In this document: piece by piece, positions 1 through 64,000 of the stretch
Layout of the letters: every line of letters starts with the position of its first letter
Numbering within the stretch: position 1 is the first letter of the stretch
DNA from: Candidatus Gastranaerophilales bacterium
GTDB lineage: Bacteria > Cyanobacteriota > Vampirovibrionia > Gastranaerophilales > Gastranaerophilaceae
Length of the DNA: 64,000 nt
Assembly (NCBI GenBank): GCA_944323135.1
Contig: CALURI010000006.1
Coordinates: forward strand, 1-64,000
Direction: 5' to 3'
Translations under genes and position numbers: made by a program
The notes under the pieces: generated by a model
Seen by the model: the letters and a program-made list of their open reading frames with translations, nothing else
What the model was told of the DNA's origin: nothing
The model's database searches: none

Positions 1-35
1 ATCATGCTATTTATATTTCGGCTAGTGTAAATCTT

Positions 36-78
36 AACAGGAGGGGAAAATGAATTTTAAACTTCCTGTTTTTTTTGC
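36..78 (+). terminator. Rho-independent terminator
   Basis: A 7-bp stem (AACAGGA at 36-42 with TCCTGTT at 64-70) has further A/T pairing inside and is followed directly by a run of eight or nine T. It would end a plus-strand transcript entering from the left edge. A 12-codon reading frame with a good ribosome binding site starts at 50 inside the hairpin; it is probably fortuitous. Confidence 0.6.
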
Positions 79-133
79 GTTTAAATAATTCACACCTACA
101 TTACGTTAATTCTAATAAATAACATTTTTAAAA

Positions 134-772
134 CTATCTTCTATGAATTTTTACAGAAGGCGCTGAATCCATTGTAGGAGATACTCTTGATCGCATATTA
201 GCTAAAGCATCTTTATACATACTGTACCAATAATTAAATCTGACATGCTGAGGGTTACCCTTTAATCTCATACAAGCACCATAAACTAGAAGAGGCTCCG
301 CAAAAGGATCAGGAATAAGAGAAACATCTTCAGCATCTTCCATCATTAATTTCTCATTATTATCAGAATCTTTTACACAATTTTTTGTATAATACAATAT
401 TTCTAAATTTTTGTCCTGATTAAAAACCGGAAGCAAAATTTTATCATTAAATAAACTATACGTATTTTGAGGTTGAGAATTAATAAAAAATGTTTCAAAA
501 TCTTCATAATAATCAAACTTTACTCCATCAATCATTAATGTTTCAATTCTTCCTTCTACGGAATTTTCTAATTCTCCGGTATTTTTAGGTAATAAAATTT
601 GCTTTTTTCTAAGAAGAAAATTCCACTTTTCAAAACCGCAAATTTCAAGATTTATAACATTCAAAATATTTTTAAGTTTTTTATGATCATTTTTTGTCAG
701 TTCTGCAAATGCACTTACCTGTTTATAATTCAATTCAACAAGACACTTATTTATAAGTTCCAAATAATTCAT
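134..772 (-). CDS. Phage head-tail connector/adaptor-like protein
   Basis: This 212-residue protein is read from ATG at 772 after AAGGAAA. It has no signal peptide or membrane segment. The helical N-terminus, a short beta-rich middle and the C-terminal segment with MRLKGNP followed by a YWYSMYKDAL helix resemble the adaptor (P22 gp4/gp6-type) proteins that sit between portal and tail. It is the last gene of the minus-strand phage cluster inside the window and lies downstream of a hairpin terminator. The assignment rests on overall pattern and neighbourhood (coat protein, tail propeller, holin-like gene), not on a decisive motif. Confidence 0.45.
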   Translation of the reverse strand: MNYLELINKCLVELNYKQVSAFAELTKNDHKKLKNILNVINLEICGFEKWNFLLRKKQILLPKNTGELENSVEGRIETLMIDGVKFDYYEDFETFFINSQPQNTYSLFNDKILLPVFNQDKNLEILYYTKNCVKDSDNNEKLMMEDAEDVSLIPDPFAEPLLVYGACMRLKGNPQHVRFNYWYSMYKDALANMRSRVSPTMDSAPSVKIHRR

Positions 773-793
773 AATTTTCCTTTCTATACTTTT

Positions 794-823
794 AAGAAAA
801 AACAGTCTAATAATAAGACTGTT
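794..823 (-). terminator. Rho-independent terminator, minus strand
   Basis: AAACAGTCTT pairs with AAGACTGTTT around a short loop. Read on the minus strand it is followed by TTTTTTCTT. It lies just after the scaffold-like gene and before the connector-like gene, so it may act as a partial terminator within the phage late operon. Confidence 0.65.
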
Positions 824-850
824 TCTCCTTAAAAGATTTTTTGAATATTG

Positions 851-1501
851 CTATTTTATAAGACCTTTTTTTAATTGATCCATAATTGCACGTTCATGCT
901 TAGCAAATTCAGCGCCGCTCATTTTGCCGATTTGTTCACGTGTAAAAACCAAATTTTTTACACCGTCAGAAGCAGAATTTTGAGCATTTGCTCTTAATCT
1001 CTGTTTTGCGGTTTCATTTTCATTACTTAATGTTTTTTCGTGTTGTAATTCTCTCACATATCTGTCAATTGCAGTATTTTCAATTTTTTCCACAAGTGCA
1101 GATATTTTAGAGAGTTCATCCTCATCAAAAGCAGTATTAGAATTTCTTAAATAATCATATACATCAATTCTGCCATCTCTGTTAAAAAATTCCGGTGGAA
1201 TACTATTTTGTAACTGAGATGAGATTTGAGCAGACGGTTGCTGAGCTCCCAGCGGTGTTTGACTGTTATTTTGACTTAATGTATACTTTTCAAACGCCTT
1301 TTGTATAACATAATTCATTAAATTTTGTCCTTGTTCTTGCGTCATAGCACCAGTCTGTACAAGCTCTTTGATTGTTTTAAGATCGTTAACAGCCATTTGT
1401 TTAATTGCTTCAGGATTTGTATTAATTGGCTGTTGCATTCCTTGCGCCGCTTGTTGATAATCGGCTTGGGATGGAATATTTTGCATATTTTGTCCATTCA
1501 T
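851..1501 (-). CDS. Phage scaffolding-like protein
   Basis: The chosen start at 1501 follows AGGAAATTAATT; a longer frame to 1540 has no ribosome binding site and would overlap the upstream gene. The 216-residue product is Q/N-rich and highly charged, with no membrane segment. An unstructured N-terminal third is followed by helical stretches (about residues 110-165) and a lysine-rich helical tail ending in DQLKKGLIK. Charge, helicity and position next to the coat gene fit a scaffolding or minor capsid protein. Scaffold genes normally precede the coat gene, whereas here it follows, so the role is uncertain. Confidence 0.4.
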   Translation of the reverse strand: MNGQNMQNIPSQADYQQAAQGMQQPINTNPEAIKQMAVNDLKTIKELVQTGAMTQEQGQNLMNYVIQKAFEKYTLSQNNSQTPLGAQQPSAQISSQLQNSIPPEFFNRDGRIDVYDYLRNSNTAFDEDELSKISALVEKIENTAIDRYVRELQHEKTLSNENETAKQRLRANAQNSASDGVKNLVFTREQIGKMSGAEFAKHERAIMDQLKKGLIK

Positions 1502-1539
1502 AATTAATTTCCTCATATTTTCTACCTTCATAAAATGCA

Positions 1540-1770
1540 TTAAAGGTTTTTCATGTATTCAACAGCAAATTCAACTGCATCATCTATAAAAGATGAGAAT
1601 AAAAGAGCTATAACAGGCTTTAAAATTAAAGGAACAGGAAGTTTATCTATAATATATTTTATTGCCATTTTCTTTTTTTCTTGTCCTTTATTACTGCCAA
1701 AAGCTTCTTCTGCTTTCTCTACAGCTGATTTTGCAAGTTCTTTTATTGCTGATTTTACTTTATCAAACAT
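1540..1770 (-). CDS. Small phage membrane protein, putative holin
   Basis: A 76-residue protein starts at 1770 after GAGGAAAAT; the longer frame to 1848 has no such site. It has an amphipathic N-terminal helix, the GSNKGQEKKK linker, a hydrophobic segment (about residues 43-62, LPVPLILKPVIALLFSSF) and a final acidic helix. The arrangement (helix, glycine/lysine turn with EKK, then a helix with DDAVEFAVE) recalls LL-H-type holins. In the same operon lies an amidase endolysin that would need a holin. The family call is from pattern only. Confidence 0.45.
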   Translation of the reverse strand: MFDKVKSAIKELAKSAVEKAEEAFGSNKGQEKKKMAIKYIIDKLPVPLILKPVIALLFSSFIDDAVEFAVEYMKNL

Positions 1771-1883
1771 ATTTTCCTCACAAGTATTTTTATAATGCAC
1801 CTCCGGAATAAAAACCTCCGAAGGTGCATTACGGGGTAACAAAAGCAAAATTATTAAAACTCTGCTTTTAAAAATTCTTTATA

Positions 1884-2735
1884 CTATACAGGAACAGTTA
1901 CAACCATCTTAGCAAGAGCTTTCGGTTGAACAGCCTTTGCACCATATAAATACAAGCCTCTGACTAAATCAGAAAAACTGTCTTTATCTCTTAAGCTTTC
2001 TATTTTTGCTAATTGAGATGCAAATGTAATAGCTTCATTTGTACCTGCGAGAACATAATATTTACCAGTTACATCAATTAAATTAGTACTAACTAAAACA
2101 TCCATGCCTGCAATTCTTCCAATTGCGCCTTCCCTTAATGTTTCATCTGCAACATTGTGAGCCCCAATAAATTCTGAACTTTGAAGCAAATACGATTCAA
2201 TAGTCGGATTAATTACAACCCAAGGTCTTACACCTGATGTTACTGCATTTGAATTTTTTAAACATAAAGCAAGTTCTACAAATTTTGAATAAATAGTAGA
2301 TTTATCAAGAGTTATTGCTTCCTCTTCAGAACCAACAATATTATTTTCTTCTACTTCTGTATGTAAAGATAAAATATATGAATCTTGAACTTCTTCAATA
2401 GCCTTTTTAGCATTTTTTAAATGAGCTTCCATTATGTCAGCATTAGCCTGAACTTTTGCCACATCATTTATTTTAAATGCAAAAAATTTCTTTTGATCAA
2501 TAACCAAATCTTGAGATGTTGGTTCTAATTCTGAATATGTTATATTTGATGAACTTAAAGTTGAAACCTCTACATCAGCAGGAGTAATAATTTTTACTTT
2601 ATCACCTTGATTTTTGATTTCGCCTTCCCAATTTCTGTTTACACATTGAAGCATTACACATTCTTTTGAGAGCATGTAATTAAGTTTTTGGCTCCAAATC
2701 TCGGGGATAAATGCAGAATAAGCATTGTCTGTCAT
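1884..2735 (-). CDS. Phage major capsid (coat) protein
   Basis: This 283-residue protein starts after GAAAGGAAACAAAGAG. It opens with an AYSAFIPEIWSQKL segment typical of P22/HK97-fold coat proteins, then GDKVKIITP and an acidic E-loop-like region, a long helix (about 115-145), the RPWVVINPTIESYLL core and a C-terminal GLYLYGAKAVQPKALA strand region that is characteristic of the family. The length is within the family range. It would assemble the icosahedral head. It lies between the tail propeller gene and the holin-like gene. Confidence 0.8.
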   Translation of the reverse strand: MTDNAYSAFIPEIWSQKLNYMLSKECVMLQCVNRNWEGEIKNQGDKVKIITPADVEVSTLSSSNITYSELEPTSQDLVIDQKKFFAFKINDVAKVQANADIMEAHLKNAKKAIEEVQDSYILSLHTEVEENNIVGSEEEAITLDKSTIYSKFVELALCLKNSNAVTSGVRPWVVINPTIESYLLQSSEFIGAHNVADETLREGAIGRIAGMDVLVSTNLIDVTGKYYVLAGTNEAITFASQLAKIESLRDKDSFSDLVRGLYLYGAKAVQPKALAKMVVTVPV

Positions 2736-2800
2736 CTCTTTGTTTCCTTTCTTTTTTTTCTACTACAACAAATTTGAGCGGCGGCTATTTTTGTTAATTT

Positions 2801-4312
2801 TTAATCATCATTATAAACTTCCCTAAACTGTAACCCGATAATTGCACATGAATGAGTAAGTTCTTCACCGGTTACACACAATTGTACAGAATAATTTGAC
2901 TCGGATATTTCAGCCTTCTCCATTGTGTCGGAATTAACCGACCAAACAGGGAAGCTGGCATCTTCTGAAGGCCAATAACAAGGCAGTGATTCAGAAGTTT
3001 CATTATCAGCCCATATTAAATGCTCTTGATGTATAGAAAATATGTGTTCTGCGTCATCTGAATATTCACTGTCATAATCTTTATAGACTTGAAAATTAAA
3101 GTTATTATCATATTCCGTATCTAAAAGAAAATAAAATTCATCAATCATCTTTCTGTGATGAGCATTGGATAATGCTAAAAATGGGGATTTCCACATAAAA
3201 TTAATTGCGTTTCCGTTAAAAGTTGTCCCAAAATCTTCTTTATAAATTTTTCCGTCTATATCTGCTGTATAAATACTCCCTTTATATATACAAGCAGCAA
3301 CAATATCTTGCGGAATCACACGTTTATACCAGGCCTTGTTTACATAATCATTAATCCAAACAGTATGATAATAATCATCATCTGCATAAGGGAAAAAATA
3401 CCACATCTGGCTTTTACTTTCATAATGCAGACACAAAGTATTTTTCAAATCTCCGAATGATGAAAATTCAAGCTTTATTTTTTGTGAAATTTCATTTCCG
3501 AGTTGAATTTGATTAAGTTCACCGACTTGTTCAAGAGCAAAAATACCATTACTGCTTAGAAAATACTGTTTATTTTCAACGTTAACAATAGTTTTATTAT
3601 TTATAGCACCTTTATTTGCAAACAAATTGATTGCAAAATCATCAGGGCTTGTACCAGTTAAAAGATACACACTATCTTTTTTGTATATAGCAAGATAATC
3701 TTTATATTGTTTCAGAGCTGTAATTGCACCTGTGTCTGTATGAAATTCATTAATATAACCGGCATCATTTGAAGTTGTAAAATCATTATATGTACCCAGA
3801 GCAGAATAATATATTGTTGCATCTTTTGCAATCCAAACACGACCTTTATAAACAGCCATTGTTCCATCAGTTAAAATATTATCGTTTAAATCTTTCAATC
3901 CGCAATCTACAACTTCATAACTGCTGTTATTTTTTATATAAAATAAACCATCACTTTCACTCATTACGAGAACACCATTTAAAAAATTTAAAAATTGCGG
4001 ATTTTTACCTGTTAAGGTCTTATCGACTAAGGTTTTAGATAATTTATTTTCATCATATATATAAATTTTGCCTGCTTCTGTAGTAATTAACATCTTGCTC
4101 ACATCGTAAGAAGACATTTCATAAATTCCGGTAATTTCTTCTTCTATATCCAAAAATAAAGAATTCCCCTTTTGCTTAACAATTCCTCTGTTTTGATGAA
4201 TTTCCACATTTTCGGCATCTGACCAATATATTTTTTTCGTATCAATTCCAAGTTCAGTTTTTGTTAATGCCTGATTAATACCGCCAGACAAATTATAATA
4301 TGCAACTTCCAT
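2801..4312 (-). CDS. Phage tail beta-propeller/stabilisation protein (P22 gp10-like)
   Basis: A 503-residue protein starts at 4312 after AGGAGAAAATTT. It begins with a short glycine-containing segment (NLSGGINQALTKTEL) and continues as repeated beta-hairpin blades, each with short aromatic and glycine motifs (KIYIYDEN, GLFYIKNNSS, GRVWIAKDATIYYSALG, SVYLLTGTSPDDF, IYTADIDGKIY). Repeated blades of this kind are typical of tail-hub or tail-stabilisation propellers such as P22 gp10. The last 130 residues are more divergent. It should bind under the portal in the virion. Confidence 0.6.
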   Translation of the reverse strand: MEVAYYNLSGGINQALTKTELGIDTKKIYWSDAENVEIHQNRGIVKQKGNSLFLDIEEEITGIYEMSSYDVSKMLITTEAGKIYIYDENKLSKTLVDKTLTGKNPQFLNFLNGVLVMSESDGLFYIKNNSSYEVVDCGLKDLNDNILTDGTMAVYKGRVWIAKDATIYYSALGTYNDFTTSNDAGYINEFHTDTGAITALKQYKDYLAIYKKDSVYLLTGTSPDDFAINLFANKGAINNKTIVNVENKQYFLSSNGIFALEQVGELNQIQLGNEISQKIKLEFSSFGDLKNTLCLHYESKSQMWYFFPYADDDYYHTVWINDYVNKAWYKRVIPQDIVAACIYKGSIYTADIDGKIYKEDFGTTFNGNAINFMWKSPFLALSNAHHRKMIDEFYFLLDTEYDNNFNFQVYKDYDSEYSDDAEHIFSIHQEHLIWADNETSESLPCYWPSEDASFPVWSVNSDTMEKAEISESNYSVQLCVTGEELTHSCAIIGLQFREVYNDD

Positions 4313-4350
4313 AAATTTTCTCCTGTATTTTTTCCTTTATACCGTATTTA

Positions 4351-4845
4351 TTAAGCTTCAAATTTTTGTTTATACCATTTTATTTTCGAACGTATAAAAC
4401 TGCCGACTTCTTCAGGAGTAACCCAAGAATAAGAAGGAATATATATAATATCAATCTTACCTGCAGAAGTAGTTTTCGAATTTTTCTTTCCAAATTCATA
4501 ATGAGTTAAAACTGTTTGCGGGGTAATCGGAATATTGTATTTATCAGAAAGCTTTGCACATAAAGCCATAGCACTTTCAAATTGTTTTTTTAATATAGGA
4601 TAATTACCAACTGATGATTTATTTTTAAATCCGGCCATCGCGCATATTGCAACACCAATACTGCCGGTGTTGCCGCCTCCGGTATGAGCAGCATATTTCC
4701 CGAACCTGCAGATCTCATTATCCTCAGGTTTAAATATACCGTTATGAACATTCCCATCTTTATCTACCAAATAATGATAATGTTCTTTTTCATAATACGT
4801 CGGATAATATACGCCTGCGGTCCAATGTATTATTATTTTTTTCAT
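4351..4845 (-). CDS. N-acetylmuramoyl-L-alanine amidase (phage endolysin)
   Basis: A 164-residue protein starts after AGAGGATATAT. It shows the zinc-amidase (amidase_2/PGRP) pattern: IIHWTAG with the first zinc His near residue 7, the HYHYLVDKDGNV strand, AAHTGGGNTGSIGVAI, and LTHYEF with the second zinc His; GKIDI takes the place of the usual K-x-D-P. There is no cell-wall-binding domain and no signal peptide, so it would need a holin for release. It cleaves the amide bond between MurNAc and the stem peptide. The first 56 bases overlap the upstream LuxR-type gene. Confidence 0.85.
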   Translation of the reverse strand: MKKIIIHWTAGVYYPTYYEKEHYHYLVDKDGNVHNGIFKPEDNEICRFGKYAAHTGGGNTGSIGVAICAMAGFKNKSSVGNYPILKKQFESAMALCAKLSDKYNIPITPQTVLTHYEFGKKNSKTTSAGKIDIIYIPSYSWVTPEEVGSFIRSKIKWYKQKFEA

Positions 4846-5050
4846 ATATATCCTCTAACCAATCTTTATTCATAAGTTTATAAATTATGGCTGCATGGGT
4901 TCTATTCTGGGCATTTAACTTCAAAACCGCTTTATCAATGTGATTTCTCACGGTTCCATACGCTATTTTTAATTCCACACCTATCTGTTTATCAGAATAG
5001 CCCATTGCAACCAAAGTTAATACTTGAACTTCCTTTGGAGATAGTGCCAT
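4790..5050 (-). CDS. LuxR/GerE-type helix-turn-helix protein
   Basis: This 86-residue protein consists almost entirely of a GerE DNA-binding domain: LSPKEVQVLTLVAMGYSDKQI, then ELKIAYGTVRNHIDKAVLKL with the recognition helix at about residues 31-45. No receiver or ligand domain is present. It starts after AAGGAAACC. Stand-alone LuxR domains occur in phage late regions as putative regulators of morphogenesis genes. It would be the first gene of the operon reading into the endolysin, whose start it overlaps by 56 bases. The target is unknown. Confidence 0.7.
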   Translation of the reverse strand: MALSPKEVQVLTLVAMGYSDKQIGVELKIAYGTVRNHIDKAVLKLNAQNRTHAAIIYKLMNKDWLEDIYEKNNNTLDRRRILSDVL

Positions 5051-5130
5051 TTTTACGGTTTCCTTTTTGTTTTAATTTATACTCAGCATATAAAAAAATT
5101 GTTGAAATTCATTCATAATATTTCCGCTCA

Positions 5131-5157
5131 AAAAAATAAGGGCGGATAAACCGCCCT
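5131..5157 (-). terminator. Rho-independent terminator, minus strand
   Basis: AGGGCGG (5139-5145) pairs with CCGCCCT (5151-5157) around a five-base loop. On the minus strand it is followed by TATTTTTTT. It ends the transcript of the gene at 5173-5670 and separates it from the LuxR-type and capsid genes. Confidence 0.8.
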
Positions 5158-5172
5158 GAGAGTAAGATAATT

Positions 5173-5670
5173 TTAAGGATTGATTTTTTTTAAATCTTTG
5201 TTTTCAGTTAATCCGATTTTTAATGTTCTCAGATTTGAATAACATCTTTTTTTTACCCCGAATTCATTATAATTAAGGTAAAATTTCCCACAATTCATCT
5301 TGCTGTAATTTATTGGACGAACTTCATATAAAATGGATTTTTCTAATTTTTTAAAAAATTCTCTAGCTTTTTTATTAACTTTCCTGACAATAGAAATATT
5401 ATCACCATTGTCAACTCTTGTAAGCTGTACTACCGTATGTCCGCATACAGGACATTTAGAAAGACAGTCAACTTCGCACAGTACAAAATTATCCTGCGGC
5501 ACAAGACGATATGTTTTAGTCTTATGTAAAGCCCCGCAGCAATGAATATAACCCATACTACTATCCCCTGACCAAATGTGGTAAACTGTTTTGCCATCTT
5601 TGGGCGTGAACCTTAACCACATTTTCAGTATAACGTATTCTGCGAATTTGAAAAGTCCACGATTACACAT
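5173..5670 (-). CDS. Cys-rich hypothetical protein
   Basis: I do not recognise this 165-residue protein. It has a putative zinc ribbon in the middle (CEVDCLSKCPVCGH, about residues 67-80), extra Cys pairs (HCCGALH upstream, MNCGKFYLN downstream) and a basic helical segment around residues 95-112. The start is weakly supported: the ribosome binding site is poor and the open frame begins there, so it could be truncated at the 5' end. It has its own terminator. It lies beside the phage genes and is probably part of the prophage or its boundary. Confidence 0.5.
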   Translation of the reverse strand: MCNRGLFKFAEYVILKMWLRFTPKDGKTVYHIWSGDSSMGYIHCCGALHKTKTYRLVPQDNFVLCEVDCLSKCPVCGHTVVQLTRVDNGDNISIVRKVNKKAREFFKKLEKSILYEVRPINYSKMNCGKFYLNYNEFGVKKRCYSNLRTLKIGLTENKDLKKINP

Positions 5671-5732
5671 TCATGAACCTATATCCATGTTTTCATGTAA
5701 TAAATAATCACATTATAAAAAGCTTCAAATAA

Positions 5733-6803
5733 TTATTTTACAGATAATTCACAACACATCTGACAAGCGCCAAAGACTTTTGCAGCCTTTAAATTCTTTC
5801 TAAAACATCTATAATGAGGTAAATTAAATACATCTTTAATTTTCATATCTTTAATATTACCAATCTTTTGAGACAAACACGGATAAACATCGCCTGCAGG
5901 TGTAATCATCATATTTGAATACGGGTACATACAAGGTTTATAAATTTCAGAAACAGGTTTTTCTTCAGGCGTATTAAAGAATTCTTCTATTTTGGCAAGC
6001 GGGTCTTTTGCATACTCAAATTTTGGAGAAAATCTTATTTTAACTTTTGATTTTTTACTTAATGATTCAAGTTCCTTATAAACCTCTTTAAAATGCTCCA
6101 TATCAAAATACTTTTCAATCGGATAATTTGCATTAAATTCAGGAACAAAATTTTCAAATAAAACGGAATTTTGTTTCAAATTATTATTTCTTAAAAATGA
6201 AATCGATAAGAAATTAAATTTCTTTTCATCACACATTTTATAAAGTTTAACCAAATCATCTAAATTATTTTCAAGAACAATCGTCTTAATATCAACCATA
6301 GGGCGTTTTGAACGGGAATTCATATTATCGAAATTGTCCATTATTTTGTCCCAAATTCCTGCTTTATTTCTGTTAATATTGTGATTTTCGCCATAACCGT
6401 CTAACGATACAGATAAAAGCATCATTTTACTTTTTATAAAAGCATCAATAATTTCATCATTTATTAAAATTCCATTAGATACAACATTCAATTTCCCGAA
6501 AGTTTTCTTAGCAGTTTTCATTAAAATATCAATAAAATCTTTTCTTATAAGCGGTTCCCCGCCTACAAGAGTAACAAATGAATACCAAGGGATTTGATCT
6601 ATAACATTAAACCACTCATCAGTAGTTAATTCATCTTTTTTTCTGTCTTCACCCACATAACAATATGGACAATTTAAATTACAGCGATATGTAAGTTCAA
6701 AGAAATACCTCAAAGGAATTGGTGCAAGTCCGCTTCTTGAATTATACCAAGGAAGGGCATACAGGTTTCTTCCAAAATCAAATAAATTCGATAAATTAAC
6801 CAT
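5733..6803 (-). CDS. Radical SAM/SPASM domain protein
   Basis: The start at 6803 follows GGAGGGTAAC, which lies in the end of the upstream ZIP gene; a longer frame to 6881 would overlap that gene. The 356-residue protein has the radical SAM cluster motif CNLNCPYCYVG (about residues 41-51), a GGEPL motif, and a C-terminal SPASM-like region with Cys residues in CMYPYSN, YPCLSQKIGN and ACQMCCEL. SPASM enzymes carry auxiliary Fe-S clusters and often modify peptides or help make cofactors. No precursor peptide gene is evident next to it, so the substrate is open. Confidence 0.8.
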   Translation of the reverse strand: MVNLSNLFDFGRNLYALPWYNSRSGLAPIPLRYFFELTYRCNLNCPYCYVGEDRKKDELTTDEWFNVIDQIPWYSFVTLVGGEPLIRKDFIDILMKTAKKTFGKLNVVSNGILINDEIIDAFIKSKMMLLSVSLDGYGENHNINRNKAGIWDKIMDNFDNMNSRSKRPMVDIKTIVLENNLDDLVKLYKMCDEKKFNFLSISFLRNNNLKQNSVLFENFVPEFNANYPIEKYFDMEHFKEVYKELESLSKKSKVKIRFSPKFEYAKDPLAKIEEFFNTPEEKPVSEIYKPCMYPYSNMMITPAGDVYPCLSQKIGNIKDMKIKDVFNLPHYRCFRKNLKAAKVFGACQMCCELSVK

Positions 6804-6805
6804 TG

Positions 6806-7615
6806 TTACCCTCCGATTAAAATCAAGCTTACCCAGATAACTATAATACCTGAAATAATTCCAACAATAGACTGGTGCCAATCTCCGTATTCTTTAGCAA
6901 GCGGCAATAATGTATCAAATGAGATATAAATCATAATTCCGGCAACAGCAGCCATCAAAACCCCAACTAATACTTGAGGCAAAAACAGTCCAAAAATAAA
7001 CATACCGACTAAAGCGCCAATAGGCTCAGTAATCCCTGATAATGCCGCATACAACATTGCATAACGTTTTTTACCCGTAACATGATACATAGGAAGTGCA
7101 ACCGCAATGCCTTCAGGAATATTATGTATCGCAATTGCAATACCTACAGAAAGTCCTAAAGTAATATTTTGTGTTGTAGTAAAAAATGTTGCCATACCTT
7201 CAGGAAAGTTATGGACACAAATTGCAATAGCCGTAAATAATCCTGCTCTTTTTATTTTTGTAACTATATTATCATGATGAGACGGAGCATCAGGATTTAA
7301 AACTTCATCAGTATCAATATGATCCGGCAAAAAATAATCTATTAAAATTGCAACTATTAAACCGATAATAAATCCTGCAAACGTTAACCATTGATGTTCA
7401 TTTGGAAAATTTGCCAAAAGAAGTTTATCAGCTTCCGGCAACATATCCATAAATGAAACAAATATCATAACACCTGCTGAAAATCCTAATCCTACAGATA
7501 AAGCTTTCAAATTATCTTTTTTCACAATAAATGCAATACCGCCACCAATTGCAGTGGATAAACCTGCAAACAAGGTTATTAACATAGCGGGGCCAAAATT
7601 TTGCGGTAAATTCAT
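6806..7615 (-). CDS. zupT: ZIP family metal transporter (ZupT-like)
   Basis: This 269-residue protein has eight hydrophobic segments. It has the paired family motifs HNFPEGMATF and HNIPEGIAVALP, whose His and Glu residues form the binuclear metal site in the fourth and fifth helices. It would import zinc or other divalent metals through the inner membrane. A charged cytoplasmic loop (about residues 100-125) with DHIDTDE and PSHHD may bind metal. It is the first gene of a pair with the radical SAM gene, separated by 2 bases, so the two are probably co-transcribed. Confidence 0.88.
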   Translation of the reverse strand: MNLPQNFGPAMLITLFAGLSTAIGGGIAFIVKKDNLKALSVGLGFSAGVMIFVSFMDMLPEADKLLLANFPNEHQWLTFAGFIIGLIVAILIDYFLPDHIDTDEVLNPDAPSHHDNIVTKIKRAGLFTAIAICVHNFPEGMATFFTTTQNITLGLSVGIAIAIHNIPEGIAVALPMYHVTGKKRYAMLYAALSGITEPIGALVGMFIFGLFLPQVLVGVLMAAVAGIMIYISFDTLLPLAKEYGDWHQSIVGIISGIIVIWVSLILIGG

Positions 7616-7653
7616 AATAATTTTTCCTTCCGAAAATTATTTTACCATAAAGA

Positions 7654-9000
7654 TTAAATTTCAACACCTTGCATCATTTCAATAAGAGTATTTATCGTCG
7701 AATCCATACTTACGATATCAGAGGTTCTCTGCTGCAAAAAAGCATTAATCTTAGGCATTAACTCAATTGCAGTATCTAAACGAGGATTTGTACCGGGCTG
7801 ATACATACCTACATCAATCAAATCTTTATTTTCTCTGTATAAAGCCATAATTGCACGCATTTTACCTGCTGCTTCACGGTGTTCAGGAGTAACAATAGAC
7901 GACATAAGCCTTGAAATACTCCCTAAAACATCAATAGCGGGATAATGATTCATTTCTGCGACTTTTCTCGATAAGAAAATATGTCCGTCAACAATCCCTC
8001 TTACAATATCAACAATAGGATCAGAAATATCATCACCTTCCATTAAAACTGTATACAATGCAGTTACAGAACCTTTAGGGCTATTGCCGGCTCTTTCAAG
8101 AACTTTTTGAAGCCAAGAAAAAATTGACGGAGGATAACCCTTCATTGTAGGCGGCTCACCTAAAGACAATCCGACTTCACGCCCGGCCATTGCACAACGA
8201 GTAACAGTATCTGTCATTAAAAACACTTTTTTCCCTTGATCTCTAAAATATTCACATACTGCTGTTGCAGTAAGTAAAGCTTTTTGACGAATCAAAGGAG
8301 GTTGATCACCTGTTGAACAAACAAGAACAGATTTTGCCATACCTTTTTCACCAAGCGCATCTTCCACAAACTCTTTAACTTCACGTCCGCGTTCTCCGAT
8401 TAACGCAACCACATTGACATCTGCATCGGAATTTCTTGCAATCATACCTAACAGAGTACTTTTACCGACACCAGAACCTGCAAACAAGCCTAAACGCTGT
8501 CCGCATCCCATAGTCATACAACTATCAATAGCTCTAACCCCTGTTGAAAAAACTTCTGTAATAATAGGTCTTTCAAAAGGTCCAGGTGGGGGGCCTTCAA
8601 CAGGTCTCCATTCAGCTCCTGTTGTATCAAGAGGTTTTCCGTCAATAGGATCGCCCATCGGGTTAATTAATCTCCCTAATAAGAAATCTCCGACAGGAAT
8701 AATAATAGGTTTTCCGGTAGATGTAACAAGACTTCCTTGTCCGATTCCTTCCCCGTCATATAACAAAAGTAATTGAGCTGCCTCTCCTTTAAAAGCCTGA
8801 ACTTCAGCAGGCTTTTTCCGTCCGTCTTTTGTCTCAATATAACATAAATCGCCAACTTTTAACCCCGGCAACTTAACCTCAACAGTTAAGCCCAAGAGCT
8901 TTGAAACAGTACCTTTAAACCGAAATAACTCTGTCTGTTCAAGCTTATTATGAACCTTATGTTTTAAATCATCTAACCTGCTTGTATCCAAACCTTCCAT
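7654..9000 (-). CDS. fliI: Flagellar export ATPase FliI
   Basis: The 448-residue protein has the F1/T3SS ATPase layout: an N-terminal beta-barrel domain, Walker A GLFAGSGVGKST (about 165-176), the ALIGERGREVKEF segment, Walker B VFLMTDTVTR and the SLGEPPTMKGYPPS loop specific to FliI/T3SS ATPases. It powers export of flagellar subunits. The chosen ATG at 9000 has no ribosome binding site but sits 7 bases after a good promoter, so it is probably translated from a leaderless mRNA. Its usual partners (fliH, fliJ, fliF) are not in the window; rod genes are 23 kb away. Confidence 0.93.
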   Translation of the reverse strand: MEGLDTSRLDDLKHKVHNKLEQTELFRFKGTVSKLLGLTVEVKLPGLKVGDLCYIETKDGRKKPAEVQAFKGEAAQLLLLYDGEGIGQGSLVTSTGKPIIIPVGDFLLGRLINPMGDPIDGKPLDTTGAEWRPVEGPPPGPFERPIITEVFSTGVRAIDSCMTMGCGQRLGLFAGSGVGKSTLLGMIARNSDADVNVVALIGERGREVKEFVEDALGEKGMAKSVLVCSTGDQPPLIRQKALLTATAVCEYFRDQGKKVFLMTDTVTRCAMAGREVGLSLGEPPTMKGYPPSIFSWLQKVLERAGNSPKGSVTALYTVLMEGDDISDPIVDIVRGIVDGHIFLSRKVAEMNHYPAIDVLGSISRLMSSIVTPEHREAAGKMRAIMALYRENKDLIDVGMYQPGTNPRLDTAIELMPKINAFLQQRTSDIVSMDSTINTLIEMMQGVEI

Positions 9001-9007
9001 AAGTATT

Positions 9008-9035
9008 ATTATATTTATTTTATAAAAATTTTCAA
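9008..9035 (-). promoter_or_regulatory. Promoter of fliI, leaderless geometry
   Basis: On the minus strand TTGAAA (9030-9035) is followed after 16 bases by TATAAT (9008-9013), and 7 bases later by the fliI ATG at 9000. Initiation at the normal distance would start the transcript at or next to the A of the ATG. Confidence 0.6.
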
Positions 9036-9066
9036 TTAATTTACATAAAATACTTTTATGTAATAA

Positions 9067-9266
9067 AACTAAATAATTAATTTGCATAAAGCCTTGTTTG
9101 TATTATTATATAAAAGGTTACACTAGTCTGATAGGTTTTGCCCTAGTTCAGCGGGAACAAGACAGGTGGAATTATTAAGGAAACACCTTACAAATGAAAC
9201 CCAGAAAGTCCTGAGAATGAGACAGTATAGCCCGTAGTACAACAAGTAAAAAAAAGGAGAAAAACG
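9067..9266 (+). promoter_or_regulatory. rpsB promoter and long structured 5' leader
   Basis: A promoter-like TTGCAT, a 17-base spacer and ATTATA stand near 9080-9112. The remaining roughly 150 bases up to rpsB are unusually rich in G and C and contain nested complementary segments: GGTTT near 9133 with AAACC near 9200, enclosing AGGTG near 9164 with CACCT near 9184. No open frame of note is present. A regulatory leader, for example one bound by protein S2, is a reasonable guess. I could not match it to a riboswitch consensus that I know. Confidence 0.45.
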
Positions 9267-10073
9267 ATGCCGGTAGCATCTATGATTGAACTTTTAGAAG
9301 CAGGTGTACATTTCGGACACCAAACACAAAGATGGAACCCTAAAATGAAACCGTATATTTACGGTGCAAGAAACGGAATTTACGTATTAGATTTACGTAA
9401 AACTACTGATTTGTTAGACGAAGCATACGCAGTTGTAAGAGAATTCGCATCTCGCAACAAAAATGTTCTTTTTGTAGGCACAAAAAAACAAGCAGCAGAA
9501 GTTGTTGCTGAAGAAGCAAAAAGAGTAGGCGCTTATTACATCAACAGAAGATGGCTTGGCGGTATGCTTACAAACTTTGACACAATCAGAGGTCGTATAA
9601 ATAAATTAAGAGAACTTGAAGATTTTATGAATTCAGGTCACGCCGAAAAATTACCTAAAAAAGAAATTGCTAAATTAAACAGAGAATTAGGTAAATTAAG
9701 CAAAACTTTAGGCGGTATTAAAGATATGAGAGGTCTTCCTGATTTAATATTCATCGTTGACCAGAAAAAAGAAGATATCGCTATTAAAGAAGCTAACAAA
9801 TTAAACATACCGGTTATCTGCTTGGCTGATACAAATGCAGATCCTGACGGTATAAATTATATTATTCCGGGTAATGATGATGCTATTCGCTCAATTAAAT
9901 TAATTACTTCAAAATTAGCAGATGCAGTTTTAGAAGGAAAACAATTGAGAGAAGCTAACGCTAATGCTAAAAAATTAGAACAAATTAAACCGGAAGATGC
10001 AGGCGTTTCTTCAGAAGAAGTTGCAGCTACAGCTGAAACAACAGAAGAAAAAACAGAAACAGTTGCAGAATAA
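9267..10073 (+). CDS. rpsB: 30S ribosomal protein S2
   Basis: This 268-residue protein starts after AAAAGGAGAAAAACG. It has the S2 signatures: [19 protein letters not shown] at the N-terminus, [20 protein letters not shown] and the [11 protein letters not shown] and [20 protein letters not shown] segments. The last 40 residues form a low-complexity Ala/Thr/Glu tail (ending EEKTETVAE) that extends beyond the family core. It is followed by tsf in the conserved order rpsB-tsf. Confidence 0.98.
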
Positions 10074-10082
10074 AGAAGTTCA

Positions 10083-10149
10083 GAGGTCAAGAATACAAGA
10101 AGGCAGGCCATTATCTGATAATAGCTCAACCTCCGTCCATCTTGACCTC
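10083..10149 (+). other. Long-range hairpin between rpsB and tsf
   Basis: GAGGTCAAGA (10083-10092) is perfectly complementary to TCTTGACCTC (10140-10149). The 47-base loop contains another self-complementary element, ATTATCTGATAAT, at 10110-10122. The structure lies in the 107-base gap before the tsf ribosome binding site and has no T run after it, so it is more likely an RNA-processing, attenuation or translational control element than a terminator. Confidence 0.6.
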
Positions 10150-10180
10150 CGTTCTTATAATAAAAAAGGAGAGAATTATA

Positions 10181-11044
10181 ATGAACATTACAGCTCAAAT
10201 GGTAAAAGAACTCCGTGATAAAACAGGAGCAGGTATGATGGATGCTAAAAAAGCTCTTGTTGAAACAGACGGAGATATGGAAAAAGCTATGGAAGTTCTA
10301 CGCCAAAAAGGAATGGCTTCCGCTGATAAGAAAATGGGTAGAATTGCAGCAGAAGGTTTGGTTGCATCTTCTATTCAAGAAAATTGCGGTGCTATGGTAG
10401 AACTTAACTGTGAAACAGATTTCGTTGCTAAAAATGAAGAATTTAAAGAATTAGCATCAAATTTAGCTGAATTTGTAGCAGTTTCAAATCCTTCTGATGT
10501 TGACAGCTTATTAGGTTCAACTTGTCCTAAATGCGGAAAACTTATCTCTGAGATTATTAAAGAAAAAATTGCATCAATTGGTGAAAAAATTACTTTCAGA
10601 AGATTTGTACGTTATGAAGGCAATACTGCTTCTTATATTCACAACGGCAAAATCGGTGTTCTTATAGAAACAGATAAAAAAGATGAAGAATTAATGAATG
10701 ATATTTGTCTTCATATTGCTTCTTCAGCTCCGGAATTTATCACTAGAGATGAAATTCCTCAATCAGTAATTGACCATGAAACTGAAGTTGAAATGGGTAA
10801 AGAAGACCTCCAAAAGAAACCTGAACAAATCAGAGCAAAAATTGTTGAAGGCAGAGTTAACAAACTTCTTTCACACAGAGTTCTTCTTGAACAGCCATTT
10901 GTTAAAAATCCTGATATGACAGTAGGTCAATTAATTGAAGGCAAATTAACAATTAAAGCTTTCACAAGATATATGCTTGGAGAAGGTTTGGAAAAACGCC
11001 AAGAAAATTTTGCTGATGAAGTTATGAGCCAAATTAAAGGTTAA
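10181..11044 (+). CDS. tsf: Elongation factor Ts
   Basis: The start at 10181 follows AAAAAGGAGAGAATTATA; a longer frame from 10142 would lie in the intergenic hairpin. The 287-residue protein begins with the EF-Ts UBA-like domain (VKELRDKTGAGMMDAKKAL) and has the core segments MVELNCETDFVAKNEEF and IGEKITFRRF. It exchanges GDP for GTP on EF-Tu. A CPKCGKL segment near residue 117, in the first core subdomain, is not typical of the family; only one Cys pair is visible, so metal binding is unproved. Confidence 0.97.
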   Translation: MNITAQMVKELRDKTGAGMMDAKKALVETDGDMEKAMEVLRQKGMASADKKMGRIAAEGLVASSIQENCGAMVELNCETDFVAKNEEFKELASNLAEFVAVSNPSDVDSLLGSTCPKCGKLISEIIKEKIASIGEKITFRRFVRYEGNTASYIHNGKIGVLIETDKKDEELMNDICLHIASSAPEFITRDEIPQSVIDHETEVEMGKEDLQKKPEQIRAKIVEGRVNKLLSHRVLLEQPFVKNPDMTVGQLIEGKLTIKAFTRYMLGEGLEKRQENFADEVMSQIKG

Positions 11045-11060
11045 AAAATAACTAAACTAT

Positions 11061-11097
11061 AAAAAGAGGACTGAATATATCAGTCCTCTTTTTATAT
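11061..11097 (+). terminator. Rho-independent terminator of rpsB-tsf
   Basis: AAAGAGGACTGA and TCAGTCCTCTTT form a 12-bp stem around a short loop, followed by further T and A/T bases. It lies 17 bases after the tsf stop codon and could work in both directions. Confidence 0.9.
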
Positions 11098-11153
11098 ATT
11101 TATATTTACAACAAACTATTATAACAAATTTTTAACACTAATCCTCAAGAGGG

Positions 11154-11181
11154 TTGAAATTCTAAGAAAATCTGTTATCAT
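11154..11181 (+). promoter_or_regulatory. Promoter of small gene
   Basis: TTGAAA (11154-11159), a 16-base spacer and TATCAT (11176-11181) lie about 30 bases before the start of the 46-codon gene at 11213. Confidence 0.5.
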
Positions 11182-11212
11182 AAAAATAAGTATAAGCTTG
11201 AAAGGATTATAT

Positions 11213-11353
11213 ATGGATTTAAAAATAAAAAATATTTCCAGCTTTACAGAAAACAATATTGAAAAAACAAAGCTTATTATCTGCGAAAATGGTAAAGACA
11301 CTGAAATTATCCTAGAAGGAGACGGGAAAATCAAAACAACTGTTGAAGTTTAA
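11213..11353 (+). CDS. Small hypothetical protein (46 residues)
   Basis: A 46-codon frame starts with ATG at 11213 after GAAAGGATTATAT and ends at 11353. It has its own promoter-like element upstream and a clear terminator downstream, so it forms a complete small transcription unit. The product begins MDLKIKNISSF and contains KLIICENGKDTEIILEGDG, an alternating strand-turn-strand pattern. There is no signal peptide or membrane segment. I do not recognise it. A minus-strand frame over the same region lacks such signals. Confidence 0.6.
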   Translation: MDLKIKNISSFTENNIEKTKLIICENGKDTEIILEGDGKIKTTVEV

Positions 11354-11373
11354 ATATGGTCTCTGTTAGTTAA

Positions 11374-11417
11374 TAAAAAAAGAGCTTTAAATTATTTAAT
11401 TTATAGCTCTTTTTAAC
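11374..11417 (+). terminator. Rho-independent terminator
   Basis: AAAAAGAGCT (11376-11385) pairs with AGCTCTTTTT (11405-11414). The hairpin follows the small gene and also lies just beyond the stop of the minus-strand gene at 11436, so it probably serves both. Confidence 0.8.
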
Positions 11418-11435
11418 ATTTAAATTATTTTATAA

Positions 11436-12068
11436 TTAATATTTTAAATTATTAATATTAATTTCTTTTGGATTTGCTTCAATAATCAATTTATTTGGAA
11501 TATTAAAATTACTTCCGTTATCGAATGAATTTAATTTTATTCCGGGGAAATCTTTCATAGTCTGAGGAATAGATCCATCATATAAAACCGGTGCAGACTG
11601 ATTTACAACCGCAGAAATTCCATTTTCAGGAGTTCCGATATTTTTATATTTATCACTAATTTCAGTATTTGGAGTTTCTTGAACAACAACAAAATCTAAA
11701 AGGAATTTAGAATCTTTAGGGATAACTCCATTTTGTTGAGTTTTACTTTGAGTATCAATCATGCCGGCAAATTTAGCCGGATAATTTCCGTTAATTTGAA
11801 AAACTTCATTATGAAAATTTTGGTATTTTATAGGCATAAAGACAAATGTTGAATTAGAAACATCCATAATCTGCCCTAATACATAATAACCTTCATGCAA
11901 CATAAGATCTTTGTTTAATTGAACATTTGATAAAATTTTAATAAGCAAAGTCTGAGAAGGCTGTGCCATTGAAAAATCCTGCAGAGTTTGAACCGGTGTT
12001 GTTTTAGCATCAGCCGGCATAATAGTAAGACCTGTAAGTAATGCAATAATAAATAATATTTTTTTCAT
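11436..12068 (-). CDS. Secreted/periplasmic protein, paralogue of the next gene
   Basis: A 210-residue protein starts after CGGAGATT. It has a signal peptide (about residues 1-21, hydrophobic core ILFIIALLTGLTIM, cleavage after ADA). The mature part shares its order of motifs with the neighbouring 12152-12838 protein: VQTLQDF, IKILSNVQL, a gate-like YYVLGQIMDV segment, FMPIKYQN, and the NGNYPAKF motif near residue 110. Both look like small beta-rich domains. The function is unknown; the tandem duplication suggests an envelope role. Confidence 0.75.
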   Translation of the reverse strand: MKKILFIIALLTGLTIMPADAKTTPVQTLQDFSMAQPSQTLLIKILSNVQLNKDLMLHEGYYVLGQIMDVSNSTFVFMPIKYQNFHNEVFQINGNYPAKFAGMIDTQSKTQQNGVIPKDSKFLLDFVVVQETPNTEISDKYKNIGTPENGISAVVNQSAPVLYDGSIPQTMKDFPGIKLNSFDNGSNFNIPNKLIIEANPKEININNLKY

Positions 12069-12151
12069 TTCATAATCTCCGATTACTATAAAAAGATAGT
12101 AGCATATTTTCTCAAATCCGTCAATAATCTTATATAACGGGTATATAAGTG

Positions 12152-12838
12152 TTACTCAGATTCCTCAACTGAAGTTTCCAAGATTTCTTCTTTTTGATTT
12201 TCATTAACAGGTAATGATGGCTCTCCTAATTCTTCATATTCATAATTTGGTAAATCTTCCTCATCCGGCTCATTTTTAACTTTAAAATTCAGGAAAAACG
12301 GTTGTTCTTTTTTAATAACAATCTCTCCTCCTTTCTCAACATAAGAAAAAGGAGAATCCTCATAAACTTCTGTTACACTTGATTTAAATCTGTTATTTTT
12401 TTCATTTTTAACTGCACCCTCAACTGCGCTATATCCGAGAGACAATCCCTTAACAAAGAAATTCCCAACACCTAATGCCGCACTTTTAGCAATTTCTCCC
12501 TTATTCAATTTTGTTGTATATTTAGCTGGATAATAGCCTTTTATTTCAATTATTTCACCGTTTGCATTTTTATAACTTAACGGAATAAACGTAAAAGTTG
12601 CATTACGTTTTAATCTTTTGGGATCAGTAACATCAACAATTTTTCCTTCAACTATATCACCATTTTTAAATGAGACATTGTCATCTAAAGTAACGTCTTC
12701 TAAAATCTCTATAGACATTACTTCTGGGGGATCTTCAGTTGTAAAATCTTCAAAAGATTTTACTTGAACAGCTTTGGCTAAAACAGGCTGAGATAAAAGC
12801 CCAAGAATAAATAATATACTTAAACAAATTTTTTTCAT
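12152..12838 (-). CDS. Secreted/periplasmic protein, paralogue of the previous gene
   Basis: This 228-residue protein has a signal peptide (MKKICLSILFILGLLSQPV, cleavage after LAKA or LA). The domain shared with its neighbour spans about residues 25-115: VKSFEDF, IEILEDVTL, GDIVEGKIVDV, FIPLSYKN and KGYYPAKY. A glycine-rich insert (AALGVGNFFVKGLSLGY) follows, then an acidic C-terminal tail of about 30 residues. The glycine-rich insert could associate with a membrane. I know no function for the family. Confidence 0.75.
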   Translation of the reverse strand: MKKICLSILFILGLLSQPVLAKAVQVKSFEDFTTEDPPEVMSIEILEDVTLDDNVSFKNGDIVEGKIVDVTDPKRLKRNATFTFIPLSYKNANGEIIEIKGYYPAKYTTKLNKGEIAKSAALGVGNFFVKGLSLGYSAVEGAVKNEKNNRFKSSVTEVYEDSPFSYVEKGGEIVIKKEQPFFLNFKVKNEPDEEDLPNYEYEELGEPSLPVNENQKEEILETSVEESE

Positions 12839-12874
12839 AATACCAAACTTTCTTTTTAATAATAAGAAAATAAA

Positions 12875-15715
12875 TTATTTTCCGAAATTTGTCAACATTG
12901 GTTTCAAATACTGACCTGTATATGAATTTTTACATTTTGAAATTTCTAACGGAGTACCGCAGGCTATAACTTGTCCGCCACCAATACCGCCTTCAGGGCC
13001 CAAATCTATTATATAATCAGCAATTTTTATAAAATCAAGATTATGTTCTATAACAAGGACAGTATTTCCTTGATCCGCAAGTTTTTGCAAAATCTTAATA
13101 AGTTTATCCAAATCATACCAATGAAGCCCTACAGATGGTTCATCAAGCAAATATAATGTCTTGCCCGTTGATCGTTTATTCAATTCTGATGCAAGTTTTA
13201 TTCTTTGTGCCTCACCTCCTGATAAAGTTGTAGCACTCTGACCAAGTTTCATATAATCAAGCCCGACATCATTCAATGTCTGAAGTTTATTTTTTATTGC
13301 AGGAATACTGTCAAAGAACTCTAAAGCTTCTTTAACACTCATATCAAGAACATCTGAAATTGTTTTACCTTTATATTTAACTTCTAAAGTTTCACGATTA
13401 TAACGTTTTCCCTTACAAACATCGCATTTCACATAAACATCAGACAAAAAGTTCATTTCAATTTTTAAAACACCGTCACCTTTACAGGCTTCACATCTCC
13501 CGCCTTTTACGTTAAAGCTGAATCTTCCGGGTTTATAACCTCTGAGTTTTGCCTCATTTGTTTTTGAGAATAATTCTCTTATATGAGTAAATAAATCCGT
13601 ATAAGTTGCAGGATTTGACCTTGGAGTTCTGCCTATTGGCGATTGATCTATCGCAATTATTTTATCAATATTTTCAAAACCAGTAATTTCATCGATTCCC
13701 TGAGGTTTTGGTTTATTTCCACGAAGTTTATGAAGGGCATATTCATATATCAAATCTTGCATCAAAGAAGACTTCCCTGAACCTGAAACCCCTGTTAAGC
13801 AAACAATTTTACCAAGCGGAATATCAACATCTATGTTTTTTAAATTATTTATATGAGCATTTTTTACATGCAACACATTACCATTACCTTCTCTTACTTT
13901 TTCAGGAATAGGAATATATTTTTCACCGCTCAGATATTTGCCTGTAATTGAATCTTCTGCATCAATAATATTTTGAACAGAACCGCAGGCTATAACTTTT
14001 CCGCCGTTTACTCCGGCTTTTGGCCCAATATCGACAATATAATCTGCATTTCTGATTGTATCTTCATCATGTTCTACTACAATAAGAGTATTCCCGAGAT
14101 TTCTCAATTTTATAAGAGTTTTAATCAATCTTTCATTATCTCTTTGGTGCAAACCAATTGAAGGTTCATCTAACACATACAAAACGCCTGAGAGTCCGCT
14201 TCCTATTTGGGTTGCTAATCTGATACGCTGAGCTTCTCCACCTGATAAAGTACCTGCTCGACGAGCCAAATCAAGATAACTAAGCCCTACATCTTTTAAA
14301 AATCTTAAACGTGCTCTTATTTCATCTAAAATTTGTTTTGCTATATGCAATTGAAATTCAGATAACTCAAGATACAATTCAGAAACAAATTCTAACTCTT
14401 CATCAATCGACATTAAAGTAAATTCATAAATATTTTTATCTTTAATCCTTACAGCAAGAGGGAAAGGTTTAAGTCTTGCACCATGACAAGCAGGACAAGG
14501 GGTTGTTGTCATATATTTTTCAATTTCTTCACGCCAATATTCACCGTTAGATTCATTATATCGTTTTTCTAAAAACGGAATTACACCGTCAAATTTTCTA
14601 TATTTTGTTTCATAACGATGAGTACCAAAACGCATTACCGTAAATTTCACAATATCATCATTCCCATAAAGAATTATTTTTTGCTCTTTTTCTGATAATT
14701 CTTCAAACGGTTTTTCCATATCAATATTAAAATGATGACAAACAGATTTTAAGACATCTTCATAATACTGGGTAGAAGTCTTCGACCAAGGATAAATGGC
14801 CCCGTCTTTTAAAGATTTTTTTCTATCAGGAACAATTAAATCAGGGTCTATAACAAAATCTGCCCCTAATCCTGAACATCTCTCGCAAGCACCATAAGGA
14901 GCGTTAAAAGAAAATATTCTCGGAGCTAATTCTTCAAAACTCAAATTACACTTAGGACAAGCCAATTTTTCACTATATACTATTTCTTTTTTTTCATCTA
15001 CAACGTCAACAACAGCAAGTCCGTCAGATTTTTTTAACGCAATTTGTGCACTGTCTGCAATACGTGATCTTGCAGATTCTTTTATTACAATTCTGTCAAT
15101 TACAACAAAAATATTATGTTTTTTAGTCTTAGCTAAAGATATTTCATCTTCATCAAGATTAAAAATTTCACCGTCAACTTTTACACGAACAAATCCCTCT
15201 TGTCTTAATTCTTCAAAAGTTGAAGAAAATTCTCCTTTTTTCCCGTACGCAATAGGAGCAAGAATTTGAATTTTTGTACCTTCACCCAATTTCATTATAC
15301 TAGATACAATTTCATCAATAGTTTGGGGTTTAATCTTTTCTCCGCACACAGGGCAATAAGGAGTTCCGACACGAGCATATAAAAGTCTTAAATAATCATA
15401 AATTTCAGTAACCGTTCCAACAGTAGATCGAGGATTGTTGCTTGTAGATTTTTGGTCAATAGAAATTGCAGGGGAGAGTCCGTCAATATAATCAACATTT
15501 GGTTTATCCATTTGTCCGAGAAATTGTCTTGCGTAAGTTGAAAGACTCTCAATATAACGTCTTTGACCTTCAGCAAAAATCGTATCAAAAGCAAGCGAAG
15601 ATTTTCCAGACCCGGAAACTCCCGTAAAAACGATTAATTCATTTTTCGGCAATTCAAGCGAAATATCTTTTAAATTATGCTCTTTAGCTCCCTTTACAGT
15701 AATTGTATCTAACAT
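12875..15715 (-). CDS. uvrA: UvrABC system protein A
   Basis: A 946-residue protein of normal length for UvrA. It contains two ABC ATPase modules with Walker [13 protein letters not shown] (near residue 31) and [12 protein letters not shown] (near residue 643), two LSGGEAQRI signatures, and zinc modules with CPVCG, CPKC/CERC, CPAC and CEAC/CDVC pairs. It recognises bulky DNA damage and loads UvrB in nucleotide excision repair. The two secreted-protein genes downstream on the same strand are probably unrelated in function. Confidence 0.98.
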
Positions 15716-15770
15716 ATCAATATTATTGCATGTAAAAAACTGATTTCAAGAATGACAGATGAGATTTGAG

Positions 15771-16118
15771 CTATTTGACCTTTCGTTTATTTGCAGTCAA
15801 TTCAAAGCTTTCTTTAATCAACGCATCAAGTAAATCCTTAGGAGACTTATTCACGTCAACCATAATCCAATGTGTTTTATTCATATGCCAAGCAGGTGTT
15901 ATAAATTTATATTCATCTCTTAAAATTGCAGAATCAACAGGATTACATTTTAAATTTATACAGAGACGTTTATTCAAATAAAAAACTAGCCCAAACCATT
16001 TGCCATTACTTTTATGTCTTAAAACCGCATATTCATCATAAGTCTTATCTTTAAAAGGATAAGTTTCAACAGCATCATTAAATTTTAAACAACGATTAAT
16101 TAATTCATTTTTATCCAT
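15771..16118 (-). CDS. MmcQ/YjbR family protein
   Basis: The start at 16118 is chosen because the longer frame runs back into the tRNA gene. The 115-residue protein has the family pattern: an N-terminal helix with CLKFNDAVETYPF, the YAVLRHKSNGKWFGLVFYLNKRLCINLKC sheet region near residues 29-57, FITPAWHMNKTHWIMVD and the C-terminal LIKESFELT helix. Family members have a CyaY-like double-wing fold and are thought to bind DNA; the role is poorly defined. Confidence 0.85.
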   Translation of the reverse strand: MDKNELINRCLKFNDAVETYPFKDKTYDEYAVLRHKSNGKWFGLVFYLNKRLCINLKCNPVDSAILRDEYKFITPAWHMNKTHWIMVDVNKSPKDLLDALIKESFELTANKRKVK

Positions 16119-16183
16119 AAAAAAGCCTAAATTTACAAAAAATATATTTATGATAAAATAATTATATCTCATGAAAATAAAAT

Positions 16184-16265
16184 GTCGACGTGACGGAATC
16201 GGTATACGTACACGTTTGAGGGGCGTGTGGGGTAACCCGTGCGGGTTCAAGTCCCGCCGTCGACA
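16184..16265 (+). tRNA. tRNA-Leu (anticodon GAG), no encoded CCA
   Basis: The 82-base gene folds as a class II tRNA: acceptor GTCGACG with CGTCGAC (16258-16264) and discriminator A, anticodon stem CACGT/GCGTG with loop TTGAGGG (anticodon GAG), a short variable arm (TGGGGTAACCC region) and T arm GCGGGTTCAAGTCCCGC. The bases after the discriminator are TTT, so CCA must be added after transcription. The 3' end overlaps the antisense 3' end of the serine recombinase gene and is the integration site of the element to its right. Confidence 0.93.
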
Positions 16266-17941
16266 TTTAACTTTTTAGAGCCTTTATGAAGAGGCTCTAT
16301 TTTAGTATTTAAGAGCTTTTGGCGGGTTCCATAGTCCTTTATTTCATTTACATCAGGATGGATATTTTTAAGTACCTGTTTTGCACTATTAGAACGCTTT
16401 TCAAGGGTTCCAGTCAAAGTCTGTACGTTTGCTGAAAACTCTTGTTTTTTCTGCAATTTTATTTGTCTCAAATGTTCAAATACAGGCTTTAGTTTGACAG
16501 AGAGTGTATTTGTATCTTCATTGAATACTATTTTGTCTATAATAGTTGCTAGCATCAAACGTTTTTCCTCGACTGTAGCCTTTAAATAGAGCTCAGGTAA
16601 TCTGTTTGCAAAATCTGCAAGTATATTCATACGGATAATTGTATCTTTTGAATTCGCACTAAGATTGCTGATTTTATTACCTATCTCATCCTTTTCTGCT
16701 TGCCATTTCTTCATAAGTTCTTTATGGGTTAAATCATCAATATCAAGTTCTCCGCACAACTTCTGCTTAACGCTATTGGAGATGATATCTGTCAGTTTAC
16801 TATATTGCTTCTTCAATTCCTCAATCGATTTATACTCGTATGCTTGTAAATTGCTAATAGCACTGAATACTTGCTCCTTAATTCGTTTTAGACTCTCATC
16901 AGGAATATTAAAGCTATCAATAATTTCTTGCATAGCCTCATCTATAAGGTCTTGACGGATATTCTTTTCCTTTGTATGGACTTTTGTATAGTTAGAACAA
17001 TGATAATAAATATAGTCACCGCTTTTATGAGCCCCATGTTTTAGGATTCCAACCATTGAATAACCGCATTTTGCACAAGTTAGGTAATTTGAATAAGTAA
17101 ACTGTACATTATGCGTCCTAGTCTTACGTGTATCTTTAAACATAAGCTGAACTCTATAAAACAGTTCTGGTGATACAATCGCTTCATGCCTACCATCATA
17201 TAACTCACCCTCGTATAATATTTTTCCCATATATATTGGATTTTTAAGGATATCCTCTATTCGTTTTTTCGAATATGCTCTCCCATATTTATCAACAAAT
17301 CCATACTTAGCTAGCTCTAGACCAAGCCCTCTAAGTGAAAAAACACTTGTAGGATACAATTCATATATTCTTTTAATATAGTGTGCTTTATCAGGGTCAG
17401 GAACAATTACACCACGTTTAGTTTTATCTCTTTTATTAAGATAACCGACAGGAGCTTTACCAAGAGCATAACCGCTTTGGGCTCTATGTTTTATTACCGA
17501 TTTTGTTCTGTCCTTAATATTCTTTAACTCTTGCGTTGCCATACCTATATATATTGCTAATACCATAGGCTCTAAGGTAAAAACATCATCAAAATGCTGG
17601 TTTATGCTGGCTATAGTAGTATTATAAGCTCTTAACATTGGCTGAACTATTCCATAATAATCTTCAATGTTTCTTGTTATTCTATCGAGTTGATACACAA
17701 CAATACACTTAACTCTTTTTGTTTTAATAAAGTTAACCATATCCTGATAACTTTTACGTTTAAGGTTATCACCGCTGAGATTGTTATCCTCAAAATATTT
17801 AAACTCGTAACCTTGTGCTAATGCATATTCTCTACATAATTTTTCTTGATTTTCGAGGCTCATGCTCTTAGCATTTTTATCCTCTTTACTTTTTCTACCA
17901 TAACCAACAATAAAGCCTTTACTTTGCGTCTTATTCTTCAT
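16247..17941 (-). CDS. Large serine recombinase (integrase)
   Basis: A 564-residue protein starts after AAAGGAGGAGAATTAAA. The N-terminal resolvase domain has the catalytic Ser in GYGRKSKED (near residue 17) and the LDRITRN segment. The recombinase domain follows, then a zinc ribbon (LTCAKCGYSMVG with YYHCSN, about residues 287-315) and a long coiled coil (about 350-415). It would catalyse attP x attB recombination. The final codons (VDGGT and stop) are read antisense through the tRNA, so the C-terminus is created by integration; the circular form would encode a different tail. It is the last gene of a three-gene minus-strand operon. Confidence 0.93.
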   Translation of the reverse strand: MKNKTQSKGFIVGYGRKSKEDKNAKSMSLENQEKLCREYALAQGYEFKYFEDNNLSGDNLKRKSYQDMVNFIKTKRVKCIVVYQLDRITRNIEDYYGIVQPMLRAYNTTIASINQHFDDVFTLEPMVLAIYIGMATQELKNIKDRTKSVIKHRAQSGYALGKAPVGYLNKRDKTKRGVIVPDPDKAHYIKRIYELYPTSVFSLRGLGLELAKYGFVDKYGRAYSKKRIEDILKNPIYMGKILYEGELYDGRHEAIVSPELFYRVQLMFKDTRKTRTHNVQFTYSNYLTCAKCGYSMVGILKHGAHKSGDYIYYHCSNYTKVHTKEKNIRQDLIDEAMQEIIDSFNIPDESLKRIKEQVFSAISNLQAYEYKSIEELKKQYSKLTDIISNSVKQKLCGELDIDDLTHKELMKKWQAEKDEIGNKISNLSANSKDTIIRMNILADFANRLPELYLKATVEEKRLMLATIIDKIVFNEDTNTLSVKLKPVFEHLRQIKLQKKQEFSANVQTLTGTLEKRSNSAKQVLKNIHPDVNEIKDYGTRQKLLNTKIEPLHKGSKKLNVDGGT

Positions 17942-17942
17942 T

Positions 17943-18110
17943 TTAATTCTCCTCCTTTATTGTACTATAAGTATTTAATTCTTTATCAACTCTCAAGCCT
18001 GTTGTTACAGCCTGTATCATTAATTGAATGATTAATGATTCTGCTTCTATTTCGGTGTTAAACTCTTCTGATGACAAGAATTCTACCTTTAACCTATCCT
18101 TCTTAGGCAT
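17943..18110 (-). CDS. Small hypothetical protein in recombinase operon
   Basis: A 55-codon frame starts at 18110, overlapping by 8 bases the end of the initiator-like gene, and stops one base before the recombinase ATG; the recombinase ribosome binding site lies within its last codons. The product (MPKKDRLKVEFLSSEEFNTE at the start) is acidic, with a helical middle. Tight packing suggests translational coupling of the three genes. I do not recognise it; such position is typical of small recombinase accessory or directionality factors, but that is only a guess. Confidence 0.6.
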   Translation of the reverse strand: MPKKDRLKVEFLSSEEFNTEIEAESLIIQLMIQAVTTGLRVDKELNTYSTIKEEN

Positions 18111-19593
18111 TGACAGAACCTGCCTCCCTGGAATAATAATTTTGCAAGCGACAAAGAATATCTAGCATTATCGTTACCGATTTTGGCTTACGATAAACAA
18201 GGAATGTTAGAATATTCCTGCGAATGTTACCCAAACGATTAAACTCTTCAAGCTCCCTGTCTGTAGCATTTACGTATTCAGTCCTCATGTGACTCCGTGT
18301 TATGTTAATGTCGAAATTATTCTCTCTGAGTATTTCAATAAATCTTTCTGCTATTAAGATTTCAGAGAGTGTCAAGTTGTCTGTTGTTGCCTCAACATCC
18401 TCTAACCATTGAAGACGTTCCAATAACAGTTCAGCCTTGCCAGTAAATAACTTTATTTGCTTCAACAAAACAGGAGATGTACTGTTAAGGACATCTGTCA
18501 ATCTCACTATACGTGCCTCATCCATAGTAATATCAAGCTTCCTGCGTATACTTGCTAAAGAGAAGAGTTTTAACTCAAATCTTAATGTCCGCTCCGCAAG
18601 TTCAACACCTCTATCACCAATAATATCAGTATATAAGGTTGCTTTAGTGATTCTTCTGTAACTGTAATCCAGCTCTTGTCCTTTAGAATAAACCACAAGC
18701 GAAAAGCCAGCCTTTTGTGCTTTCGGCTTTAACATCAATCCATGCCTGCCATATTTAGCGATATTATGTCTGTTAGTCGAGATAGGGAAGAATGAGCTAA
18801 TACCATCAATATATCTGTTGACCTGTTTTTGTGAATTTAGTTGAATATCAACAACTACATCACAGATGAAAACTTGTGCGTATTTAATAAATTCATCAAT
18901 GTTAAAGTCAACTATTCCTAGTTCTATAACCTTTTGCAGGGCTTCTCTAATATTATCTCTATGCAGGCTTCCAAGTACACCATTACCAGCCATCCATTTA
19001 CCTGTAATATCAACAACAAAGTAGCCTTTAAATAAAAACAGATTAATTAAGCCAACCTGTCCTTTATAATCATCATATCTGATACGGCGTTTAATGCTGA
19101 AATCTGAGAAAATATCAGGTTCTGGCTCTGGTTCTGGTTCAGTACCGCTTTCCTTTTTCTGTTGTTCAATTTCTAAATACTCTTGATATTCTTCTTCTGA
19201 ATCAAATAAATCTGATATATCGTACTCTTCATCGTCATATTCTTTAGATATAAATGAACGTCTGGCTGGTAGATTCCCCTCATCCTTATTATAGTATGAC
19301 GGCGGTTCTTTCGGATTTTCAACGTCTTCCATGATAAAATCTTCAAAATGTATTCTGTGCCCATAAAGGCCGATATTAATGCCTATTCTTAAACGGTCAA
19401 ATTCTATTCTTGTATGTGTCACACCTTTTGCCTCAATAAGGCTCATTGCAGTCTTTATCTGTGTCCTTAGAGTACTTAAGGCTGGAATTTTCTCCTTATC
19501 AAGATTGAAGTCATTAGTCTTGACATCACCAGTTTTTGATGTATCATTTATATTGTTGTTTTTTGAGTTTTCTGTTTTTGTAAATTTTTTCAA
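18103..19593 (-). CDS. Putative replication initiator (Rep-like) protein
   Basis: This 496-residue protein begins at a TTG (19593) whose AGGAGG sits in a hairpin loop. An unstructured N-terminus and an EPEPEPEP repeat (near 152-159) precede a domain with FSLVVYSKGQEL and RTLRFELKLFSLASIRRKL, resembling the R-x-E core of rolling-circle initiators of the Rep_trans/phage gpII type. The C-terminal third is helical. The place next to recombinase and CTAAC repeats fits a replication or mobilisation initiator. I cannot point to a definite catalytic Tyr, so the call is tentative. Confidence 0.45.
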   Translation of the reverse strand: MKKFTKTENSKNNNINDTSKTGDVKTNDFNLDKEKIPALSTLRTQIKTAMSLIEAKGVTHTRIEFDRLRIGINIGLYGHRIHFEDFIMEDVENPKEPPSYYNKDEGNLPARRSFISKEYDDEEYDISDLFDSEEEYQEYLEIEQQKKESGTEPEPEPEPDIFSDFSIKRRIRYDDYKGQVGLINLFLFKGYFVVDITGKWMAGNGVLGSLHRDNIREALQKVIELGIVDFNIDEFIKYAQVFICDVVVDIQLNSQKQVNRYIDGISSFFPISTNRHNIAKYGRHGLMLKPKAQKAGFSLVVYSKGQELDYSYRRITKATLYTDIIGDRGVELAERTLRFELKLFSLASIRRKLDITMDEARIVRLTDVLNSTSPVLLKQIKLFTGKAELLLERLQWLEDVEATTDNLTLSEILIAERFIEILRENNFDINITRSHMRTEYVNATDRELEEFNRLGNIRRNILTFLVYRKPKSVTIMLDILCRLQNYYSREAGSVNA

Positions 19594-19617
19594 TGGAATA
19601 TCCTCCTATATTCCATT
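19592..19617 (-). promoter_or_regulatory. Hairpin presenting the ribosome binding site in its loop
   Basis: A perfect 10-bp inverted repeat (AATGGAATAT and ATATTCCATT) encloses only the six bases AGGAGG. The stem runs into the TTG start codon of the initiator-like gene. It could act as an operator for an autoregulating protein or control translation by folding of the mRNA. Confidence 0.65.
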
Positions 19618-19628
19618 AAATAAGTTCT

Positions 19629-19754
19629 AAACTAACTTCCTAACGGATTTCTAACTTGGTTAGTTTCCGCAAAAATAACCTGCTGTTAGGCATTGAACAG
19701 CAGGCATATGTAAATAATTGTAAATCTTAATTTATAACTATACTAACCGTTAGT
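19629..19754. repeat. Cluster of CTAAC repeats
   Basis: CTAAC occurs at 19632, 19640 and 19651. Inverted copies stand at 19659 (GTTAG), and a palindromic pair ACTAAC-C-GTTAGT lies at 19742-19754. AAACTAAC (19629-19636) and GTTAGTTT (19659-19666) form an 8-bp inverted repeat. The cluster lies directly upstream of the initiator-like gene and may be an operator set or a replication-origin component. Confidence 0.45.
19674..19704 (-). terminator. Rho-independent terminator, minus strand
   Basis: CCTGCTGTT (19679-19687) pairs with AACAGCAGG (19696-19704). On the minus strand the hairpin is followed by TTATTTTT. It lies 45 bases after the stop of the gene at 19750-20682. Confidence 0.85.
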
Positions 19755-20682
19755 TTTCAGTATCAGGTTGAAATTCCCTTGAAATCTCGTAATATCCAGT
19801 CTTCTTACTCTTTTTAACAAGTGTTATAGTTGTATTATTTATCTCTTGGTAACATTTATTCAGTCGTGATATTGCCATATCTTTATTTTGCTTGGATAAT
19901 TTCAATTTTGCTCTGCTAAATAATCTATCAGACTCTATGTTGTAACTATTTTCGACCTTTACCCAGTCATTTATAACCTCAAGTAACTTTTGTTGCTGTT
20001 TTGGGTAGGTAGTGCGTCTTTTAACGGTAACAGTTTTATTTGCAGGTCTGTTAAACTTATCCAGATACCACTCCATGTCAAGCGTATATTTGCAGACAAA
20101 GTAATCCTGCCAGTATCTCGACCTCTCACCGTCTCCAAACTCGTTGTTTTCGTACAATTCCATAGGATGATACGGCATTTCACCCTCTGGGGCAAGGCTT
20201 ATGCTTAAATCCTTTATAAATCCATTATTTTCAAGATATCTGGCTAATATCAACGGGGCAAACTTGGTATCTGTAAGTATATAACGTTTTTTGTTAGTTG
20301 TAATATTTTTGGTTATTTCAATCAGTGTATTATTCAGTATCTCAAACGAGTCATTGATATTATCATTTTCTATAAGCTCACCTTCATAATATAACTGACT
20401 ATATTCTGTGAGAAATACTCTCAGCTTGTTATTGTCTTGGCAAGATATATGTACTTCAAATAAATCTTGGTTATAAACAATGACAGGTTGATATGAGTCA
20501 TTATAAGATTCCTCTTCTTCTATTGTCATCTGGGAAGTATCACTCCTAAAGTTTGAATCAAGCGTGCTTGCAAATCTTTCCAACTGACGTCTATTTTCAA
20601 AACTCATTCCATTTAAATATACATCATTCCCCATCAGAAGTTTAATATATATAGAAAGAGTTATATTATCTATGTAATTCAT
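19750..20682 (-). CDS. Hypothetical protein of mobile element
   Basis: The start at 20682 follows ACGGAGACAAT; a longer frame to 20766 has no such signal. The 310-residue protein has no signal peptide or membrane segment. An acidic N-terminal half contains the segment IEEEESYNDSYQPVIVYNQD, and the middle contains KRYILTDTKFAPLILARYLEN. The C-terminal part is basic (VTVKRRTTYPKQQQK; KLSKQNKDMAISRLNKCYQE), suggesting nucleic-acid contact. I do not recognise a family. It is transcribed towards the initiator-like gene but is separated from it by a terminator. Confidence 0.6.
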   Translation of the reverse strand: MNYIDNITLSIYIKLLMGNDVYLNGMSFENRRQLERFASTLDSNFRSDTSQMTIEEEESYNDSYQPVIVYNQDLFEVHISCQDNNKLRVFLTEYSQLYYEGELIENDNINDSFEILNNTLIEITKNITTNKKRYILTDTKFAPLILARYLENNGFIKDLSISLAPEGEMPYHPMELYENNEFGDGERSRYWQDYFVCKYTLDMEWYLDKFNRPANKTVTVKRRTTYPKQQQKLLEVINDWVKVENSYNIESDRLFSRAKLKLSKQNKDMAISRLNKCYQEINNTTITLVKKSKKTGYYEISREFQPDTEN

Positions 20683-20784
20683 ATTGTCTCCGTTATAAAA
20701 ACTATATACAAATTTTGTATTTTTAATAGGTAATCTGTTAAATAGCAAAAGTTTCAAAATTTCCAAAAATTTTCTATGGCTGTT

Positions 20785-21192
20785 TTACAATGCATGTGTT
20801 GTATTTTTAGCCACCCCTTCTATGGGCATCCATTCAATATTTATGCCCAACAACTCACACACTGCCATGAGTTCGGTATATTTAACTTTAATATCATCTA
20901 TTCCATATTTAACCGGCTCAATTTCGTGATTGTTTAATGTTAATCGTATTGTATACCCTAATACTCCTAACATTTTCTGGATTTCTTCAACAGAATAAGA
21001 AGCCCTGAGTTGCTTTAAATATTCCGCTTTGTGCTTATTCTTGTAATCATTTGAGGACTTATCCTCCGGTAAATCATTACGTAATACAGGAAGAAATACA
21101 GAGAATTTGACCTCACAATCTGTCATGAGGGTCTCAATATCTTTCTGTAACTTTAATTCAAGTCTATTTAACAGTTTTCCATTTTTAACCAT
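20785..21192 (-). CDS. Hypothetical protein of mobile element
   Basis: This 135-residue soluble protein is divergent to the plus-strand genes at 21343. It has no ribosome binding site; instead TTGTAC, a 17-base spacer and TAATAT stand 6 bases before the ATG, suggesting a leaderless mRNA. It is rich in charged helices: LLNRLELKLQKDIETLM at the start, then KHKAEYLKQLRASYSVEEIQKML, with a C-terminal ELMAVCELLGINIEW segment. The dense inverted repeats over its promoter suggest tight regulation, perhaps by itself. I do not recognise the family. Confidence 0.6.
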   Translation of the reverse strand: MVKNGKLLNRLELKLQKDIETLMTDCEVKFSVFLPVLRNDLPEDKSSNDYKNKHKAEYLKQLRASYSVEEIQKMLGVLGYTIRLTLNNHEIEPVKYGIDDIKVKYTELMAVCELLGINIEWMPIEGVAKNTTHAL

Positions 21193-21198
21193 ATTTAT

Positions 21199-21302
21199 AT
21201 ATTACATCATTTCTGTTGTTAGTACAACATGTATGATAGAATTATGAAGAATTGTAAAATATTACATCATACATGTTGTAATTCTATCAATATTGTTGTA
21301 AT
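21199..21302. promoter_or_regulatory. Divergent control region with operator-like repeats
   Basis: ATATTACATCAT occurs at 21199 and again exactly 60 bases later at 21259. A 14-bp inverted repeat, ACAACATGTATGAT at 21224-21237 and ATCATACATGTTGT at 21266-21279, and a 10-bp one, GATAGAATTA and TAATTCTATC, overlap it. The half-site TTGTAAT recurs at 21276 and 21296. The repeats cover the promoter of the minus-strand gene at 21192 and the region before the plus-strand gene at 21343. Confidence 0.7.
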
Positions 21303-21342
21303 ATATAAGAGTAAGCAAATGTTAATTGAAAGGAGAACAAAC

Positions 21343-21630
21343 ATGGCAACAGTAATTATCACATCAAACCTAGAAAACGAAATCAGAGATATCAGAGCAT
21401 TAGAAGCAAAGATTAAAGAATTAGACGAAATGAAGAAAGAGAAAGAAGCATTAGTTAAATCAGTAATGGATGAAACAGGATTGGAAGTTATGAAAGTTGG
21501 AGTATATACTGTAAGATTTACAAATATTGTACGCAATAACTTCAACACATCCGCTTTTAAGAAAAAATACCTTGAATTGTACAATGCTTTCATTAAACAA
21601 AGCAATTACAGAAAGTTTGAAATTGTGTAG
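21343..21630 (+). CDS. Small phage/ICE-type coiled-coil protein
   Basis: The start at 21343 follows GAAAGGAGAACAAAC. The 95-residue protein has an N-terminal coiled coil (about residues 12-42, rich in Glu and Lys), then GLEVMKVGVYTVRFTNIVRN and the FNTSAFKKKYLELYNAFIKQ segment. This layout (coiled coil, small beta domain, F-D/N-T-x-A-F-K-K) recurs in small proteins of integrative elements and phages of gut bacteria. Their role is not known to me. Confidence 0.7.
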   Translation: MATVIITSNLENEIRDIRALEAKIKELDEMKKEKEALVKSVMDETGLEVMKVGVYTVRFTNIVRNNFNTSAFKKKYLELYNAFIKQSNYRKFEIV

Positions 21631-21665
21631 GGACTTTGTTCCCTGCACATAAAGAGGACAGAAAA

Positions 21666-21872
21666 ATGAATACAGCCAAATTACTTGAACAAATATATAA
21701 CACTTATGGTTTAGTTATTGTATTAAAAGATGCTCTTTGGAGTTTAGAAGGTATTTTTCAAAATAATCAAAGAAAATTTACCGGTATCCTTGCATTAATA
21801 GATAGTATTGAACAGGGAATGAGTGAGATAAAATTAGAATTTGAAAATGCAATTACCATACAAGGAAAATGA
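21666..21872 (+). CDS. Small hypothetical protein (68 residues)
   Basis: The start at 21666 follows AAAGAGGACAGAAAA. The product is an alpha-helical soluble protein with a Tyr/Leu-rich N-terminal half (LLEQIYNTYGLVIVLKDALW) and an acidic C-terminus. It lies 35 bases after the preceding gene and is probably co-transcribed with it. No family is recognised. Confidence 0.6.
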   Translation: MNTAKLLEQIYNTYGLVIVLKDALWSLEGIFQNNQRKFTGILALIDSIEQGMSEIKLEFENAITIQGK

Positions 21873-21981
21873 CCGTATTTATTATATGGGTTTATACAAT
21901 GAAAAGGTCTGAGTTTCATTGATTAGATACAGACAAAGAAAATCCGTTATTAAGGTTTTTTATTGAATATAAGGAATAATT

Positions 21982-22581
21982 ATGAGTACATACGCATTTA
22001 TTCGAGTGTCTACACTAGAACAGGACACAGAAAAAAATAAGATTGATATACTGCAATTTGCAAACCGCCTAAAACTCGGAAATGTTGAATTTACAGAGGA
22101 GCAATGTTCTGGGAAAATTAACTATAAAGAGCGTAAGCTAGGAGCATTAATAGATAACCTGCAATCAGGTGATGTGTTGATTGTTCCGGAACTTTCAAGG
22201 ATTGCACGCTCCATAACTCAGATACTGGAAGTAATTAAAGTTACGAAAGACAAGGGTATAACGCTTTATTCATTGAAAGAAAACTTTTGCAACAATGAAG
22301 ACTCCATATCAGCAACGGTTACAAGTACCATATTCGCTCTTGTTGCACAGATAGAAAGAGAATTGATTAGCATGAGAACAAAAGAGGCATTACATGCCCG
22401 TAAAATTGCAGGTATAAAACTCGGACGTCCGAGAGGTAAAGGGAAATCTAAGCTGGATAAACATAAGGAAGATATTTTAAAACTGTTATCTCTAAAAGTA
22501 CCTAAAACATTGATTGCAAAACAGTATGGATGTTCAATAGGAAATTTTTATAATTACATTAAAAAATTAGAAGTACAATAA
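21982..22581 (+). CDS. Small serine recombinase (resolvase/invertase)
   Basis: A 199-residue protein starts after AAGGAATAATT. The catalytic Ser stands in YAFIRVSTLEQD (near residue 9), with the LIVPELSRIARS segment near residue 70 and the long E-helix around residues 115-140. GRPRGKGKSKLDKHKEDILKLL leads to a C-terminal helix-turn-helix (LIAKQYGCSIGNFYNYIKKL). The size and layout match the Hin/Mpi invertase and resolvase group. In the element it may resolve multimers or invert a segment; no obvious pair of inverted crossover sites was seen. Confidence 0.9.
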   Translation: MSTYAFIRVSTLEQDTEKNKIDILQFANRLKLGNVEFTEEQCSGKINYKERKLGALIDNLQSGDVLIVPELSRIARSITQILEVIKVTKDKGITLYSLKENFCNNEDSISATVTSTIFALVAQIERELISMRTKEALHARKIAGIKLGRPRGKGKSKLDKHKEDILKLLSLKVPKTLIAKQYGCSIGNFYNYIKKLEVQ

Positions 22582-22708
22582 AGTTCTCAAAAACACTGTT
22601 GTAGTGCCTTTCAAGCCGATTCTACAGCTATATCATTGATTGCTTTTATAAATTTACAATAATTAAAATTTATTTACTTCTTAAAGTTATAAAAGGTTAA
22701 AACTTAAA

Positions 22709-22738
22709 CAAACAGCAGTAATAAAATTACTGCTGTTT
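22709..22738. terminator. Bidirectional terminator hairpin
   Basis: AAACAGCAGTAAT and ATTACTGCTGTTT form a 13-bp stem with a very short loop between the convergent resolvase and lipoprotein genes. On the plus strand a run of T follows after eight bases. Confidence 0.75.
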
Positions 22739-22756
22739 CAATATGATTTTTTTATT

Positions 22757-23749
22757 CTACTGATTAGGTAAAGCCGAATACCTTTCATACTTTTCGTATA
22801 ATTTCTGATATTCCAGATTTGTCTTAAATTTATTATTTTGTAATATAGTGTAGGCTTTATTTAATATTTTATATGCATCAGTATTAGTATCTAAATTTTT
22901 CAATAACTGTTCAAATTCTAACTGTTTTGTACTATCCATAGGTGTAGTTTCATTAAACTCCCATTGTGATGGATTTAAATAATATTTTATATATAAGTTT
23001 AAATCTTCACTTATTTTATCTTTCAAGTAAAAATCTGGGTATTTTTCAAGAAAATCGCTCCAATCTTTAATCCATATCCCAAGCTCATACATGTTTACAT
23101 TTGAATAATCTCCAGGACCGTACATTGAAAAAGTTACGTCAGACAAATATTGTGATTCTCGTGCTCTTATTGATAAATAATCCTGCCAATTTTTACTTAG
23201 ATATTTTGAAAACATCATTGCTTGATAATAAATATCAAAATCTGGAAGGTACACACCCTCTCCGGCATATTTCATATTTATGAGACTATGAGTAAAATCA
23301 TTATATGCTAGATATAATTGAGTATTATCATACGCAAAATTTAAGCCGTTTGCAGTAAAAGATGTATGTTCTGGTCTTGGATAATCATACATTGCATTTA
23401 TTGAAAGGTTTGACTTTAGCAATTCAGTATAATAGTACATATTGTTAATATAAAGAGCATACAAACTGTCTTTTTCTTCTTGCTTGTGATTGTCGGCAAG
23501 ATACTCTTCCATTTCTGTAGTTGCTTTATCCATAGATGCAAGAATAGTTTTAGCCGCTATTTTAGTTGTCGGACTTATTTTGTCGAGTTTTGTGATACTT
23601 TTATACTGTATATCAGGTATTTGTTGCTGAATAGTTGTTTTTACGTTTGTACTATCATTTTGCACTGTATTTGCAGTACAACCAGTTACTCCAAATATCA
23701 GTGATAACAAAAAACTACTGACTATGACTTTTTTGAAAATATTTTTCAT
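22757..23749 (-). CDS. Hypothetical lipoprotein
   Basis: The 330-residue protein has a lipoprotein signal peptide: a basic N-terminus, a hydrophobic core and a lipobox FGVTGC with the lipidated Cys near residue 24. The mature part is a mainly helical domain rich in Tyr and Asn, with no repeats. Segments such as YYTELLKSNLSINAMYDYPR and MFSKYLSKNWQDYLSIRA do not recall a known family. Its place in the element suggests a surface protein, for example for exclusion or protection, but this is not shown by the sequence. Confidence 0.75.
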   Translation of the reverse strand: MKNIFKKVIVSSFLLSLIFGVTGCTANTVQNDSTNVKTTIQQQIPDIQYKSITKLDKISPTTKIAAKTILASMDKATTEMEEYLADNHKQEEKDSLYALYINNMYYYTELLKSNLSINAMYDYPRPEHTSFTANGLNFAYDNTQLYLAYNDFTHSLINMKYAGEGVYLPDFDIYYQAMMFSKYLSKNWQDYLSIRARESQYLSDVTFSMYGPGDYSNVNMYELGIWIKDWSDFLEKYPDFYLKDKISEDLNLYIKYYLNPSQWEFNETTPMDSTKQLEFEQLLKNLDTNTDAYKILNKAYTILQNNKFKTNLEYQKLYEKYERYSALPNQ

Positions 23750-23794
23750 GTATCTCCTTTCATATTAGTTTATATATTTGAAAAATTTTATTCC

Positions 23795-24061
23795 CTAAGG
23801 TGTAGCCCCTTGTTGTAGTACAAATAACATGAGAATTTCTCCAATGACAGGTAATAAAGCTAGTACAATAACGATAGTTACCACGACAACTATTGTTTTC
23901 CAAACGATACTCAGACAGCCACAACTATTTGATTGAGTCTGATACTGGTTATTGTGATACTGATATGTCTGGTCTAACCATTCTCCGCAATGCTTACATT
24001 TAAGTGCATTTATATTAATTCTTTCGCCACAAAAGGGGCACTGTTTATCATTTCTATTCAT
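23795..24061 (-). CDS. Zinc-ribbon membrane protein (88 residues)
   Basis: An N-terminal zinc ribbon (CPFCGERININALKCKHCGEW, about residues 8-28) is followed by a polar linker and one hydrophobic segment (about residues 55-82). The ribbon is nearly identical in layout to the two ribbons of the next gene, so the two genes are related by duplication. It starts 15 bases after that gene's stop codon and is probably co-transcribed. A membrane-anchored zinc-ribbon domain facing the cytoplasm is likely; the function is unknown. Confidence 0.75.
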   Translation of the reverse strand: MNRNDKQCPFCGERININALKCKHCGEWLDQTYQYHNNQYQTQSNSCGCLSIVWKTIVVVVTIVIVLALLPVIGEILMLFVLQQGATP

Positions 24062-24076
24062 ATTAAATCCTTGCTA

Positions 24077-24697
24077 TTACCACTGTTTTCCAAGTACTTT
24101 TAATCTGTAATAATCAAATGGAGCAAACATAGCAAAAATTATACTGAGAGTGTATGTTGTAGCACCTAATGACGGAATTAATGCAAGTAGAATCATATCA
24201 AGGATTAAGATAACGATTGAATAAACTAATGCTTTTAACCACATGCCTTTAAATAAATAATAAAATAGACCGAATAAAAACGCTGCGATAAATGTACCCC
24301 AATCAAAAACTATTGCATTATAAATTCCAGATATTTCTTTACGAGACATTTTGTTATATTCGTCTGTAGGTTTATACCAATAGCCATCTATGTAGTACTT
24401 ATCAATTAGTATGAAGCGTTTTTTCCAGGATTCATCAATATTTAATCTATCAATTTTATCGTTGTTCGTCCTATCTGAACTAATTTCTTTGTTTAAAAAT
24501 TCTCCACAGTGTTTGCATTTAACTGCTTTGTATGCAATTTCTTCACCGCAGAAAGGACAGATTTTTATTTCAGGCTCTGTTGTTTGCTCTTGCTGATTTT
24601 CATTTAAGAACTCTCCGCAATGCTTACACTTAATAGCATTGATGTTGATTTCTTCTCCACAATAAGGACAAGTCTTTGTCTGCATTTCTTCTGTCAT
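24077..24697 (-). CDS. Double zinc-ribbon, multi-pass membrane protein
   Basis: A 206-residue protein with two tandem zinc ribbons (CPYCGEEININAIKCKHCGE near residue 10 and CPFCGEEIAYKAVKCKHCGE near residue 45), a linker, and a C-terminal domain with about three hydrophobic segments. The membrane domain begins FDWGTFIAAFLFGLFYYLFK and resembles the DUF2628-like family also seen at 29323. It starts after AGGAAAGGAAGTGTGTAA-type sequence in a region divergent to the XRE regulator. The role is unknown. Confidence 0.75.
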   Translation of the reverse strand: MTEEMQTKTCPYCGEEININAIKCKHCGEFLNENQQEQTTEPEIKICPFCGEEIAYKAVKCKHCGEFLNKEISSDRTNNDKIDRLNIDESWKKRFILIDKYYIDGYWYKPTDEYNKMSRKEISGIYNAIVFDWGTFIAAFLFGLFYYLFKGMWLKALVYSIVILILDMILLALIPSLGATTYTLSIIFAMFAPFDYYRLKVLGKQW

Positions 24698-24833
24698 TTA
24701 CACACTTCCTTTCCTGATTTCGTCGAACACATTTCAACTTTTACATGAATAGTAACATAAAAATACGAAAAGTATCCTATTATATACGAATATTAAATAA
24801 ATATATATCCTGTTTCACGGTTTAATAAATCAA

Positions 24834-24856
24834 CTTACTTCAATAAAATTAGTAAG
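24834..24856. promoter_or_regulatory. Operator-like inverted repeat before XRE gene
   Basis: CTTACT (24834-24839) and AGTAAG (24851-24856) are inverted around 11 bases, ten bases before the XRE start codon. A second palindrome, ATAC-GAAAA-GTAT, lies near 24769. Both may be bound by the regulator in controlling itself and the divergent zinc-ribbon genes. Confidence 0.4.
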
Positions 24857-24866
24857 AGGGTTATTC

Positions 24867-25214
24867 ATGGTTAGAAACAGTTTTGGACAGAAATTAAAAC
24901 AAATAAGGAAAGCTAAGAATTTAACACAGGCTCAATTAGCGGAACTTGCGGGAGCAAATGAGAAACATATATCTAAAATAGAAACAGGGGTTTACTTCCC
25001 TACTTATGCAACTCTAACCAAGATATTAAAGGCACTTAACCTCAGTATTGAAGATGTCGGACTAAACCTTGAACATATCCCAGCGAACGACAGTCCTTAC
25101 TATACAAAAGCATTACAAATACTTAACAGTGCAAAATCTGAACAAGAATTAGAATATTACTATGGTCAGCTCAAACAAGCTCAAAAGGGGATAGATATTC
25201 TTAAAGGGGAATAA
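24867..25214 (+). CDS. XRE-family transcriptional regulator
   Basis: This 115-residue protein has an N-terminal helix-turn-helix (FGQKLKQIRKAKNLTQAQLAELAGANEKHISKIE, about residues 5-38), followed by FPTYATLTKILKALNLS, typical of Cro/C1-type regulators. The C-terminal 45 residues are helical and probably dimerise. It starts after AAGAGGGTTATTC. It lies divergent to the zinc-ribbon/lipoprotein genes and next to the AbiH gene, which is convergent. It is the likely element regulator. Confidence 0.9.
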   Translation: MVRNSFGQKLKQIRKAKNLTQAQLAELAGANEKHISKIETGVYFPTYATLTKILKALNLSIEDVGLNLEHIPANDSPYYTKALQILNSAKSEQELEYYYGQLKQAQKGIDILKGE

Positions 25215-25361
25215 GGCTTAAAAATTTTCTTATTATTTTGATAAAAAATTTTAGAGAAATTATCATAGAATAATACTAAAAGACTTGGTATTACTGATAA
25301 AATAATTTGTCAGACAGTAGTATGTAATTATTTTTTACATACAATAGATATTTAGCCCCAT

Positions 25362-26474
25362 TTATATACTATTATTTTCATGTCTTCTTAATAATCCTCG
25401 TATTTCGTCATGTTGATAAATTAATCGGACTTTTGTCATAACTTCATCTTCTTCAATAATTTCAGTAATATTATTTATCAATCTTTCTTGAGATTCTTCA
25501 TCATGATAATAAATATTTATTATGGCATTCTTATTTGCTAGAAATACGTGCTTCAAAATTTTATGGTCTGTTTTATCTAATGAATGACCAATTACATGAA
25601 ATACGGGTTTAATAACTCTTTTAGGGTCAGTTAATAATTTTAAAAAATTCTGATATGCTTCTATTGTTCCATAACGATGTCGCTGGTTATGTTTTTTAAA
25701 AACATTGAATTCTACTGGGATGTTTTCATTTAAGTCATTCGGTAAGTAATTATAAAAACTATGAGTGCCTAACACTAAATTACAACCTTCTGTGGTACTA
25801 GCCTTACCATGAATATAGACATATACTGATTTTGGGTCAGCATATATGCTTTTTCTTTTGTAAAGTTTTTCATAAGTATCTGTATAGTTAAAACTTAAAA
25901 CATGTACAGAGCCTGTTTGGGGCTGAAGAGAAAAATCGTACTTTATAGTTGGTGTTATTTGTGTAAGTACATCTTGTATAATGTATTGTTCAAAGGCTTG
26001 TGTAAATTCACGTAATTGTCCATATAATAAAGTTACAAAATCTTGATAAGTTTGAATATAAAAGTGTATGTAACTAGGATTGCAAGGGTTTATGTAACCA
26101 TCTTTACATAACTGTTCACCCCAAGAAGTATCCCTTAAAAATTTTTCTATAGTTAATATATTAAAATCATTAATTCTTTTTTCTAAAGTTAATACCTTAC
26201 CAGAAGCAAGATAATTCTGTCTGCATATTTTTTCTATCTTTTTAATAACTGTATATATTTCATTTTCTAAGTCAATCCAAGTATTGCCTAATTGTTTTTG
26301 CCTAGTTATAAAGTGCTTCATCCATAAATTACAGTCACAGAGTTTCTTATAGTCTGTTTTGCCTTCTATCGGTTCTTGAAGACTCATTTTATGACAAGCC
26401 TCCAGAAAATCTTTATATGAAGTTTTTAATCCATGAGCAAGGTCAAATCCGTTTCCGATAACAAGAATGTCCAT
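25362..26474 (-). CDS. abiH: AbiH family abortive-infection protein
   Basis: The 370-residue protein starts after AAAGGATTAGGAACA. It opens with the characteristic AbiH nucleotide-binding-like motif ILVIGNGFDLAHGLKTSYKDF. Further family segments are WIDLENEIY (near residue 95), VLSFNYTDTYEKLY, YVYIHGKAS with NLVLGTHSF, and VIGHSLDKTDHKIL near residue 295. The length matches the family. AbiH proteins were described as phage-abortive-infection factors of lactococci. It is probably a defence cargo gene of the element; the BRO/DinD-like gene upstream is only 5 bases away, so they are likely co-transcribed. Confidence 0.88.
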   Translation of the reverse strand: MDILVIGNGFDLAHGLKTSYKDFLEACHKMSLQEPIEGKTDYKKLCDCNLWMKHFITRQKQLGNTWIDLENEIYTVIKKIEKICRQNYLASGKVLTLEKRINDFNILTIEKFLRDTSWGEQLCKDGYINPCNPSYIHFYIQTYQDFVTLLYGQLREFTQAFEQYIIQDVLTQITPTIKYDFSLQPQTGSVHVLSFNYTDTYEKLYKRKSIYADPKSVYVYIHGKASTTEGCNLVLGTHSFYNYLPNDLNENIPVEFNVFKKHNQRHRYGTIEAYQNFLKLLTDPKRVIKPVFHVIGHSLDKTDHKILKHVFLANKNAIINIYYHDEESQERLINNITEIIEEDEVMTKVRLIYQHDEIRGLLRRHENNSI

Positions 26475-26479
26475 TGTTC

Positions 26480-27328
26480 CTAATCCTTTTTCTTTATTTG
26501 TCTGGTTTTTCGATTATTAGGTAAAAAGTTTTCATCTGTTATAACGGATTTACCAGTTTCAATTTCAAGCCTTTTTCGTGCTTCTTTGGCAACACTTCCG
26601 CCTTGTTTAGCTACAGATTTATTTTCATCTAAAGTTTTGGGATTTCTTTGCTTTGAAATCTCTGTTGTTGATACTTCTGCAAGCATATTTAAAACAAGTT
26701 CCATATTTGACATGTTATCTCTAAGACTTTCCTTCTTTAAACCTTTAAAATCTTTATATTCGCGAGTTTTCATGCCGGACCATTCTTGTGTAAGTATATC
26801 TGTAAGAATAGCATATTCAGAATTTTTGACACCGCTTCTCTGCCATTCATCTGTGAGTGCTTTTCTTATTTCAATGGATTTTAAGCGTTGGTTTATCCAT
26901 TCAGGAGAATAACCTTTAGCTAAATAATATTGCAATGCCCTGTTAATAGCAATTTCAGGGTCTTGCATTTCATCAAGTCTTTCACTTCCGACTTTTGCTA
27001 ACCATAGCTTAAAAGGCTCGGCTTTGGGGCTTGGAATAGATTGAACAAGCCGTAATACTCCTTCAGTATCAAGGACATCCGTCTTATAATACTTTCCATC
27101 AGAAGCTTGCATTTTCAGTTGGTTACAACTTGTAACCAACTGACTACCCTCCTTGCGTAGCCTGTTTTTAAGTACTTTCCAATAATTGTTAGGATTTGTA
27201 CTGCCTGATAATATACCTACAATATCAACTACCGAAAAATACCAGGTTTCTTTTTCTTTATCCCAGCTCGTTCTGACCTTATAATCTTCAAACAGTTTTA
27301 TTGAAGTTTTTTTATCTTCCTCGTCCAT
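26480..27328 (-). CDS. BRO/DinD-like protein (putative antirepressor)
   Basis: The start at 27328 follows AAGGAGTTGTGTATT. The 282-residue protein has an N-terminal BRO domain (KVRTSWDKEKETWYFSVVDIVGILSG, about residues 14-39) and a DinD-type middle with YKTDVLDTEGVLRLVQSIPSPKAEPFKLWLA, then YLAKGYSPEWINQRLKSIEIRKALTDEW and a basic tail. DinD is a DNA-damage-induced inhibitor of RecA filaments and phage homologues act as antirepressors. It may relieve repression in the element or act with the adjacent AbiH gene. Confidence 0.85.
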   Translation of the reverse strand: MDEEDKKTSIKLFEDYKVRTSWDKEKETWYFSVVDIVGILSGSTNPNNYWKVLKNRLRKEGSQLVTSCNQLKMQASDGKYYKTDVLDTEGVLRLVQSIPSPKAEPFKLWLAKVGSERLDEMQDPEIAINRALQYYLAKGYSPEWINQRLKSIEIRKALTDEWQRSGVKNSEYAILTDILTQEWSGMKTREYKDFKGLKKESLRDNMSNMELVLNMLAEVSTTEISKQRNPKTLDENKSVAKQGGSVAKEARKRLEIETGKSVITDENFLPNNRKTRQIKKKD

Positions 27329-27536
27329 AATACACAACTCCTTATAAACAATTGTACCATGAATAAAAGAACTACATTTATAATTCAAGTATAAGACTCA
27401 TATTTTGTAATAAAGACGTGTCTGCTCTTTTATAAATCAAAAACTTTTATGTTTACTTATTCTTAATATGACACCTAATCCTGTCCTGTGGTTTTATAAC
27501 TATTTAAAGCTCCATGATAAATTCACACTATAATTT

Positions 27537-28139
27537 TTACTCAATTAATTGCTCAAATTTTAAGGGATAGTATTCACTACTTATAAATTTTTCATTATCA
27601 AATGTTAATACTGCGACTTCTGACCAATTATAAACAATATACTTGTTAAAAACAGTTTTATATTGTTTGTGTAATTCTGTTATCTTTGGAACATCTAAAT
27701 ATTCAAAACCATTAGGTGCAAATATGCTATCATAGATTATGAACAGCCAATTTTGAGGAAATGCGTTAAAGTTATTATTAAGTTTTTCAAGTTTTTTATG
27801 CACACATTTTTCTATTGATGGATTTATTTTTACATCGACATAGGTATAAATATCTGTACCATCAAGTTTACATAGTCCATCTTTTAATCTTTGTTTTTTA
27901 TCAGATTTTACCAACTCATCATAAGGTATCTTATTTGCATAAGCATTATTTAAAGTTTTTCTACGTTCACCTTCTATAGATGTTATATTTTCTGTTACTT
28001 CTAATCCGATATTATTTACTGGACTGTACCAATCGGGCATTTCTGAAGACTTAAAGTCCTTAATTTTCACTAAGTCCAATTTGTATATGACATTTAAAGC
28101 ATACCGTTCTCTTTTTTCATGTTCCTGTGTTTTTTTCAT
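27537..28139 (-). CDS. Hypothetical protein, possible nuclease-like fold
   Basis: A 200-residue soluble protein not recognised with confidence. The MPDWYSPVNNIGLEVTE segment (about residues 34-50) looks like the strand-plus-acidic residues of PD-(D/E)XK nucleases, with YTYVDVKINPSIEKC (about 98-112) as a further conserved-looking stretch. The remainder is rich in Lys and Asn. It is next to AbiH and BRO genes, so a defence role is possible. The nuclease idea is inference from one motif only. Confidence 0.5.
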   Translation of the reverse strand: MKKTQEHEKRERYALNVIYKLDLVKIKDFKSSEMPDWYSPVNNIGLEVTENITSIEGERRKTLNNAYANKIPYDELVKSDKKQRLKDGLCKLDGTDIYTYVDVKINPSIEKCVHKKLEKLNNNFNAFPQNWLFIIYDSIFAPNGFEYLDVPKITELHKQYKTVFNKYIVYNWSEVAVLTFDNEKFISSEYYPLKFEQLIE

Positions 28140-28285
28140 TGTTTACATCGCTTTCTTGAATTGCACAACCCTTAGTATAATTTTTACAACTCTGAAAAAT
28201 TTAACCCAAGCTATTTTAGGGCTTCTATATATTTGTTCAACAAGGGTTCCTTACAGTATAATAATTTTTATTCATACAATTGATA

Positions 28286-29083
28286 TTAGGAGTCCCTTTG
28301 AGACGGAACAAATTTTATATATAAACGGTCTTCTCCAGGTGCAACATTATAGAAATAAAACGTTAATCCTCGTTCAACACCTAGTCGCTTAAAATATTCA
28401 TAACACGTGTTAAAATTTTTTACGGTTTCCATTGATAATTTATTTACACCATATAAGTCATCTGACATAAAACCTGAGTCGTCTATAAGTATGTCCTTGT
28501 AATTACCAGATTCACATAATACAGAAATAGCGTATTTAACATTTTTGTTAAGAGCCTTATCATTAAAATACTTATGAAATGACGTTATTCTTGTTAAATT
28601 ATCCTCTTTAGGTTTGATTAGTGGTTTATATCTTTTAAAATACGATTTAATCTGTCCTTTTGATGTATTTATGATACAATAACACCTTGATGAATTAACC
28701 ATTGTATTTAATTCAGAAATGCTAACTGGGGCAGAGTCTGTTATACCTTCCGATTTTATCTTATATGCCTTAAATGGTTCAATAACAAATGGTTCTTGAA
28801 ATTTTTTAAGTTGAAAAATATATTTGTCTTCCAGTACAACATCAATACTACTAATTGTAAAATTAGCAAGAGTCTTATTTTCAATCGCAAAGGATGCGAC
28901 ATCTCCTAAGTGTCTATTGCATGACATACCAAGAGAAATAATATCTATTCTTTTACGAAAAAATCGTAACCACGCTGTGTAAAGAGTGATACATGTAACA
29001 GCTAAATTAGAAGTAAATGTAAAAACTTCTTTTATACTGTAAAATATATTAGAGTTTTGCTGTTGTATAATTATGTCAAACAT
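28286..29083 (-). CDS. Membrane-anchored hypothetical protein
   Basis: The 265-residue protein starts after AAGGAATTTAATTC. A hydrophobic segment at about residues 20-42 (FTFTSNLAVTCITLYTAW) is followed by a basic stretch (RFFRKRID), and then a soluble domain with beta strands (FAIENKTLANFTISSIDVVLEDKYIF). The C-terminal part ends with RLYIKFVPSQRDS. The layout resembles a single-pass protein with a cytoplasmic domain. No family is recognised; it is a cargo gene of the element. Confidence 0.6.
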   Translation of the reverse strand: MFDIIIQQQNSNIFYSIKEVFTFTSNLAVTCITLYTAWLRFFRKRIDIISLGMSCNRHLGDVASFAIENKTLANFTISSIDVVLEDKYIFQLKKFQEPFVIEPFKAYKIKSEGITDSAPVSISELNTMVNSSRCYCIINTSKGQIKSYFKRYKPLIKPKEDNLTRITSFHKYFNDKALNKNVKYAISVLCESGNYKDILIDDSGFMSDDLYGVNKLSMETVKNFNTCYEYFKRLGVERGLTFYFYNVAPGEDRLYIKFVPSQRDS

Positions 29084-29140
29084 GAATTAAATTCCTTAAC
29101 CAGATTATAACACGGACAATTAAGTTAACAAACAACGCAT

Positions 29141-29278
29141 TTATGCACACTCTAGCCCCAGAGCAAGTCTCATGTTGTAATATTCCTGCGTAGAGTCTTT
29201 CATTATACTGATAAGTTCAGCGTAAACACTCATGCCTGCTGTTGAACAGGTGTTTTTATCGGGTACAATTGGTTCCAA
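29141..29278 (-). pseudogene. Degenerate small coding remnant, copy 1
   Basis: An open frame of 46 codons ends with GMSVYAELISIMKDSTQEYY and NMRLALGLECA. It lacks a convincing start. The same peptide pattern recurs at 29809-29906 on the same strand (LYSELISIMKQLTQEYYNMR), so both are probably remnants of one gene duplicated at the right end of the element. They flank the membrane-protein gene at 29323. Confidence 0.45.
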
Positions 29279-29322
29279 TATAGTAACGTTAACGACAATT
29301 AAAAAAGGAAGATTGTATAATA

Positions 29323-29787
29323 ATGAATGAGTTTGATTATAACAATAAGTTAAAAAAGTTTAATTGGGGAGCTTTTTTACTTGGTTGGATATGGGGTATA
29401 TTTAATAAAAGTTGGATAACTCTTATACAAATACCTATTTCTATATTGCCGTTACCAAGCTTAATATATAATTTTATAAACATTGGCATTATGATATGGT
29501 TCGGGATAAAAGGTAATAGCTGGGCTTTACATAATAAAAAATTCAACAGTTATGAACATTTTGTAAAATATCAAAAGAGACTTACAATTGTAGGTCTTAC
29601 TCTGCAAACTCTTTTTATTGTACTAAAACAAATATACATATCCTTTAATACACTTTATACTCCAACAGATTTTAATCCCATAACAATTAAAACTCAGCTA
29701 TTTATGATGATAAGTATTACTTTGTTTATATATTTGTTAATACTTATTTTTGTTCTTGTTCATAAAGACAAAGATTTAAAAAACTAA
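29323..29787 (+). CDS. Multi-pass membrane protein, DUF2628-like
   Basis: A 154-residue protein starts near AAAAGGAAGATTGTATAATA. It begins with KFNWGAFLLGWIWGIFNKSW (about residues 12-31), the feature of DUF2628-like proteins, and has four hydrophobic segments. A conserved-looking NSWALHNKKFNSYEHFVKYQ segment lies in the middle. It resembles the membrane part of the double zinc-ribbon protein at 24077. It is the last gene of the element; its function is unknown. Confidence 0.7.
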   Translation: MNEFDYNNKLKKFNWGAFLLGWIWGIFNKSWITLIQIPISILPLPSLIYNFINIGIMIWFGIKGNSWALHNKKFNSYEHFVKYQKRLTIVGLTLQTLFIVLKQIYISFNTLYTPTDFNPITIKTQLFMMISITLFIYLLILIFVLVHKDKDLKN

Positions 29788-29808
29788 TTTAATTAACTCT
29801 AAACCAAA

Positions 29809-29906
29809 TAAAACCTCATATTGTAATATTCTTGAGTTAACTGTTTCATAATTGATATTAATTCGCTATATAATGTCTTTGCACTATAGCCAAAGGGTTC
29901 CCATAT
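29809..29906 (-). pseudogene. Degenerate small coding remnant, copy 2
   Basis: The frame ends with LYSELISIMKQLTQEYYNMR then FYLV and stop, and is closed upstream by a TGA at 29907-29909. It is similar in both DNA and protein to the remnant at 29141-29278. No start codon or ribosome binding site is present. Confidence 0.45.
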
Positions 29907-29916
29907 TCAGGAGCTT

Positions 29917-29926
29917 GTCGACACCA
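29917..29926 (+). other. Putative attR: displaced tRNA 3' end with CCA
   Basis: GTCGACACCA repeats the acceptor end of the tRNA-Leu gene (GTCGACA at 16259-16265) and continues with CCA. Joining the tRNA to this point would restore a gene with an encoded CCA. It marks the likely right junction of the element. Confidence 0.65.
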
Positions 29927-29955
29927 TAAAATATAAATTAAATTTTTAATTAATA

Positions 29956-29999
29956 CGGGTCAGACATTAAGCCTAACCCGCAAAAAATCTTTTTTTTTT
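29956..29999 (+). terminator. Terminator, probably the original one of tRNA-Leu
   Basis: CGGGT-CAG pairs with CT-ACCCG style complement (29956-29980, one mismatch), and a long T run follows at 29989-29999. No plus-strand gene outside the element precedes it. With the element removed it would lie about 30 bases after the tRNA CCA end. Confidence 0.6.
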
Positions 30000-30003
30000 A
30001 TAA

Positions 30004-30408
30004 TTAGTAATGAATATGTTCTTCCAAATCATTTTTCATTATTTCAGATTCTATAATATGTCTTTTAGTTGTTGATTTTGGATTATCTAAATACGCATAA
30101 AACTCATTTTTTGTAAAAGGTAATTTCTTTTGTACTGATACACTAACACTCTCTGAACATGTTATTGGATCATATACAGTCCGAGGATCTGCACAGCTAG
30201 TATTATTGTATTCTTTTTCATTAACAACTTTGTCAATTTCATTTTGTGACTCATCTTTAAATGGATAATAATAATGTACAGTAGAATCACTTGAATACAT
30301 ACTATCTTCATAATGATCTGATAAACTTTTACCCCACAACCCTTTAAAATTTTGATTAAATTTGGAATAAGAAGAAAAACGATTTTGATTAATTGCAGAA
30401 ATTCTCAT
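30004..30408 (-). CDS. Hypothetical protein with N-terminal NFKGLWG motif
   Basis: The 134-residue protein starts after TAGGAGGTATT. Its N-terminus (MRISAINQNRFSSYSKFNQN followed by FKGLWG) is a short polar leader ending in F-K-G-x-W-G, unlike a Sec signal peptide. The remainder is hydrophilic and rich in Ser, Tyr and Asp, with the segment HYYYPFKDESQNEID and a His-containing C-terminus. Similar leaders with an F-x-[GAS] core occur in the proteins at 62683 and 63357. I believe this is a lineage-specific family; the function is unknown. Confidence 0.65.
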   Translation of the reverse strand: MRISAINQNRFSSYSKFNQNFKGLWGKSLSDHYEDSMYSSDSTVHYYYPFKDESQNEIDKVVNEKEYNNTSCADPRTVYDPITCSESVSVSVQKKLPFTKNEFYAYLDNPKSTTKRHIIESEIMKNDLEEHIHY

Positions 30409-30566
30409 AATACCTCCTAATTTTTAGTTATTTATTACACTATTAATTTTAAATTATCAACCACAATTTTATAATATAATAAATAATCAAATTTTAAAAC
30501 TTATTTAATATATTTTTTACTATAATTTATATAAGCTTAAACTAAATAAGTCAAATTTATTTTAAC

Positions 30567-31526
30567 TTATATCTTTGCAATAAATTGTTTTAGTTTTAAA
30601 TTCCAATAACCGTCAGTTTCCTTAGGTTTGAATTTAGTCCACCAGCCAAAAGGATATTCTCCTTTTACATGCTCTAAGAGTTTCGTATATTCAATATAAT
30701 ATTCGTGCTTCAAATCATCTTGAAATTTACCAAGCCAAGAAGTTGCTTTGGAAAAATATTTACTGACAAAAATTGATTTGTAATCATCTAACAAATTTTC
30801 TGACTTCAACATTTCTTCTATGCCATAGAAAACGTAAATCGGAGAAAAATTCTTTTTCTTTTTCACAGTCATCGCAGATCCTTTACGATTTTTGCGATAA
30901 CAATAAATATTTTCAGGCAAAAGTGCAATCCTTTTTGCCTTAATCATTGAATGGAAAAACGGAAGCTGATCTTGTCCTACTTTTATATCCTGAAATTTGA
31001 TATTATTTTTTATCAGAAAATCTCTTTTATATAATTTTGTCCAAGCTGTTGATGGGAAATTGAAAATATCTTTTTTAATATCTTTTGCAGAGAATACTTT
31101 ATTCAAATATTTTTTGGGTAATTTATCAGCACTATACCCGCCTTTTTTACCTTTACCGTTATAGTAAGAAAGCCCGCCAAAGATTAAGATATCAGTGTTT
31201 AATTCATCAGCTTTTGAAAGGATTTTATCAAAAACATTTTCTTCAACCCAATCATCACCGTCAACAAAATAGATATAATCTCCTTTTGCGATAGAAAGTC
31301 CGGCATTTCTTGCAATGCCTGAACCTTCATTTTTTTTATCTATAATAATAATTCGTTCATCTTGATTTTTAAATCTTTGCAAAACATCAAGAGAATTATC
31401 AGAAGAGCCGTCATTAATACAAATAACTTCAAAATCCTTAAAAGGCTGTTTTAATATGCTTTCAAGACAACAAGAGATATAATTTTCTACATTAAAAACC
31501 GGAATAATAACTGATAATTTAACCAT
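30567..31526 (-). CDS. Family 2 glycosyltransferase
   Basis: A 319-residue protein with the GT-A fold pattern: LSVIIPVFNVENYISCCLES at the start, NDGSSDNSLDVL (near residue 39), the AGLSIAKGDYIYFVDGDDW segment with the metal-binding D-x-D (near residue 90), and a C-terminal helical part. It would transfer a sugar from a nucleotide donor to glycan or protein. It begins 22 bases after the flgC stop on the same strand, so it may be co-transcribed with the flagellar rod genes. Confidence 0.9.
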   Translation of the reverse strand: MVKLSVIIPVFNVENYISCCLESILKQPFKDFEVICINDGSSDNSLDVLQRFKNQDERIIIIDKKNEGSGIARNAGLSIAKGDYIYFVDGDDWVEENVFDKILSKADELNTDILIFGGLSYYNGKGKKGGYSADKLPKKYLNKVFSAKDIKKDIFNFPSTAWTKLYKRDFLIKNNIKFQDIKVGQDQLPFFHSMIKAKRIALLPENIYCYRKNRKGSAMTVKKKKNFSPIYVFYGIEEMLKSENLLDDYKSIFVSKYFSKATSWLGKFQDDLKHEYYIEYTKLLEHVKGEYPFGWWTKFKPKETDGYWNLKLKQFIAKI

Positions 31527-31548
31527 AAAAAAATTATAACATAAAATT

Positions 31549-31992
31549 TTATCTTCCGATTTCAGTAGCTCTTTGTGCCATTGATTTTGTAATATTTATC
31601 AAAGCAAGGTTAGCTTCATAGGCTCTTTGAGCAAGAATAGCATCAGCCATATCAACTGCAGGATTGACGTTCGAAGCTCTTATATAACCGTTTGCATCTG
31701 CATCAGGATGTCCTGGACGGTAAATTTTATCTCCTAAAGTAGGGTCTTCAACACAACCGTTAAAAACTACTCCCCCTTGTAAATACGGTAATGTCCCGAC
31801 GCCAAAAACATCTTCCTTCATTGTATTCATCAAACCATGAAAAGAAACATCTTCTGTCGCATTTAAAATAGGAATTTTTCTTACGTAATTTGGAGTATCA
31901 ACATTCGCTACGTTTTTAGCATGAATATCAAGCCTCATTCCATGGGCTTTTAAAGCATTTGCTCCAATATTCATTGATTCCATTATACTCAT
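31549..31992 (-). CDS. flgC: Flagellar basal-body rod protein FlgC
   Basis: This 147-residue protein has the FlgC features: SMNIGANALKAHGMRLDIHAKNVANVDTPNYVRK at the N-terminus, the R-P-G-H-P-D-A-D-x-N-G-Y segment near residue 95, and a C-terminal coiled-coil region AYEANLALINITKSMAQRATEI. It forms part of the proximal rod in the periplasm. It follows flgB on the same strand. No fliE is found after it; a glycosyltransferase gene comes next. Confidence 0.95.
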   Translation of the reverse strand: MSIMESMNIGANALKAHGMRLDIHAKNVANVDTPNYVRKIPILNATEDVSFHGLMNTMKEDVFGVGTLPYLQGGVVFNGCVEDPTLGDKIYRPGHPDADANGYIRASNVNPAVDMADAILAQRAYEANLALINITKSMAQRATEIGR

Positions 31993-32066
31993 AATTTACG
32001 CCTTTCTATTTTATCCTCTCAAGTCTTGTATATGTTTTTAAATATTTGAAGTTTATAAATTAACTT

Positions 32067-32414
32067 TTATTTTCCAACGTTAATTACTGTTTTCATCTCT
32101 GTAATTATATTAGACATTCTTCTTGTTGCCATCGTATAAAGTATTGAGTTTTTCTGTAATTCCATCAACTCATTTGCAGGGTCAATTTCTTCATAAGTTT
32201 TTTCTTCAATTACACCTGATGGCCCTAATTTTTCAGATAATTTGGTTTCCAAAGGACTGTTCATTGAATTTAAATAATCACCAAAATTTATATCACGACG
32301 AACATATCCGGGAGTATCTACATTAGCCAAATTTGAACCTAATGCCCTTTGTTTTTGGGTAATTAAATCCATCATTAAAGAAACTTTGCCCATATTATCC
32401 AGTGGTGTAAACAT
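32067..32414 (-). CDS. flgB: Flagellar basal-body rod protein FlgB
   Basis: The 115-residue protein has LMMDLITQKQRALGSNLANVDTPGYVRRDINF at the N-terminus, typical of FlgB, an acidic short middle part (EEKTYEEIDPANELMEL) and a C-terminal helix (TRRMSNIITEMKTVINVGK). It forms the proximal rod with FlgC. It starts after AAAGAAAGGTCAAAA and lies 74 bases before flgC. Confidence 0.93.
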   Translation of the reverse strand: MFTPLDNMGKVSLMMDLITQKQRALGSNLANVDTPGYVRRDINFGDYLNSMNSPLETKLSEKLGPSGVIEEKTYEEIDPANELMELQKNSILYTMATRRMSNIITEMKTVINVGK

Positions 32415-32466
32415 TTTTTGACCTTTCTTTTTATTGAGAGGCTACGCTCTTTTTTACGTTGCCAGA

Positions 32467-32488
32467 TTAAGTTTTATGCAAAACTTAA
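32467..32488 (-). other. Palindromic hairpin before flgB
   Basis: A perfect 22-base element with arms TTAAGTTTT and AAAACTTAA around a short centre lies in the 98-base gap between the second rod gene and flgB. No T run follows, so it may be an mRNA-processing or stability element or an operator. Confidence 0.5.
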
Positions 32489-32512
32489 GTGACAGGTGGA
32501 GCTGCTACTCTC

Positions 32513-33226
32513 CTATTCTCTGATATTTATTGCTTTGTTATACATATCATCAACAACTTTCATCATACGTGTACTTGCAAGAAGTGATGCATTAAGTCTT
32601 AGCATTTCTGATGTTGCTGAATATATATTAGTATTAGAATTTTCTAAATTATTTTGACAAAAGCATTTATGATTTTTAACAAGAATAGGTTCGCCAGATT
32701 CTTCTGTTGCTCTGAGTTTGTTCATTCCTGCCTGTTCGAGATTTTCTTGTGACGGGAAGCGAACAAGCGGGATTGTACCTAATTTTTTAGGTTCAGTATT
32801 TGCCGCATCGTATGCGTAAACCTCACCATTCTGTTTAATTTCAAATTTATAGCAATTTGTCGGAATTATTATACCTTCACCCACAATCCAATCATCAGAT
32901 GTAACAAGATAACCGTTTTTACCTTGTTTAAAAGCTCCGTCTCTTGTATAAGCCACTTCACCTTCTGGAGACACAACCGGAATAAACCCTGTTCCGTTAA
33001 TTGCTACATCATAAGGGTTAGATGTAATTTGTATTGAACCTTGTTCATAATCAGTTCTTATAGCACCTGTTAAATATCCATCTTCATTCAACATTTGTTC
33101 AAAACTTACTGATTTGTAACCGCGAGTGTTTAAATTTGCAAGACTGTTTGCAACATAACCGAATTTTTCAAATTGCGTTGTTACGTTGTTTACACTTTTT
33201 CTGACTATACCTTGCATACTGTACAT
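32513..33226 (-). CDS. flgG: Flagellar hook-basal body protein (FlgG/FlgF type)
   Basis: A 237-residue protein of the flagellar rod family: the N-terminal helix with FEKFGYVANSLANLNTRGYKS, the GSIQITSNPYDVAINGTGFIPV motif, AYTRDGAFKQGKNGYLVTSD, and a C-terminal helix SEMLRLNASLLASTRMMKVV. It lacks the canonical QGxLE, has EQGSIQ, and is shorter than typical FlgG. An unusual Cys pair, KCFCQNN, stands near residue 190. The FlgG label, rather than FlgF, is not certain because its upstream neighbour is a similar protein. Confidence 0.75.
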   Translation of the reverse strand: MYSMQGIVRKSVNNVTTQFEKFGYVANSLANLNTRGYKSVSFEQMLNEDGYLTGAIRTDYEQGSIQITSNPYDVAINGTGFIPVVSPEGEVAYTRDGAFKQGKNGYLVTSDDWIVGEGIIIPTNCYKFEIKQNGEVYAYDAANTEPKKLGTIPLVRFPSQENLEQAGMNKLRATEESGEPILVKNHKCFCQNNLENSNTNIYSATSEMLRLNASLLASTRMMKVVDDMYNKAINIRE

Positions 33227-33246
33227 AATTTATTCCTCACCTTTTA

Positions 33247-33945
33247 TTATGACGTTGTTCCTAATTGTGAAATTACCTTTTGTAAATTCTGATTTTGAAT
33301 CATAAATATTTGTCGATTTGCTTCAAAATTTCTAATAATCGGCATCATCGCTATGAATTCATTTTGAAGAGAAACATTTGAATATTCGTTATACCCTTGC
33401 TTAACTTGCGGATCAATAACAGCTACCCCATTAGAATCCACAACACCAAGGTATGCAACACCTTCAAGCTTATGCGTATCTTTATTAAATACACTTACAA
33501 GCCCTTTTGAATTTATTTTTACATCCTCAATTTTTTCAGGGACAATCGGGAGCTGTATTGGTGTGCCTGCACTTGATAAAACTTGAGCATCTTCAAGAGT
33601 CAATAAATTTCCGTTTTTGTCAAGTTTAAAACGCCCATCACGAGTAAGTTTTACACCTTCAGCCGTCTGAGTTTGGAAATAACCTTTATTAGCAAGTGCC
33701 AAGTCAAGAGGGTTATCAGACATCGCAATACGACCTATTTGATCATCTACTGTTTGTGAAAGTCCGTGAACTCCGATGTATTCCGTAAAAGAAGAAACAA
33801 CAGGATCTTTTCTTTGATAGCCGATTTTATCAAAACCCGTGACATTTTCATTATACATGCCAATAAGTTCACTCTGAACATGCATAGCTCTGAGTGAAGC
33901 TGTTAAGCCTTTTTCACAGTACCTGATTCCGCCGTTAATTTTCAT
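33247..33945 (-). CDS. flgF: Flagellar hook-basal body protein (FlgF/FlgG type)
   Basis: The start at 33945 follows AAAGAGGTAGTA. The 232-residue protein has IRYCEKGLTASLRAMHVQSE, then MYNENVTGFDKIGYQRKD instead of the usual ANNLAN, DNPLDLALANKGYFQTQTA, LTRDGRFKLDKNGNLLT and a C-terminal EFIAMMPIIRNFEANRQIFM. It is the first gene of the four-gene rod cluster. The altered N-terminal NxAN region is notable. FlgF and FlgG cannot be told apart reliably here. Confidence 0.75.
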   Translation of the reverse strand: MKINGGIRYCEKGLTASLRAMHVQSELIGMYNENVTGFDKIGYQRKDPVVSSFTEYIGVHGLSQTVDDQIGRIAMSDNPLDLALANKGYFQTQTAEGVKLTRDGRFKLDKNGNLLTLEDAQVLSSAGTPIQLPIVPEKIEDVKINSKGLVSVFNKDTHKLEGVAYLGVVDSNGVAVIDPQVKQGYNEYSNVSLQNEFIAMMPIIRNFEANRQIFMIQNQNLQKVISQLGTTS

Positions 33946-34069
33946 TACTACCTCTTTTTCTAATACAGTCGGACATTTTTGATTATTAATCAATTAGTTT
34001 TAATAAAATCATCCATTTGTATTAGATATTTAGGTTTTAATGATTTTTTTTTCAAAGTCAATTTAATTT

Positions 34070-34816
34070 TTAAGGCAAACAATCAAAATAACCTTTTCCA
34101 GAACCATCAGGGCAAGTATTTGCTATTGCGTATTTCGCACAGGTAAATCCGTTTGTTGTACTAGTACTGCTATTTGAACACTCACCTCCAACTTTTTTCC
34201 AACCATTGTAATTACCTGAAGCCTGATGACAACTTTCCTTTTCATCATCAGTACAATTGCGAACAGAATAACTTACCGGTTCCAACTTGCAATTATTAAT
34301 ATTCAAATGAAAGAAAAATATATCATGCCCAAATGCATTAGGACGTCTTCCTGCACCGTTAGTATCAACTGCAAGTATTGTTCCCATGCCGCTATTATGA
34401 GAACAAAGTGCAAATTGCACTCCGTCAACAGTAGCTATACTATTACTTCCAGTCCAAGAAACATTATCCAGACAATTAAAATGAATACCGGCAGAAGCTG
34501 TATTTTTAGTATAAGTAAAAAATTCATCATACTTATCCGATGCTTTTGTTTGGTCACCCTTTATCAACTTTGATAAAATAAATGCTTTGATATCCTCAGT
34601 TTGACTATAAGAACACTCCCCATATTCCGAAATAACCATTGCGCTAATTTGCCCCAAAACAGAATATGCCTTTTTAAACTGTGTTTCTAAAGCTTTATGC
34701 CTATAATGAGAGATTAGAGAAGGCATAGTCATTGCCGCAACTACACCAATTATTCCTAAAGTAATCAAGACCTCTGCTAATGTAAAACCGATTTTATTTT
34801 TATAGTGACGTTTCAT
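34070..34816 (-). CDS. Prepilin-like protein, putatively phase-variable
   Basis: This 248-residue frame has the prepilin N-terminus: KIGFTLAEVLITLGIIGVVA with the G|F cleavage site and conserved Glu, followed by a hydrophobic helix and a Cys-rich globular domain (NTNGAGRRPN, CTDDEKESCHQASGNYNG). The start at 34816 has no good ribosome binding site. A better start, ATG at 34911 after AAAGGAG, leads into a run of ten G and is out of frame; one more or two fewer G would fuse it to this gene. As assembled it is in the OFF register, or is made from the weak start. Confidence 0.75.
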   Translation of the reverse strand: MKRHYKNKIGFTLAEVLITLGIIGVVAAMTMPSLISHYRHKALETQFKKAYSVLGQISAMVISEYGECSYSQTEDIKAFILSKLIKGDQTKASDKYDEFFTYTKNTASAGIHFNCLDNVSWTGSNSIATVDGVQFALCSHNSGMGTILAVDTNGAGRRPNAFGHDIFFFHLNINNCKLEPVSYSVRNCTDDEKESCHQASGNYNGWKKVGGECSNSSTSTTNGFTCAKYAIANTCPDGSGKGYFDCLP

Positions 34817-34872
34817 ATCACCAGCATAAGTTATTTGTTTTTTGCAACTTCCTAAAACTTGCGGAAAAAGCT

Positions 34873-34911
34873 TTAAATCGCCCCCCCCCCGACTTTTCTA
34901 AATCTTTTCAT
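34873..34911 (-). repeat. G10 homopolymer tract in prepilin leader
   Basis: On the coding (minus) strand the start ATG at 34911, with a strong ribosome binding site, is followed by MKRFRKV and then ten G (complement of C at 34881-34890). With ten G the frame ends at a TAA (34873-34875) after 12 codons. With 11 or 8 G it continues with the peptide DLKLFPQVLGSCKKQITYAG and reaches the prepilin at 34816. Confidence 0.85.
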
Positions 34912-34963
34912 AATCGCTCCTTTCTAAACTTCTAATATTCTTATTTTAACATATTAGGCTATC

Positions 34964-35209
34964 TTATTCAACTATTTCATATAAAGACGGGGCTTCTTGA
35001 ATACTAACATTATTTACAGGAACTTTTAAAACTCTCACAACAACATTTCTGTTAGCATATTCAATTTTTATTTCATCCCCTTCTTTTATTTGTTTTGCAG
35101 GTTTTGCACTATTCCCGTTTACATAAACACGACCTGTTTCTGATACCTCATTTGCAACGGTTCTGCGTTTTATTAAACGTGAAACTTTTAAAAACTTGTC
35201 TAATCTCAT
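34964..35209 (-). CDS. rqcP: S4-domain RNA-binding protein, RqcP/Hsp15-like
   Basis: An 81-residue protein consisting of an S4 domain: RLDKFLKVSRLIKRRTVANE, GRVYVNGNSAKPAKQIKEGD and a final strand YANRNVVVRVL. The size and features match RqcP (YabO), which works with RqcH in alanine tailing of stalled large ribosomal subunits, or Hsp15. It starts after AAAGGAGAATTT. It lies apart from other translation genes, so the assignment is from sequence only. Confidence 0.85.
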   Translation of the reverse strand: MRLDKFLKVSRLIKRRTVANEVSETGRVYVNGNSAKPAKQIKEGDEIKIEYANRNVVVRVLKVPVNNVSIQEAPSLYEIVE

Positions 35210-35264
35210 AAATTCTCCTTTGTATATATTACAATTTATGGTATAATTTGTCCAGAGGATATTA

Positions 35265-36077
35265 ATGAAAAAAAATCTTATTATTTTATTACTTTCACTA
35301 CTTTTGCTTCAAAACTCTGTTTTTGCAGCAGTAATTAAGTTCGTACAAGTTACAGATTCACATTTTAAAGCAAAAGATAAATACAGAGTTGAGGTTTTAG
35401 AAAATGCAGTAAAAGACATAAATAGGGAAAAAGATGTTGCTTTTGTAGTGTTTACCGGAGATAATCTTGATTCACCTCATGAAGAATATTTACCGGAATT
35501 TATGAAAATTATCAATAAATTAGATATCCCTTATTATTTAGTAATCGGCAATCATGATGTCTTTAGAAACAACGGGCTTTCTAAAACTCATTACCTGGAA
35601 ATAGTCAGAGAATATAACTTTTTTTATAAATATAAAAAACCAAATTACGTTTTCAAAAAGAACGGATTTGTTTTTATCGTAGTAGACGGAGCTAAAGAAA
35701 TAATTCCCGGTTCTATCGGCTATTACAAAGAAGATACCCTCAAATGGCTTGACAAACAACTAAAAAAGTATAAAAAAGAACCTGTAATTATATTTCAGCA
35801 TTTTCCTCTAATTTCAACAAAAGAGGTTAATACTCATGAAGTTTACCAAAAAGAAAAATATATAGATCTTTTAGATAATTATGATAACGTAATTTCAATA
35901 ATAGCAGGTCATTTGCATTTTAACAGTGAAATAATGAGAAACGGAGTTTATCATATAACTTCGCCGACACTTTTAAGTGAACCACCTGTTTATAAAGTAA
36001 TAACCGTTACAACAACAAAAGGTTTCTCTCCTATGATTTATACAGAGCTTAAAGAAGTCAATATGGATAACAAATAG
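35265..36077 (+). CDS. Secreted metallophosphoesterase
   Basis: The 270-residue protein has a signal peptide (LIILLLSLLLLQNSVFA) and the calcineurin-like metal-binding motifs: VTDSHFK (D-x-H, near residue 30), FTGDNLDSP (GD), IGNHD (near 96), FQHFPL (near 175) and AGHLHFN (GH-x-H, near 208). All ligands are present, so it should be active as a phosphoesterase outside the inner membrane. It starts after CAGAGGATATTA. Confidence 0.88.
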   Translation: MKKNLIILLLSLLLLQNSVFAAVIKFVQVTDSHFKAKDKYRVEVLENAVKDINREKDVAFVVFTGDNLDSPHEEYLPEFMKIINKLDIPYYLVIGNHDVFRNNGLSKTHYLEIVREYNFFYKYKKPNYVFKKNGFVFIVVDGAKEIIPGSIGYYKEDTLKWLDKQLKKYKKEPVIIFQHFPLISTKEVNTHEVYQKEKYIDLLDNYDNVISIIAGHLHFNSEIMRNGVYHITSPTLLSEPPVYKVITVTTTKGFSPMIYTELKEVNMDNK

Positions 36078-36142
36078 GATTGCATTTTTTAATAAATAAT
36101 ATTATAATTACACTAAAATAGTATAGAAGGAAACAATATATA

Positions 36143-37510
36143 ATGGATGGTTCAGGTAATACAATATTTAATTTGTTTGTAATAGCATTTTTGTTATTTT
36201 CAAACGGATTTTTTGTTGCTTCCGAATTTGCTATGGTTAAGGTTAGAAAAACCAGAATAGAACAACTTGTAAATGAGGGCAACTATAATGCTAAAATTGC
36301 AATGGAAGCATTAAAAGATTTAGACAAATTCATTGCAGCAGTTCAATTAGGTGTCACTATATCAAGTATCGGTTTAGGTTGGGTTGGAGAAGGTACTCTT
36401 GCACATATTATAGAACCTTTCTTTGTCTTTTTACCAGGAATAGGTAAAAATATTGCGACACATACAGCATCTGTATCAATTGCATTTGCTCTTATCACAT
36501 TTTTCCATGTTGTATTAGGAGAACTTATTCCAAAATCAATTGCCCTTGAATATACGGAAAAAACTGCTCTTTGGGTTGCAAGACCAATGCAGATTTTAAC
36601 ATTCTTTTTTAACCCTTTTATTTGGCTTTTAAACGGGTTTGGCAATTTTGTACTAAAACTTATGCATATTCCGCATTCTCATAAAGGCTCGCTGGTTCAT
36701 TCTACAGAAGAACTTGACATGCTTGTTAATGCAAGTTACGACGGCGGAGTTTTAAATGAAACAGAAAAGGATATGCTGCATAATGTATTTAAATTTTCTG
36801 ATTTAACCGCAAAACAAGTAATGGTTCCAAGAACTGATATGATTTGTATTCCTGTGGATATTCCGATGGAAGAACTTAATAAATTAGCTGCAGAAAATCA
36901 ATACACAAGATATCCGGTATATGAAGAAGATATTGATCATATTATCGGTCTTGTTCATGTTAAAGATTTGTATTCTTTATCTATCAAAGATGAAATTTGC
37001 CCTGTATCTAAAATTTTACGAGAAGTCCTTCTTGTCCCGGAAACAATAACTATGGATAATCTTGTACTTGAATTTAAAAAACGTAAAGGTCAAATGGCTA
37101 TTGTTGTTGATGAATTTGGCGGAACATCAGGTCTTGTAACTCTTGAGGATGTTATAGAAGAAATATTTGGCGATGTTCAAGATGAATTTGATGAAGAAGA
37201 ACCTGAAGAAGAAGATATTAGAGAAGTTGCGACAAACACATATATTGCAAATTCAATGATGAGACTTGATGAATTTGCAGAATTCTTCCAAATCAATGAA
37301 AAAGAAATTGATGATGATGATATAGATACCATAGGCGGTCTTGTAGTAAAACTTCTTGGACACATCGCAGAAGTTAATGACACAACAGTTTTAAACAATC
37401 TTACTTTTGTAGTTAAAGAAGTTGACGGTGCAAGAATTACAAAGCTTGAAATCATTAAATCTGACTCAGAGCTTTCTGAAAAAAAAGAAGAACAACAACA
37501 ACAAAGTTAA
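36143..37510 (+). CDS. HlyC/CorC-family membrane protein (CNNM-like)
   Basis: A 455-residue protein with an N-terminal DUF21/CNNM membrane domain (four hydrophobic segments to about residue 170), two CBS motifs (MVPRTDMICIPVD ... IGLVHVKDL; MAIVVDEFGGTSGLVTLEDV near 320) and a C-terminal CorC/HlyC domain. Family members are linked to magnesium and cobalt efflux. The C-terminus is glutamine-rich (EEQQQQS). A terminator follows. Confidence 0.92.
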   Translation: MDGSGNTIFNLFVIAFLLFSNGFFVASEFAMVKVRKTRIEQLVNEGNYNAKIAMEALKDLDKFIAAVQLGVTISSIGLGWVGEGTLAHIIEPFFVFLPGIGKNIATHTASVSIAFALITFFHVVLGELIPKSIALEYTEKTALWVARPMQILTFFFNPFIWLLNGFGNFVLKLMHIPHSHKGSLVHSTEELDMLVNASYDGGVLNETEKDMLHNVFKFSDLTAKQVMVPRTDMICIPVDIPMEELNKLAAENQYTRYPVYEEDIDHIIGLVHVKDLYSLSIKDEICPVSKILREVLLVPETITMDNLVLEFKKRKGQMAIVVDEFGGTSGLVTLEDVIEEIFGDVQDEFDEEEPEEEDIREVATNTYIANSMMRLDEFAEFFQINEKEIDDDDIDTIGGLVVKLLGHIAEVNDTTVLNNLTFVVKEVDGARITKLEIIKSDSELSEKKEEQQQQS

Positions 37511-37534
37511 TATTATTTAAAATCTGATTCCAGT

Positions 37535-37570
37535 AAAAAATTAGCATGCTTTAAAGCATGCTAATTTTTT
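37535..37570 (+). terminator. Rho-independent terminator
   Basis: AAAATTAGCATGCT and AGCATGCTAATTTT form a near-perfect stem with the loop TTAA, and T bases follow. It lies 25 bases after the HlyC/CorC gene. Confidence 0.9.
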
Positions 37571-37686
37571 GAATACTACACAAACTTTAGTATTTTATAA
37601 GACATTTCCTCTTTTTAAATGATGTAGTCAAACCTATATAGTATAGAATAGATATGTAAGATATTTGAACAATATTTGGGAAGTTT

Positions 37687-38514
37687 ATGAGCCAGAGTTT
37701 TGATTTCACATCATACAATAATATAAAAAGGCTATCTGAAGATGAGCTTATATCTTTATGGGGAGAATACCTTAAAGATAAAACAAACAAAAGCATACGA
37801 GATACTCTTATTGTTCAATACATATATTTAATACGCTACGTTGTAGGACGTGTAAAAGTAACACTGCCGGCTACAATTTCCATTGAGGATATAGCAGGTT
37901 ACGGCGTTGAAGGACTTATAAATGCAATAGAAAGATATTCCCCGCAAAAAAATACCAGATTCGAAACTTATGCCCTAATAAGAATTAGAGGTTCTATCTT
38001 AGATAGGATAAGATCTCAAGACTTCTTACCCAGAAGTGTAAGAAAAAAGATAAAAGATATAAAAAATGCTCAAGAATATTTAAAACAAGAACTTGGAAGA
38101 ATGCCAACAACATCAGAAGTTGCATCATACCTTGAAATGGAACCTGATAAAGTTTTACAGCTTCTGTCAGAAGATACAACAATGACATCATTGTACGACA
38201 AAAAAGGTAATACAGATGACAGTGTTGAAATTATAGACACAATTCAGGACACAAATAAGCTTAATCCTCAAGAACAAGCGGAAGAACAAAATGTTAAACA
38301 AGAACTTGAAAAAGCTTTAAGAAGACTTCCTGAACGTGAACGTATTATAATGGTTTTATATTACCAAGAAAATATGACTCTTAAAGAAATAGGTTCAACA
38401 ATTAATATGTCTGAATCAAGAGTATGTCAGCTTCATGCACAAGCTATTATGAAATTAAAAAATATCTTAAGCGAAAACAGAACATCAAGACTTCGCCAAA
38501 GCATTATCTCTTAA
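37687..38514 (+). CDS. fliA: Sigma factor of the FliA/WhiG (sigma-28) family
   Basis: The 275-residue protein has region 2 (LIVQYIYLIRYVVGRVKV to FETYALIRIRGSILDRIRSQDFLPRS), region 3 (ARMPTTSEVASYLEM-like) and region 4 (LPERERIIMVLYYQENMTLKEIG with the HTH MSESRVCQLHAQAI). The layout and length match FliA, which directs late flagellar and chemotaxis genes. It starts with ATG at 37687 after TTTGGGAAGTTT. It overlaps the convergent OmpA-like gene by 11 bases. Confidence 0.9.
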   Translation: MSQSFDFTSYNNIKRLSEDELISLWGEYLKDKTNKSIRDTLIVQYIYLIRYVVGRVKVTLPATISIEDIAGYGVEGLINAIERYSPQKNTRFETYALIRIRGSILDRIRSQDFLPRSVRKKIKDIKNAQEYLKQELGRMPTTSEVASYLEMEPDKVLQLLSEDTTMTSLYDKKGNTDDSVEIIDTIQDTNKLNPQEQAEEQNVKQELEKALRRLPERERIIMVLYYQENMTLKEIGSTINMSESRVCQLHAQAIMKLKNILSENRTSRLRQSIIS

Positions 38515-39037
38515 CATCATATTCAAGAATTACAAAATCAATTCTATTATCGAGCCCGTTTTTATTTTTTGAAACATTGTCCCTAAAAGGCATAGACTGA
38601 CCATACCCTAATGAAAACAATTGCGAAGCCGGCAATTTTCCGTATATCATAAGGTAATTTACAATATTTGAGGCTCTTAATAAAGATAATTCCCAATTAT
38701 ATTCTTCATTTAAAAATTCTTCAGTATGATTTTCAACTACACAATAATTTGAAAGTTTACGCAAAAGCTCTGCAATTGTATCTAGCAAACATAAAGAACT
38801 TTCTTTAATTTTGATTTCTCCTTTATTAAAAAAATATTTTTCATTAATACTGACTATAAGTCCACGAGGCACTTTAGTATACATAACCCCAGATTTTACA
38901 GGCAAAGCGTTTTTAAACAATGTTTCCAATCTGTCAGTATTTGGCTGATACGAAACAGATATATCAGCAACAGGCTCTGAAAAGCCTGTACAAAACATTA
39001 AAAATATAACTAACAATATAATATAAAAAATTTTCAA
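38504..39037 (-). CDS. OmpA/MotB C-terminal-like periplasmic protein
   Basis: A 177-residue protein with an N-terminal hydrophobic signal segment and an OmpA-like domain: LIVSINEKYFFNKGEIKIKE, the helix CLLDTIAELLRKL, VENHTEE, SLLRASNIVNYLMIYGKLPA, LGYGQSMP and DNRIDFVIL. The R and D positions that contact diaminopimelate in peptidoglycan binders are visible (SLLRA, GLDNRID). It begins with TTG after GAGAGGCATATT. The position beside fliA suggests a flagellar or envelope role; unlike MotB it lacks a clear channel helix with Asp. Confidence 0.7.
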   Translation of the reverse strand: MKIFYIILLVIFLMFCTGFSEPVADISVSYQPNTDRLETLFKNALPVKSGVMYTKVPRGLIVSINEKYFFNKGEIKIKESSLCLLDTIAELLRKLSNYCVVENHTEEFLNEEYNWELSLLRASNIVNYLMIYGKLPASQLFSLGYGQSMPFRDNVSKNKNGLDNRIDFVILEYDVKR

Positions 39038-39095
39038 AATATGCCTCTCAAATATTATTCTTGATATTTAAGAGCATATCTATTCCCTGACAAGG

Positions 39096-40310
39096 TTACG
39101 GTTTCAAAACAGAAAGCAGTGAAATATCATTAAAATATTTGTTAGCACAATCTATAATTTCTTGTACCGTAACTTGCTTAATTTTTTCTACAGCATTTTC
39201 GTGAAAATCAAAACCAAAACCCATAATACCGTAATGAGCAAGCCAATTAGCCTGCTGAGAATTTGTTTCTCCTAAAAATGCCCATTTACCAAAAAGATTA
39301 TTTTTAGCATTTTCAAGTTCTTCTTCACTCACTAAAACAGTCTTTATTTTTTGAATTTCTTCGTCAAATCCTTTTAGAGAAGTTTCAATATTTTTAGGTT
39401 CGGTAGCAATATAAATTGAGAAATTTGCAGAGAGTCTGGCAACATCATAAGCGCTTCTTACAACATAAGCCAAACCTTTTTTATCTCTAAGTTCTAAAAA
39501 TAGCCGAGATGATAAACCGCTTGCGCCAAGTATAATATTTAAAAGAGATATCGCAGCATAATCCTTACTGTCTGCAGTTGCAACAATCCATCCTTTTAAT
39601 ATGTGAGCTTGATTAAGATCTTCCTGGATAACCTCAACTTCTTTTGCTTTAGTAAGCTCAGGTTTTTTAAGCTCCGGCAATACTTCAATAGAAGGTGTAA
39701 TATCGCCAAAATAACGCTCCGTCAAAGAATTAACCATTTCAAAATCCAAATCCCCGACAAACACTGCAACTTTTTTACTATTATCTACAATAGCTTTATA
39801 TGCGTTTATTACATCTTCTTTTGTAAGATTTTTTAAATTTTCAAGGATTACAGTATTTGTATAACCATAATTATGTCCTTCATACAAGTTTTTATAATAA
39901 CTATCAATAACCTTTACACGAGGAGAGTCCAGTTCAGCAATAATTTCACCTTCAAGTTTTTTTCGTTCTTTTTCAAATTCCTCAAAAGTAGTATTTTTAA
40001 CAATATCAGACACAATTTCCATTGCACGTTCAAAATCTTCATTAAGACAAACAAACTTGAATTTAACATAATCCAATTTAAGCTCTGCAGTAAATTCTAT
40101 TGCATATTTATCTAATTCTTCTGACAAAACCTGAGCTGAACGTTTTTTTGTACCTTGCATAAACAATCTGACCATTAAAGAATAAACCCCAGGTACAAGC
40201 AAAGGATTATTAAGCGAAAAATTTAAATAAAAAGCTGTACGCGGAGTATTTTTATTTCTTTTATATGCAAATTCTATATTATTATTTAATTTTGAAATTG
40301 TAGTATTCAT
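39096..40310 (-). CDS. M16-family peptidase homologue without zinc site
   Basis: The 404-residue protein has the two-domain M16 fold: the N-terminal domain with FLNFSLNNPLLVPGVYSLMV and GTKKRSAQVLSEELDKYAI, and the C-terminal domain with LNQAHILKGW, LNIILGASGLSSRLFLELRDKKGLAYVVRS. The zinc motif H-x-x-E-H, normally just before GT-KRS, is replaced by LMVRLFMQ, so it is probably inactive. Such proteins normally pair with an active M16 subunit, which is not in the window. It lies next to the OmpA-like gene. Confidence 0.85.
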   Translation of the reverse strand: MNTTISKLNNNIEFAYKRNKNTPRTAFYLNFSLNNPLLVPGVYSLMVRLFMQGTKKRSAQVLSEELDKYAIEFTAELKLDYVKFKFVCLNEDFERAMEIVSDIVKNTTFEEFEKERKKLEGEIIAELDSPRVKVIDSYYKNLYEGHNYGYTNTVILENLKNLTKEDVINAYKAIVDNSKKVAVFVGDLDFEMVNSLTERYFGDITPSIEVLPELKKPELTKAKEVEVIQEDLNQAHILKGWIVATADSKDYAAISLLNIILGASGLSSRLFLELRDKKGLAYVVRSAYDVARLSANFSIYIATEPKNIETSLKGFDEEIQKIKTVLVSEEELENAKNNLFGKWAFLGETNSQQANWLAHYGIMGFGFDFHENAVEKIKQVTVQEIIDCANKYFNDISLLSVLKP

Positions 40311-40402
40311 AAAAACTCACCTCTTGCAATGATTTTACCATAATACATAACAAAACACAAATCGGATTTTTTTGTTATAATTTAAATACAAAGAGGTTAG
40401 AA

Positions 40403-41020
40403 ATGAAAAAAGGATTATTTATTACATTTGAAGGTGCAGACGGTTGCGGTAAAACAACGCAAATGCAATTATTAGCCGAATACTTAAAACAACAAGGCAA
40501 AGATGTTGTTCTAACACGCGAACCCGGAGGTAAAGGTTTGGGCGAAAAAGTAAGAGAAATACTTTTAAATTACAACGCTCCTGTATCTGACAGATGCGAA
40601 TCCTTTTTATTTTTGGCAGACAGAGCTCAAAACATTGATATTATTGTTAATCCTGCAGTTTCTGATGGTAAAATTGTACTTTGCGACAGACATATTGATT
40701 CTACTATTGCATACCAAGGCTATGGCAGAGGGCTTGATATTGAAAGAATTAAGATGCTGAATAATATTGCAACAAATTTCCAAAAACCTGATTTAACATT
40801 TGTGTTTGACATTGACGTAGAAACATCCATGAAACGTGTCGGCAAAGAAAAAGACAGAATGGAAAGTGCAGGGATTGATTTCCATAACAGAGTAAGACAA
40901 GGTTACCTTGAACTTGCGAAACAAGAACCTCAAAGAATTAAGGTTCTTGATGCAACAAAATCTATTGAAGATATTCATAAAAATGTTGTTGAAATATTTG
41001 AAAATATAAATTCTTACTAG
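40403..41020 (+). CDS. tmk: Thymidylate kinase
   Basis: A 205-residue protein with the P-loop FEGADGCGKTTQ (near residue 9), TREPGG (near 39), the DRHIDSTIAYQGYGRG segment (near 95) and a LID region. It phosphorylates dTMP to dTDP. It starts after AAAGAGGTTAGAA. It stands alone between the divergent M16-like gene and a small membrane-protein gene. Confidence 0.96.
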   Translation: MKKGLFITFEGADGCGKTTQMQLLAEYLKQQGKDVVLTREPGGKGLGEKVREILLNYNAPVSDRCESFLFLADRAQNIDIIVNPAVSDGKIVLCDRHIDSTIAYQGYGRGLDIERIKMLNNIATNFQKPDLTFVFDIDVETSMKRVGKEKDRMESAGIDFHNRVRQGYLELAKQEPQRIKVLDATKSIEDIHKNVVEIFENINSY

Positions 41021-41080
41021 CAAAAAATTTTTTTTACGAGATTTATTAGATACAACAACGTAAAATTATAAGGCATTTTT

Positions 41081-41602
41081 ATGGCAATACAAACACCTCC
41101 TTCTATGGCATATTATCAACCAAACCCCGCTGCATCAAGAAAACGGAAAATAGGTTTAATGGCTACAGGTGCACTTATTGGAATGAATGCATATTATCTT
41201 CCCGTACAAAAAGATGCATTTGTACAAAAAGCATTTGACCTTACTAAAGCTGATACAAATGCTCAAATAAATTCACTTGCACAAGCGGCAAAAGAAGTTA
41301 ATGAAAATAATTTAAGTACTGAAAGCAAAATGATTTTACGTGAAATGGGTTTAAGCGAAAACTTTAACTCTATTACGGATAAATGTATTGAACTTGATAA
41401 AACAATTACCGATAAAAGGTTATCAGACAATATAAAACTCAATTTTATTAACAATTATGATGCTTATAAAAAATACCCGAGTTTAATGGATGATATAAGC
41501 AATAGAGCCTATAGAGCCGTCAAAAAAACAAAACTCAGATGGGGAGCCGGCATTGGTGCCGCAATTGGATTAGCATTAGGGCTTTTAACAAGCAGAGATT
41601 AA
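41081..41602 (+). CDS. Hypothetical membrane protein
   Basis: A 173-residue protein with a hydrophobic segment after a polar, proline-rich N-terminus (RKRKIGLMATGALIGMNAYY, about residues 20-40), a helical central part of about 100 residues and a C-terminal glycine-zipper-like segment (WGAGIGAAIGLALGLL). Both termini could insert in a membrane. I do not recognise a family. Style and basic RKRK patch recall the lineage-type proteins at the right end of the window. Confidence 0.6.
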   Translation: MAIQTPPSMAYYQPNPAASRKRKIGLMATGALIGMNAYYLPVQKDAFVQKAFDLTKADTNAQINSLAQAAKEVNENNLSTESKMILREMGLSENFNSITDKCIELDKTITDKRLSDNIKLNFINNYDAYKKYPSLMDDISNRAYRAVKKTKLRWGAGIGAAIGLALGLLTSRD

Positions 41603-41604
41603 TT

Positions 41605-42228
41605 TTACACAGCAACCAATTCAGGTTTATGAATAAAATCTATCACATCAAACCCTTTAAAATGTGATATTACTTTAATATTTTCAGGGCATTTTGCATT
41701 TTCTTTTGCAAGAATAGCACCTACAATAGCTTCTAACTGAGACATAGGCATCATATTAAGCGGTAAATCTATATGCCATTCATTTTTCAATGTCTGCTGT
41801 AAAAATTTGCAATCAGCAGGGGAACGTTCCTTATAAGAAGAATTCAAATGAAGACTCTGTCTTGTCAAATATAACTCAAAACGATTTACTTCAACACCTT
41901 TTTCAGTTAAAGACTTAAAATACTCACATCCGCGAGTTGAATACCTTTGTGTCCAGCTGTCACGATTTGGCATAAGAGGATTTGTAGAAACAAGCTGATA
42001 AGGTTTACCTAAAATTCGCCATTTCCCATTAAGCATTGTTCTGTCCCAGACTTGAGATATACAGATTTTTGAATATTTTAAAGACGGAAAATTGTCAAAA
42101 AAGAACATGACATCATTCATTGTATAAAGCTTATCTACCAAAATAAGCGTATTATCCTCATCTAATACTGCGACACCGGAATCCATTCCTGATGATGCAG
42201 AAAGCGATAAGCCTATATAATAATTCAT
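41605..42228 (-). CDS. Hypothetical protein, possibly RNase H-like (DUF429-like)
   Basis: A 207-residue soluble protein beginning YYIGLSLSASSGMDSGVAVLDED, a pattern like the first strands of RNase H/actin-like folds (Asp replaced by Ser at the position normally after G-x-D). The segment YSKICISQVWDRTM and later SQLEAIVGAILAKENAKCPE fit such a fold. The family assignment is tentative. It lies 11 bases downstream of map and is probably co-transcribed with it and adk. Confidence 0.45.
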   Translation of the reverse strand: MNYYIGLSLSASSGMDSGVAVLDEDNTLILVDKLYTMNDVMFFFDNFPSLKYSKICISQVWDRTMLNGKWRILGKPYQLVSTNPLMPNRDSWTQRYSTRGCEYFKSLTEKGVEVNRFELYLTRQSLHLNSSYKERSPADCKFLQQTLKNEWHIDLPLNMMPMSQLEAIVGAILAKENAKCPENIKVISHFKGFDVIDFIHKPELVAV

Positions 42229-42239
42229 AAATGTTCTCC

Positions 42240-42992
42240 TTACGCTAATAATTGCGTAATTATTAAAGGTTCATCATCTGTAACCAGCACAGTATGTTCA
42301 AAATGAGCAGAAGGCATATTATCACTTGTGCTTACAGTCCATTCATCATCTGCGACAACAACTTCATCTCCGCCTAAATTCAACATAGGCTCAATTGCTA
42401 TTGCATAACCTTGTTTTAATAAAGTATTGTCACCAACTTTGTAATTAAATAAAAACGGTTCTTCGTGCATTTCATGCCCAACACCATGCCCGCCATATTG
42501 ACGCACAATACCGAGCTTTTCTCTCAATGCGACAGCTTCAACTGCTCCCGATACGTCATCTAAAACGTTTCCGGCTCTCATTTGTGCAATCCCTGCAAAA
42601 AGTGCTTCTTCTGTTGTTTTTAATAGTCTTTGACATTCATCACTAACTTTACCGACAGGATAAGTCCAAGCTCCGTCACCTACCATTCCGGCATAAGTTG
42701 CGCCCACATCAATACTTATAATATCGCCTTCTTTTACAATAACATCTTCATGAGGAATTCCATGAACGACCTGTTCATTTATTGATGCACAAATAGAACC
42801 TGGGAAACCGTGATAACCTAAGAATGTCGGAATTGCTCTTTCTTTACGAATTATATCATGAGCAATGCTATCCAATTCTTTTGTACTAATACCGGGTTCT
42901 ATTACTTCTCTCATTTTTTGATGAACTAAAGCTACAATATGTCCGGCATGTCTCATTCTTTTAATTTCATCACGTGATTTTCTATGTATCAT
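42240..42992 (-). CDS. map: Methionine aminopeptidase, type I
   Basis: A 250-residue protein with the M24A features: HGIPHEDVIVKEGDIISIDVGAT (metal Asp), GDGAWTYPVG, YGGHGVGHEMHEEPF (metal His) and IEPMLNLGG with a final Glu region. It removes the initiator methionine from nascent proteins. adk lies upstream on the same strand, as in many bacterial ribosomal-protein operons, but infA and ribosomal genes are missing here. Confidence 0.96.
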   Translation of the reverse strand: MIHRKSRDEIKRMRHAGHIVALVHQKMREVIEPGISTKELDSIAHDIIRKERAIPTFLGYHGFPGSICASINEQVVHGIPHEDVIVKEGDIISIDVGATYAGMVGDGAWTYPVGKVSDECQRLLKTTEEALFAGIAQMRAGNVLDDVSGAVEAVALREKLGIVRQYGGHGVGHEMHEEPFLFNYKVGDNTLLKQGYAIAIEPMLNLGGDEVVVADDEWTVSTSDNMPSAHFEHTVLVTDDEPLIITQLLA

Positions 42993-43094
42993 AATAATGT
43001 TTACGACTTTTTATAAAGCTTTTTGCGGGACTAATAAATTTACACTTATTAATTCATACATAAGTTTTGCTTTATATAAATGCGCACCTTTCTT

Positions 43095-43754
43095 TTATTT
43101 AATTACTTCTAATAATCTATTCCAAACTTCATCAATTGTACCGTTTGCATCAATTGATTTTAAAACGCCTTTTTTAGTATAGTAATCAACAAGTGGAGCT
43201 GTTTCTTTATTATATGTATCAAATCTAGATTGAGCAACTTCTCTTGTATCATCTTTACGTTGAGTAAGTTCAGCACCGTCATTATCACAATGTCCTGCTA
43301 CTTTTGGCGGTTTAAATTCAAGATTATAAATTTCTCCGCAAACAGGGCAAGAGCGACGATTTACAATTCTTTCAACAAGAATGCTTGTATCAATATCAAA
43401 ATAAACAGCAATAAATTTTGTATCAATACCGTTATCAATTTCAGCATTCATTTTTTCAAGCTGTTCTGCCTGTTCTACACTTCTTGGGAAACCGTCTAAG
43501 ATATAACCGTTTTTACAGTCATCTTGAGAAAGTCTGTTTTTAATAATTCTTGTAACCAACTCAACAGGAACTAATTGACCTTTATCAATATAAGCTTTAG
43601 CTTCTTTTCCTGCTTCAGTTTCATTTTTGATTTCAGCTCTTAACAAAGACCCAGTATCAACATGAGGGAACTTTAAAAATTCTGCAAGTCTGTTTGTCTG
43701 AGTACCTTTACCGCAAGCCGGCGGTCCTAAAAAAATTAATTCTTTTTTTGTCAT
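43095..43754 (-). CDS. adk: Adenylate kinase
   Basis: A 219-residue protein with the P-loop LGPPACGKGTQ, the NMP-binding FPHVDTGSLLR segment and a LID domain. The LID has CPVCGEIYNL and CDNDGAEL in place of the usual third and fourth ligands, so it is the zinc-binding (three Cys plus Asp) type. It equilibrates AMP, ADP and ATP. It lies upstream of map with a 100-base gap. Confidence 0.96.
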   Translation of the reverse strand: MTKKELIFLGPPACGKGTQTNRLAEFLKFPHVDTGSLLRAEIKNETEAGKEAKAYIDKGQLVPVELVTRIIKNRLSQDDCKNGYILDGFPRSVEQAEQLEKMNAEIDNGIDTKFIAVYFDIDTSILVERIVNRRSCPVCGEIYNLEFKPPKVAGHCDNDGAELTQRKDDTREVAQSRFDTYNKETAPLVDYYTKKGVLKSIDANGTIDEVWNRLLEVIK

Positions 43755-43819
43755 AATAAATCTCTCTTTCGTCTAACTTATGTAATAATATTATATCAAG
43801 AAAAATTTTTGTTCAAATA

Positions 43820-43844
43820 AAAAGCTCTCAAAAGAGAGCTTTTT
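43820..43844 (-). terminator. Rho-independent terminator of gyrB
   Basis: AAAGCTCTC and GAGAGCTTT form a stem with loop AAAA; on the minus strand it is followed by TTTATTTG. It lies directly after the gyrB stop. Confidence 0.85.
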
Positions 43845-43846
43845 TA

Positions 43847-46393
<2,547 letters not shown>

Positions 46394-46566
46394 TTATATT
46401 CTCCCCTTAAATTCGTCTAATTCCCTTGACAATATTGTAACACAAACACAAATTTTTTACTAATTTATAACAAAAAGTAACGTAAACTATTATTGAAAAT
46501 ATTCAATAAATGCTTTATAATACATATATAAGATGAAATTCAATTTTACAATGCTGGGGGACATTA

Positions 46567-47373
46567 TTGAAAATATTTAAAGGCATAAATACTGCTTTTA
46601 CACTTGCAGAAGTTCTTATAACCATTGGGATTATAGGAGTTGTTGCAGCTATGACTATGCCTTCATTGATAAATGAAACCAGAAACAAGCAGCACGTTGT
46701 TGCTTTTAAAAAACTATATTCCAATTTTTCAAATGCAATAAACATGTTCAAAGCAGATGAAGGGTGTGAAGGTATTGACGTTGCCTCTTGCATAGAAGGT
46801 ATGGGATACGGAGATAACAACTGTGAAGCATTTGCCGAAGTAGCAAAAAAAATGAAATATGTAGCAATGGCTGACGGCGGACCATCAACCGGAAGCTGGG
46901 TTCCTGAGAAAAGTTACAACTATTACGGGGATGAAATTTCTAACGAATACGGAATGATAAACAAAACAGGTATTGGGTGTTTTTATTCACTCCCTGATGG
47001 CATGGTTTTAAATGTAGATGTTGACCCGAATGCATTCAAAGTATTTGTTGATACAAATGGGAAAAAAGGTCCTAACAGAATGGGAAAAGATGTACACTCA
47101 TTTACTGTCGGCTGCGGAGATATGTCTGAAAATTTAACCAGAATATGTATAGACACTCAAAAAGATATATTCCCGTTTGTTAGCGGGACCTTCCCAACTG
47201 ATGTAAAAAAAGGCTTATGCACTTTAGAATCTTACCTTCAAGGAGGTTGTAAAGATGCTAATATGTTCCCGAATGAAGGGGACGGAGCTTCTCCGTCTAT
47301 GTATATTCTTACTATGGATAAACTCCCTGATTATAGAGAAATCGCAAGCAAAGTTTCGGGATTTAAACCTTAA
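46567..47373 (+). CDS. Prepilin-like protein
   Basis: A 268-residue protein with the prepilin signal INTAFTLAEVLITIGIIGVV (cleavage before F, Glu at +5) and a secreted C-terminal domain with many Cys residues (DEGCEGIDVASCIEG; FTVGCGDM; GLCTLESYLQGGC). FVDTNGKKGPNRMGKDVHSF is a segment shared with the other prepilins of this window. The TTG at 46567 is used because the GGGGGA site is close upstream. A nearby ATG at 46551 leads into another frame via five G. No tract of contingency length is present. Confidence 0.85.
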   Translation: MKIFKGINTAFTLAEVLITIGIIGVVAAMTMPSLINETRNKQHVVAFKKLYSNFSNAINMFKADEGCEGIDVASCIEGMGYGDNNCEAFAEVAKKMKYVAMADGGPSTGSWVPEKSYNYYGDEISNEYGMINKTGIGCFYSLPDGMVLNVDVDPNAFKVFVDTNGKKGPNRMGKDVHSFTVGCGDMSENLTRICIDTQKDIFPFVSGTFPTDVKKGLCTLESYLQGGCKDANMFPNEGDGASPSMYILTMDKLPDYREIASKVSGFKP

Positions 47374-47452
47374 TATATCCTTATGAGCGATTAAAAAAAT
47401 CCAAATACCCTTTATATTGTTTTTGTAAAAACACAAAAGGGAGATAATTTAT

Positions 47453-47746
47453 ATGCAAAAACATCTTTTAAAATCAATTAGTAAAATTATTGAAGAAAGC
47501 GGAACAAACAAAATTACAATTTTTACTTCGCATTTAAAAATTGACGGGAATTTATTTTTACCTGATGGCAAATGTGAAGAATGTCATGATGATTTTATCA
47601 CATTAGAAAATGCTTTAGTTTGCAGACTATCTGATTATTGCAAATGCGACGATAATGAATGCAAATGCAATGATTATGTTTGTTTTAAATACGACTGGCT
47701 GAATATTGCTATTAATAAAATAACCGCATTCAGTATTGTCCAATAA
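47453..47746 (+). CDS. Small Cys-rich hypothetical protein
   Basis: The 97-residue protein starts after AAAAGGGAGATAATTTAT. It has an amphipathic N-terminal helix (KSISKIIEESGTNKITIF) and a Cys-rich centre with CEECHDD, CKCDDNECKCNDYVC. The Cys/Asp cluster could bind metal or form disulphides. It has its own terminator. No family is recognised. Confidence 0.65.
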   Translation: MQKHLLKSISKIIEESGTNKITIFTSHLKIDGNLFLPDGKCEECHDDFITLENALVCRLSDYCKCDDNECKCNDYVCFKYDWLNIAINKITAFSIVQ

Positions 47747-47754
47747 AAAACATA

Positions 47755-47802
47755 AAAAAAAATAACCGGAATTTTAATTAAAATTCCGGTTATTTTTTTT
47801 AT
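47755..47802. terminator. Bidirectional terminator
   Basis: AAAAATAACCGGAATTTTA and its complement form a perfect stem of about 19 bp with T on one side and A on the other. It lies between the convergent small Cys-rich gene and the gene at 47808, and ends both. Confidence 0.95.
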
Positions 47803-47807
47803 TTAAA

Positions 47808-48296
47808 TTATCTGATTTTTTTTGCAACATCGAACATAAATGCTCCAAAACGGTTTAGTATAGGCCTTTCACATCCGTTTGCATCCGTACCTATCGCCAA
47901 AGCCGCTTTCTGAAGTTTACCCTTAAAACCCTTTGCAAATTGCCTGTTTACAGGTTCCAGATTCATTGCATATCCGCCGACAATTTTATCACTTATCTGA
48001 CGCCTTACAGAATAAAATCTATTTTTATCTAGCCACTCTACAGTTTTATGAACAAACAAAGAACCTGAATGTTCAGATTCAATTTTTGTTACTTTCATCT
48101 GACAATTTCCCAAATTATTAATTTTTTGAGTTATTTTTTTATATTTTTTACTCCCATTTTCGCAAATTCCAGAACACAAATTATAAACATGTTCATTTAG
48201 AGAATTATGCCCTAACTGAACATAACCATTATTACGTACTCCCCAATAAGGAGTTTCCCAAATAATATCTTTTGGCATTATTAATTTTAATTCCAT
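47808..48296 (-). CDS. Hypothetical protein
   Basis: A 162-residue soluble protein, basic, with a Cys-containing N-terminal half (LCSGICENGSKKYKK) and a C-terminal GFKGKLQKAALAIGTDANGCE. The VRNNGYVQLGHNSLNEHVYN segment has several aromatic and His residues. I do not recognise it. It starts after AAGGGAAATATATAA-type sequence and lies between two terminators, so it is probably a single-gene unit. Confidence 0.55.
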   Translation of the reverse strand: MELKLIMPKDIIWETPYWGVRNNGYVQLGHNSLNEHVYNLCSGICENGSKKYKKITQKINNLGNCQMKVTKIESEHSGSLFVHKTVEWLDKNRFYSVRRQISDKIVGGYAMNLEPVNRQFAKGFKGKLQKAALAIGTDANGCERPILNRFGAFMFDVAKKIR

Positions 48297-48500
48297 TTAT
48301 ATATTTCCCTTTTAAAAATTTTATCTGTAAATATCAAAATAAAATAGTAAATATATTGATAATATATCTATTCTATCCTATTAGGAATTATTATAAAATT
48401 ACAAATTTTTTAAGTCCATATTTACATTTTTTAATATTTTTGGTCTTACCTATATTGAAATTAATAATTTCAACATAAATTAAAATCCTAAATAATAGCA
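48297..48500. other. AT-rich gap without a gene
   Basis: About 200 bases of very AT-rich sequence between the promoter side of the gene at 47808 and the terminator of the HD-GYP gene. I see no convincing open frame, repeat or RNA gene in it. It should contain the promoter of the gene at 47808. Confidence 0.5.
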
Positions 48501-48538
48501 AAAAAAATAATCGTTTTAATAAAAACGATTATTTTTTA
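48501..48538 (-). terminator. Rho-independent terminator of HD-GYP gene
   Basis: AAAAAATAATCGTTTT and AAAACGATTATTTTTT form a perfect stem with loop AATA. It is placed 20 bases after the stop of the gene at 48559. Confidence 0.92.
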
Positions 48539-48558
48539 TATATAAATCAGCCGTTTTT

Positions 48559-49815
48559 TTATTTATTAACGACCTCGCTTAACGCATTAACCACAACAGG
48601 ATCCCATTTTGAGCCAGCTTCTGATTTCATAATATCTAAAGCTTTTTCAACAGACATTGCCTTTCTGTAAGGTCTGTCTGAAGTCATTGCACAATAAGCA
48701 TCAGCCACTGCAATGATGCGTGAGCCAAACGGTATTGACTGTCCCTTCAAACCTTCAGGTTGTCCGGAGCCATCATACCTTTCTTTCTGATAAGTGATAT
48801 AAGGAACAACTTCTGACAAGAAATTAATATTCATCAAAAGATGAACACCTGCATTTGAATGTTCTTGAATTTGTTTTAATTCATCAGAAGAAAGTTTTCC
48901 GCTTGATGCAAAAATTGATTCAGGTAAAGTAATCTTACCGATGTTTTGCAACAACCCTGCATAATAAATTAAATCCGTTGTTTTCTCATTCAACCCAAGC
49001 TGACGGCAAATTTCTCTTGCAAGTTTTGCTGTATTTTTAGAATGAGAAACTTTATATTGACCTTTTGTATCAACAGAATATGCAAGATGTTCTACAAAAC
49101 TTTGTTGATAATCACACAAATCACCAATTAATGCAGTAAGTTCAGCTCTTATATGCTGCAAATTACCAACCGTAGAATGTTCATCAGCTATAATTGCATT
49201 TGCTTCATCAATTGCCCTTTGCAAAGCTACAGAAGTTGCGAAAAGAATTGCAATACTTTCAACAAGTTCAATATATTCTTTATTAAGAACGCTTGAGCTC
49301 TCAAGAATAATAACCCCTGTCGACTTAATATTACAATACATTGGAATTGCAATTAAATCTTTATCAAAAACAGTTTCCTTGCTTAAGAATGCTTTACCGG
49401 AAAAAGAATCTTCACTTATAGGATATTCTTTCTCTGCCTCACCTGTTGAACCTGCTATTTCAAGTTTATTTTCCTTTTCCAAATAGATATGGCACGCTTT
49501 AATTTCTAACATCTGCTTAATTGACTGTGCTATTGATGTATAAATAGCATGCTCCGCAGATTTATCAAAACTTAATACACAAAGAGTATTATTTAACGAA
49601 TAAATTGAAATAAGTTCTTTTAATTGGCCTACAAGACCGGCTTTTTTATCTTTTATATTATTACCGATTTTACGCGCTAAATCTTCTGAAATAAGGTTTT
49701 CAGCCATAAAATCACCTAAATTAAGTGCAAAAATTTCTTCAATAGGATCTTGCCCAATCATATAATCTGATTGAGAAAAGAGGGACACACCATTTTTATT
49801 CTCTTCTTTTTTCAT
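48559..49815 (-). CDS. GAF plus degenerate HD-GYP domain protein
   Basis: The 418-residue protein starts after AAGGAAATTTTC. A GAF-like domain (about residues 60-195) is followed by an HD-GYP-like domain: HSKNTAKLAREICRQLGL, LIYYAGLLQNIGKITLPE, EHSNAGVHLL, YQKERYDGSGQPEGLKG, SRIIAVADAYCAMTSDRPYR. The catalytic HD is replaced by QN, the next HH pair by Y-Q and GYP by GQP. It is therefore probably not a cyclic-di-GMP phosphodiesterase, but could bind the nucleotide or signal by protein contact. Confidence 0.88.
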   Translation of the reverse strand: MKKEENKNGVSLFSQSDYMIGQDPIEEIFALNLGDFMAENLISEDLARKIGNNIKDKKAGLVGQLKELISIYSLNNTLCVLSFDKSAEHAIYTSIAQSIKQMLEIKACHIYLEKENKLEIAGSTGEAEKEYPISEDSFSGKAFLSKETVFDKDLIAIPMYCNIKSTGVIILESSSVLNKEYIELVESIAILFATSVALQRAIDEANAIIADEHSTVGNLQHIRAELTALIGDLCDYQQSFVEHLAYSVDTKGQYKVSHSKNTAKLAREICRQLGLNEKTTDLIYYAGLLQNIGKITLPESIFASSGKLSSDELKQIQEHSNAGVHLLMNINFLSEVVPYITYQKERYDGSGQPEGLKGQSIPFGSRIIAVADAYCAMTSDRPYRKAMSVEKALDIMKSEAGSKWDPVVVNALSEVVNK

Positions 49816-49932
49816 GAAAATTTCCTTACATACATGCCTTCAAATATATATACGGCACATGTAAGAAAAAACTTTAATAAATTTTACAAAAATTCATACT
49901 TTAGTATGGCATAATTCTAACTTTAGTATAAA

Positions 49933-50403
49933 TTAATATCCGATTGCCCAATTAAAAGATGCTGTTTTTTCTGTTTTTTTATCAATTGCAACTGCAGAAT
50001 TTACAGCCTGAACTTCAATAACTTTAGCAGCTTTTTGAAGAGTATTGTACTGCATCATTTTGCTGTCGACATTGTTAAATGATTTTAATCTGTCTAATTG
50101 ATTTTGTAACTCTGCATTTTCTTCATTAAGAGTAGAAATTTGACGGCTTAATTTATTCAACGTCAATTCATTTGACATGGCGAAGTAATAGCTTATGAAT
50201 GCAAATAATACTGCAATTCCCAATAAACCACATAAAGTTTTATTTACCTTCCTTATAGCCATTGCTTTTTGTGAAATCTCCTTTTGGAAATAACCTTCTA
50301 TAACCTGATTATCATCTCTTATCGGATTTTCCGAATATGATTGACTTGAATAATTTTCTTCACTTACTATTATTTCTGATTTTCTTACTCTAGCTGTATT
50401 CAA
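49933..50403 (-). CDS. ftsL: FtsL-like cell division protein
   Basis: A 156-residue protein with a soluble N-terminus, a single hydrophobic segment (about residues 58-75, LCGLLGIAVLFAFISYYF) and a coiled coil after it (LNKLSRQISTLNEENAELQNQLDRLK). The layout fits FtsL, which links FtsB/DivIC and the division synthase in the periplasm. It follows rsmH with a 24-base gap, as ftsL does in many dcw clusters. Confidence 0.75.
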   Translation of the reverse strand: MNTARVRKSEIIVSEENYSSQSYSENPIRDDNQVIEGYFQKEISQKAMAIRKVNKTLCGLLGIAVLFAFISYYFAMSNELTLNKLSRQISTLNEENAELQNQLDRLKSFNNVDSKMMQYNTLQKAAKVIEVQAVNSAVAIDKKTEKTASFNWAIGY

Positions 50404-50427
50404 TTTTCTACCCCAGTTTTTAAATAA

Positions 50428-51363
50428 TTAGTGCCTTATGCATCTGGCTATTCTAAGTTTGGCACTTCTCGACGGCGGATTAACTCTAATCTCCTCATCA
50501 CTCGCTTGAATCGGTTTCTTGTTAACTAATTCCAATATCGGAGGCGGACAATGGCAAATCATTTGCGATTTATCACAATGGCACCTCTGCGAGTGATATT
50601 TAAACAAGTGTTTCACTAACCTGTCCTCTAAAGAGTGAAAACTTATTACACTTATTATAGCACCAAAATCTAACAAATCCAACACATCGTTCAGAGTATT
50701 TTTTACATTTGTTAACTCTTGATTAACTTCAATTCTTATAGCTTGAAAAACGCGAGTAGCAGGGTGAATTAACGATTTTACGTGCGGAGTACAGTTAACT
50801 ATCAAATCAGCTAATTCTGTTGTTGTTTCAAGCTTTTTCACCTTTCTTTGCTCTATAATTTTTTTAGCTATTCTTTTTGAAAATCTTTCTTCGCCGTACT
50901 CGGAAAAAATTCTCACCAAATCAGCTTCGCTGTAAGAATTTACAACATCATAAGCTGAAAACTCCGCATCTTGATTAAATCTCATATCCAAAGGAGCTTC
51001 TTTTGAAAAAGAAAAACCTCTTTCACCCTTATGAAACTGATGATAAGATGCACCAAGATCAAACAACACCCCGCCTGTTATTTTTTCAATTCCTAAATTA
51101 TGTAAAACTTTTTTAATATTTGTGTAAGAATCTTTCACAATTGTTAAGTTTTTGTAATCTTTTAGCCGTTCAGAAGATGCCCTTATTGCGTCTTCATCAA
51201 CATCAAATGCTATAAGTCTCCCATCAGGTTGAATTCTGCTCAAAATTAATCCGCTATGACCGCCTCCGCCAAGAGTACAATCAACATAGATCTTTCCATT
51301 CTCACACTGAAGCGCATCTACAGCCTCATTTTTCATCACAGTATAATGAGTAAATTCTTCCAT
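50428..51363 (-). CDS. rsmH: 16S rRNA (cytosine-1402-N4)-methyltransferase
   Basis: The 311-residue protein has the RsmH features: HYTVMKNEAVDAL, YVDCTLGGGGHSGLIL (SAM-binding), DLGASYHQFHKGERGFSF, MRFNQ, PATRVFQAIRIEVNQEL and SFHSLEDRLVKHLF. It N4-methylates C1402 of 16S rRNA. It has a terminator-like hairpin in its leader and lacks mraZ upstream, which is usual in other bacteria. ftsL follows. Confidence 0.96.
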   Translation of the reverse strand: MEEFTHYTVMKNEAVDALQCENGKIYVDCTLGGGGHSGLILSRIQPDGRLIAFDVDEDAIRASSERLKDYKNLTIVKDSYTNIKKVLHNLGIEKITGGVLFDLGASYHQFHKGERGFSFSKEAPLDMRFNQDAEFSAYDVVNSYSEADLVRIFSEYGEERFSKRIAKKIIEQRKVKKLETTTELADLIVNCTPHVKSLIHPATRVFQAIRIEVNQELTNVKNTLNDVLDLLDFGAIISVISFHSLEDRLVKHLFKYHSQRCHCDKSQMICHCPPPILELVNKKPIQASDEEIRVNPPSRSAKLRIARCIRH

Positions 51364-51379
51364 AAAAAAATTTTAGCAT

Positions 51380-51411
51380 AAAAAGAGCAGGCGTGGGGGT
51401 GGCATCTGCTC
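51380..51411 (-). other. Terminator-like hairpin before rsmH
   Basis: On the minus strand GAGCAG pairs with CTGCTC around a 15-base C-rich loop and is followed by TTTTT, only about 17 bases before the rsmH start. It could be an attenuator of rsmH-ftsL or the terminator of the small gene at 51676. The position close to the start codon makes an attenuator plausible. Confidence 0.55.
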
Positions 51412-51675
51412 AAAATCTTTCATACTCCCATATTATTCATTAACAAACAATTAAACATACATTTAACCATATAAACTATAGTTAGAAATATAATAAAAAT
51501 AAAAGATTTAATATGTACAGAAAACTAATGAGAAACGAAAACGGTTAGCATTAACAGTAAATAAAACAATTCTTGAACTTCTAAAAGTCAACTATAAAAA
51601 AGATTTAGCAGAAATACAATTGAAGCAGACAAATAAATTAGCACAAAAAATAATAAAAAAACGTGATGCAAGCAA
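51412..51675. other. Gap between rsmH leader and small gene
   Basis: About 260 bases of AT-rich sequence. It contains the possible decayed small gene beginning at 51513 (listed separately) and presumably the rsmH promoter. I see no further feature. Confidence 0.4.
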
Positions 51676-51691
51676 CTATTTTGCAATTTGA
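51513..51691 (+). pseudogene. Possible frameshifted small gene
   Basis: ATG at 51513 opens MYRKLMRNENG and stops after 11 codons. In another frame the sequence continues without stop as LALTVNKTILELLKVNYKKD and on through LAQKIIKKRDASNYFAI to a TGA at 51691. One lost base would join them. The helical, basic product looks protein-like. There is no good ribosome binding site, so it is weakly supported. Confidence 0.3.
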
Positions 51692-51885
51692 TTTAATCCG
51701 TAAAAGTCGTAACGCTCTATAAAATGAGAATATTCCATACGTTTAATATAAGTACAATCATCAGCATCTTCTATATTAATAATCATACCGCTTTCTTCCA
51801 ATACTCTTGGAAAAATCGCATTAAACAAAACAATCATAAAAATATACTTTTTTATCTCATTAGAAGTAATGTAGATATCAACCAT
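51676..51885 (-). CDS. Small hypothetical protein (69 residues)
   Basis: The start at 51885 follows TTGGGGATTATAT; the frame to 52008 has no better site. The product begins MVDIYITSNEIKKYIF, has a hydrophobic central part (MIVLFNAIFP) and an acidic C-terminal half with EESGMIINIEDADD. No signal peptide. It lies between gltX and rsmH, with no recognised family. Confidence 0.5.
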   Translation of the reverse strand: MVDIYITSNEIKKYIFMIVLFNAIFPRVLEESGMIINIEDADDCTYIKRMEYSHFIERYDFYGLNQIAK

Positions 51886-51983
51886 ATATAATCCCCAATT
51901 AACAATACTTGTATAAAAAATTACGACAAATACGAAATAAATCTTTAACAAAAAAAATAAATTATAACGATTTATTACAAAAT

Positions 51984-52019
51984 AAAAACGAGTCTGATTT
52001 TTCCTCAAACTCGTTTTTA
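51984..52019 (-). terminator. Rho-independent terminator of gltX
   Basis: AAAACGAGT pairs with ACTCGTTTT, extended by a few bases, with T and A tracts on either side. It lies just after the gltX stop codon. Confidence 0.85.
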
Positions 52020-52045
52020 TATATAAAGAATTTAATATTATATAC

Positions 52046-53515
52046 TTATACAGTCTGCTTCATAGCAGCTTCAATTCTGCGGAATGTTTTATCTTTACCA
52101 ATAATAGCAAGAATAGCAGTCATATCAGCTCCGCAAATCCTACCTGTAACAGCAGCTCTGATTGCCCACATTGTAACTTTCGGTTTTACGCCTTTTTCTT
52201 TATAATAAGCTCTGAAAGCTTCCAATTTTTCATGAAGATTTTCTTCAGTCCATTCCCAATCTTTTGCCTGTTCCATAAATGTTTTTAAAACATCTTGAGA
52301 AACCTCAGTAGATAAAGTTTCTTTTGCTTTGTCATCATATTCAACATCTTGTCCGAAGAAATACGGAACAGCATCAGTAATATCAGACAACAAAGTCAAT
52401 GGTTCGTATGTAACTTCTACCATACGAGTATATTGGGCATCTGTTAATTCACTCAAATTATATTTTGTTAAATACGGTTTTAATCTTTCTTTCAATTCCG
52501 GAATAGAAAGCATTTTAATATAATGACTGTTCATCCAGTTCAATTTATCGTATTCAAAAATTGAATTAGAAGACGAAATTTCATTAATTCTAAAATCCTT
52601 TGCTATTTCATCAATAGTTTTAATTTCTTGACCGTCAGAAGGCGCCCAGCCTAACAATGCTACAAAGTTAATTAAAGCATCAGTCAAATATCCTTTTTCA
52701 ACAAATTCAGAAACAGCGGTAGCACCGTGACGTTTTGAAAGTTTGCTTCTATCAGGAGCTAAAATCATACCCAAATGCCCGAATTTAGGAACTTCAGCCC
52801 CCAATGCTTCAAATATCAATATTTGTTTGAATGTATTTGAAATATGATCTTCTCCTCTTATAACATGTGAAATCTTCATCAACATATCATCAATTACAAC
52901 AGCGAAATTGTAAGTCGGAGTTCCGTTTGATTTCATAATAACAAAATCGCCAAGAAGGTTTGTATCAACATGCAACTGACCCTTAACCATATCATCAAAT
53001 GTCAACATTGAAGTTTCGTGGAAAGCTTTTTGAGCTTTTTCAATATTAAATCTGATAGCAGGTTTTCTGCCTTCTGCTCTCAATTTTGCTTTTTCTTCAT
53101 CTGTTAAATTTAAACATTTTTTAGTATAAACATAAGGTTTTTTATTTTCAGCAGCTTCTTTTTTTTCTTCTTCCAGTTCTTCGGGAGTGCAGAAGCATTC
53201 ATAAGCAAAACCTTTATCAAGAAGGATTTGAGCATACTTAGGATAAATATCAAACCTTTCAGACTGAGTATAAGGACCGTAAGGGCCGCCTACATCAGGT
53301 CCTTCATCCCAATTCAATCCTAATGCTTTTAAACTGTCAAAGATATTATCAATATATGCCTGACTTGTACGTTCTGCATCAGTATCCTCTATTCTTAAAA
53401 CAAATTTTCCGTTATTTTTCTTCGCAAATAAATAATTAAATAAAGCAGTTCTTGCTGTACCAATGTGTAAATTTCCGCTCGGAGACGGAGCAATTCTAAC
53501 TCTTACATCTGACAT
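52046..53515 (-). CDS. gltX: Glutamyl-tRNA synthetase
   Basis: The 489-residue protein has RIAPSPSGNLHIGTARTALF (HIGH motif), EDTDAERTS, the YECFCTPEELEEEK stretch, LAPDRSKLSKRHGA (KMSKS) and a C-terminal anticodon-binding domain (about 330-489). It charges tRNA-Glu, and in bacteria without glutaminyl-tRNA synthetase also tRNA-Gln. It starts after CGAGGAAAAATTTT. Confidence 0.96.
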   Translation of the reverse strand: MSDVRVRIAPSPSGNLHIGTARTALFNYLFAKKNNGKFVLRIEDTDAERTSQAYIDNIFDSLKALGLNWDEGPDVGGPYGPYTQSERFDIYPKYAQILLDKGFAYECFCTPEELEEEKKEAAENKKPYVYTKKCLNLTDEEKAKLRAEGRKPAIRFNIEKAQKAFHETSMLTFDDMVKGQLHVDTNLLGDFVIMKSNGTPTYNFAVVIDDMLMKISHVIRGEDHISNTFKQILIFEALGAEVPKFGHLGMILAPDRSKLSKRHGATAVSEFVEKGYLTDALINFVALLGWAPSDGQEIKTIDEIAKDFRINEISSSNSIFEYDKLNWMNSHYIKMLSIPELKERLKPYLTKYNLSELTDAQYTRMVEVTYEPLTLLSDITDAVPYFFGQDVEYDDKAKETLSTEVSQDVLKTFMEQAKDWEWTEENLHEKLEAFRAYYKEKGVKPKVTMWAIRAAVTGRICGADMTAILAIIGKDKTFRRIEAAMKQTV

Positions 53516-53637
53516 AAAATTTTTCCTCGTTTCTATTTATATTTTTGCCTTTACAGAATAGCACGGGCATAATTTGATATCAAGAGTTCGTGTAAATTTA
53601 TTTCAAAATGGAATAATAATAAAAACTTTATCAAAAT

Positions 53638-53666
53638 TTGACTAGTTGCTATTTAGTTTCTAAAAT
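53638..53666 (+). promoter_or_regulatory. Promoter of the 53673 gene, leaderless geometry
   Basis: TTGACT (53638-53643), a 17-base spacer and TAAAAT (53661-53666) are followed after 6 bases by the ATG at 53673. No ribosome binding site is present. Confidence 0.6.
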
Positions 53667-53672
53667 ATATTT

Positions 53673-54563
53673 ATGAAGAGATTGGCTTTAATAATACTAT
53701 TATTAATTTGTATTCAAAATCCGGGGTACTCTATTAACAAAAAAATGGTTCCGGAAACCGGACTACAAAACCCTTTGCCAAATATTTTCATATACAGTAT
53801 TCCTGACGATGATACCACAGAACAAAAAACAGATACAAAGACAGAAGATGTCCAATATATAGAAGACATAAATTCTAAAGAAGAAAATGAAGAAGAAGTA
53901 ATTACTTTAATTCCTGAAGATATTGATGATAATGCAACAATAGGAGCAACCGTTTTAAAAGGATATGCTCAATATATTGAAGATACTAATGCGATATACT
54001 TAAAAGACGAAGATAATAATTTTGTATTAAATTTAAAGCAGCCGCAAAAAATCTCTGAAACGAAAGGGCTTGATCTTACATCACAAATAAAAACAGTAAA
54101 GACCTCAAGCAAATATAAAGGTAATGAGTATTTTATAGAACCAAACAATATAAGATCTTCAGAATCAAAAGGGAATTTCACATTCGGAGCTTTATATAAC
54201 AATGAAATTGATAATATTGCAATGCTTGAATCAGAAGCAGGTTTATTTACCAAATATGAAAAAAACAACTTTGCATTAAGTTCTTCCGTAAAAAAATCTC
54301 TTAATACAACCTATGCTCAAGACTACAACACAATTTCAATTGCACCGGAATTAAAACTTAACAGTTATTTATCATTAAAAAATACCCTTAGCGCCGACGT
54401 TACAAGAAACAGAAGATCTGCCGAGCTAGTTTTTTCTCTCAATCCGTTCGGGAAAAAAGATAAAGACAGAATGCTTTTAGAAGCCGGAGCAAAACAAACA
54501 TATTACGTAGAAACCGGTAATAATGCAACTCAATTTAATTTTTCAGCAAAATTTAAATTGTAA
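53673..54563 (+). CDS. Secreted protein with beta-barrel-like C-terminus
   Basis: The 296-residue protein has a signal peptide (RLALIILLLICIQNPGYS), a long acidic low-complexity region (about residues 40-85), and a C-terminal half of alternating amphipathic strands (about 165-296) ending in FNFSAKFKL, as expected of an outer-membrane strand. The mRNA is probably leaderless. I do not recognise a family; an outer-membrane barrel or adhesin is likely. It is the first gene of an envelope cluster that continues to the TPR gene. Confidence 0.7.
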   Translation: MKRLALIILLLICIQNPGYSINKKMVPETGLQNPLPNIFIYSIPDDDTTEQKTDTKTEDVQYIEDINSKEENEEEVITLIPEDIDDNATIGATVLKGYAQYIEDTNAIYLKDEDNNFVLNLKQPQKISETKGLDLTSQIKTVKTSSKYKGNEYFIEPNNIRSSESKGNFTFGALYNNEIDNIAMLESEAGLFTKYEKNNFALSSSVKKSLNTTYAQDYNTISIAPELKLNSYLSLKNTLSADVTRNRRSAELVFSLNPFGKKDKDRMLLEAGAKQTYYVETGNNATQFNFSAKFKL

Positions 54564-54624
54564 AGTTATTCTAATTTTGTTGTTTTAAGAGCTTATTTTG
54601 TTTATAATTCAGATGTGAGGTTTT

Positions 54625-55023
54625 ATGACAGAAAATTCTGAACAAATACAGGAAGAAATTCAAACTTCTTCACATCGAAAATCAAAAAACAAAACAGGCT
54701 TTTATTATTCATTTTTAACGCTTGTTCTTTTATTCTGTCTTATCCAAATAGGTTTTGGTGCAATATTAAATATCTCCAAAACAATTTCATATAAAGCTAA
54801 AATTTCTACACTTTCAAAAATAAGAGACGAAGCTGAAAATCAAAATCAAGAACTTAAACAGGATATAAAACTATTTTCATCAATGTCCAGTTTGGAAGGG
54901 ATAGCAAGAAACAACCTTAAAATGGCAGGTGAAGATGAAGTCCTTGTGCTTATCAATAACAACCAAAAAACAAACCCGAAACACAAAAAATCTAAACACA
55001 AAAAAAATCATAAGAAGAAATAA
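54625..55023 (+). CDS. Septum formation initiator (DivIC/FtsB-like)
   Basis: A 132-residue protein with a hydrophobic segment (about residues 26-50, YYSFLTLVLLFCLIQIGFGA), a coiled coil (about 60-95) and IARNNLKMAGEDEVLVLI, which is the typical end of the DivIC/FtsB domain. A lysine-rich tail (KHKKSKHKKNHKKK) is unusual. It starts after GTGAGGTTTT. Together with FtsL at 49933 it would act in the divisome. Confidence 0.8.
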   Translation: MTENSEQIQEEIQTSSHRKSKNKTGFYYSFLTLVLLFCLIQIGFGAILNISKTISYKAKISTLSKIRDEAENQNQELKQDIKLFSSMSSLEGIARNNLKMAGEDEVLVLINNNQKTNPKHKKSKHKKNHKKK

Positions 55024-55033
55024 CGGAGCATAA

Positions 55034-56608
55034 ATGCAGGAAATTATAGAATACATAAAACAAGCATTTGATCTAAAATCGCAAAAATGCTATAAACAAG
55101 CAATCGAAATGTTATATAAAGCTCTTGAACTTGAAAGCGAAAATATAGAAATTTTATTTCAACTTGGGGAATTATATTTTCTGCTAAACAATTTTCAACG
55201 TTCAATGCAATATCTGGAAAAAGTATTGCAAAGCAATCCAAATCACATTGAATCACTGAAACTTATTCAAAAAATATATAAATATACAAACGAAAAAGAA
55301 AATGCATCTAAAATTGCTGAAAAAATATATGAAATACAAAATAATGAAGACAATCTTATTAACCTTATAGATGCATTATCTTCTTCCTGCAATACAAAAA
55401 AAATAGCAGATTTTGAAGCTCTGAACTCAGATAACGACAATATAACATACCACATTGCCAAAGCTTTTTATGATAATGGTAAAGTTAAAGAAGCAAAAGA
55501 AAAACTTGAAAAAACTTTAAAACTTAATCCAAAAAATGAAGATGCCCTTGTTTTACTCGGGAAAATATATTTTGAAGAAAATGAATTTGATAAATCAAAA
55601 AATATTTTCAACACATTTTCAAAAAATTCGGGAAACCCTGAAATTTTAAATTATCTTGGGCTTTTTGCACTCGAAGATATGAATTTTATTGATGCAATCA
55701 AATATTTTTCAAAAGCATCATCTATCGATAAAATAAACCACCGTTACCTTTACAATCTCGGGAATGCCTATTTTTATAACGGTTGGTTTAAAGAATCTGT
55801 CCAATCCTATCTACAGGCAATTCGTATGGCTCCTGATATTACAGGTTACAGATATTCACTCGCTTACCTTTATTATGAACAAAAAGAATTTGAAAAAGCT
55901 CAAAAAGAAATTGATTATATCTTAGAACATAATCCTGAATACAGTCTTGCACATGTATTGAACGCTTTATTAAAATTTGAAAATAAAGATTTTCTAGGAG
56001 CTCAAGCAGAACTAGAAACAAATTTAAAAATTTCAGGAGAAGACAATTTTACTCTCACTGCACTTTCAAAAGTATACAAAGAGCTTTCAATGTTTGAAAA
56101 AGCCGAAAACGCAATTCAAAAAGTTATTGCACAAAATCCTCAAAGTTTAAATTATAAATGCCAACTTGCAGAAATTTATATTAAAGAAAAAAATTATGAC
56201 AAAGCACTGGAAACAGTTAATGACATATTAAAAGAAAACGAAAATTACATATCAGCATACGAAACAGGTGCCAAAGCTGCATTTCAAAAGCAAGATTATG
56301 AACAAACAAAACACTACGCACAGGAAGCAATCTCATTAGATATGAATTTTGCACCCGGTTATTATTACCTTGCACTTGTAAGATTTACGGAAAAAGATTA
56401 CGAAGAAGCAGTAGAATGTATGAAACGAGCAATTATGTACGATGTCAATAATGCGGAATATTACGCAACAATGAGTAATATTTATAAAGAAAAACAAGAT
56501 TACAAAACGGCACTGGATTACATCAAAGAAGCAGAAAGTATTTCACCAAGTCTTGAATATCAGATAACATATAAAGAACTTGCGTCATTAAACAGAAAAT
56601 CAAAATAA
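55034..56608 (+). CDS. TPR-repeat protein
   Basis: The 524-residue protein is made of about 14 tetratricopeptide repeats with the W/Y-x-L-G-x-x-x-x-x-x-x-x-A pattern, for example EALVLLGKIYFEENEFDKSK, FLYNLGNAYFYNG and YYLALVRFTEKDYEEAVECM. No signal peptide or membrane helix. It lies 10 bases after the DivIC/FtsB-like gene, so it is probably co-transcribed. It would act as a scaffold; partners are unknown. Confidence 0.9.
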   Translation: MQEIIEYIKQAFDLKSQKCYKQAIEMLYKALELESENIEILFQLGELYFLLNNFQRSMQYLEKVLQSNPNHIESLKLIQKIYKYTNEKENASKIAEKIYEIQNNEDNLINLIDALSSSCNTKKIADFEALNSDNDNITYHIAKAFYDNGKVKEAKEKLEKTLKLNPKNEDALVLLGKIYFEENEFDKSKNIFNTFSKNSGNPEILNYLGLFALEDMNFIDAIKYFSKASSIDKINHRYLYNLGNAYFYNGWFKESVQSYLQAIRMAPDITGYRYSLAYLYYEQKEFEKAQKEIDYILEHNPEYSLAHVLNALLKFENKDFLGAQAELETNLKISGEDNFTLTALSKVYKELSMFEKAENAIQKVIAQNPQSLNYKCQLAEIYIKEKNYDKALETVNDILKENENYISAYETGAKAAFQKQDYEQTKHYAQEAISLDMNFAPGYYYLALVRFTEKDYEEAVECMKRAIMYDVNNAEYYATMSNIYKEKQDYKTALDYIKEAESISPSLEYQITYKELASLNRKSK

Positions 56609-56691
56609 AATTTGACCTTTAAATTTATGTAATTATAATATTAAGTATCTGCTACATTTGTAGTTTTGATTGGAATTATAGGAGAAGATTA

Positions 56692-57381
56692 GTGGATATA
56701 AAACAATTAAGAAAAATATTACTCATAACAACGATAGTTTTGTCTTTTCAATTACCGGCACTTTCAGCTAAAAAAAGTGAAGAGCTTATTGAAATGCCTA
56801 AAACTTACCCTGCCAAATATACAAGTAAATATATAAATGAAATTAAGCCAATATATAAATCTGTTGGAAAAGATGAAATATTTTACGTTGCTCTGGATAT
56901 GTTAAAAGGAACAAACGGAGAATTTTCAAGAAATGCAATATTAGGTAACAATTTATCAGGAAGACCTGTAAAAATTGAATTTAGAGATTTAGGTACAATT
57001 AACCCTGATTATGCAAAATTTGACGCTTTAGGCTGGAAAAAGAATAAACAACTTTTCATATTCATAAATCCGCGTCACAAAGATGCACCTCCCGGAGCTC
57101 TTGCAGCATTATTATCGCATGAAGCCCTTCATCAAGATGAATTTAATTCACTTGCGGAAGAGACTTACGCTTGGACAATGGAAGCTTCCGTATGGTATGA
57201 AATTTCAAAACTTTATCCGGAAAGTAATGATGAACTTCATCCGCTAGTAGTAAGAGAAAACACATTAAAAAAACTATTTGAACGCGGCGGCTACTCAAAC
57301 AAGTATATTAAGAAAACAGTTATGTCCAATGAAGGTTATAAGAACCTTCCATCAACATCACCAGGTTTTGAAGACTTGTAA
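56692..57381 (+). CDS. Secreted putative metalloprotease
   Basis: A 229-residue protein begins with GTG at 56692 after AGGAGAAGATTA. It has a signal peptide (ILLITTIVLSFQLPALSA). The motif LLSHEALHQDEFNSLAEE (about residues 140-157) contains H-E-x-x-H and a downstream Glu, as in gluzincin-type proteases. FRDLGTINPDYAKFDALGW and INPRHKDAPPGALAALL precede it. No recognised family otherwise. It would work outside the inner membrane and lies next to a CtpA-type protease gene. Confidence 0.7.
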   Translation: MDIKQLRKILLITTIVLSFQLPALSAKKSEELIEMPKTYPAKYTSKYINEIKPIYKSVGKDEIFYVALDMLKGTNGEFSRNAILGNNLSGRPVKIEFRDLGTINPDYAKFDALGWKKNKQLFIFINPRHKDAPPGALAALLSHEALHQDEFNSLAEETYAWTMEASVWYEISKLYPESNDELHPLVVRENTLKKLFERGGYSNKYIKKTVMSNEGYKNLPSTSPGFEDL

Positions 57382-57447
57382 AATTATTAAAAATTTTATT
57401 AATCTTCTAAACTACCTAAAAAGTATATTGATTATAAAAAATTCTTG

Positions 57448-58698
57448 ATGTTAAATATTCGTATGAAGAGTAGACAGGCATTAATTTTTATACTTTTAAT
57501 CGCAGCAATTTTTTCCCTTAACCAAATTTTTATGGGACAAAAGAGTACACCTGTATCAGAAATGCCTGAAATGGTAAACCATGACCATGTTTCTTCTCAA
57601 AAACTTTTTGATAACAGTTGGAAAATTATCAGAGACAACTATTTTGATTCCGAACTCAACAATCAAGCTTGGGGTAGATGGAAAGAGCATTATCACGGAA
57701 AAATAAAAAATGATGATGATGCAAAAGTTGCTATTGATACAATGCTAGCAAGTTTGAATGATCCGTATTCAAGGTACATGGCAAAATCAGAATATCTTGA
57801 ACAAAATAATTCAATTAACTCAAAGATTACAGGTATCGGAGTTAACATAACCTCAATTGCAGGGAAAATCCATATTGTAAATGTTATGGAAGGCACACCA
57901 GCTCAATTTGCAAATCTTTTACCGGATGACATAATTGTTGCTATTGATGGGAAAAATGTTAACGGTTTATCTCTGTCGGAAGTTGCTAATCTGGTAAGAG
58001 GGCCGGAAAACAGTTTTGTAAATATCACAATTCTCCGAAATAAAGATAAACTCATGAAAAGAGTTATGCGAAAAGAAATTAAAATTAAAACAGTTAAAAG
58101 TTCTATAGTAGATAAAAATATAGGTTATATACAAATAACAAGTTTTATAGGATCAACTACCCCGAATGAATTTTTAGAAGCATTAGAAAAAACAAAAGAT
58201 ACAAAAGGACTTATTCTCGATTTACGAGGTAACACAGGAGGACTTTTACCTAACGCAGTATTTATTGCAAACTTATTTCTTCCTGAAGGCAGCAATATAG
58301 TAAGTATTGTAGGAAGAAACGGCTATAAATATGACATAGATGCCCAAAACACGGAATTTGGGGTTAAAAAACCGACTATTGTATTAGTAGACGGAAACTC
58401 CGCAAGTGCAAGCGAAATTCTCTCAGGAGCTTTAAAAGATTATAATAAAGCAAAACTTTTAGGCACAAAAACTTATGGCAAAGGTATGGTACAAAAAATT
58501 ATCCCGATGCCAAACGAAACAGGTCTAAACCTCACTGTTGCAAAATATTTAACCCCAAAAGGCACAGATATAAATAAGAAGGGAATAACACCCGATATAA
58601 AAGTAGAGTTTAGCATTCAAGATGTAAAAAATAATAATGATGCACAGCTTCAGGCTGCAAAAAATATTCTTTCGAAAATGATGTTAAGTAAAAATTAA
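57448..58698 (+). CDS. ctpA: S41 carboxy-terminal processing protease (CtpA-like)
   Basis: The 416-residue protein has a signal anchor (ALIFILLIAAIFSLNQIFMG), a PDZ domain (about residues 125-215, IGVNITSIAGKIHIVNVMEGT) and the S41 catalytic region: LILDLRGNTGGLL, DGNSASASEILSGALKDY with the catalytic Ser, and GTKTYGKGMVQ with the Lys. It processes or degrades periplasmic proteins from their C-terminus. The start is weakly supported: there is no ribosome binding site, and TTG at 57445 or ATG at 57463 are possible. Confidence 0.92.
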   Translation: MLNIRMKSRQALIFILLIAAIFSLNQIFMGQKSTPVSEMPEMVNHDHVSSQKLFDNSWKIIRDNYFDSELNNQAWGRWKEHYHGKIKNDDDAKVAIDTMLASLNDPYSRYMAKSEYLEQNNSINSKITGIGVNITSIAGKIHIVNVMEGTPAQFANLLPDDIIVAIDGKNVNGLSLSEVANLVRGPENSFVNITILRNKDKLMKRVMRKEIKIKTVKSSIVDKNIGYIQITSFIGSTTPNEFLEALEKTKDTKGLILDLRGNTGGLLPNAVFIANLFLPEGSNIVSIVGRNGYKYDIDAQNTEFGVKKPTIVLVDGNSASASEILSGALKDYNKAKLLGTKTYGKGMVQKIIPMPNETGLNLTVAKYLTPKGTDINKKGITPDIKVEFSIQDVKNNNDAQLQAAKNILSKMMLSKN

Positions 58699-58784
58699 AA
58701 AAACAATTAACAACCATATATTGAAATTTTTAATATAATAATATATAATATACATATATAATAAAATAAAGGAGGCTGGAAATT

Positions 58785-59515
58785 ATGAATTTAAAAGCGT
58801 TAAGGGTCGCCCCCCCCCCGCAAAGGTCGCTTGGGACAAAGGGTTTAATGGGTTTACATTAGCAGAAGTTTTAATAACTATTGGAATAATTGGTGTCGTT
58901 GCAGCTATTACTATGCCTGCTTTAATTGCTAACCACAAAAAAACGGAAGTTGAAACTAAACTCAAAAAAATTTATTCCGTTATGAATCAAGCTATCAACA
59001 TGTCAGTTTCAGAATACGGAGATGTTGAAAGTTGGGCAGCAGATTGTGGCTCTTCAAGTAATACAACTTGCAACACTGATGAAGCAATTGAATGGTTTAA
59101 TACGTATATTGGGAAACATCTTCAAATAACTTCTATTGAAGAAAAGGAAAACGGAAAAGGATTTTATGCATATTTAAATGACGGCAGCATACTGAGTGTA
59201 ACAAATTACATTTATGATATGACATATATCATAAATAAAAAAAACATTCCTAAAGCTGGAGAAACAAGTAAAATTGGAAAATACTTATTTGCATTCAGAT
59301 TTAATCCCACTCTGGCAACAGGTCAAAATGAAGCCGATAATAAATACACCCTTAAAGCGACATTTGAACCATATACTTGGAGCTGGGACGGTACTCAAGA
59401 AAATTTATATGAACATCCAATTTACGGCTGTAAAGATGGGAATGGCGGATTTTGTACAAAATTAATACAAAACAACGGCTGGAAAATACCAAAAAACTAT
59501 CCTATTAATCTTTAG
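58785..59515 (+). CDS. Prepilin-like protein with C10 tract, out of frame as assembled
   Basis: ATG at 58785 follows AAAGGAGGCTGGAAATT. It encodes MNLKALRVAP and then runs into ten C (58810-58819). With ten C the frame stops at a TAG near the prepilin signal. The prepilin itself (NGFTLAEVLITIGIIGVVA, with cleavage site and Glu) follows in another frame that has no start of its own. With 11 or 8 C the two join into a protein of about 240 residues. The C-terminal domain has NMSVSEYGDVESWAADCGSS and YGCKDGNGGFCTKL, like other prepilins here. Confidence 0.8.
58810..58819 (+). repeat. C10 homopolymer tract in prepilin gene
   Basis: Ten consecutive C, in an otherwise AT-rich region, lie 25 bases after a well-supported start codon. 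The flanks AAGGGTCG and AAAGGTCGC form a short direct repeat. Slipped-strand change by one base would switch the downstream prepilin on or off. Confidence 0.9.
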
Positions 59516-59735
59516 GATTTCTTTTAAAGATATTTACATCTTTTAAATCTTCTCTTCGCACTACAAGTCCGCAATTTGAACATGCTAAAATTTTACCTGT
59601 ACTATCAATAGGTAGAAATACATGTTCACATTCTTCCGAATTTTCAATATTATCAATTGCAAACGGATCAAAATTTGACTCTCGTTTGTATTTTTTCCCC
59701 ATAATATATTTGGTTATAAGCTCAAATAAATACAT
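59505..59735 (-). CDS. Small zinc-ribbon-like hypothetical protein
   Basis: A 76-residue protein read immediately after cdd on the minus strand; the frame overlaps the cdd stop region, so translational coupling is likely. It contains SEECEHVFLPIDSTGKILACSNCGLVV, a putative C-x-H plus C-x-x-C zinc site. The start at 59735 has no ribosome binding site; 59750 is also possible. The last 11 bases overlap the convergent prepilin gene. Confidence 0.6.
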   Translation of the reverse strand: MYLFELITKYIMGKKYKRESNFDPFAIDNIENSEECEHVFLPIDSTGKILACSNCGLVVRREDLKDVNIFKRNPKD

Positions 59736-59739
59736 ATAA

Positions 59740-60123
59740 TTATAATTCAAAGCAATCAGGCAAAAGAACTTTCAAAGGCACAACTTTTATTCCTTCGTCA
59801 CTTTGAAGAATCACATCAAGTCCTTCCACAGACTGAAATTCGCTCAAAACTTGTCTGCAAGCTCCGCAAGGGGTACAATTTTTCATTTTTGGAGAATAAA
59901 TTGCAACTGCCCTAATTTTTCTCTCACCTGCCGCAATTGCAGATCCAACAGCGTTTCTCTCGGCGCAAATTGTCATACCGTAACTTGAATTTTCAAAATT
60001 ACATCCTGTGTATACTTTTCCGCTTTCCGCAAGAACACAAGCACCTACAGGGAATTTTGAATATGGAGCATAAGCATTTTTTGAGACATCTTCTGCCAAT
60101 TTTAACATATCTTCGTAATTCAT
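59740..60123 (-). CDS. cdd: Cytidine deaminase
   Basis: A 127-residue protein with the cytidine deaminase zinc motifs: MTICAERNAVGSAIAAG (C-A-E with the catalytic Glu, near residue 51) and CTPCGACRQVLSEF (near 84). The N-terminal SKNAYAPYSKFPVGA and CNFENSSYG are also typical. It deaminates cytidine to uridine in pyrimidine salvage. The size matches the homotetrameric small type. Confidence 0.95.
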   Translation of the reverse strand: MNYEDMLKLAEDVSKNAYAPYSKFPVGACVLAESGKVYTGCNFENSSYGMTICAERNAVGSAIAAGERKIRAVAIYSPKMKNCTPCGACRQVLSEFQSVEGLDVILQSDEGIKVVPLKVLLPDCFEL

Positions 60124-60181
60124 ACCCGAATTTTATATCATATTAAATAAAAACTAATCCTTTATTTAAAGTATATTGTGG

Positions 60182-60187
60182 TATAAT
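60182..60187 (+). promoter_or_regulatory. TATAAT box of the 60194 gene, leaderless geometry
   Basis: TATAAT at 60182-60187 stands 6 bases before the ATG at 60194, and no ribosome binding site precedes the start. The -35 region is weak. Confidence 0.5.
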
Positions 60188-60193
60188 TTTATT

Positions 60194-60997
60194 ATGAAAT
60201 TTTTAATAAAAATTTTTGCAATATTAATGCTATTAATCTCACCAGTATTTGCAATCACATTTGATGTTCTTGTATTACCGGCAGATTTGCTTATTGAAAA
60301 GGAAAACTATTACAACTTCGATGAAGTTTCTGAAATTATTGCAAATGATATTATCATTGATTTTAATAAATCAAACGGAAAAATAAAATCACCTGATTTA
60401 TATGAAGTCAGGAAAAAATTAAATAAAAATCAAGAATTAAAAAAAACTGTTTCTGACTTATTAATCAAATACAGAAACACAAACAAACTTGATTATGATG
60501 CCATAAAAACAGCAGGAGATGCATTTTCTTGCAAATCAGTACTGATTGTTTCCAGCTATGCAGTTACAAATAAAAATTCTTTAAAACGAAGTGTTTGGGA
60601 AGTTTTAAATATTTCATCCGCATTTGATATTTCATATCCATACAGATTAGAAACCTCAGTAGTTTTATTAGATACAGTAAACAATCTTGTAATGTGGAGC
60701 AATAACTATTCAACCAAACTCGGAGCAAATGACAATATATTTGCAGCAAAGAATTATGCACAAGCAAATGCAGAACTTGAAAAAATAAAATTATATTCAA
60801 AATCAGTTGTTGCTCCAAGTTCATCTCAAAATATTATGCTAAGATTTTTCCCTAAAGCAATTCGACCTATTGAAAAAAAATATGAAGACCCAAACGGAGG
60901 TGCTTTACGCTATGAAAGAACACTCCCCGAAAATCCAAAAGATAAAATAAAACAAGAGAATATCCCATATTCCGGAGATATGATTTACGGGATTTAA
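60194..60997 (+). CDS. Secreted hypothetical protein, possibly CsgG-like
   Basis: The 267-residue protein starts at ATG 60194; a TTG-started longer frame from 60176 is less likely. It has a signal peptide (LIKIFAILMLLISPVFA) and then FDVLVLPADLLIE, NDIIIDFNKSN, KSVLIVSSYAVTN and TSVVLLDTVNNLVMWSNNYS, an alternating alpha/beta pattern like that of the CsgG/TolB-N-type domains found in outer-membrane assembly proteins. This fold assignment is tentative. The stop overlaps the end of the convergent gene by four bases. Confidence 0.6.
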   Translation: MKFLIKIFAILMLLISPVFAITFDVLVLPADLLIEKENYYNFDEVSEIIANDIIIDFNKSNGKIKSPDLYEVRKKLNKNQELKKTVSDLLIKYRNTNKLDYDAIKTAGDAFSCKSVLIVSSYAVTNKNSLKRSVWEVLNISSAFDISYPYRLETSVVLLDTVNNLVMWSNNYSTKLGANDNIFAAKNYAQANAELEKIKLYSKSVVAPSSSQNIMLRFFPKAIRPIEKKYEDPNGGALRYERTLPENPKDKIKQENIPYSGDMIYGI

Positions 60998-61299
60998 TTT
61001 GCTTTTTGATTTATAGAATTTCTTCTCTCATTAATTACATCAAATTGATTTTGTAAATCGGAATTTCCATTGTTTTGCATATAATTGTATTTTTTGTATT
61101 GCGGCTGAACTTGAGAAGGATTTTTTTCATAAATATGATTTTTAAATTGACTTCTCGGTTTATTTATCATTTGCTTCATTTCAACCTGAGAAGGTGTATT
61201 TGCAGCAACTTCATCAAGCTCTTCAATTCTATCTTTAGCATCAAAAAATGCAATAAAAGCCACTGTAAATATGCACAAAAATATTAAAGATTTTTTCAT
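60994..61299 (-). CDS. Small secreted or membrane-anchored hypothetical protein
   Basis: The start at 61299 follows AAAGGGATATAT. The 101-residue protein has a hydrophobic N-terminal segment (SLIFLCIFTVAFIAFF), which may be an uncleaved anchor or a signal peptide, and then a hydrophilic region rich in Gln, Asn and Lys (KPRSQFKNHIYEK; YNYMQNNGNSDLQNQ). No family is recognised. Confidence 0.55.
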   Translation of the reverse strand: MKKSLIFLCIFTVAFIAFFDAKDRIEELDEVAANTPSQVEMKQMINKPRSQFKNHIYEKNPSQVQPQYKKYNYMQNNGNSDLQNQFDVINERRNSINQKAN

Positions 61300-61442
61300 A
61301 TATATCCCTTTCATTTTAAACAATTCTAACTCCTGTTTTATAACACGTAAATTAAACATCTATTTAATATTTACGACTTGCATTAAGCTTCTTAGAATGA
61401 TAAAATAATCTTGTAATACAAAATAATTAAGAGGAAAGTTTT

Positions 61443-61616
61443 ATGGCAAGATTAATAAGACCAAGCTGGGCTATCAGATGTGTACAATCAGGATGTAAAA
61501 CATTATTTGAAGTTGCAAAAGTTGAAGACGGCAAACAACAAGAAGTTGTATGTCCAAATTGTGGCGAACATTATGTTTATCCGATTTATGACGAAGAAGA
61601 AAACCAAAATTCATAA
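61443..61616 (+). CDS. Small zinc-ribbon protein (57 residues)
   Basis: A 57-codon frame starts with ATG at 61443 after AAGAGGAAAGTTTT. It has two Cys pairs, AIRCVQSGCKTLFEV and VVCPNCGEHYV, spaced as in small zinc ribbons, and an acidic tail. The stop is 2 bases before the next ATG, so it is co-transcribed with the YtqA-type radical SAM gene. Confidence 0.75.
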   Translation: MARLIRPSWAIRCVQSGCKTLFEVAKVEDGKQQEVVCPNCGEHYVYPIYDEEENQNS

Positions 61617-61618
61617 TT

Positions 61619-62545
61619 ATGTTTAACAATACAGATAAGCGCTACAACCAATACAGCGCTCATTTAAAAAACAAATTCGGCGTTAAGATATATAAAATAA
61701 CTCTTGATGCCGGTTTTTCATGTCCTAATCGTGACGGAACAATTTCAAAAGGCGGCTGCATTTTTTGCGATGACGGGGGAAGTTTCTCTCAGGCACATTC
61801 AAACCTTTTATCCATCGAAGAACAGGTTAATATCGGTGCAGAAAAATTAAAAACAAGATTTAAAGCTCAAAAATTTATGTCATATTTTCAGGCATTTTCA
61901 AACACCTACAAACCAGTTAACGAACTTGAAAAAATATATAATTCCGCTCTAAAACATCCTGATATTGTTGGGATTTCAATCGGCACAAGACCTGATTGCA
62001 TTGACAAAAAAAAAATAAAGCTTATTTCAAGCTTTAAAGATGATTATTACACTTGGATTGAATACGGCTTACAGTCCATTCATGACAAAACATTAAAAAA
62101 AATTAACCGAGGTCATGATTTTGATTGTTTTTTAAAAGCTTATGAGAAAACAAAAGAAGCAGGAATAAATGTTTGTGTTCATGTAATTTTTGGATTGTGG
62201 GAAACTCATGATGAAATTATGCAGACTGCAAAAAAACTTGCACAACTTGGAATTGACGGTGTAAAAATTCACATGTTATGCGCGCTTGAGGAGACAAAAC
62301 TTGCCCAAATATATAAAGAAGGCGGAATTAAATTTATGGACGAAGATGAGTATGTTAATACAGTATGTGACTTTTTAGAATATTTACCACAAACTGTAAC
62401 AATTCATCGTCTTGCAGGTAACGGATTGAGCAGCGAATTAATAGCCCCGCAATGGCTCGGCAAAAAGTTCGACTGTTTAAATAAAATCGACAGAGAATTT
62501 ATTAAGAGAAATTCATATCAAGGAAGTAAATTTGTTTACAAATAA
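61619..62545 (+). CDS. Radical SAM protein, YtqA/YhcC (TIGR01212) family
   Basis: A 308-residue protein with GVKIYKITLDAGFSCPNRDGTISKGGCIFC (radical SAM CxxxxxxxxxCxxC-type cluster motif of this family), FQAFSNTY, GISIGTRPDCI, EYGLQSIHDKTLKKINRGHD and the C-terminal TIHRLAGNGL. The features and length match the TIGR01212 group, whose function is unknown or linked to RNA modification. It starts 2 bases after the zinc-ribbon gene. Confidence 0.93.
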   Translation: MFNNTDKRYNQYSAHLKNKFGVKIYKITLDAGFSCPNRDGTISKGGCIFCDDGGSFSQAHSNLLSIEEQVNIGAEKLKTRFKAQKFMSYFQAFSNTYKPVNELEKIYNSALKHPDIVGISIGTRPDCIDKKKIKLISSFKDDYYTWIEYGLQSIHDKTLKKINRGHDFDCFLKAYEKTKEAGINVCVHVIFGLWETHDEIMQTAKKLAQLGIDGVKIHMLCALEETKLAQIYKEGGIKFMDEDEYVNTVCDFLEYLPQTVTIHRLAGNGLSSELIAPQWLGKKFDCLNKIDREFIKRNSYQGSKFVYK

Positions 62546-62682
62546 AGCTTTATGTGTAATAATGTATCAGCGTAAAGGCTAAAATTTGTAAAGAATTATT
62601 AACAAAATCTATAAAAACCAGCAACAAAAAATTTTTACGCTTGTTAGGTTATGTGAAAAACAATATTTGATTGGAGATAAAT

Positions 62683-63357
62683 ATGTTAACATTACAACCT
62701 AAAATTTCAAACAATTACGGTTTAACTTTTCAAGCATCCAACAGAAATAACAATAAAAGATTAACCAAAGAAGAAATTGAAGAAAGAGAATATTTATCCA
62801 CACGCCAAGAACTGGAAAGTCAACAAGACGAATTGTTAAATTTGACCCAAGATGACGAAATCAAAATGCCTAAAATTGCAAAACAAGCATTAAAAGGCGG
62901 AGCAATTTTAACAACAGGTCTTATAGGTGGTATGGCAACAGGATTTGGTACTAAAAAAACAATCCAGCTATTATCAAAAATCAATAAATCTTCTGCTGTT
63001 GAAAATTTGAAAAAACAAATAAAAGCAACAACAGCATTTATCAAAAAAGCAAGTAAAACAATTAAAACAGAATTCAAAGCTTCAGATGCATACAAAATGC
63101 CGGCAAAAGCAATGGATAAATTTTCAAAAACAAAAATCGGCAAGTCTGTTACAGGATTTTTCAAAGCAATAGGCAAAGGTATTTCAACCGTATATAATGC
63201 AATTAAAACAGGTGTAAATAAAGTTGTTAATAAAATTAAAAGTGTAAAAAAAGAAACTTATGAAAAAGCAACAGTAAACTTTATGGGTGCATCAGGCGGA
63301 GTTGCATCAGGTGTTACAGCAATAAAAGAAAAAGAAGAAGCAAAGGATAAAGAATAA
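62683..63357 (+). CDS. Lineage-type protein with N-terminal TFQA motif
   Basis: The 224-residue protein starts at ATG 62683 after TTGGAGATAAAT. A short leader (MLTLQPKISNNYGLTFQAS) ends in an F-x-A motif. A charged region follows, then one glycine-rich hydrophobic segment (about residues 72-88, GGAILTTGLIGGMATGFG) and a long, very Lys-rich region with many Ala and Thr. No Sec signal peptide. It overlaps the next gene by one base. No family is recognised. Confidence 0.65.
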   Translation: MLTLQPKISNNYGLTFQASNRNNNKRLTKEEIEEREYLSTRQELESQQDELLNLTQDDEIKMPKIAKQALKGGAILTTGLIGGMATGFGTKKTIQLLSKINKSSAVENLKKQIKATTAFIKKASKTIKTEFKASDAYKMPAKAMDKFSKTKIGKSVTGFFKAIGKGISTVYNAIKTGVNKVVNKIKSVKKETYEKATVNFMGASGGVASGVTAIKEKEEAKDKE

Positions 63358-63836
63358 TGTCTGTTTTCCTAAATGAAAGAATTACATTCACATCCGCTCA
63401 GCAATCTTTAAAACCTGACAAAGATAAAGATACAGAAAAAAAAGTTGTAACAGGTGGCGGAGCAATAGCAGCGACAACTACTGCTGCAAAAGCCAGAGCT
63501 GCAAAATCTTTTGATGTTTTCAATTCTGCAAAAGAAGTTTCAAAAGGTATGAAAGGCTTTACTGAATCAACAAAAACAATTAACAATGTCGCAAAACAAT
63601 CAAATAGCCTTTGGAGAAAAGTTTCAGAAAATGCAAAATGGGCAACCAAAAGTATCTTAAACTGGGGCACAAAATTCAAAAACATGAAATATATAAAACC
63701 TCTGGTTGAAAGCAAAGTATTTAGAGCAGGCGCAGGTGCTTTAGGTTACGTTTTTGGTTTTGTAACATTAGCGTCCGGAATATCTGATATTGCCCAAGTT
63801 ACATCTGAAACAATTGAGACTAAATTAAATAATTAA
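63357..63836 (+). CDS. Lineage-type protein with N-terminal TFTSAQ motif
   Basis: A 159-residue protein begins with MSVFLNERITFTSAQQSLKP, again a short leader with an F-x-S core, followed by an acidic/basic stretch and a Gly/Ala/Thr-rich region (VTGGGAIAATTTAAKARAAK). A hydrophobic segment is near the C-terminus (GALGYVFGFVTLASGISDIA). It overlaps the preceding gene by one base (TAATG), so the two are translated together. No family is recognised. Confidence 0.65.
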   Translation: MSVFLNERITFTSAQQSLKPDKDKDTEKKVVTGGGAIAATTTAAKARAAKSFDVFNSAKEVSKGMKGFTESTKTINNVAKQSNSLWRKVSENAKWATKSILNWGTKFKNMKYIKPLVESKVFRAGAGALGYVFGFVTLASGISDIAQVTSETIETKLNN

Positions 63837-63883
63837 TAAAACAAAAAGTTGTTAAATATATAAAATCGTGCTAAGCTGAGCTT

Positions 63884-64000
63884 ATGCACGATTTTATTTT
63901 ACGAGAATTAAAAAATACAGATATAAAAGAAGAATTAGACAACATAGGGTTTGACAAATCATACGCACACAGAGCAGCAGATAAATTTGAATACAAAAAT
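63884..64000 (+). CDS. Partial CDS at window edge
   Basis: An ATG at 63884 opens a frame that stays open to the end of the window (39 codons, beginning MHDFILRELKNTDIKEELDN). A GFDKSYAHRAADKFEYKN segment follows. The pattern resembles the start of dihydropteroate synthase-like proteins (a relative distance of E-L-x-x-I/G-V/F-D), but the evidence is weak and the gene is incomplete. The ribosome binding site is not obvious. Confidence 0.4.
   Translation, partial: MHDFILRELKNTDIKEELDNIGFDKSYAHRAADKFEYKN

Follow-up and report, generated by a model that had tools for sequence, protein, structure and literature searches.

The large serine recombinase (LSR) encoded by an integrated element of a Candidatus Gastranaerophilales bacterium is proposed to carry its own attP inside its gene, to be stripped of a conserved C-terminal tail by integration and to regain that tail on excision, the tail acting in the free element. 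We consider this joint proposal fairly probable. The DNA analysed, hereafter the window, is a stretch of 64,000 nucleotides (GenBank assembly GCA_944323135.1, contig CALURI010000006.1, forward strand), and coordinates refer to it throughout unless a locus is named.

Recombinase gene and left attachment site

The following features lie at the left end of the element.

16183–16266, plus strand: tRNA-Leu(GAG), the integration target (ARAGORN and sequence)
16247–17941, minus strand: LSR open reading frame, 564 aa in the integrated form (Pfam Resolvase, Recombinase and Zn ribbon; PHROG integrase)
16262–16265, no strand: left attachment core GACA, between tRNA and element, conserved at the family's junctions
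16262–16331, plus strand: left-end block of ~70 bp common to relatives beside tRNA-Leu, which also codes for the LSR residues just before the core (alignments)
16276–16299, plus strand: terminator-like hairpin inside the LSR coding region, in the direction of the tRNA (fold z −2.0)

By its domains, motifs, predicted coiled coil and modelled fold, the window recombinase is a large serine recombinase. The catalytic domain was matched by PF00239 (E = 1e-24), and PF07508 (Recombinase domain) and PF13408 (zinc ribbon) scored above their cut-offs. Residues Y14, R16 and S18, the last of which we take to be the catalytic nucleophile, are invariant across 16 aligned LSRs, as are C289, C292 and C315. 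An AlphaFold model of a relative (locus L128) has long helices at residues 350–397 and 405–456, with a low pTM of 0.34, and the best PDB matches found by Foldseek are serine integrases, among them an entry titled autoinhibited phiC31 integrase with attL.

A first-pass annotation of this DNA had claimed that the recombinase frame crosses the left attachment site and that its last codons, VDGGT and the stop, are read antisense from the tRNA. Both points are borne out: the minus-strand frame at 16247–17941 reads through the site to a C-terminus of ..KKLNVDGGT, and the stop codon falls within the antisense T-loop of the tRNA-Leu(GAG) called at 16183–16266. The left end (79 bp) is present in 59 of 383 genomes of the order, and the junctions of the family share the core GACA rather than 7 bp. 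Placement of the crossover dinucleotide from half-site symmetry was dropped, as CAG-tRNA junctions have only GACA in common.

Displaced 3' end of the tRNA

The heptamer GTCGACA is present at 16259–16265 and again at 29917–29923. Directly behind the outer copy stand CCA (29924–29926) and then a hairpin, an arrangement as expected, from its sequence, of the displaced 3' end of the tRNA. The hairpin at 16276–16299, brought in by the left block, probably replaces the displaced terminator of the tRNA. As a side observation, integration strips the encoded CCA from the tRNA-Leu gene (16262–16266; CCA now at 29924–29926) and supplies a new terminator-like hairpin on its 3' side; of three other tRNAs of the same genome that were checked, Asp seems to have an encoded CCA, whereas Trp and Lys seem to lack one.

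Comparison of flanks within the genus at the DNA level gave short, weak matches only, divergence being too high for an empty site to be recovered by alignment, and the 3' flanks of the tRNAs were therefore used instead. Among 30 tRNA-Leu loci of the genus, 8 keep a native ACCA flank, the left block follows the tRNA immediately in 6, the flank is of another kind in 15, and one locus is cut.

Right ends of the element and the predicted circle

Tails were located by searching the fetched loci for the tail of relatives; two were found in the window, an inner and an outer one.

29144–29296, minus strand: inner right end, a conserved tail of 51 codons including the core Val, in the LSR frame, with its stop at 29141–29143
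29294–29297, no strand: inner right attachment core GACA; predicted circle of 13,032 bp
29298–29923, plus strand: outer cassette-like unit of 0.63 kb, consisting of one open reading frame (29323–29787, 154 aa), tail and core
29802–29903, minus strand: tail closing the outer unit, its frame shifted by one base against that of relatives; source of the 10-residue tail
29917–29926, no strand: outer attachment core GTCGACA and displaced tRNA CCA (sequence; native ACCA flanks in relatives)

The inner tail begins at the codon of the core GACA and extends the LSR frame by 50 codons, ..KKLNVVNVTILEPIVPDKNTCSTAGMSVYAELISIMKDSTQEYYNMRLALGLECA, to a total of 610 aa. Excision at the inner right end would thus restore a 610-residue LSR, against 564 residues in the integrated form. 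Joining at the two GTCGACA copies instead gives ..KKLNVDKLLNMGTLWL, with a stop at 29884–29886. This is the circle tail, KLLNMGTLWL, that the first-pass annotation had predicted; it is present in the sequence, but it arises from a one-base shift of the outer tail against the frame kept in relatives. Position 29917 was likewise not confirmed as the LSR element's own right end, since a nearer, conserved, in-frame end lies at 29294–29297; by its sequence context the site at 29917–29923 is the closing site of the separate 0.63-kb outer unit.

Neither predicted circular junction, inner or outer, occurs in the assembly from which the window comes. Scans of viral contigs by single protein and by alignment returned no circular relative and only one distant relative (28%).

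Other genes within the element

Two further features were annotated inside the element.

18103–19593, minus strand: Rep-like gene adjoining the LSR, with a weak Phage_CRI match (G2P N-terminal; Pfam E = 1.4e-4)
25362–27388, minus strand: cargo, comprising AbiH (25362–26474) and a BRO-N / PDC-S13 candidate defence gene (26480–27388)

The gene at 18103–19593 weakly resembles a filamentous-phage-type replication initiator, and replication of the element as a circle is therefore possible. Homologs of this gene adjoin many related LSRs. A second, small serine recombinase of 199 aa with a resolvase domain only is encoded at 21982–22581.

Recombinase C-termini among relatives

A scan of genome contigs for LSR relatives gave 47 loci, the close ones mostly in Candidatus Gastranaerophilales assemblies. 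In the fetched loci 64 occurrences of the left end, including that of the window, were inspected, an intact LSR being defined as an open reading frame of at least 480 aa. The LSR is intact in 24 of the 64; 21 of these stop at the tRNA T-loop, two carry on further, into the tRNA or beyond it, and one runs into the tail. The natural LSR-plus-tail gene (L110 and L128, which lie on the same G368 contig) encodes 603 residues in an intact fused frame. Its LSR is 95% identical to that at L129 (G371), which ends in the tRNA.

Six attP-like junctions were found, in frame in G278, G275, G359 and G368 and broken in G194 and G244. Counting against the proposal, the LSR is complete at such a junction in G368 only, the frame in G278 being open up to the contig end, and no circle was seen among these natural cases. 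Terminal repeats that would mark contigs G368:C47 or G278:C46 as circles were not found, and G368 is not simply a circle, because its tRNA retains CCA and a terminator 0.9 kb away. These comparisons support a change of the recombinase C-terminus on integration. That part of the earlier claim is thus supported, whereas the size given for the change is not: the conserved tail predicted for the free form has ~50 residues, not 10. The swap may be a switch that favours integration or prevents excision, as the annotation had suggested.

The crossing of a tRNA by the recombinase frame extends beyond this family. In a set of 60 related loci, in which some genomes are counted twice, the LSR stop lies inside an antisense tRNA in 45, the tRNA types being Leu, His, Glu, Asn, Ser and Gln; distant relatives among these 45 include records titled Planctomycetota, Moranbacteria and Patescibacteria. 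Across the order, 11 of 30 PF07508 loci (one per genome, best 30 genomes) end in an antisense tRNA. A long tail as a general rule was rejected, the attP-like tail of the tRNA-Arg LSR family having only a few residues. As far as the sequences go, then, the long tail is demonstrated only in the tRNA-Leu family and the frame crossing is wider. In one tRNA-Arg array (G057, L231:7477-16938), a 9.4-kb segment between LSR and tRNA gives the LSR a short alternative tail.

Selection on the tail and alternative explanations

Selection was assessed on 27 distinct, full-length, in-frame tails, which were picked by profile and for being open, a choice that biases any count of tails lacking stops. For the part after the EP motif, with the att-proximal part excluded, 94 pairs were usable; dN/dS is below 1 in every one of them, with a median of 0.34. 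Differences counted over 13 disjoint pairs are distributed 101/78/149 across codon positions 1/2/3 (p = 3.6e-6). Judged by these substitution patterns, the tail is coding and under purifying selection. In the AlphaFold model of L128, residues are ordered to ~510, and residues 511–603 have pLDDT below 50, with a helix at 574–602; at this pLDDT the structure gives no function for the tail. As the tail is under selection at the protein level and is fused to the LSR only away from the tRNA, a role in that state is likely. Tails are also kept in units without an LSR, which counts against the proposal.

Conservation of the tail as coding sequence would also suit a separate small gene of ~44 aa, for example for a recombination directionality factor (RDF), starting at an ATG or TTG beside the right core and fused to the LSR incidentally. 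The codon before the conserved EP is indeed ATG or TTG in 24 of the 27 tails. It is CTA, CAG or CCG in the other three, however, and a Shine-Dalgarno-like sequence stands at a suitable distance from only 6 of the 27 possible internal starts, compared with 21 of 23 LSR starts. The fused frame is moreover intact in G368, and engineered C-terminal RDF fusions are described as lowering attP x attB activity (PMC5737554), so that such a fusion would hinder re-integration. A separate gene is therefore regarded as unlikely. We are similarly doubtful that the swap of tails is functionless, with the position of attP explained by LSR binding to DNA within the gene and the added residues tolerated. The short attP-like tail of the tRNA-Arg family fits such tolerance, as do the assorted antisense-tRNA tails borne by distant LSRs, but the codon-position bias and the dN/dS of ~0.3 extend beyond the probable att half-site.

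A further possibility is that the element ends at 29917 and that its circular form has the 10-residue tail KLLNMGTLWL. A 7-bp core repeat does stand at that position together with the displaced CCA, and the outer site could serve to excise the array as a whole; against this, the conserved in-frame right end is 626 bp closer and the outer tail has left the frame that relatives keep. This reading is thought very improbable.

Proposed mechanism

Under the joint proposal, the LSR gene would hold its own attP ~50 codons ahead of its natural stop. When the element inserts into the 3' end of tRNA-Leu, presumably by exchange within GACA, the conserved tail is left at the right end of the element and the LSR acquires a short antisense-tRNA tail and stop in its place, as sequence and comparison show. 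Excision at the inner right end would then yield a 13,032-bp circle encoding the 610-aa enzyme. The tail most likely works while the element is free, where it may aid integration or set direction, and the truncated integrated LSR is probably a low-activity or RDF-dependent excision form. The same tail-plus-core also closes small cargo units, so that more than one tail could be used in closing the circle; the outer tail in the window is frameshifted.

Cassette-like units stacked at tRNA-Leu

A query made of the LSR C-terminus plus tail matched 178 of 383 family genomes; in many of them the tail was the only part matched, with several matches on a contig. The loci examined for units included 20 chosen for tail-only matches, in several cases lying on one contig. 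In all, the examined loci contain 47 tail-bounded units of 388–5298 bp (median 1065), not all single-gene, of which 15 begin with ACCA. The largest open reading frame of each unit points in the direction of the tRNA in 28 and the opposite way in 18, one unit having none, and the idea of one-direction cassettes was rejected overall (28 vs 18); in units below 1 kb the tRNA direction is found in 22 of 23. One candidate unit with a 231-aa frame, at the head of the L286 array, was discarded, its frame beginning inside a tRNA-Leu missed by ARAGORN.

Direction tracks a terminator-like hairpin at the left of the unit. Of the 47 units, 40 could be placed, 6 ambiguous ones and the one without a frame being dropped; tRNA-direction and opposite frames number 4 and 12 with the hairpin and 21 and 3 without it (p = 1.3e-4, the units not being independent). 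The hairpin is absent from all 15 of the placed units whose tRNA-direction frame starts at most 70 nt from the core.

A 1.57-kb unit consisting of block, Fic gene and tail, and lacking an LSR, occurs in G275 and G210, which are two species, the copies being 92% identical. The similarity stops at the core on both sides, and the unit adjoins a tail in one genome and a tRNA-like end in the other; G166 lacks it at the site where G275 has it. These shared edges lead us to infer that the LSR moves tail-bounded units, and the arrangement as a whole suggests cassettes of an integron-like kind on which a serine recombinase would act.

Among the cargo are PsyrT-like, SoFic-like and RhuM-Fic genes as well as ordinary ones, such as an iron alcohol dehydrogenase. 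In a tail-bounded unit beside tRNA-Leu in G275 (L062:1785-5938), a PsyrT-like helicase is accompanied by a DprA-like gene, a combination similar to the PsyrTA defence pair; a tail-bounded unit in G039 (L279:5905-7203) carries a RhuM-Fic gene that matches the candidate defence model PDC-S23.

The array may be a serine-recombinase counterpart of the integron, a reading held tentatively and with slightly more doubt than belief. The 3' end of tRNA-Leu would serve as anchor, and the ~150-bp tail ending in GACA would both close cargo units and encode the C-terminal module of the LSR, the closing unit supplying the tail and integration removing it. Units without a left-end terminator carry genes whose starts lie close behind the tRNA and which would be transcribed from its promoter.

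Comparison with known systems

The domain order and fold matches of the window recombinase are those of the large serine integrases A118/LI, phiC31 and Bxb1. No large serine integrase is known to have attP inside its coding frame. Among the matches listed, titles and abstract openings of the open-licence literature, a body outside which subscription papers mostly fall, contained no serine integrase whose own gene holds attP and meets a tRNA there. The 2014 Islander paper (PMC4383910) states that serine integrases were not known to target tRNA genes, and the word tRNA is absent from the available portion of the main text of PMC10083194. The elements described here, if correctly interpreted, would add tRNA genes as serine-integrase targets and antisense tRNA as the supplier of a protein end.

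IntP of Myxococcus phage Mx8 is a tyrosine recombinase. It resembles the case proposed here in having attP in its own integrase gene and a C-terminus changed on integration, and differs in that the present enzyme is a serine recombinase whose integrated C-terminus and stop come from antisense tRNA. According to PMC6070905, integration at the attP inside the Mx8 integrase gene gives a new C-terminus and is called a molecular switch; PMC4383910 places IntP under an 'integrase' term used for tyrosine enzymes only. The archaeal 'suicidal' SSV-type integrases also have the attachment site in the integrase gene, which is cut by integration; these tyrosine enzymes are split from their catalytic part and are described as exclusively archaeal (PMC8371274). 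In the LSR, by contrast, the N-terminal catalytic serine domain stays intact and the C-terminal tail alone is lost. If the proposal is true, integration-controlled recombinase C-termini, known from tyrosine enzymes, extend to serine integrases, and a C-terminal module that occurs naturally, is under selection and is joined to the enzyme only outside the integrated state offers a direct handle on serine-integrase directionality.

Insertion of variable cargo by serine recombinases at the 3' end of one gene, with multiple attR sites, is described for SCCmec and the enterococcus cassette chromosome (PMC6222049). Those systems use Ccr recombinases and rlmH as target in place of tRNA-Leu, whereas the units here can consist of a single gene in less than 1 kb, and the recombinase has its own tail encoded by the site. 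The integron integrase is a tyrosine recombinase that acts with folded attC sites. The likeness to integrons lies in compact single-gene units that end in a recombination site and are stacked behind one anchor; unlike in integrons, the anchor gene here is a serine recombinase, there is no IntI tyrosine integrase, and the unit genes are not all in one orientation. If the LSR moves the stacked units, some of which carry anti-phage genes, the arrays at tRNA-Leu would represent a second way of building gene-cassette arrays, in gut bacteria.

Follow-up and report, generated by a model that had tools for sequence, protein, structure and literature searches.

Conserved ten-base C/G tracts leave type IV prepilin-like genes one base out of frame in Candidatus Gastranaerophilales: a possible default-OFF contingency repertoire

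Results

The prepilin genes of the window

The window, that is, the whole stretch of 64,000 nucleotides analysed here, forms the beginning of contig C6 of a Candidatus Gastranaerophilales genome of 1.95 Mb in 34 contigs (G000, the window genome). Within these 64 kb there are no C/G runs of 7 or more besides those at 34881-34890 and 58810-58819, both of which lie in prepilin-like genes. The features of the two genes, read from the sequence unless other evidence is named, were the following:

58768..58775, plus strand: ribosome binding site AAAGGAGG of the prepilin gene
58785..58809, plus strand: start codon and leader codons ahead of the tract (MNLKALRV and G); leader conserved in four species
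58800..58821, minus strand: DNA module as read on the G strand, GC-G10-CGACCCTTAA, which fits the core YC-G10-CRNNNY with G-C ahead of the run; from the flank analysis
58810..58819, plus strand: C10 tract (G10 on the minus strand), prepilin frame reached at 11 or 8; exact C10 also in the orthologues L264, L274 and L282
58820..59515, plus strand: prepilin body (N_methyl PF07963, DUF6613), joined in frame to the ATG only when n = 2 mod 3; from domain matches and a dN/dS of 0.10-0.15
58860..58862, plus strand: TAG closing the n=10 frame after 25 codons
34881..34890, minus strand: G10 tract of the other window prepilin, of the same chromosomal polarity, needing 11
34909..34911, minus strand: start codon of that prepilin, with the ribosome binding site AAAGGAG upstream

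An earlier note on this DNA had described an ATG at 58785 with a strong ribosome binding site and ten C behind it, and had claimed that the prepilin frame is reached only with 11 or 8 C and has no start of its own; both descriptions held. At n=10 translation from the ATG meets the TAG at 58860, whereas with 11 (or 8) C the frame continues as MNLKALRVAPPPAKVAWDKGFNGFTLAEVLIT... (MNLKALRVAPPPAKVAWDKGFNGFTLAEVLITIGIIGVVAAI...) up to the stop at 59513-59515, and in this prepilin frame ATG, GTG and TTG are absent between the tract and FTLAE. The tract is of the hypermutable type and its length decides the reading frame, as in a contingency locus. The predicted product has the type IV prepilin-like F-T-L-A-E cleavage/methylation motif followed by a hydrophobic helix, and the body matched PF07963 (E 8e-6), TIGR02532 (prepilin domain, above cut-off) and DUF6613.

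Both window tracts read C-G10-CGA on one strand, in line with the G10-CGA previously noticed. The minus-strand prepilin with its ATG at 34911 has, unlike the 58785 gene, an internal in-frame ATG (..AGD-MKRHYKNKIGFTLAEV), so that a downstream start is possible in principle. A further prepilin motif at 46597 (plus strand; ..INTA-FTLAEVLITIGIIGVVAAM), one of four in the sampled genome with no C/G tract upstream, is possibly a constitutive pilin.

Orthologues of the 58785 gene and selection on the prepilin body

Alignment of the 58785 prepilin with homologues, which the earlier note had proposed as a check, identified orthologues in three other species (G019, G003 and G026) in the same interval, flanked by the genes for the S41 peptidase and cytidine deaminase (L262-L291), each with C10 and each one base short. 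The dN/dS ratio 3' of the tract among the four species was 0.10-0.15 where estimable (dS from 0.8 to more than 2), indicating that the protein encoded behind the C10 is made and used at least at times. Approximately 35 nt around the tract contain a single differing position among the four orthologues, which indicates constraint on the nucleotide sequence of the leader. The run and its frame offset are thus conserved ahead of an ORF under selection, the combination characteristic of programmed transcriptional slippage or -1 ribosomal frameshifting.

These results bear on the possibility that the prepilins are frameshifted pseudogenes, either silent donors or genes in decay. They are out of frame in the assembly, as such genes would be; the dN/dS values behind the tract, however, contradict decay, and the intact ORFs in dozens of genes, the good ribosome binding sites and the coherent frame all speak against it, making this explanation barely credible.

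Many other species have an empty site at this locus; the presence of the prepilin in four species and its absence at the same spot in many indicate that these genes are gained or lost singly, together with their promoter and leader. The tract as the end of a mobile cassette was rejected, since at this locus it lies inside the gene and not at a boundary.

Abundance and frame of the tracts in the window genome

The window genome carries 59 C/G runs of at least 8: 50 of exactly 10, five of 9 and four of 11, compared with approximately 0.03 runs of at least 10 expected from composition in the whole genome. About nine-tenths of the tract sites sit in prepilins, nearly all at the gene start, with prepilins called by motif search and remnants and divergent copies possibly misfiled as non-prepilin. 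In the window and the fetched regions, 54 prepilins had a tract within 330 nt upstream and four did not, a ratio biased upward because the sample was centred on tracts. When the start codon is assigned by its ribosome binding site, n = 2 mod 3 (11) is what 44 of the 47 n=10 prepilins of this genome require; in G026, of which a part was sampled, all 43 of 43 do. ATG and tract are separated by 15 to 85, with every residue mod 3 represented, from which we infer that the need for 11 arose anew on several occasions rather than being inherited from a single accident. Almost half of the tract prepilins (23 of 53) have no ATG, GTG or TTG between the tract and FTLAE, so that for those 23 the upstream start and a change of frame are required. 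There are also near-identical paralogues differing in tract length only (10 versus 9 in L055; 11 versus 10 in L050).

Two other features of the leaders were observed. A second FTLAE-like segment is present in the leaders of L282 (G026), L063:12436 and L084 (e.g. FTLAEGATHVAPQHD...AFTLAEVLITLG), as if the leader had been duplicated or spliced in. By eye, many leaders (L035, L037, L050, L051 and others) have TGYTATAAT, translated CYN.D..HH, between the tract and the pilin body, resembling an extended -10 promoter.

Tract length across the genus and its sister genera

Summed over the per-genome tables of 33 genomes (species) of the genus, there are 2081 runs of at least 8: 69 of 8 (obtained by difference), 148 of 9, 1621 of 10, 150 of 11 and 93 of at least 12, 42 of these last from G001 alone. 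In G026, 169 of approximately 179 runs are of 10, six are of 11 and none is of 9. The n=10 tract recurs in MAGs of about 25 other species, of which those traceable to a record are short-read assemblies.

The excess of 10 over 9 and 11 in 33 species makes simple assembly error very unlikely. In favour of an artefact reporting 11 as 10, G-tracts are hard for Illumina sequencing (PMC9187656). Nevertheless, the length of 10 is common to many separate MAGs whose contigs bear SPAdes-like or MEGAHIT-like names; longer and varied lengths do come out of the same kind of search in G001 and the sister genera; and non-prepilin ORFs are open at exactly 10. We consequently give an artefact next to no credence.

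Spread of length among loci and species is not seen in most of the genus but it is in G001 and in the sister genera G033 and G034. The leader of G001 is different (CATC-G12..16-ATT), variable in length and with G on the coding strand in prepilin-type leaders. In G033 and G034 the G-tracts are of 9-14, seven of them in recognisable prepilins with lengths of 10-14. This distribution suggests that variable tracts are ancestral in the family and the fixed length of 10 derived. Further G-tracts of G001 (L242-L261) lie outside prepilins, one of them beside a methyltransferase-like sequence.

Other species are tract-poor, with zero to four runs of at least 8 (G012, G021, G023 and G027). In G021 (1.8 Mb genome), 131 prepilin matches go with four such runs and the leaders inspected are of the ordinary short kind, so that tracts are not required for a large prepilin repertoire.

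Deviant prepilin tracts often still need 11, as do 9 of the 17 of length 11 and 11 of the 14 of length 9. A compensated n+1 design, in which a tract of 9 calls for 10 and one of 11 for 12, was considered as proof of programmed slippage and rejected, since it is not the rule among these deviants.

A DNA motif oriented towards a dif-like site

The genes read either G10 or C10, yet the flanks of the G strand agree: C before the run and, after it, C, a purine and a pyrimidine at +6, often with AGCTYC further along. A codon-level origin of these flanks was rejected, because non-prepilins, and genes of either direction, have the same G-strand core. Twelve contigs of the window genome have at least two tracts, and each of the twelve has all of them on a single strand (chance approximately 6e-14). 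In G026, 45 of the 45 tracts listed on contig 1 share their orientation over approximately 360 kb, and contig 3 switches once. Seven genomes have one copy each of a dif-like sequence (TATAATRTATATTATGTAAG), assigned by sequence similarity; in G026, G025 and G003 this copy falls within the interval where the orientation switches. The G strand is oriented towards the dif-like site on both arms, near-perfectly in three genomes. Since the strand pointing at dif on both arms is the leading strand, the G strand is the leading strand, with which the GC skew weakly agrees.

The earlier note had argued for a contingency mechanism shared by the two window genes. Sharing is strongly supported and was found on a larger scale, in approximately 53 prepilins of the sampled part of the window genome, and in many more in some relatives, with the same off-by-one frame. 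Classical contingency fits only partly: the length is nearly fixed at 10, the sign of the deficit is constant and the orientation follows the replichore, none of which is predicted by a random-walk tract.

The same core and orientation were found at approximately 12 sampled non-prepilin sites of G026, where nine of ten clear ORFs are open at 10. Such sites, the fixed length and flanks, and the near-perfect orientation towards dif in three genomes are what would be expected if the module were primarily a chromosome-polarity signal (a KOPS-like or Chi-like G-rich motif for a translocase such as FtsK) and prepilin leaders merely its main carriers; E. coli KOPS are also oriented from origin to ter (PMC2680272). 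KOPS, however, are of 8 bp and scattered, while the 10-G run is concentrated in prepilin leaders (some nine-tenths of the window-genome sites) and nearly missing from some species of the genus, so that the motif is not present genome-wide in all related species independently of gene family. The shared need for 11 is also left unexplained, and we regard a primary polarity signal as improbable.

Three minor observations concern the motif. Two G10 motifs (L176:11843 and 13009, G026) lie in one large, repetitive-looking EF-hand-like ORF, where n=11 at the second is needed to extend the protein from approximately 504 to 743 aa. A G-strand hairpin (CGGGG...GCYYY), which needs G:T wobbles, scored above shuffles in both leader classes and may follow merely from the conserved AGCTYC. 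A phage link was judged unrelated: there were two pattern matches in viral contigs, in one ORF type of GC-rich background and open at 10.

Discussion

A proposed default-OFF prepilin repertoire held at ten bases

Our preferred reading, offered tentatively and as close to an even call, is a contingency repertoire that is OFF by default at a set-point length of 10 and ON at 11, and in which polarity helps to hold the set-point. The 58785 gene would be one of approximately 50 type IV prepilin-like genes genome-wide whose leader module has the core YC-G10-CRNNNY. Replication would hold each tract at 10, leaving the start codon and the pilin body one base out of register with an early translation stop; replication slippage in living cells, adding one base (11), would then bring the gene in frame to its presumed expressed state. 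Few prepilins would be expressed at any time, and different cells would expose different ones. Polarity relative to the fork would be part of set-point upkeep, with G10 in fork-codirectional genes and C10 in head-on genes, and both polarity and flanks might act via slippage or mutation bias. Our literature search found no paper linking Gastranaerophilales with phase variation or describing such tracts.

Several results favour a switch, and each of its elements has a published counterpart among the systems compared below: nearly all prepilins with n=10 need 11 at ATG-tract distances of every residue mod 3; near-identical paralogues differ by one base of tract; 23 of 53 prepilins lack an alternative start; polarity changes at a dif-like site; lengths 9 and 11 look like rare excursions from 10, with the deviants mostly still needing 11; the body is under purifying selection in four species though all read C10; the non-prepilin motif ORFs of G026 are mostly open at 10, that is, default ON; and G033, G034 and G001 have variable G-tracts, several in prepilins, like ordinary phase variation. 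Against it, tract length varies far less than in known phase-variable sets, as G026 illustrates, and frame switching alone does not account for the flanks and polarity at non-prepilin sites. The strongest objection is that, with 9 and 11 equally frequent, genes needing 9 or 12 should be as common as those needing 11, yet they are rare.

This constant sign fits better with correction at the RNA level, in which the DNA would stay at 10 while RNA polymerase adds a base on G10/C10 or the ribosome slips -1, giving a steady low yield of each prepilin, and polarity would only stabilise the tract. If a one-base gain is programmed, tracts should be uniformly 10 and uniformly need 11, as is seen in many species, and bodies should be under strong purifying selection even while out of frame, as they are in all four orthologues. 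Programmed transcriptional slippage (PMC1088944, PMC5009743) likewise combines a homopolymer and an ORF split by one base with conserved frames. Its known cases in bacteria, however, are mainly on A/T runs (PMC1088944), and slippage on G and C runs of 10 is not established. A single design would moreover have to work with both G10 and C10 in the mRNA, which behave differently for ribosomes and polymerases. RNA-level correction explains worse than the switch the in-frame state at 10 of ordinary tract-bearing genes, the variable lengths of close relatives and the replichore polarity, which it does not predict. We therefore consider it unlikely, though the most serious competitor of the set-point switch.

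A more specific form of the switch, which we consider unlikely, is a dedicated length control coupled to replication, with a trans-acting factor that would recognise YC-G10-CRNNNY on the fork-exposed G strand, keep the tract at 10 and allow +1, so that 50-170 prepilins would be mostly silent with few ON per cell. Such set-point contingency would be a kind of phase variation that, to our knowledge, has not been described.

Relation to known systems

The tracts resemble the polyG/polyC genes of Campylobacter jejuni and Neisseria in being mononucleotide G/C tracts in the coding sequence of surface genes. In those contingency genes tract lengths and ON lengths vary between loci, whereas in the present set a length of exactly 10 accounts for approximately 80% of the runs of at least 8, and almost every prepilin needs 11. 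PMC4085013, citing other work, gives for C. jejuni a bias towards insertions at G8-9 and towards deletions at G10-11. Bifidobacterium breve UCC2003 is likewise a gut commensal, and its sortase-dependent pili are turned ON and OFF by replication slippage of G-tracts (PMC9187656): there too pilus genes carry an intragenic G-tract near the 5' end, the assembly shows the OFF length and one base sets the frame. B. breve has two loci of sortase pili with a productive event that is mostly a one-base omission (PMC9187656), in contrast to the approximately 50-170 type IV prepilins described here, whose tracts share a single set length and a flank motif, follow the replichore in polarity and may present G or C on the coding strand. 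GnT mutational hotspots show leading-strand-specific growth of G tracts (PMC12344412), a replication-strand dependence that could help to create the polarity and to remove T after the run; they concern short G tracts in Proteobacteria and Bacillota and set no length of 10 (PMC12344412).

If the tracts switch, this uncultured gut lineage would have one of the largest slippage-controlled pilin repertoires known to us; should they not switch, RNA-level correction on G/C runs would decode dozens of conserved genes per genome one base off. Either outcome is unexpected. The exact length, the fixed deficit sign and the orientation towards dif would tie surface variation to replication-fork polarity. 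In automatic annotation the starts of many such prepilins are probably missed, or the genes called truncated.
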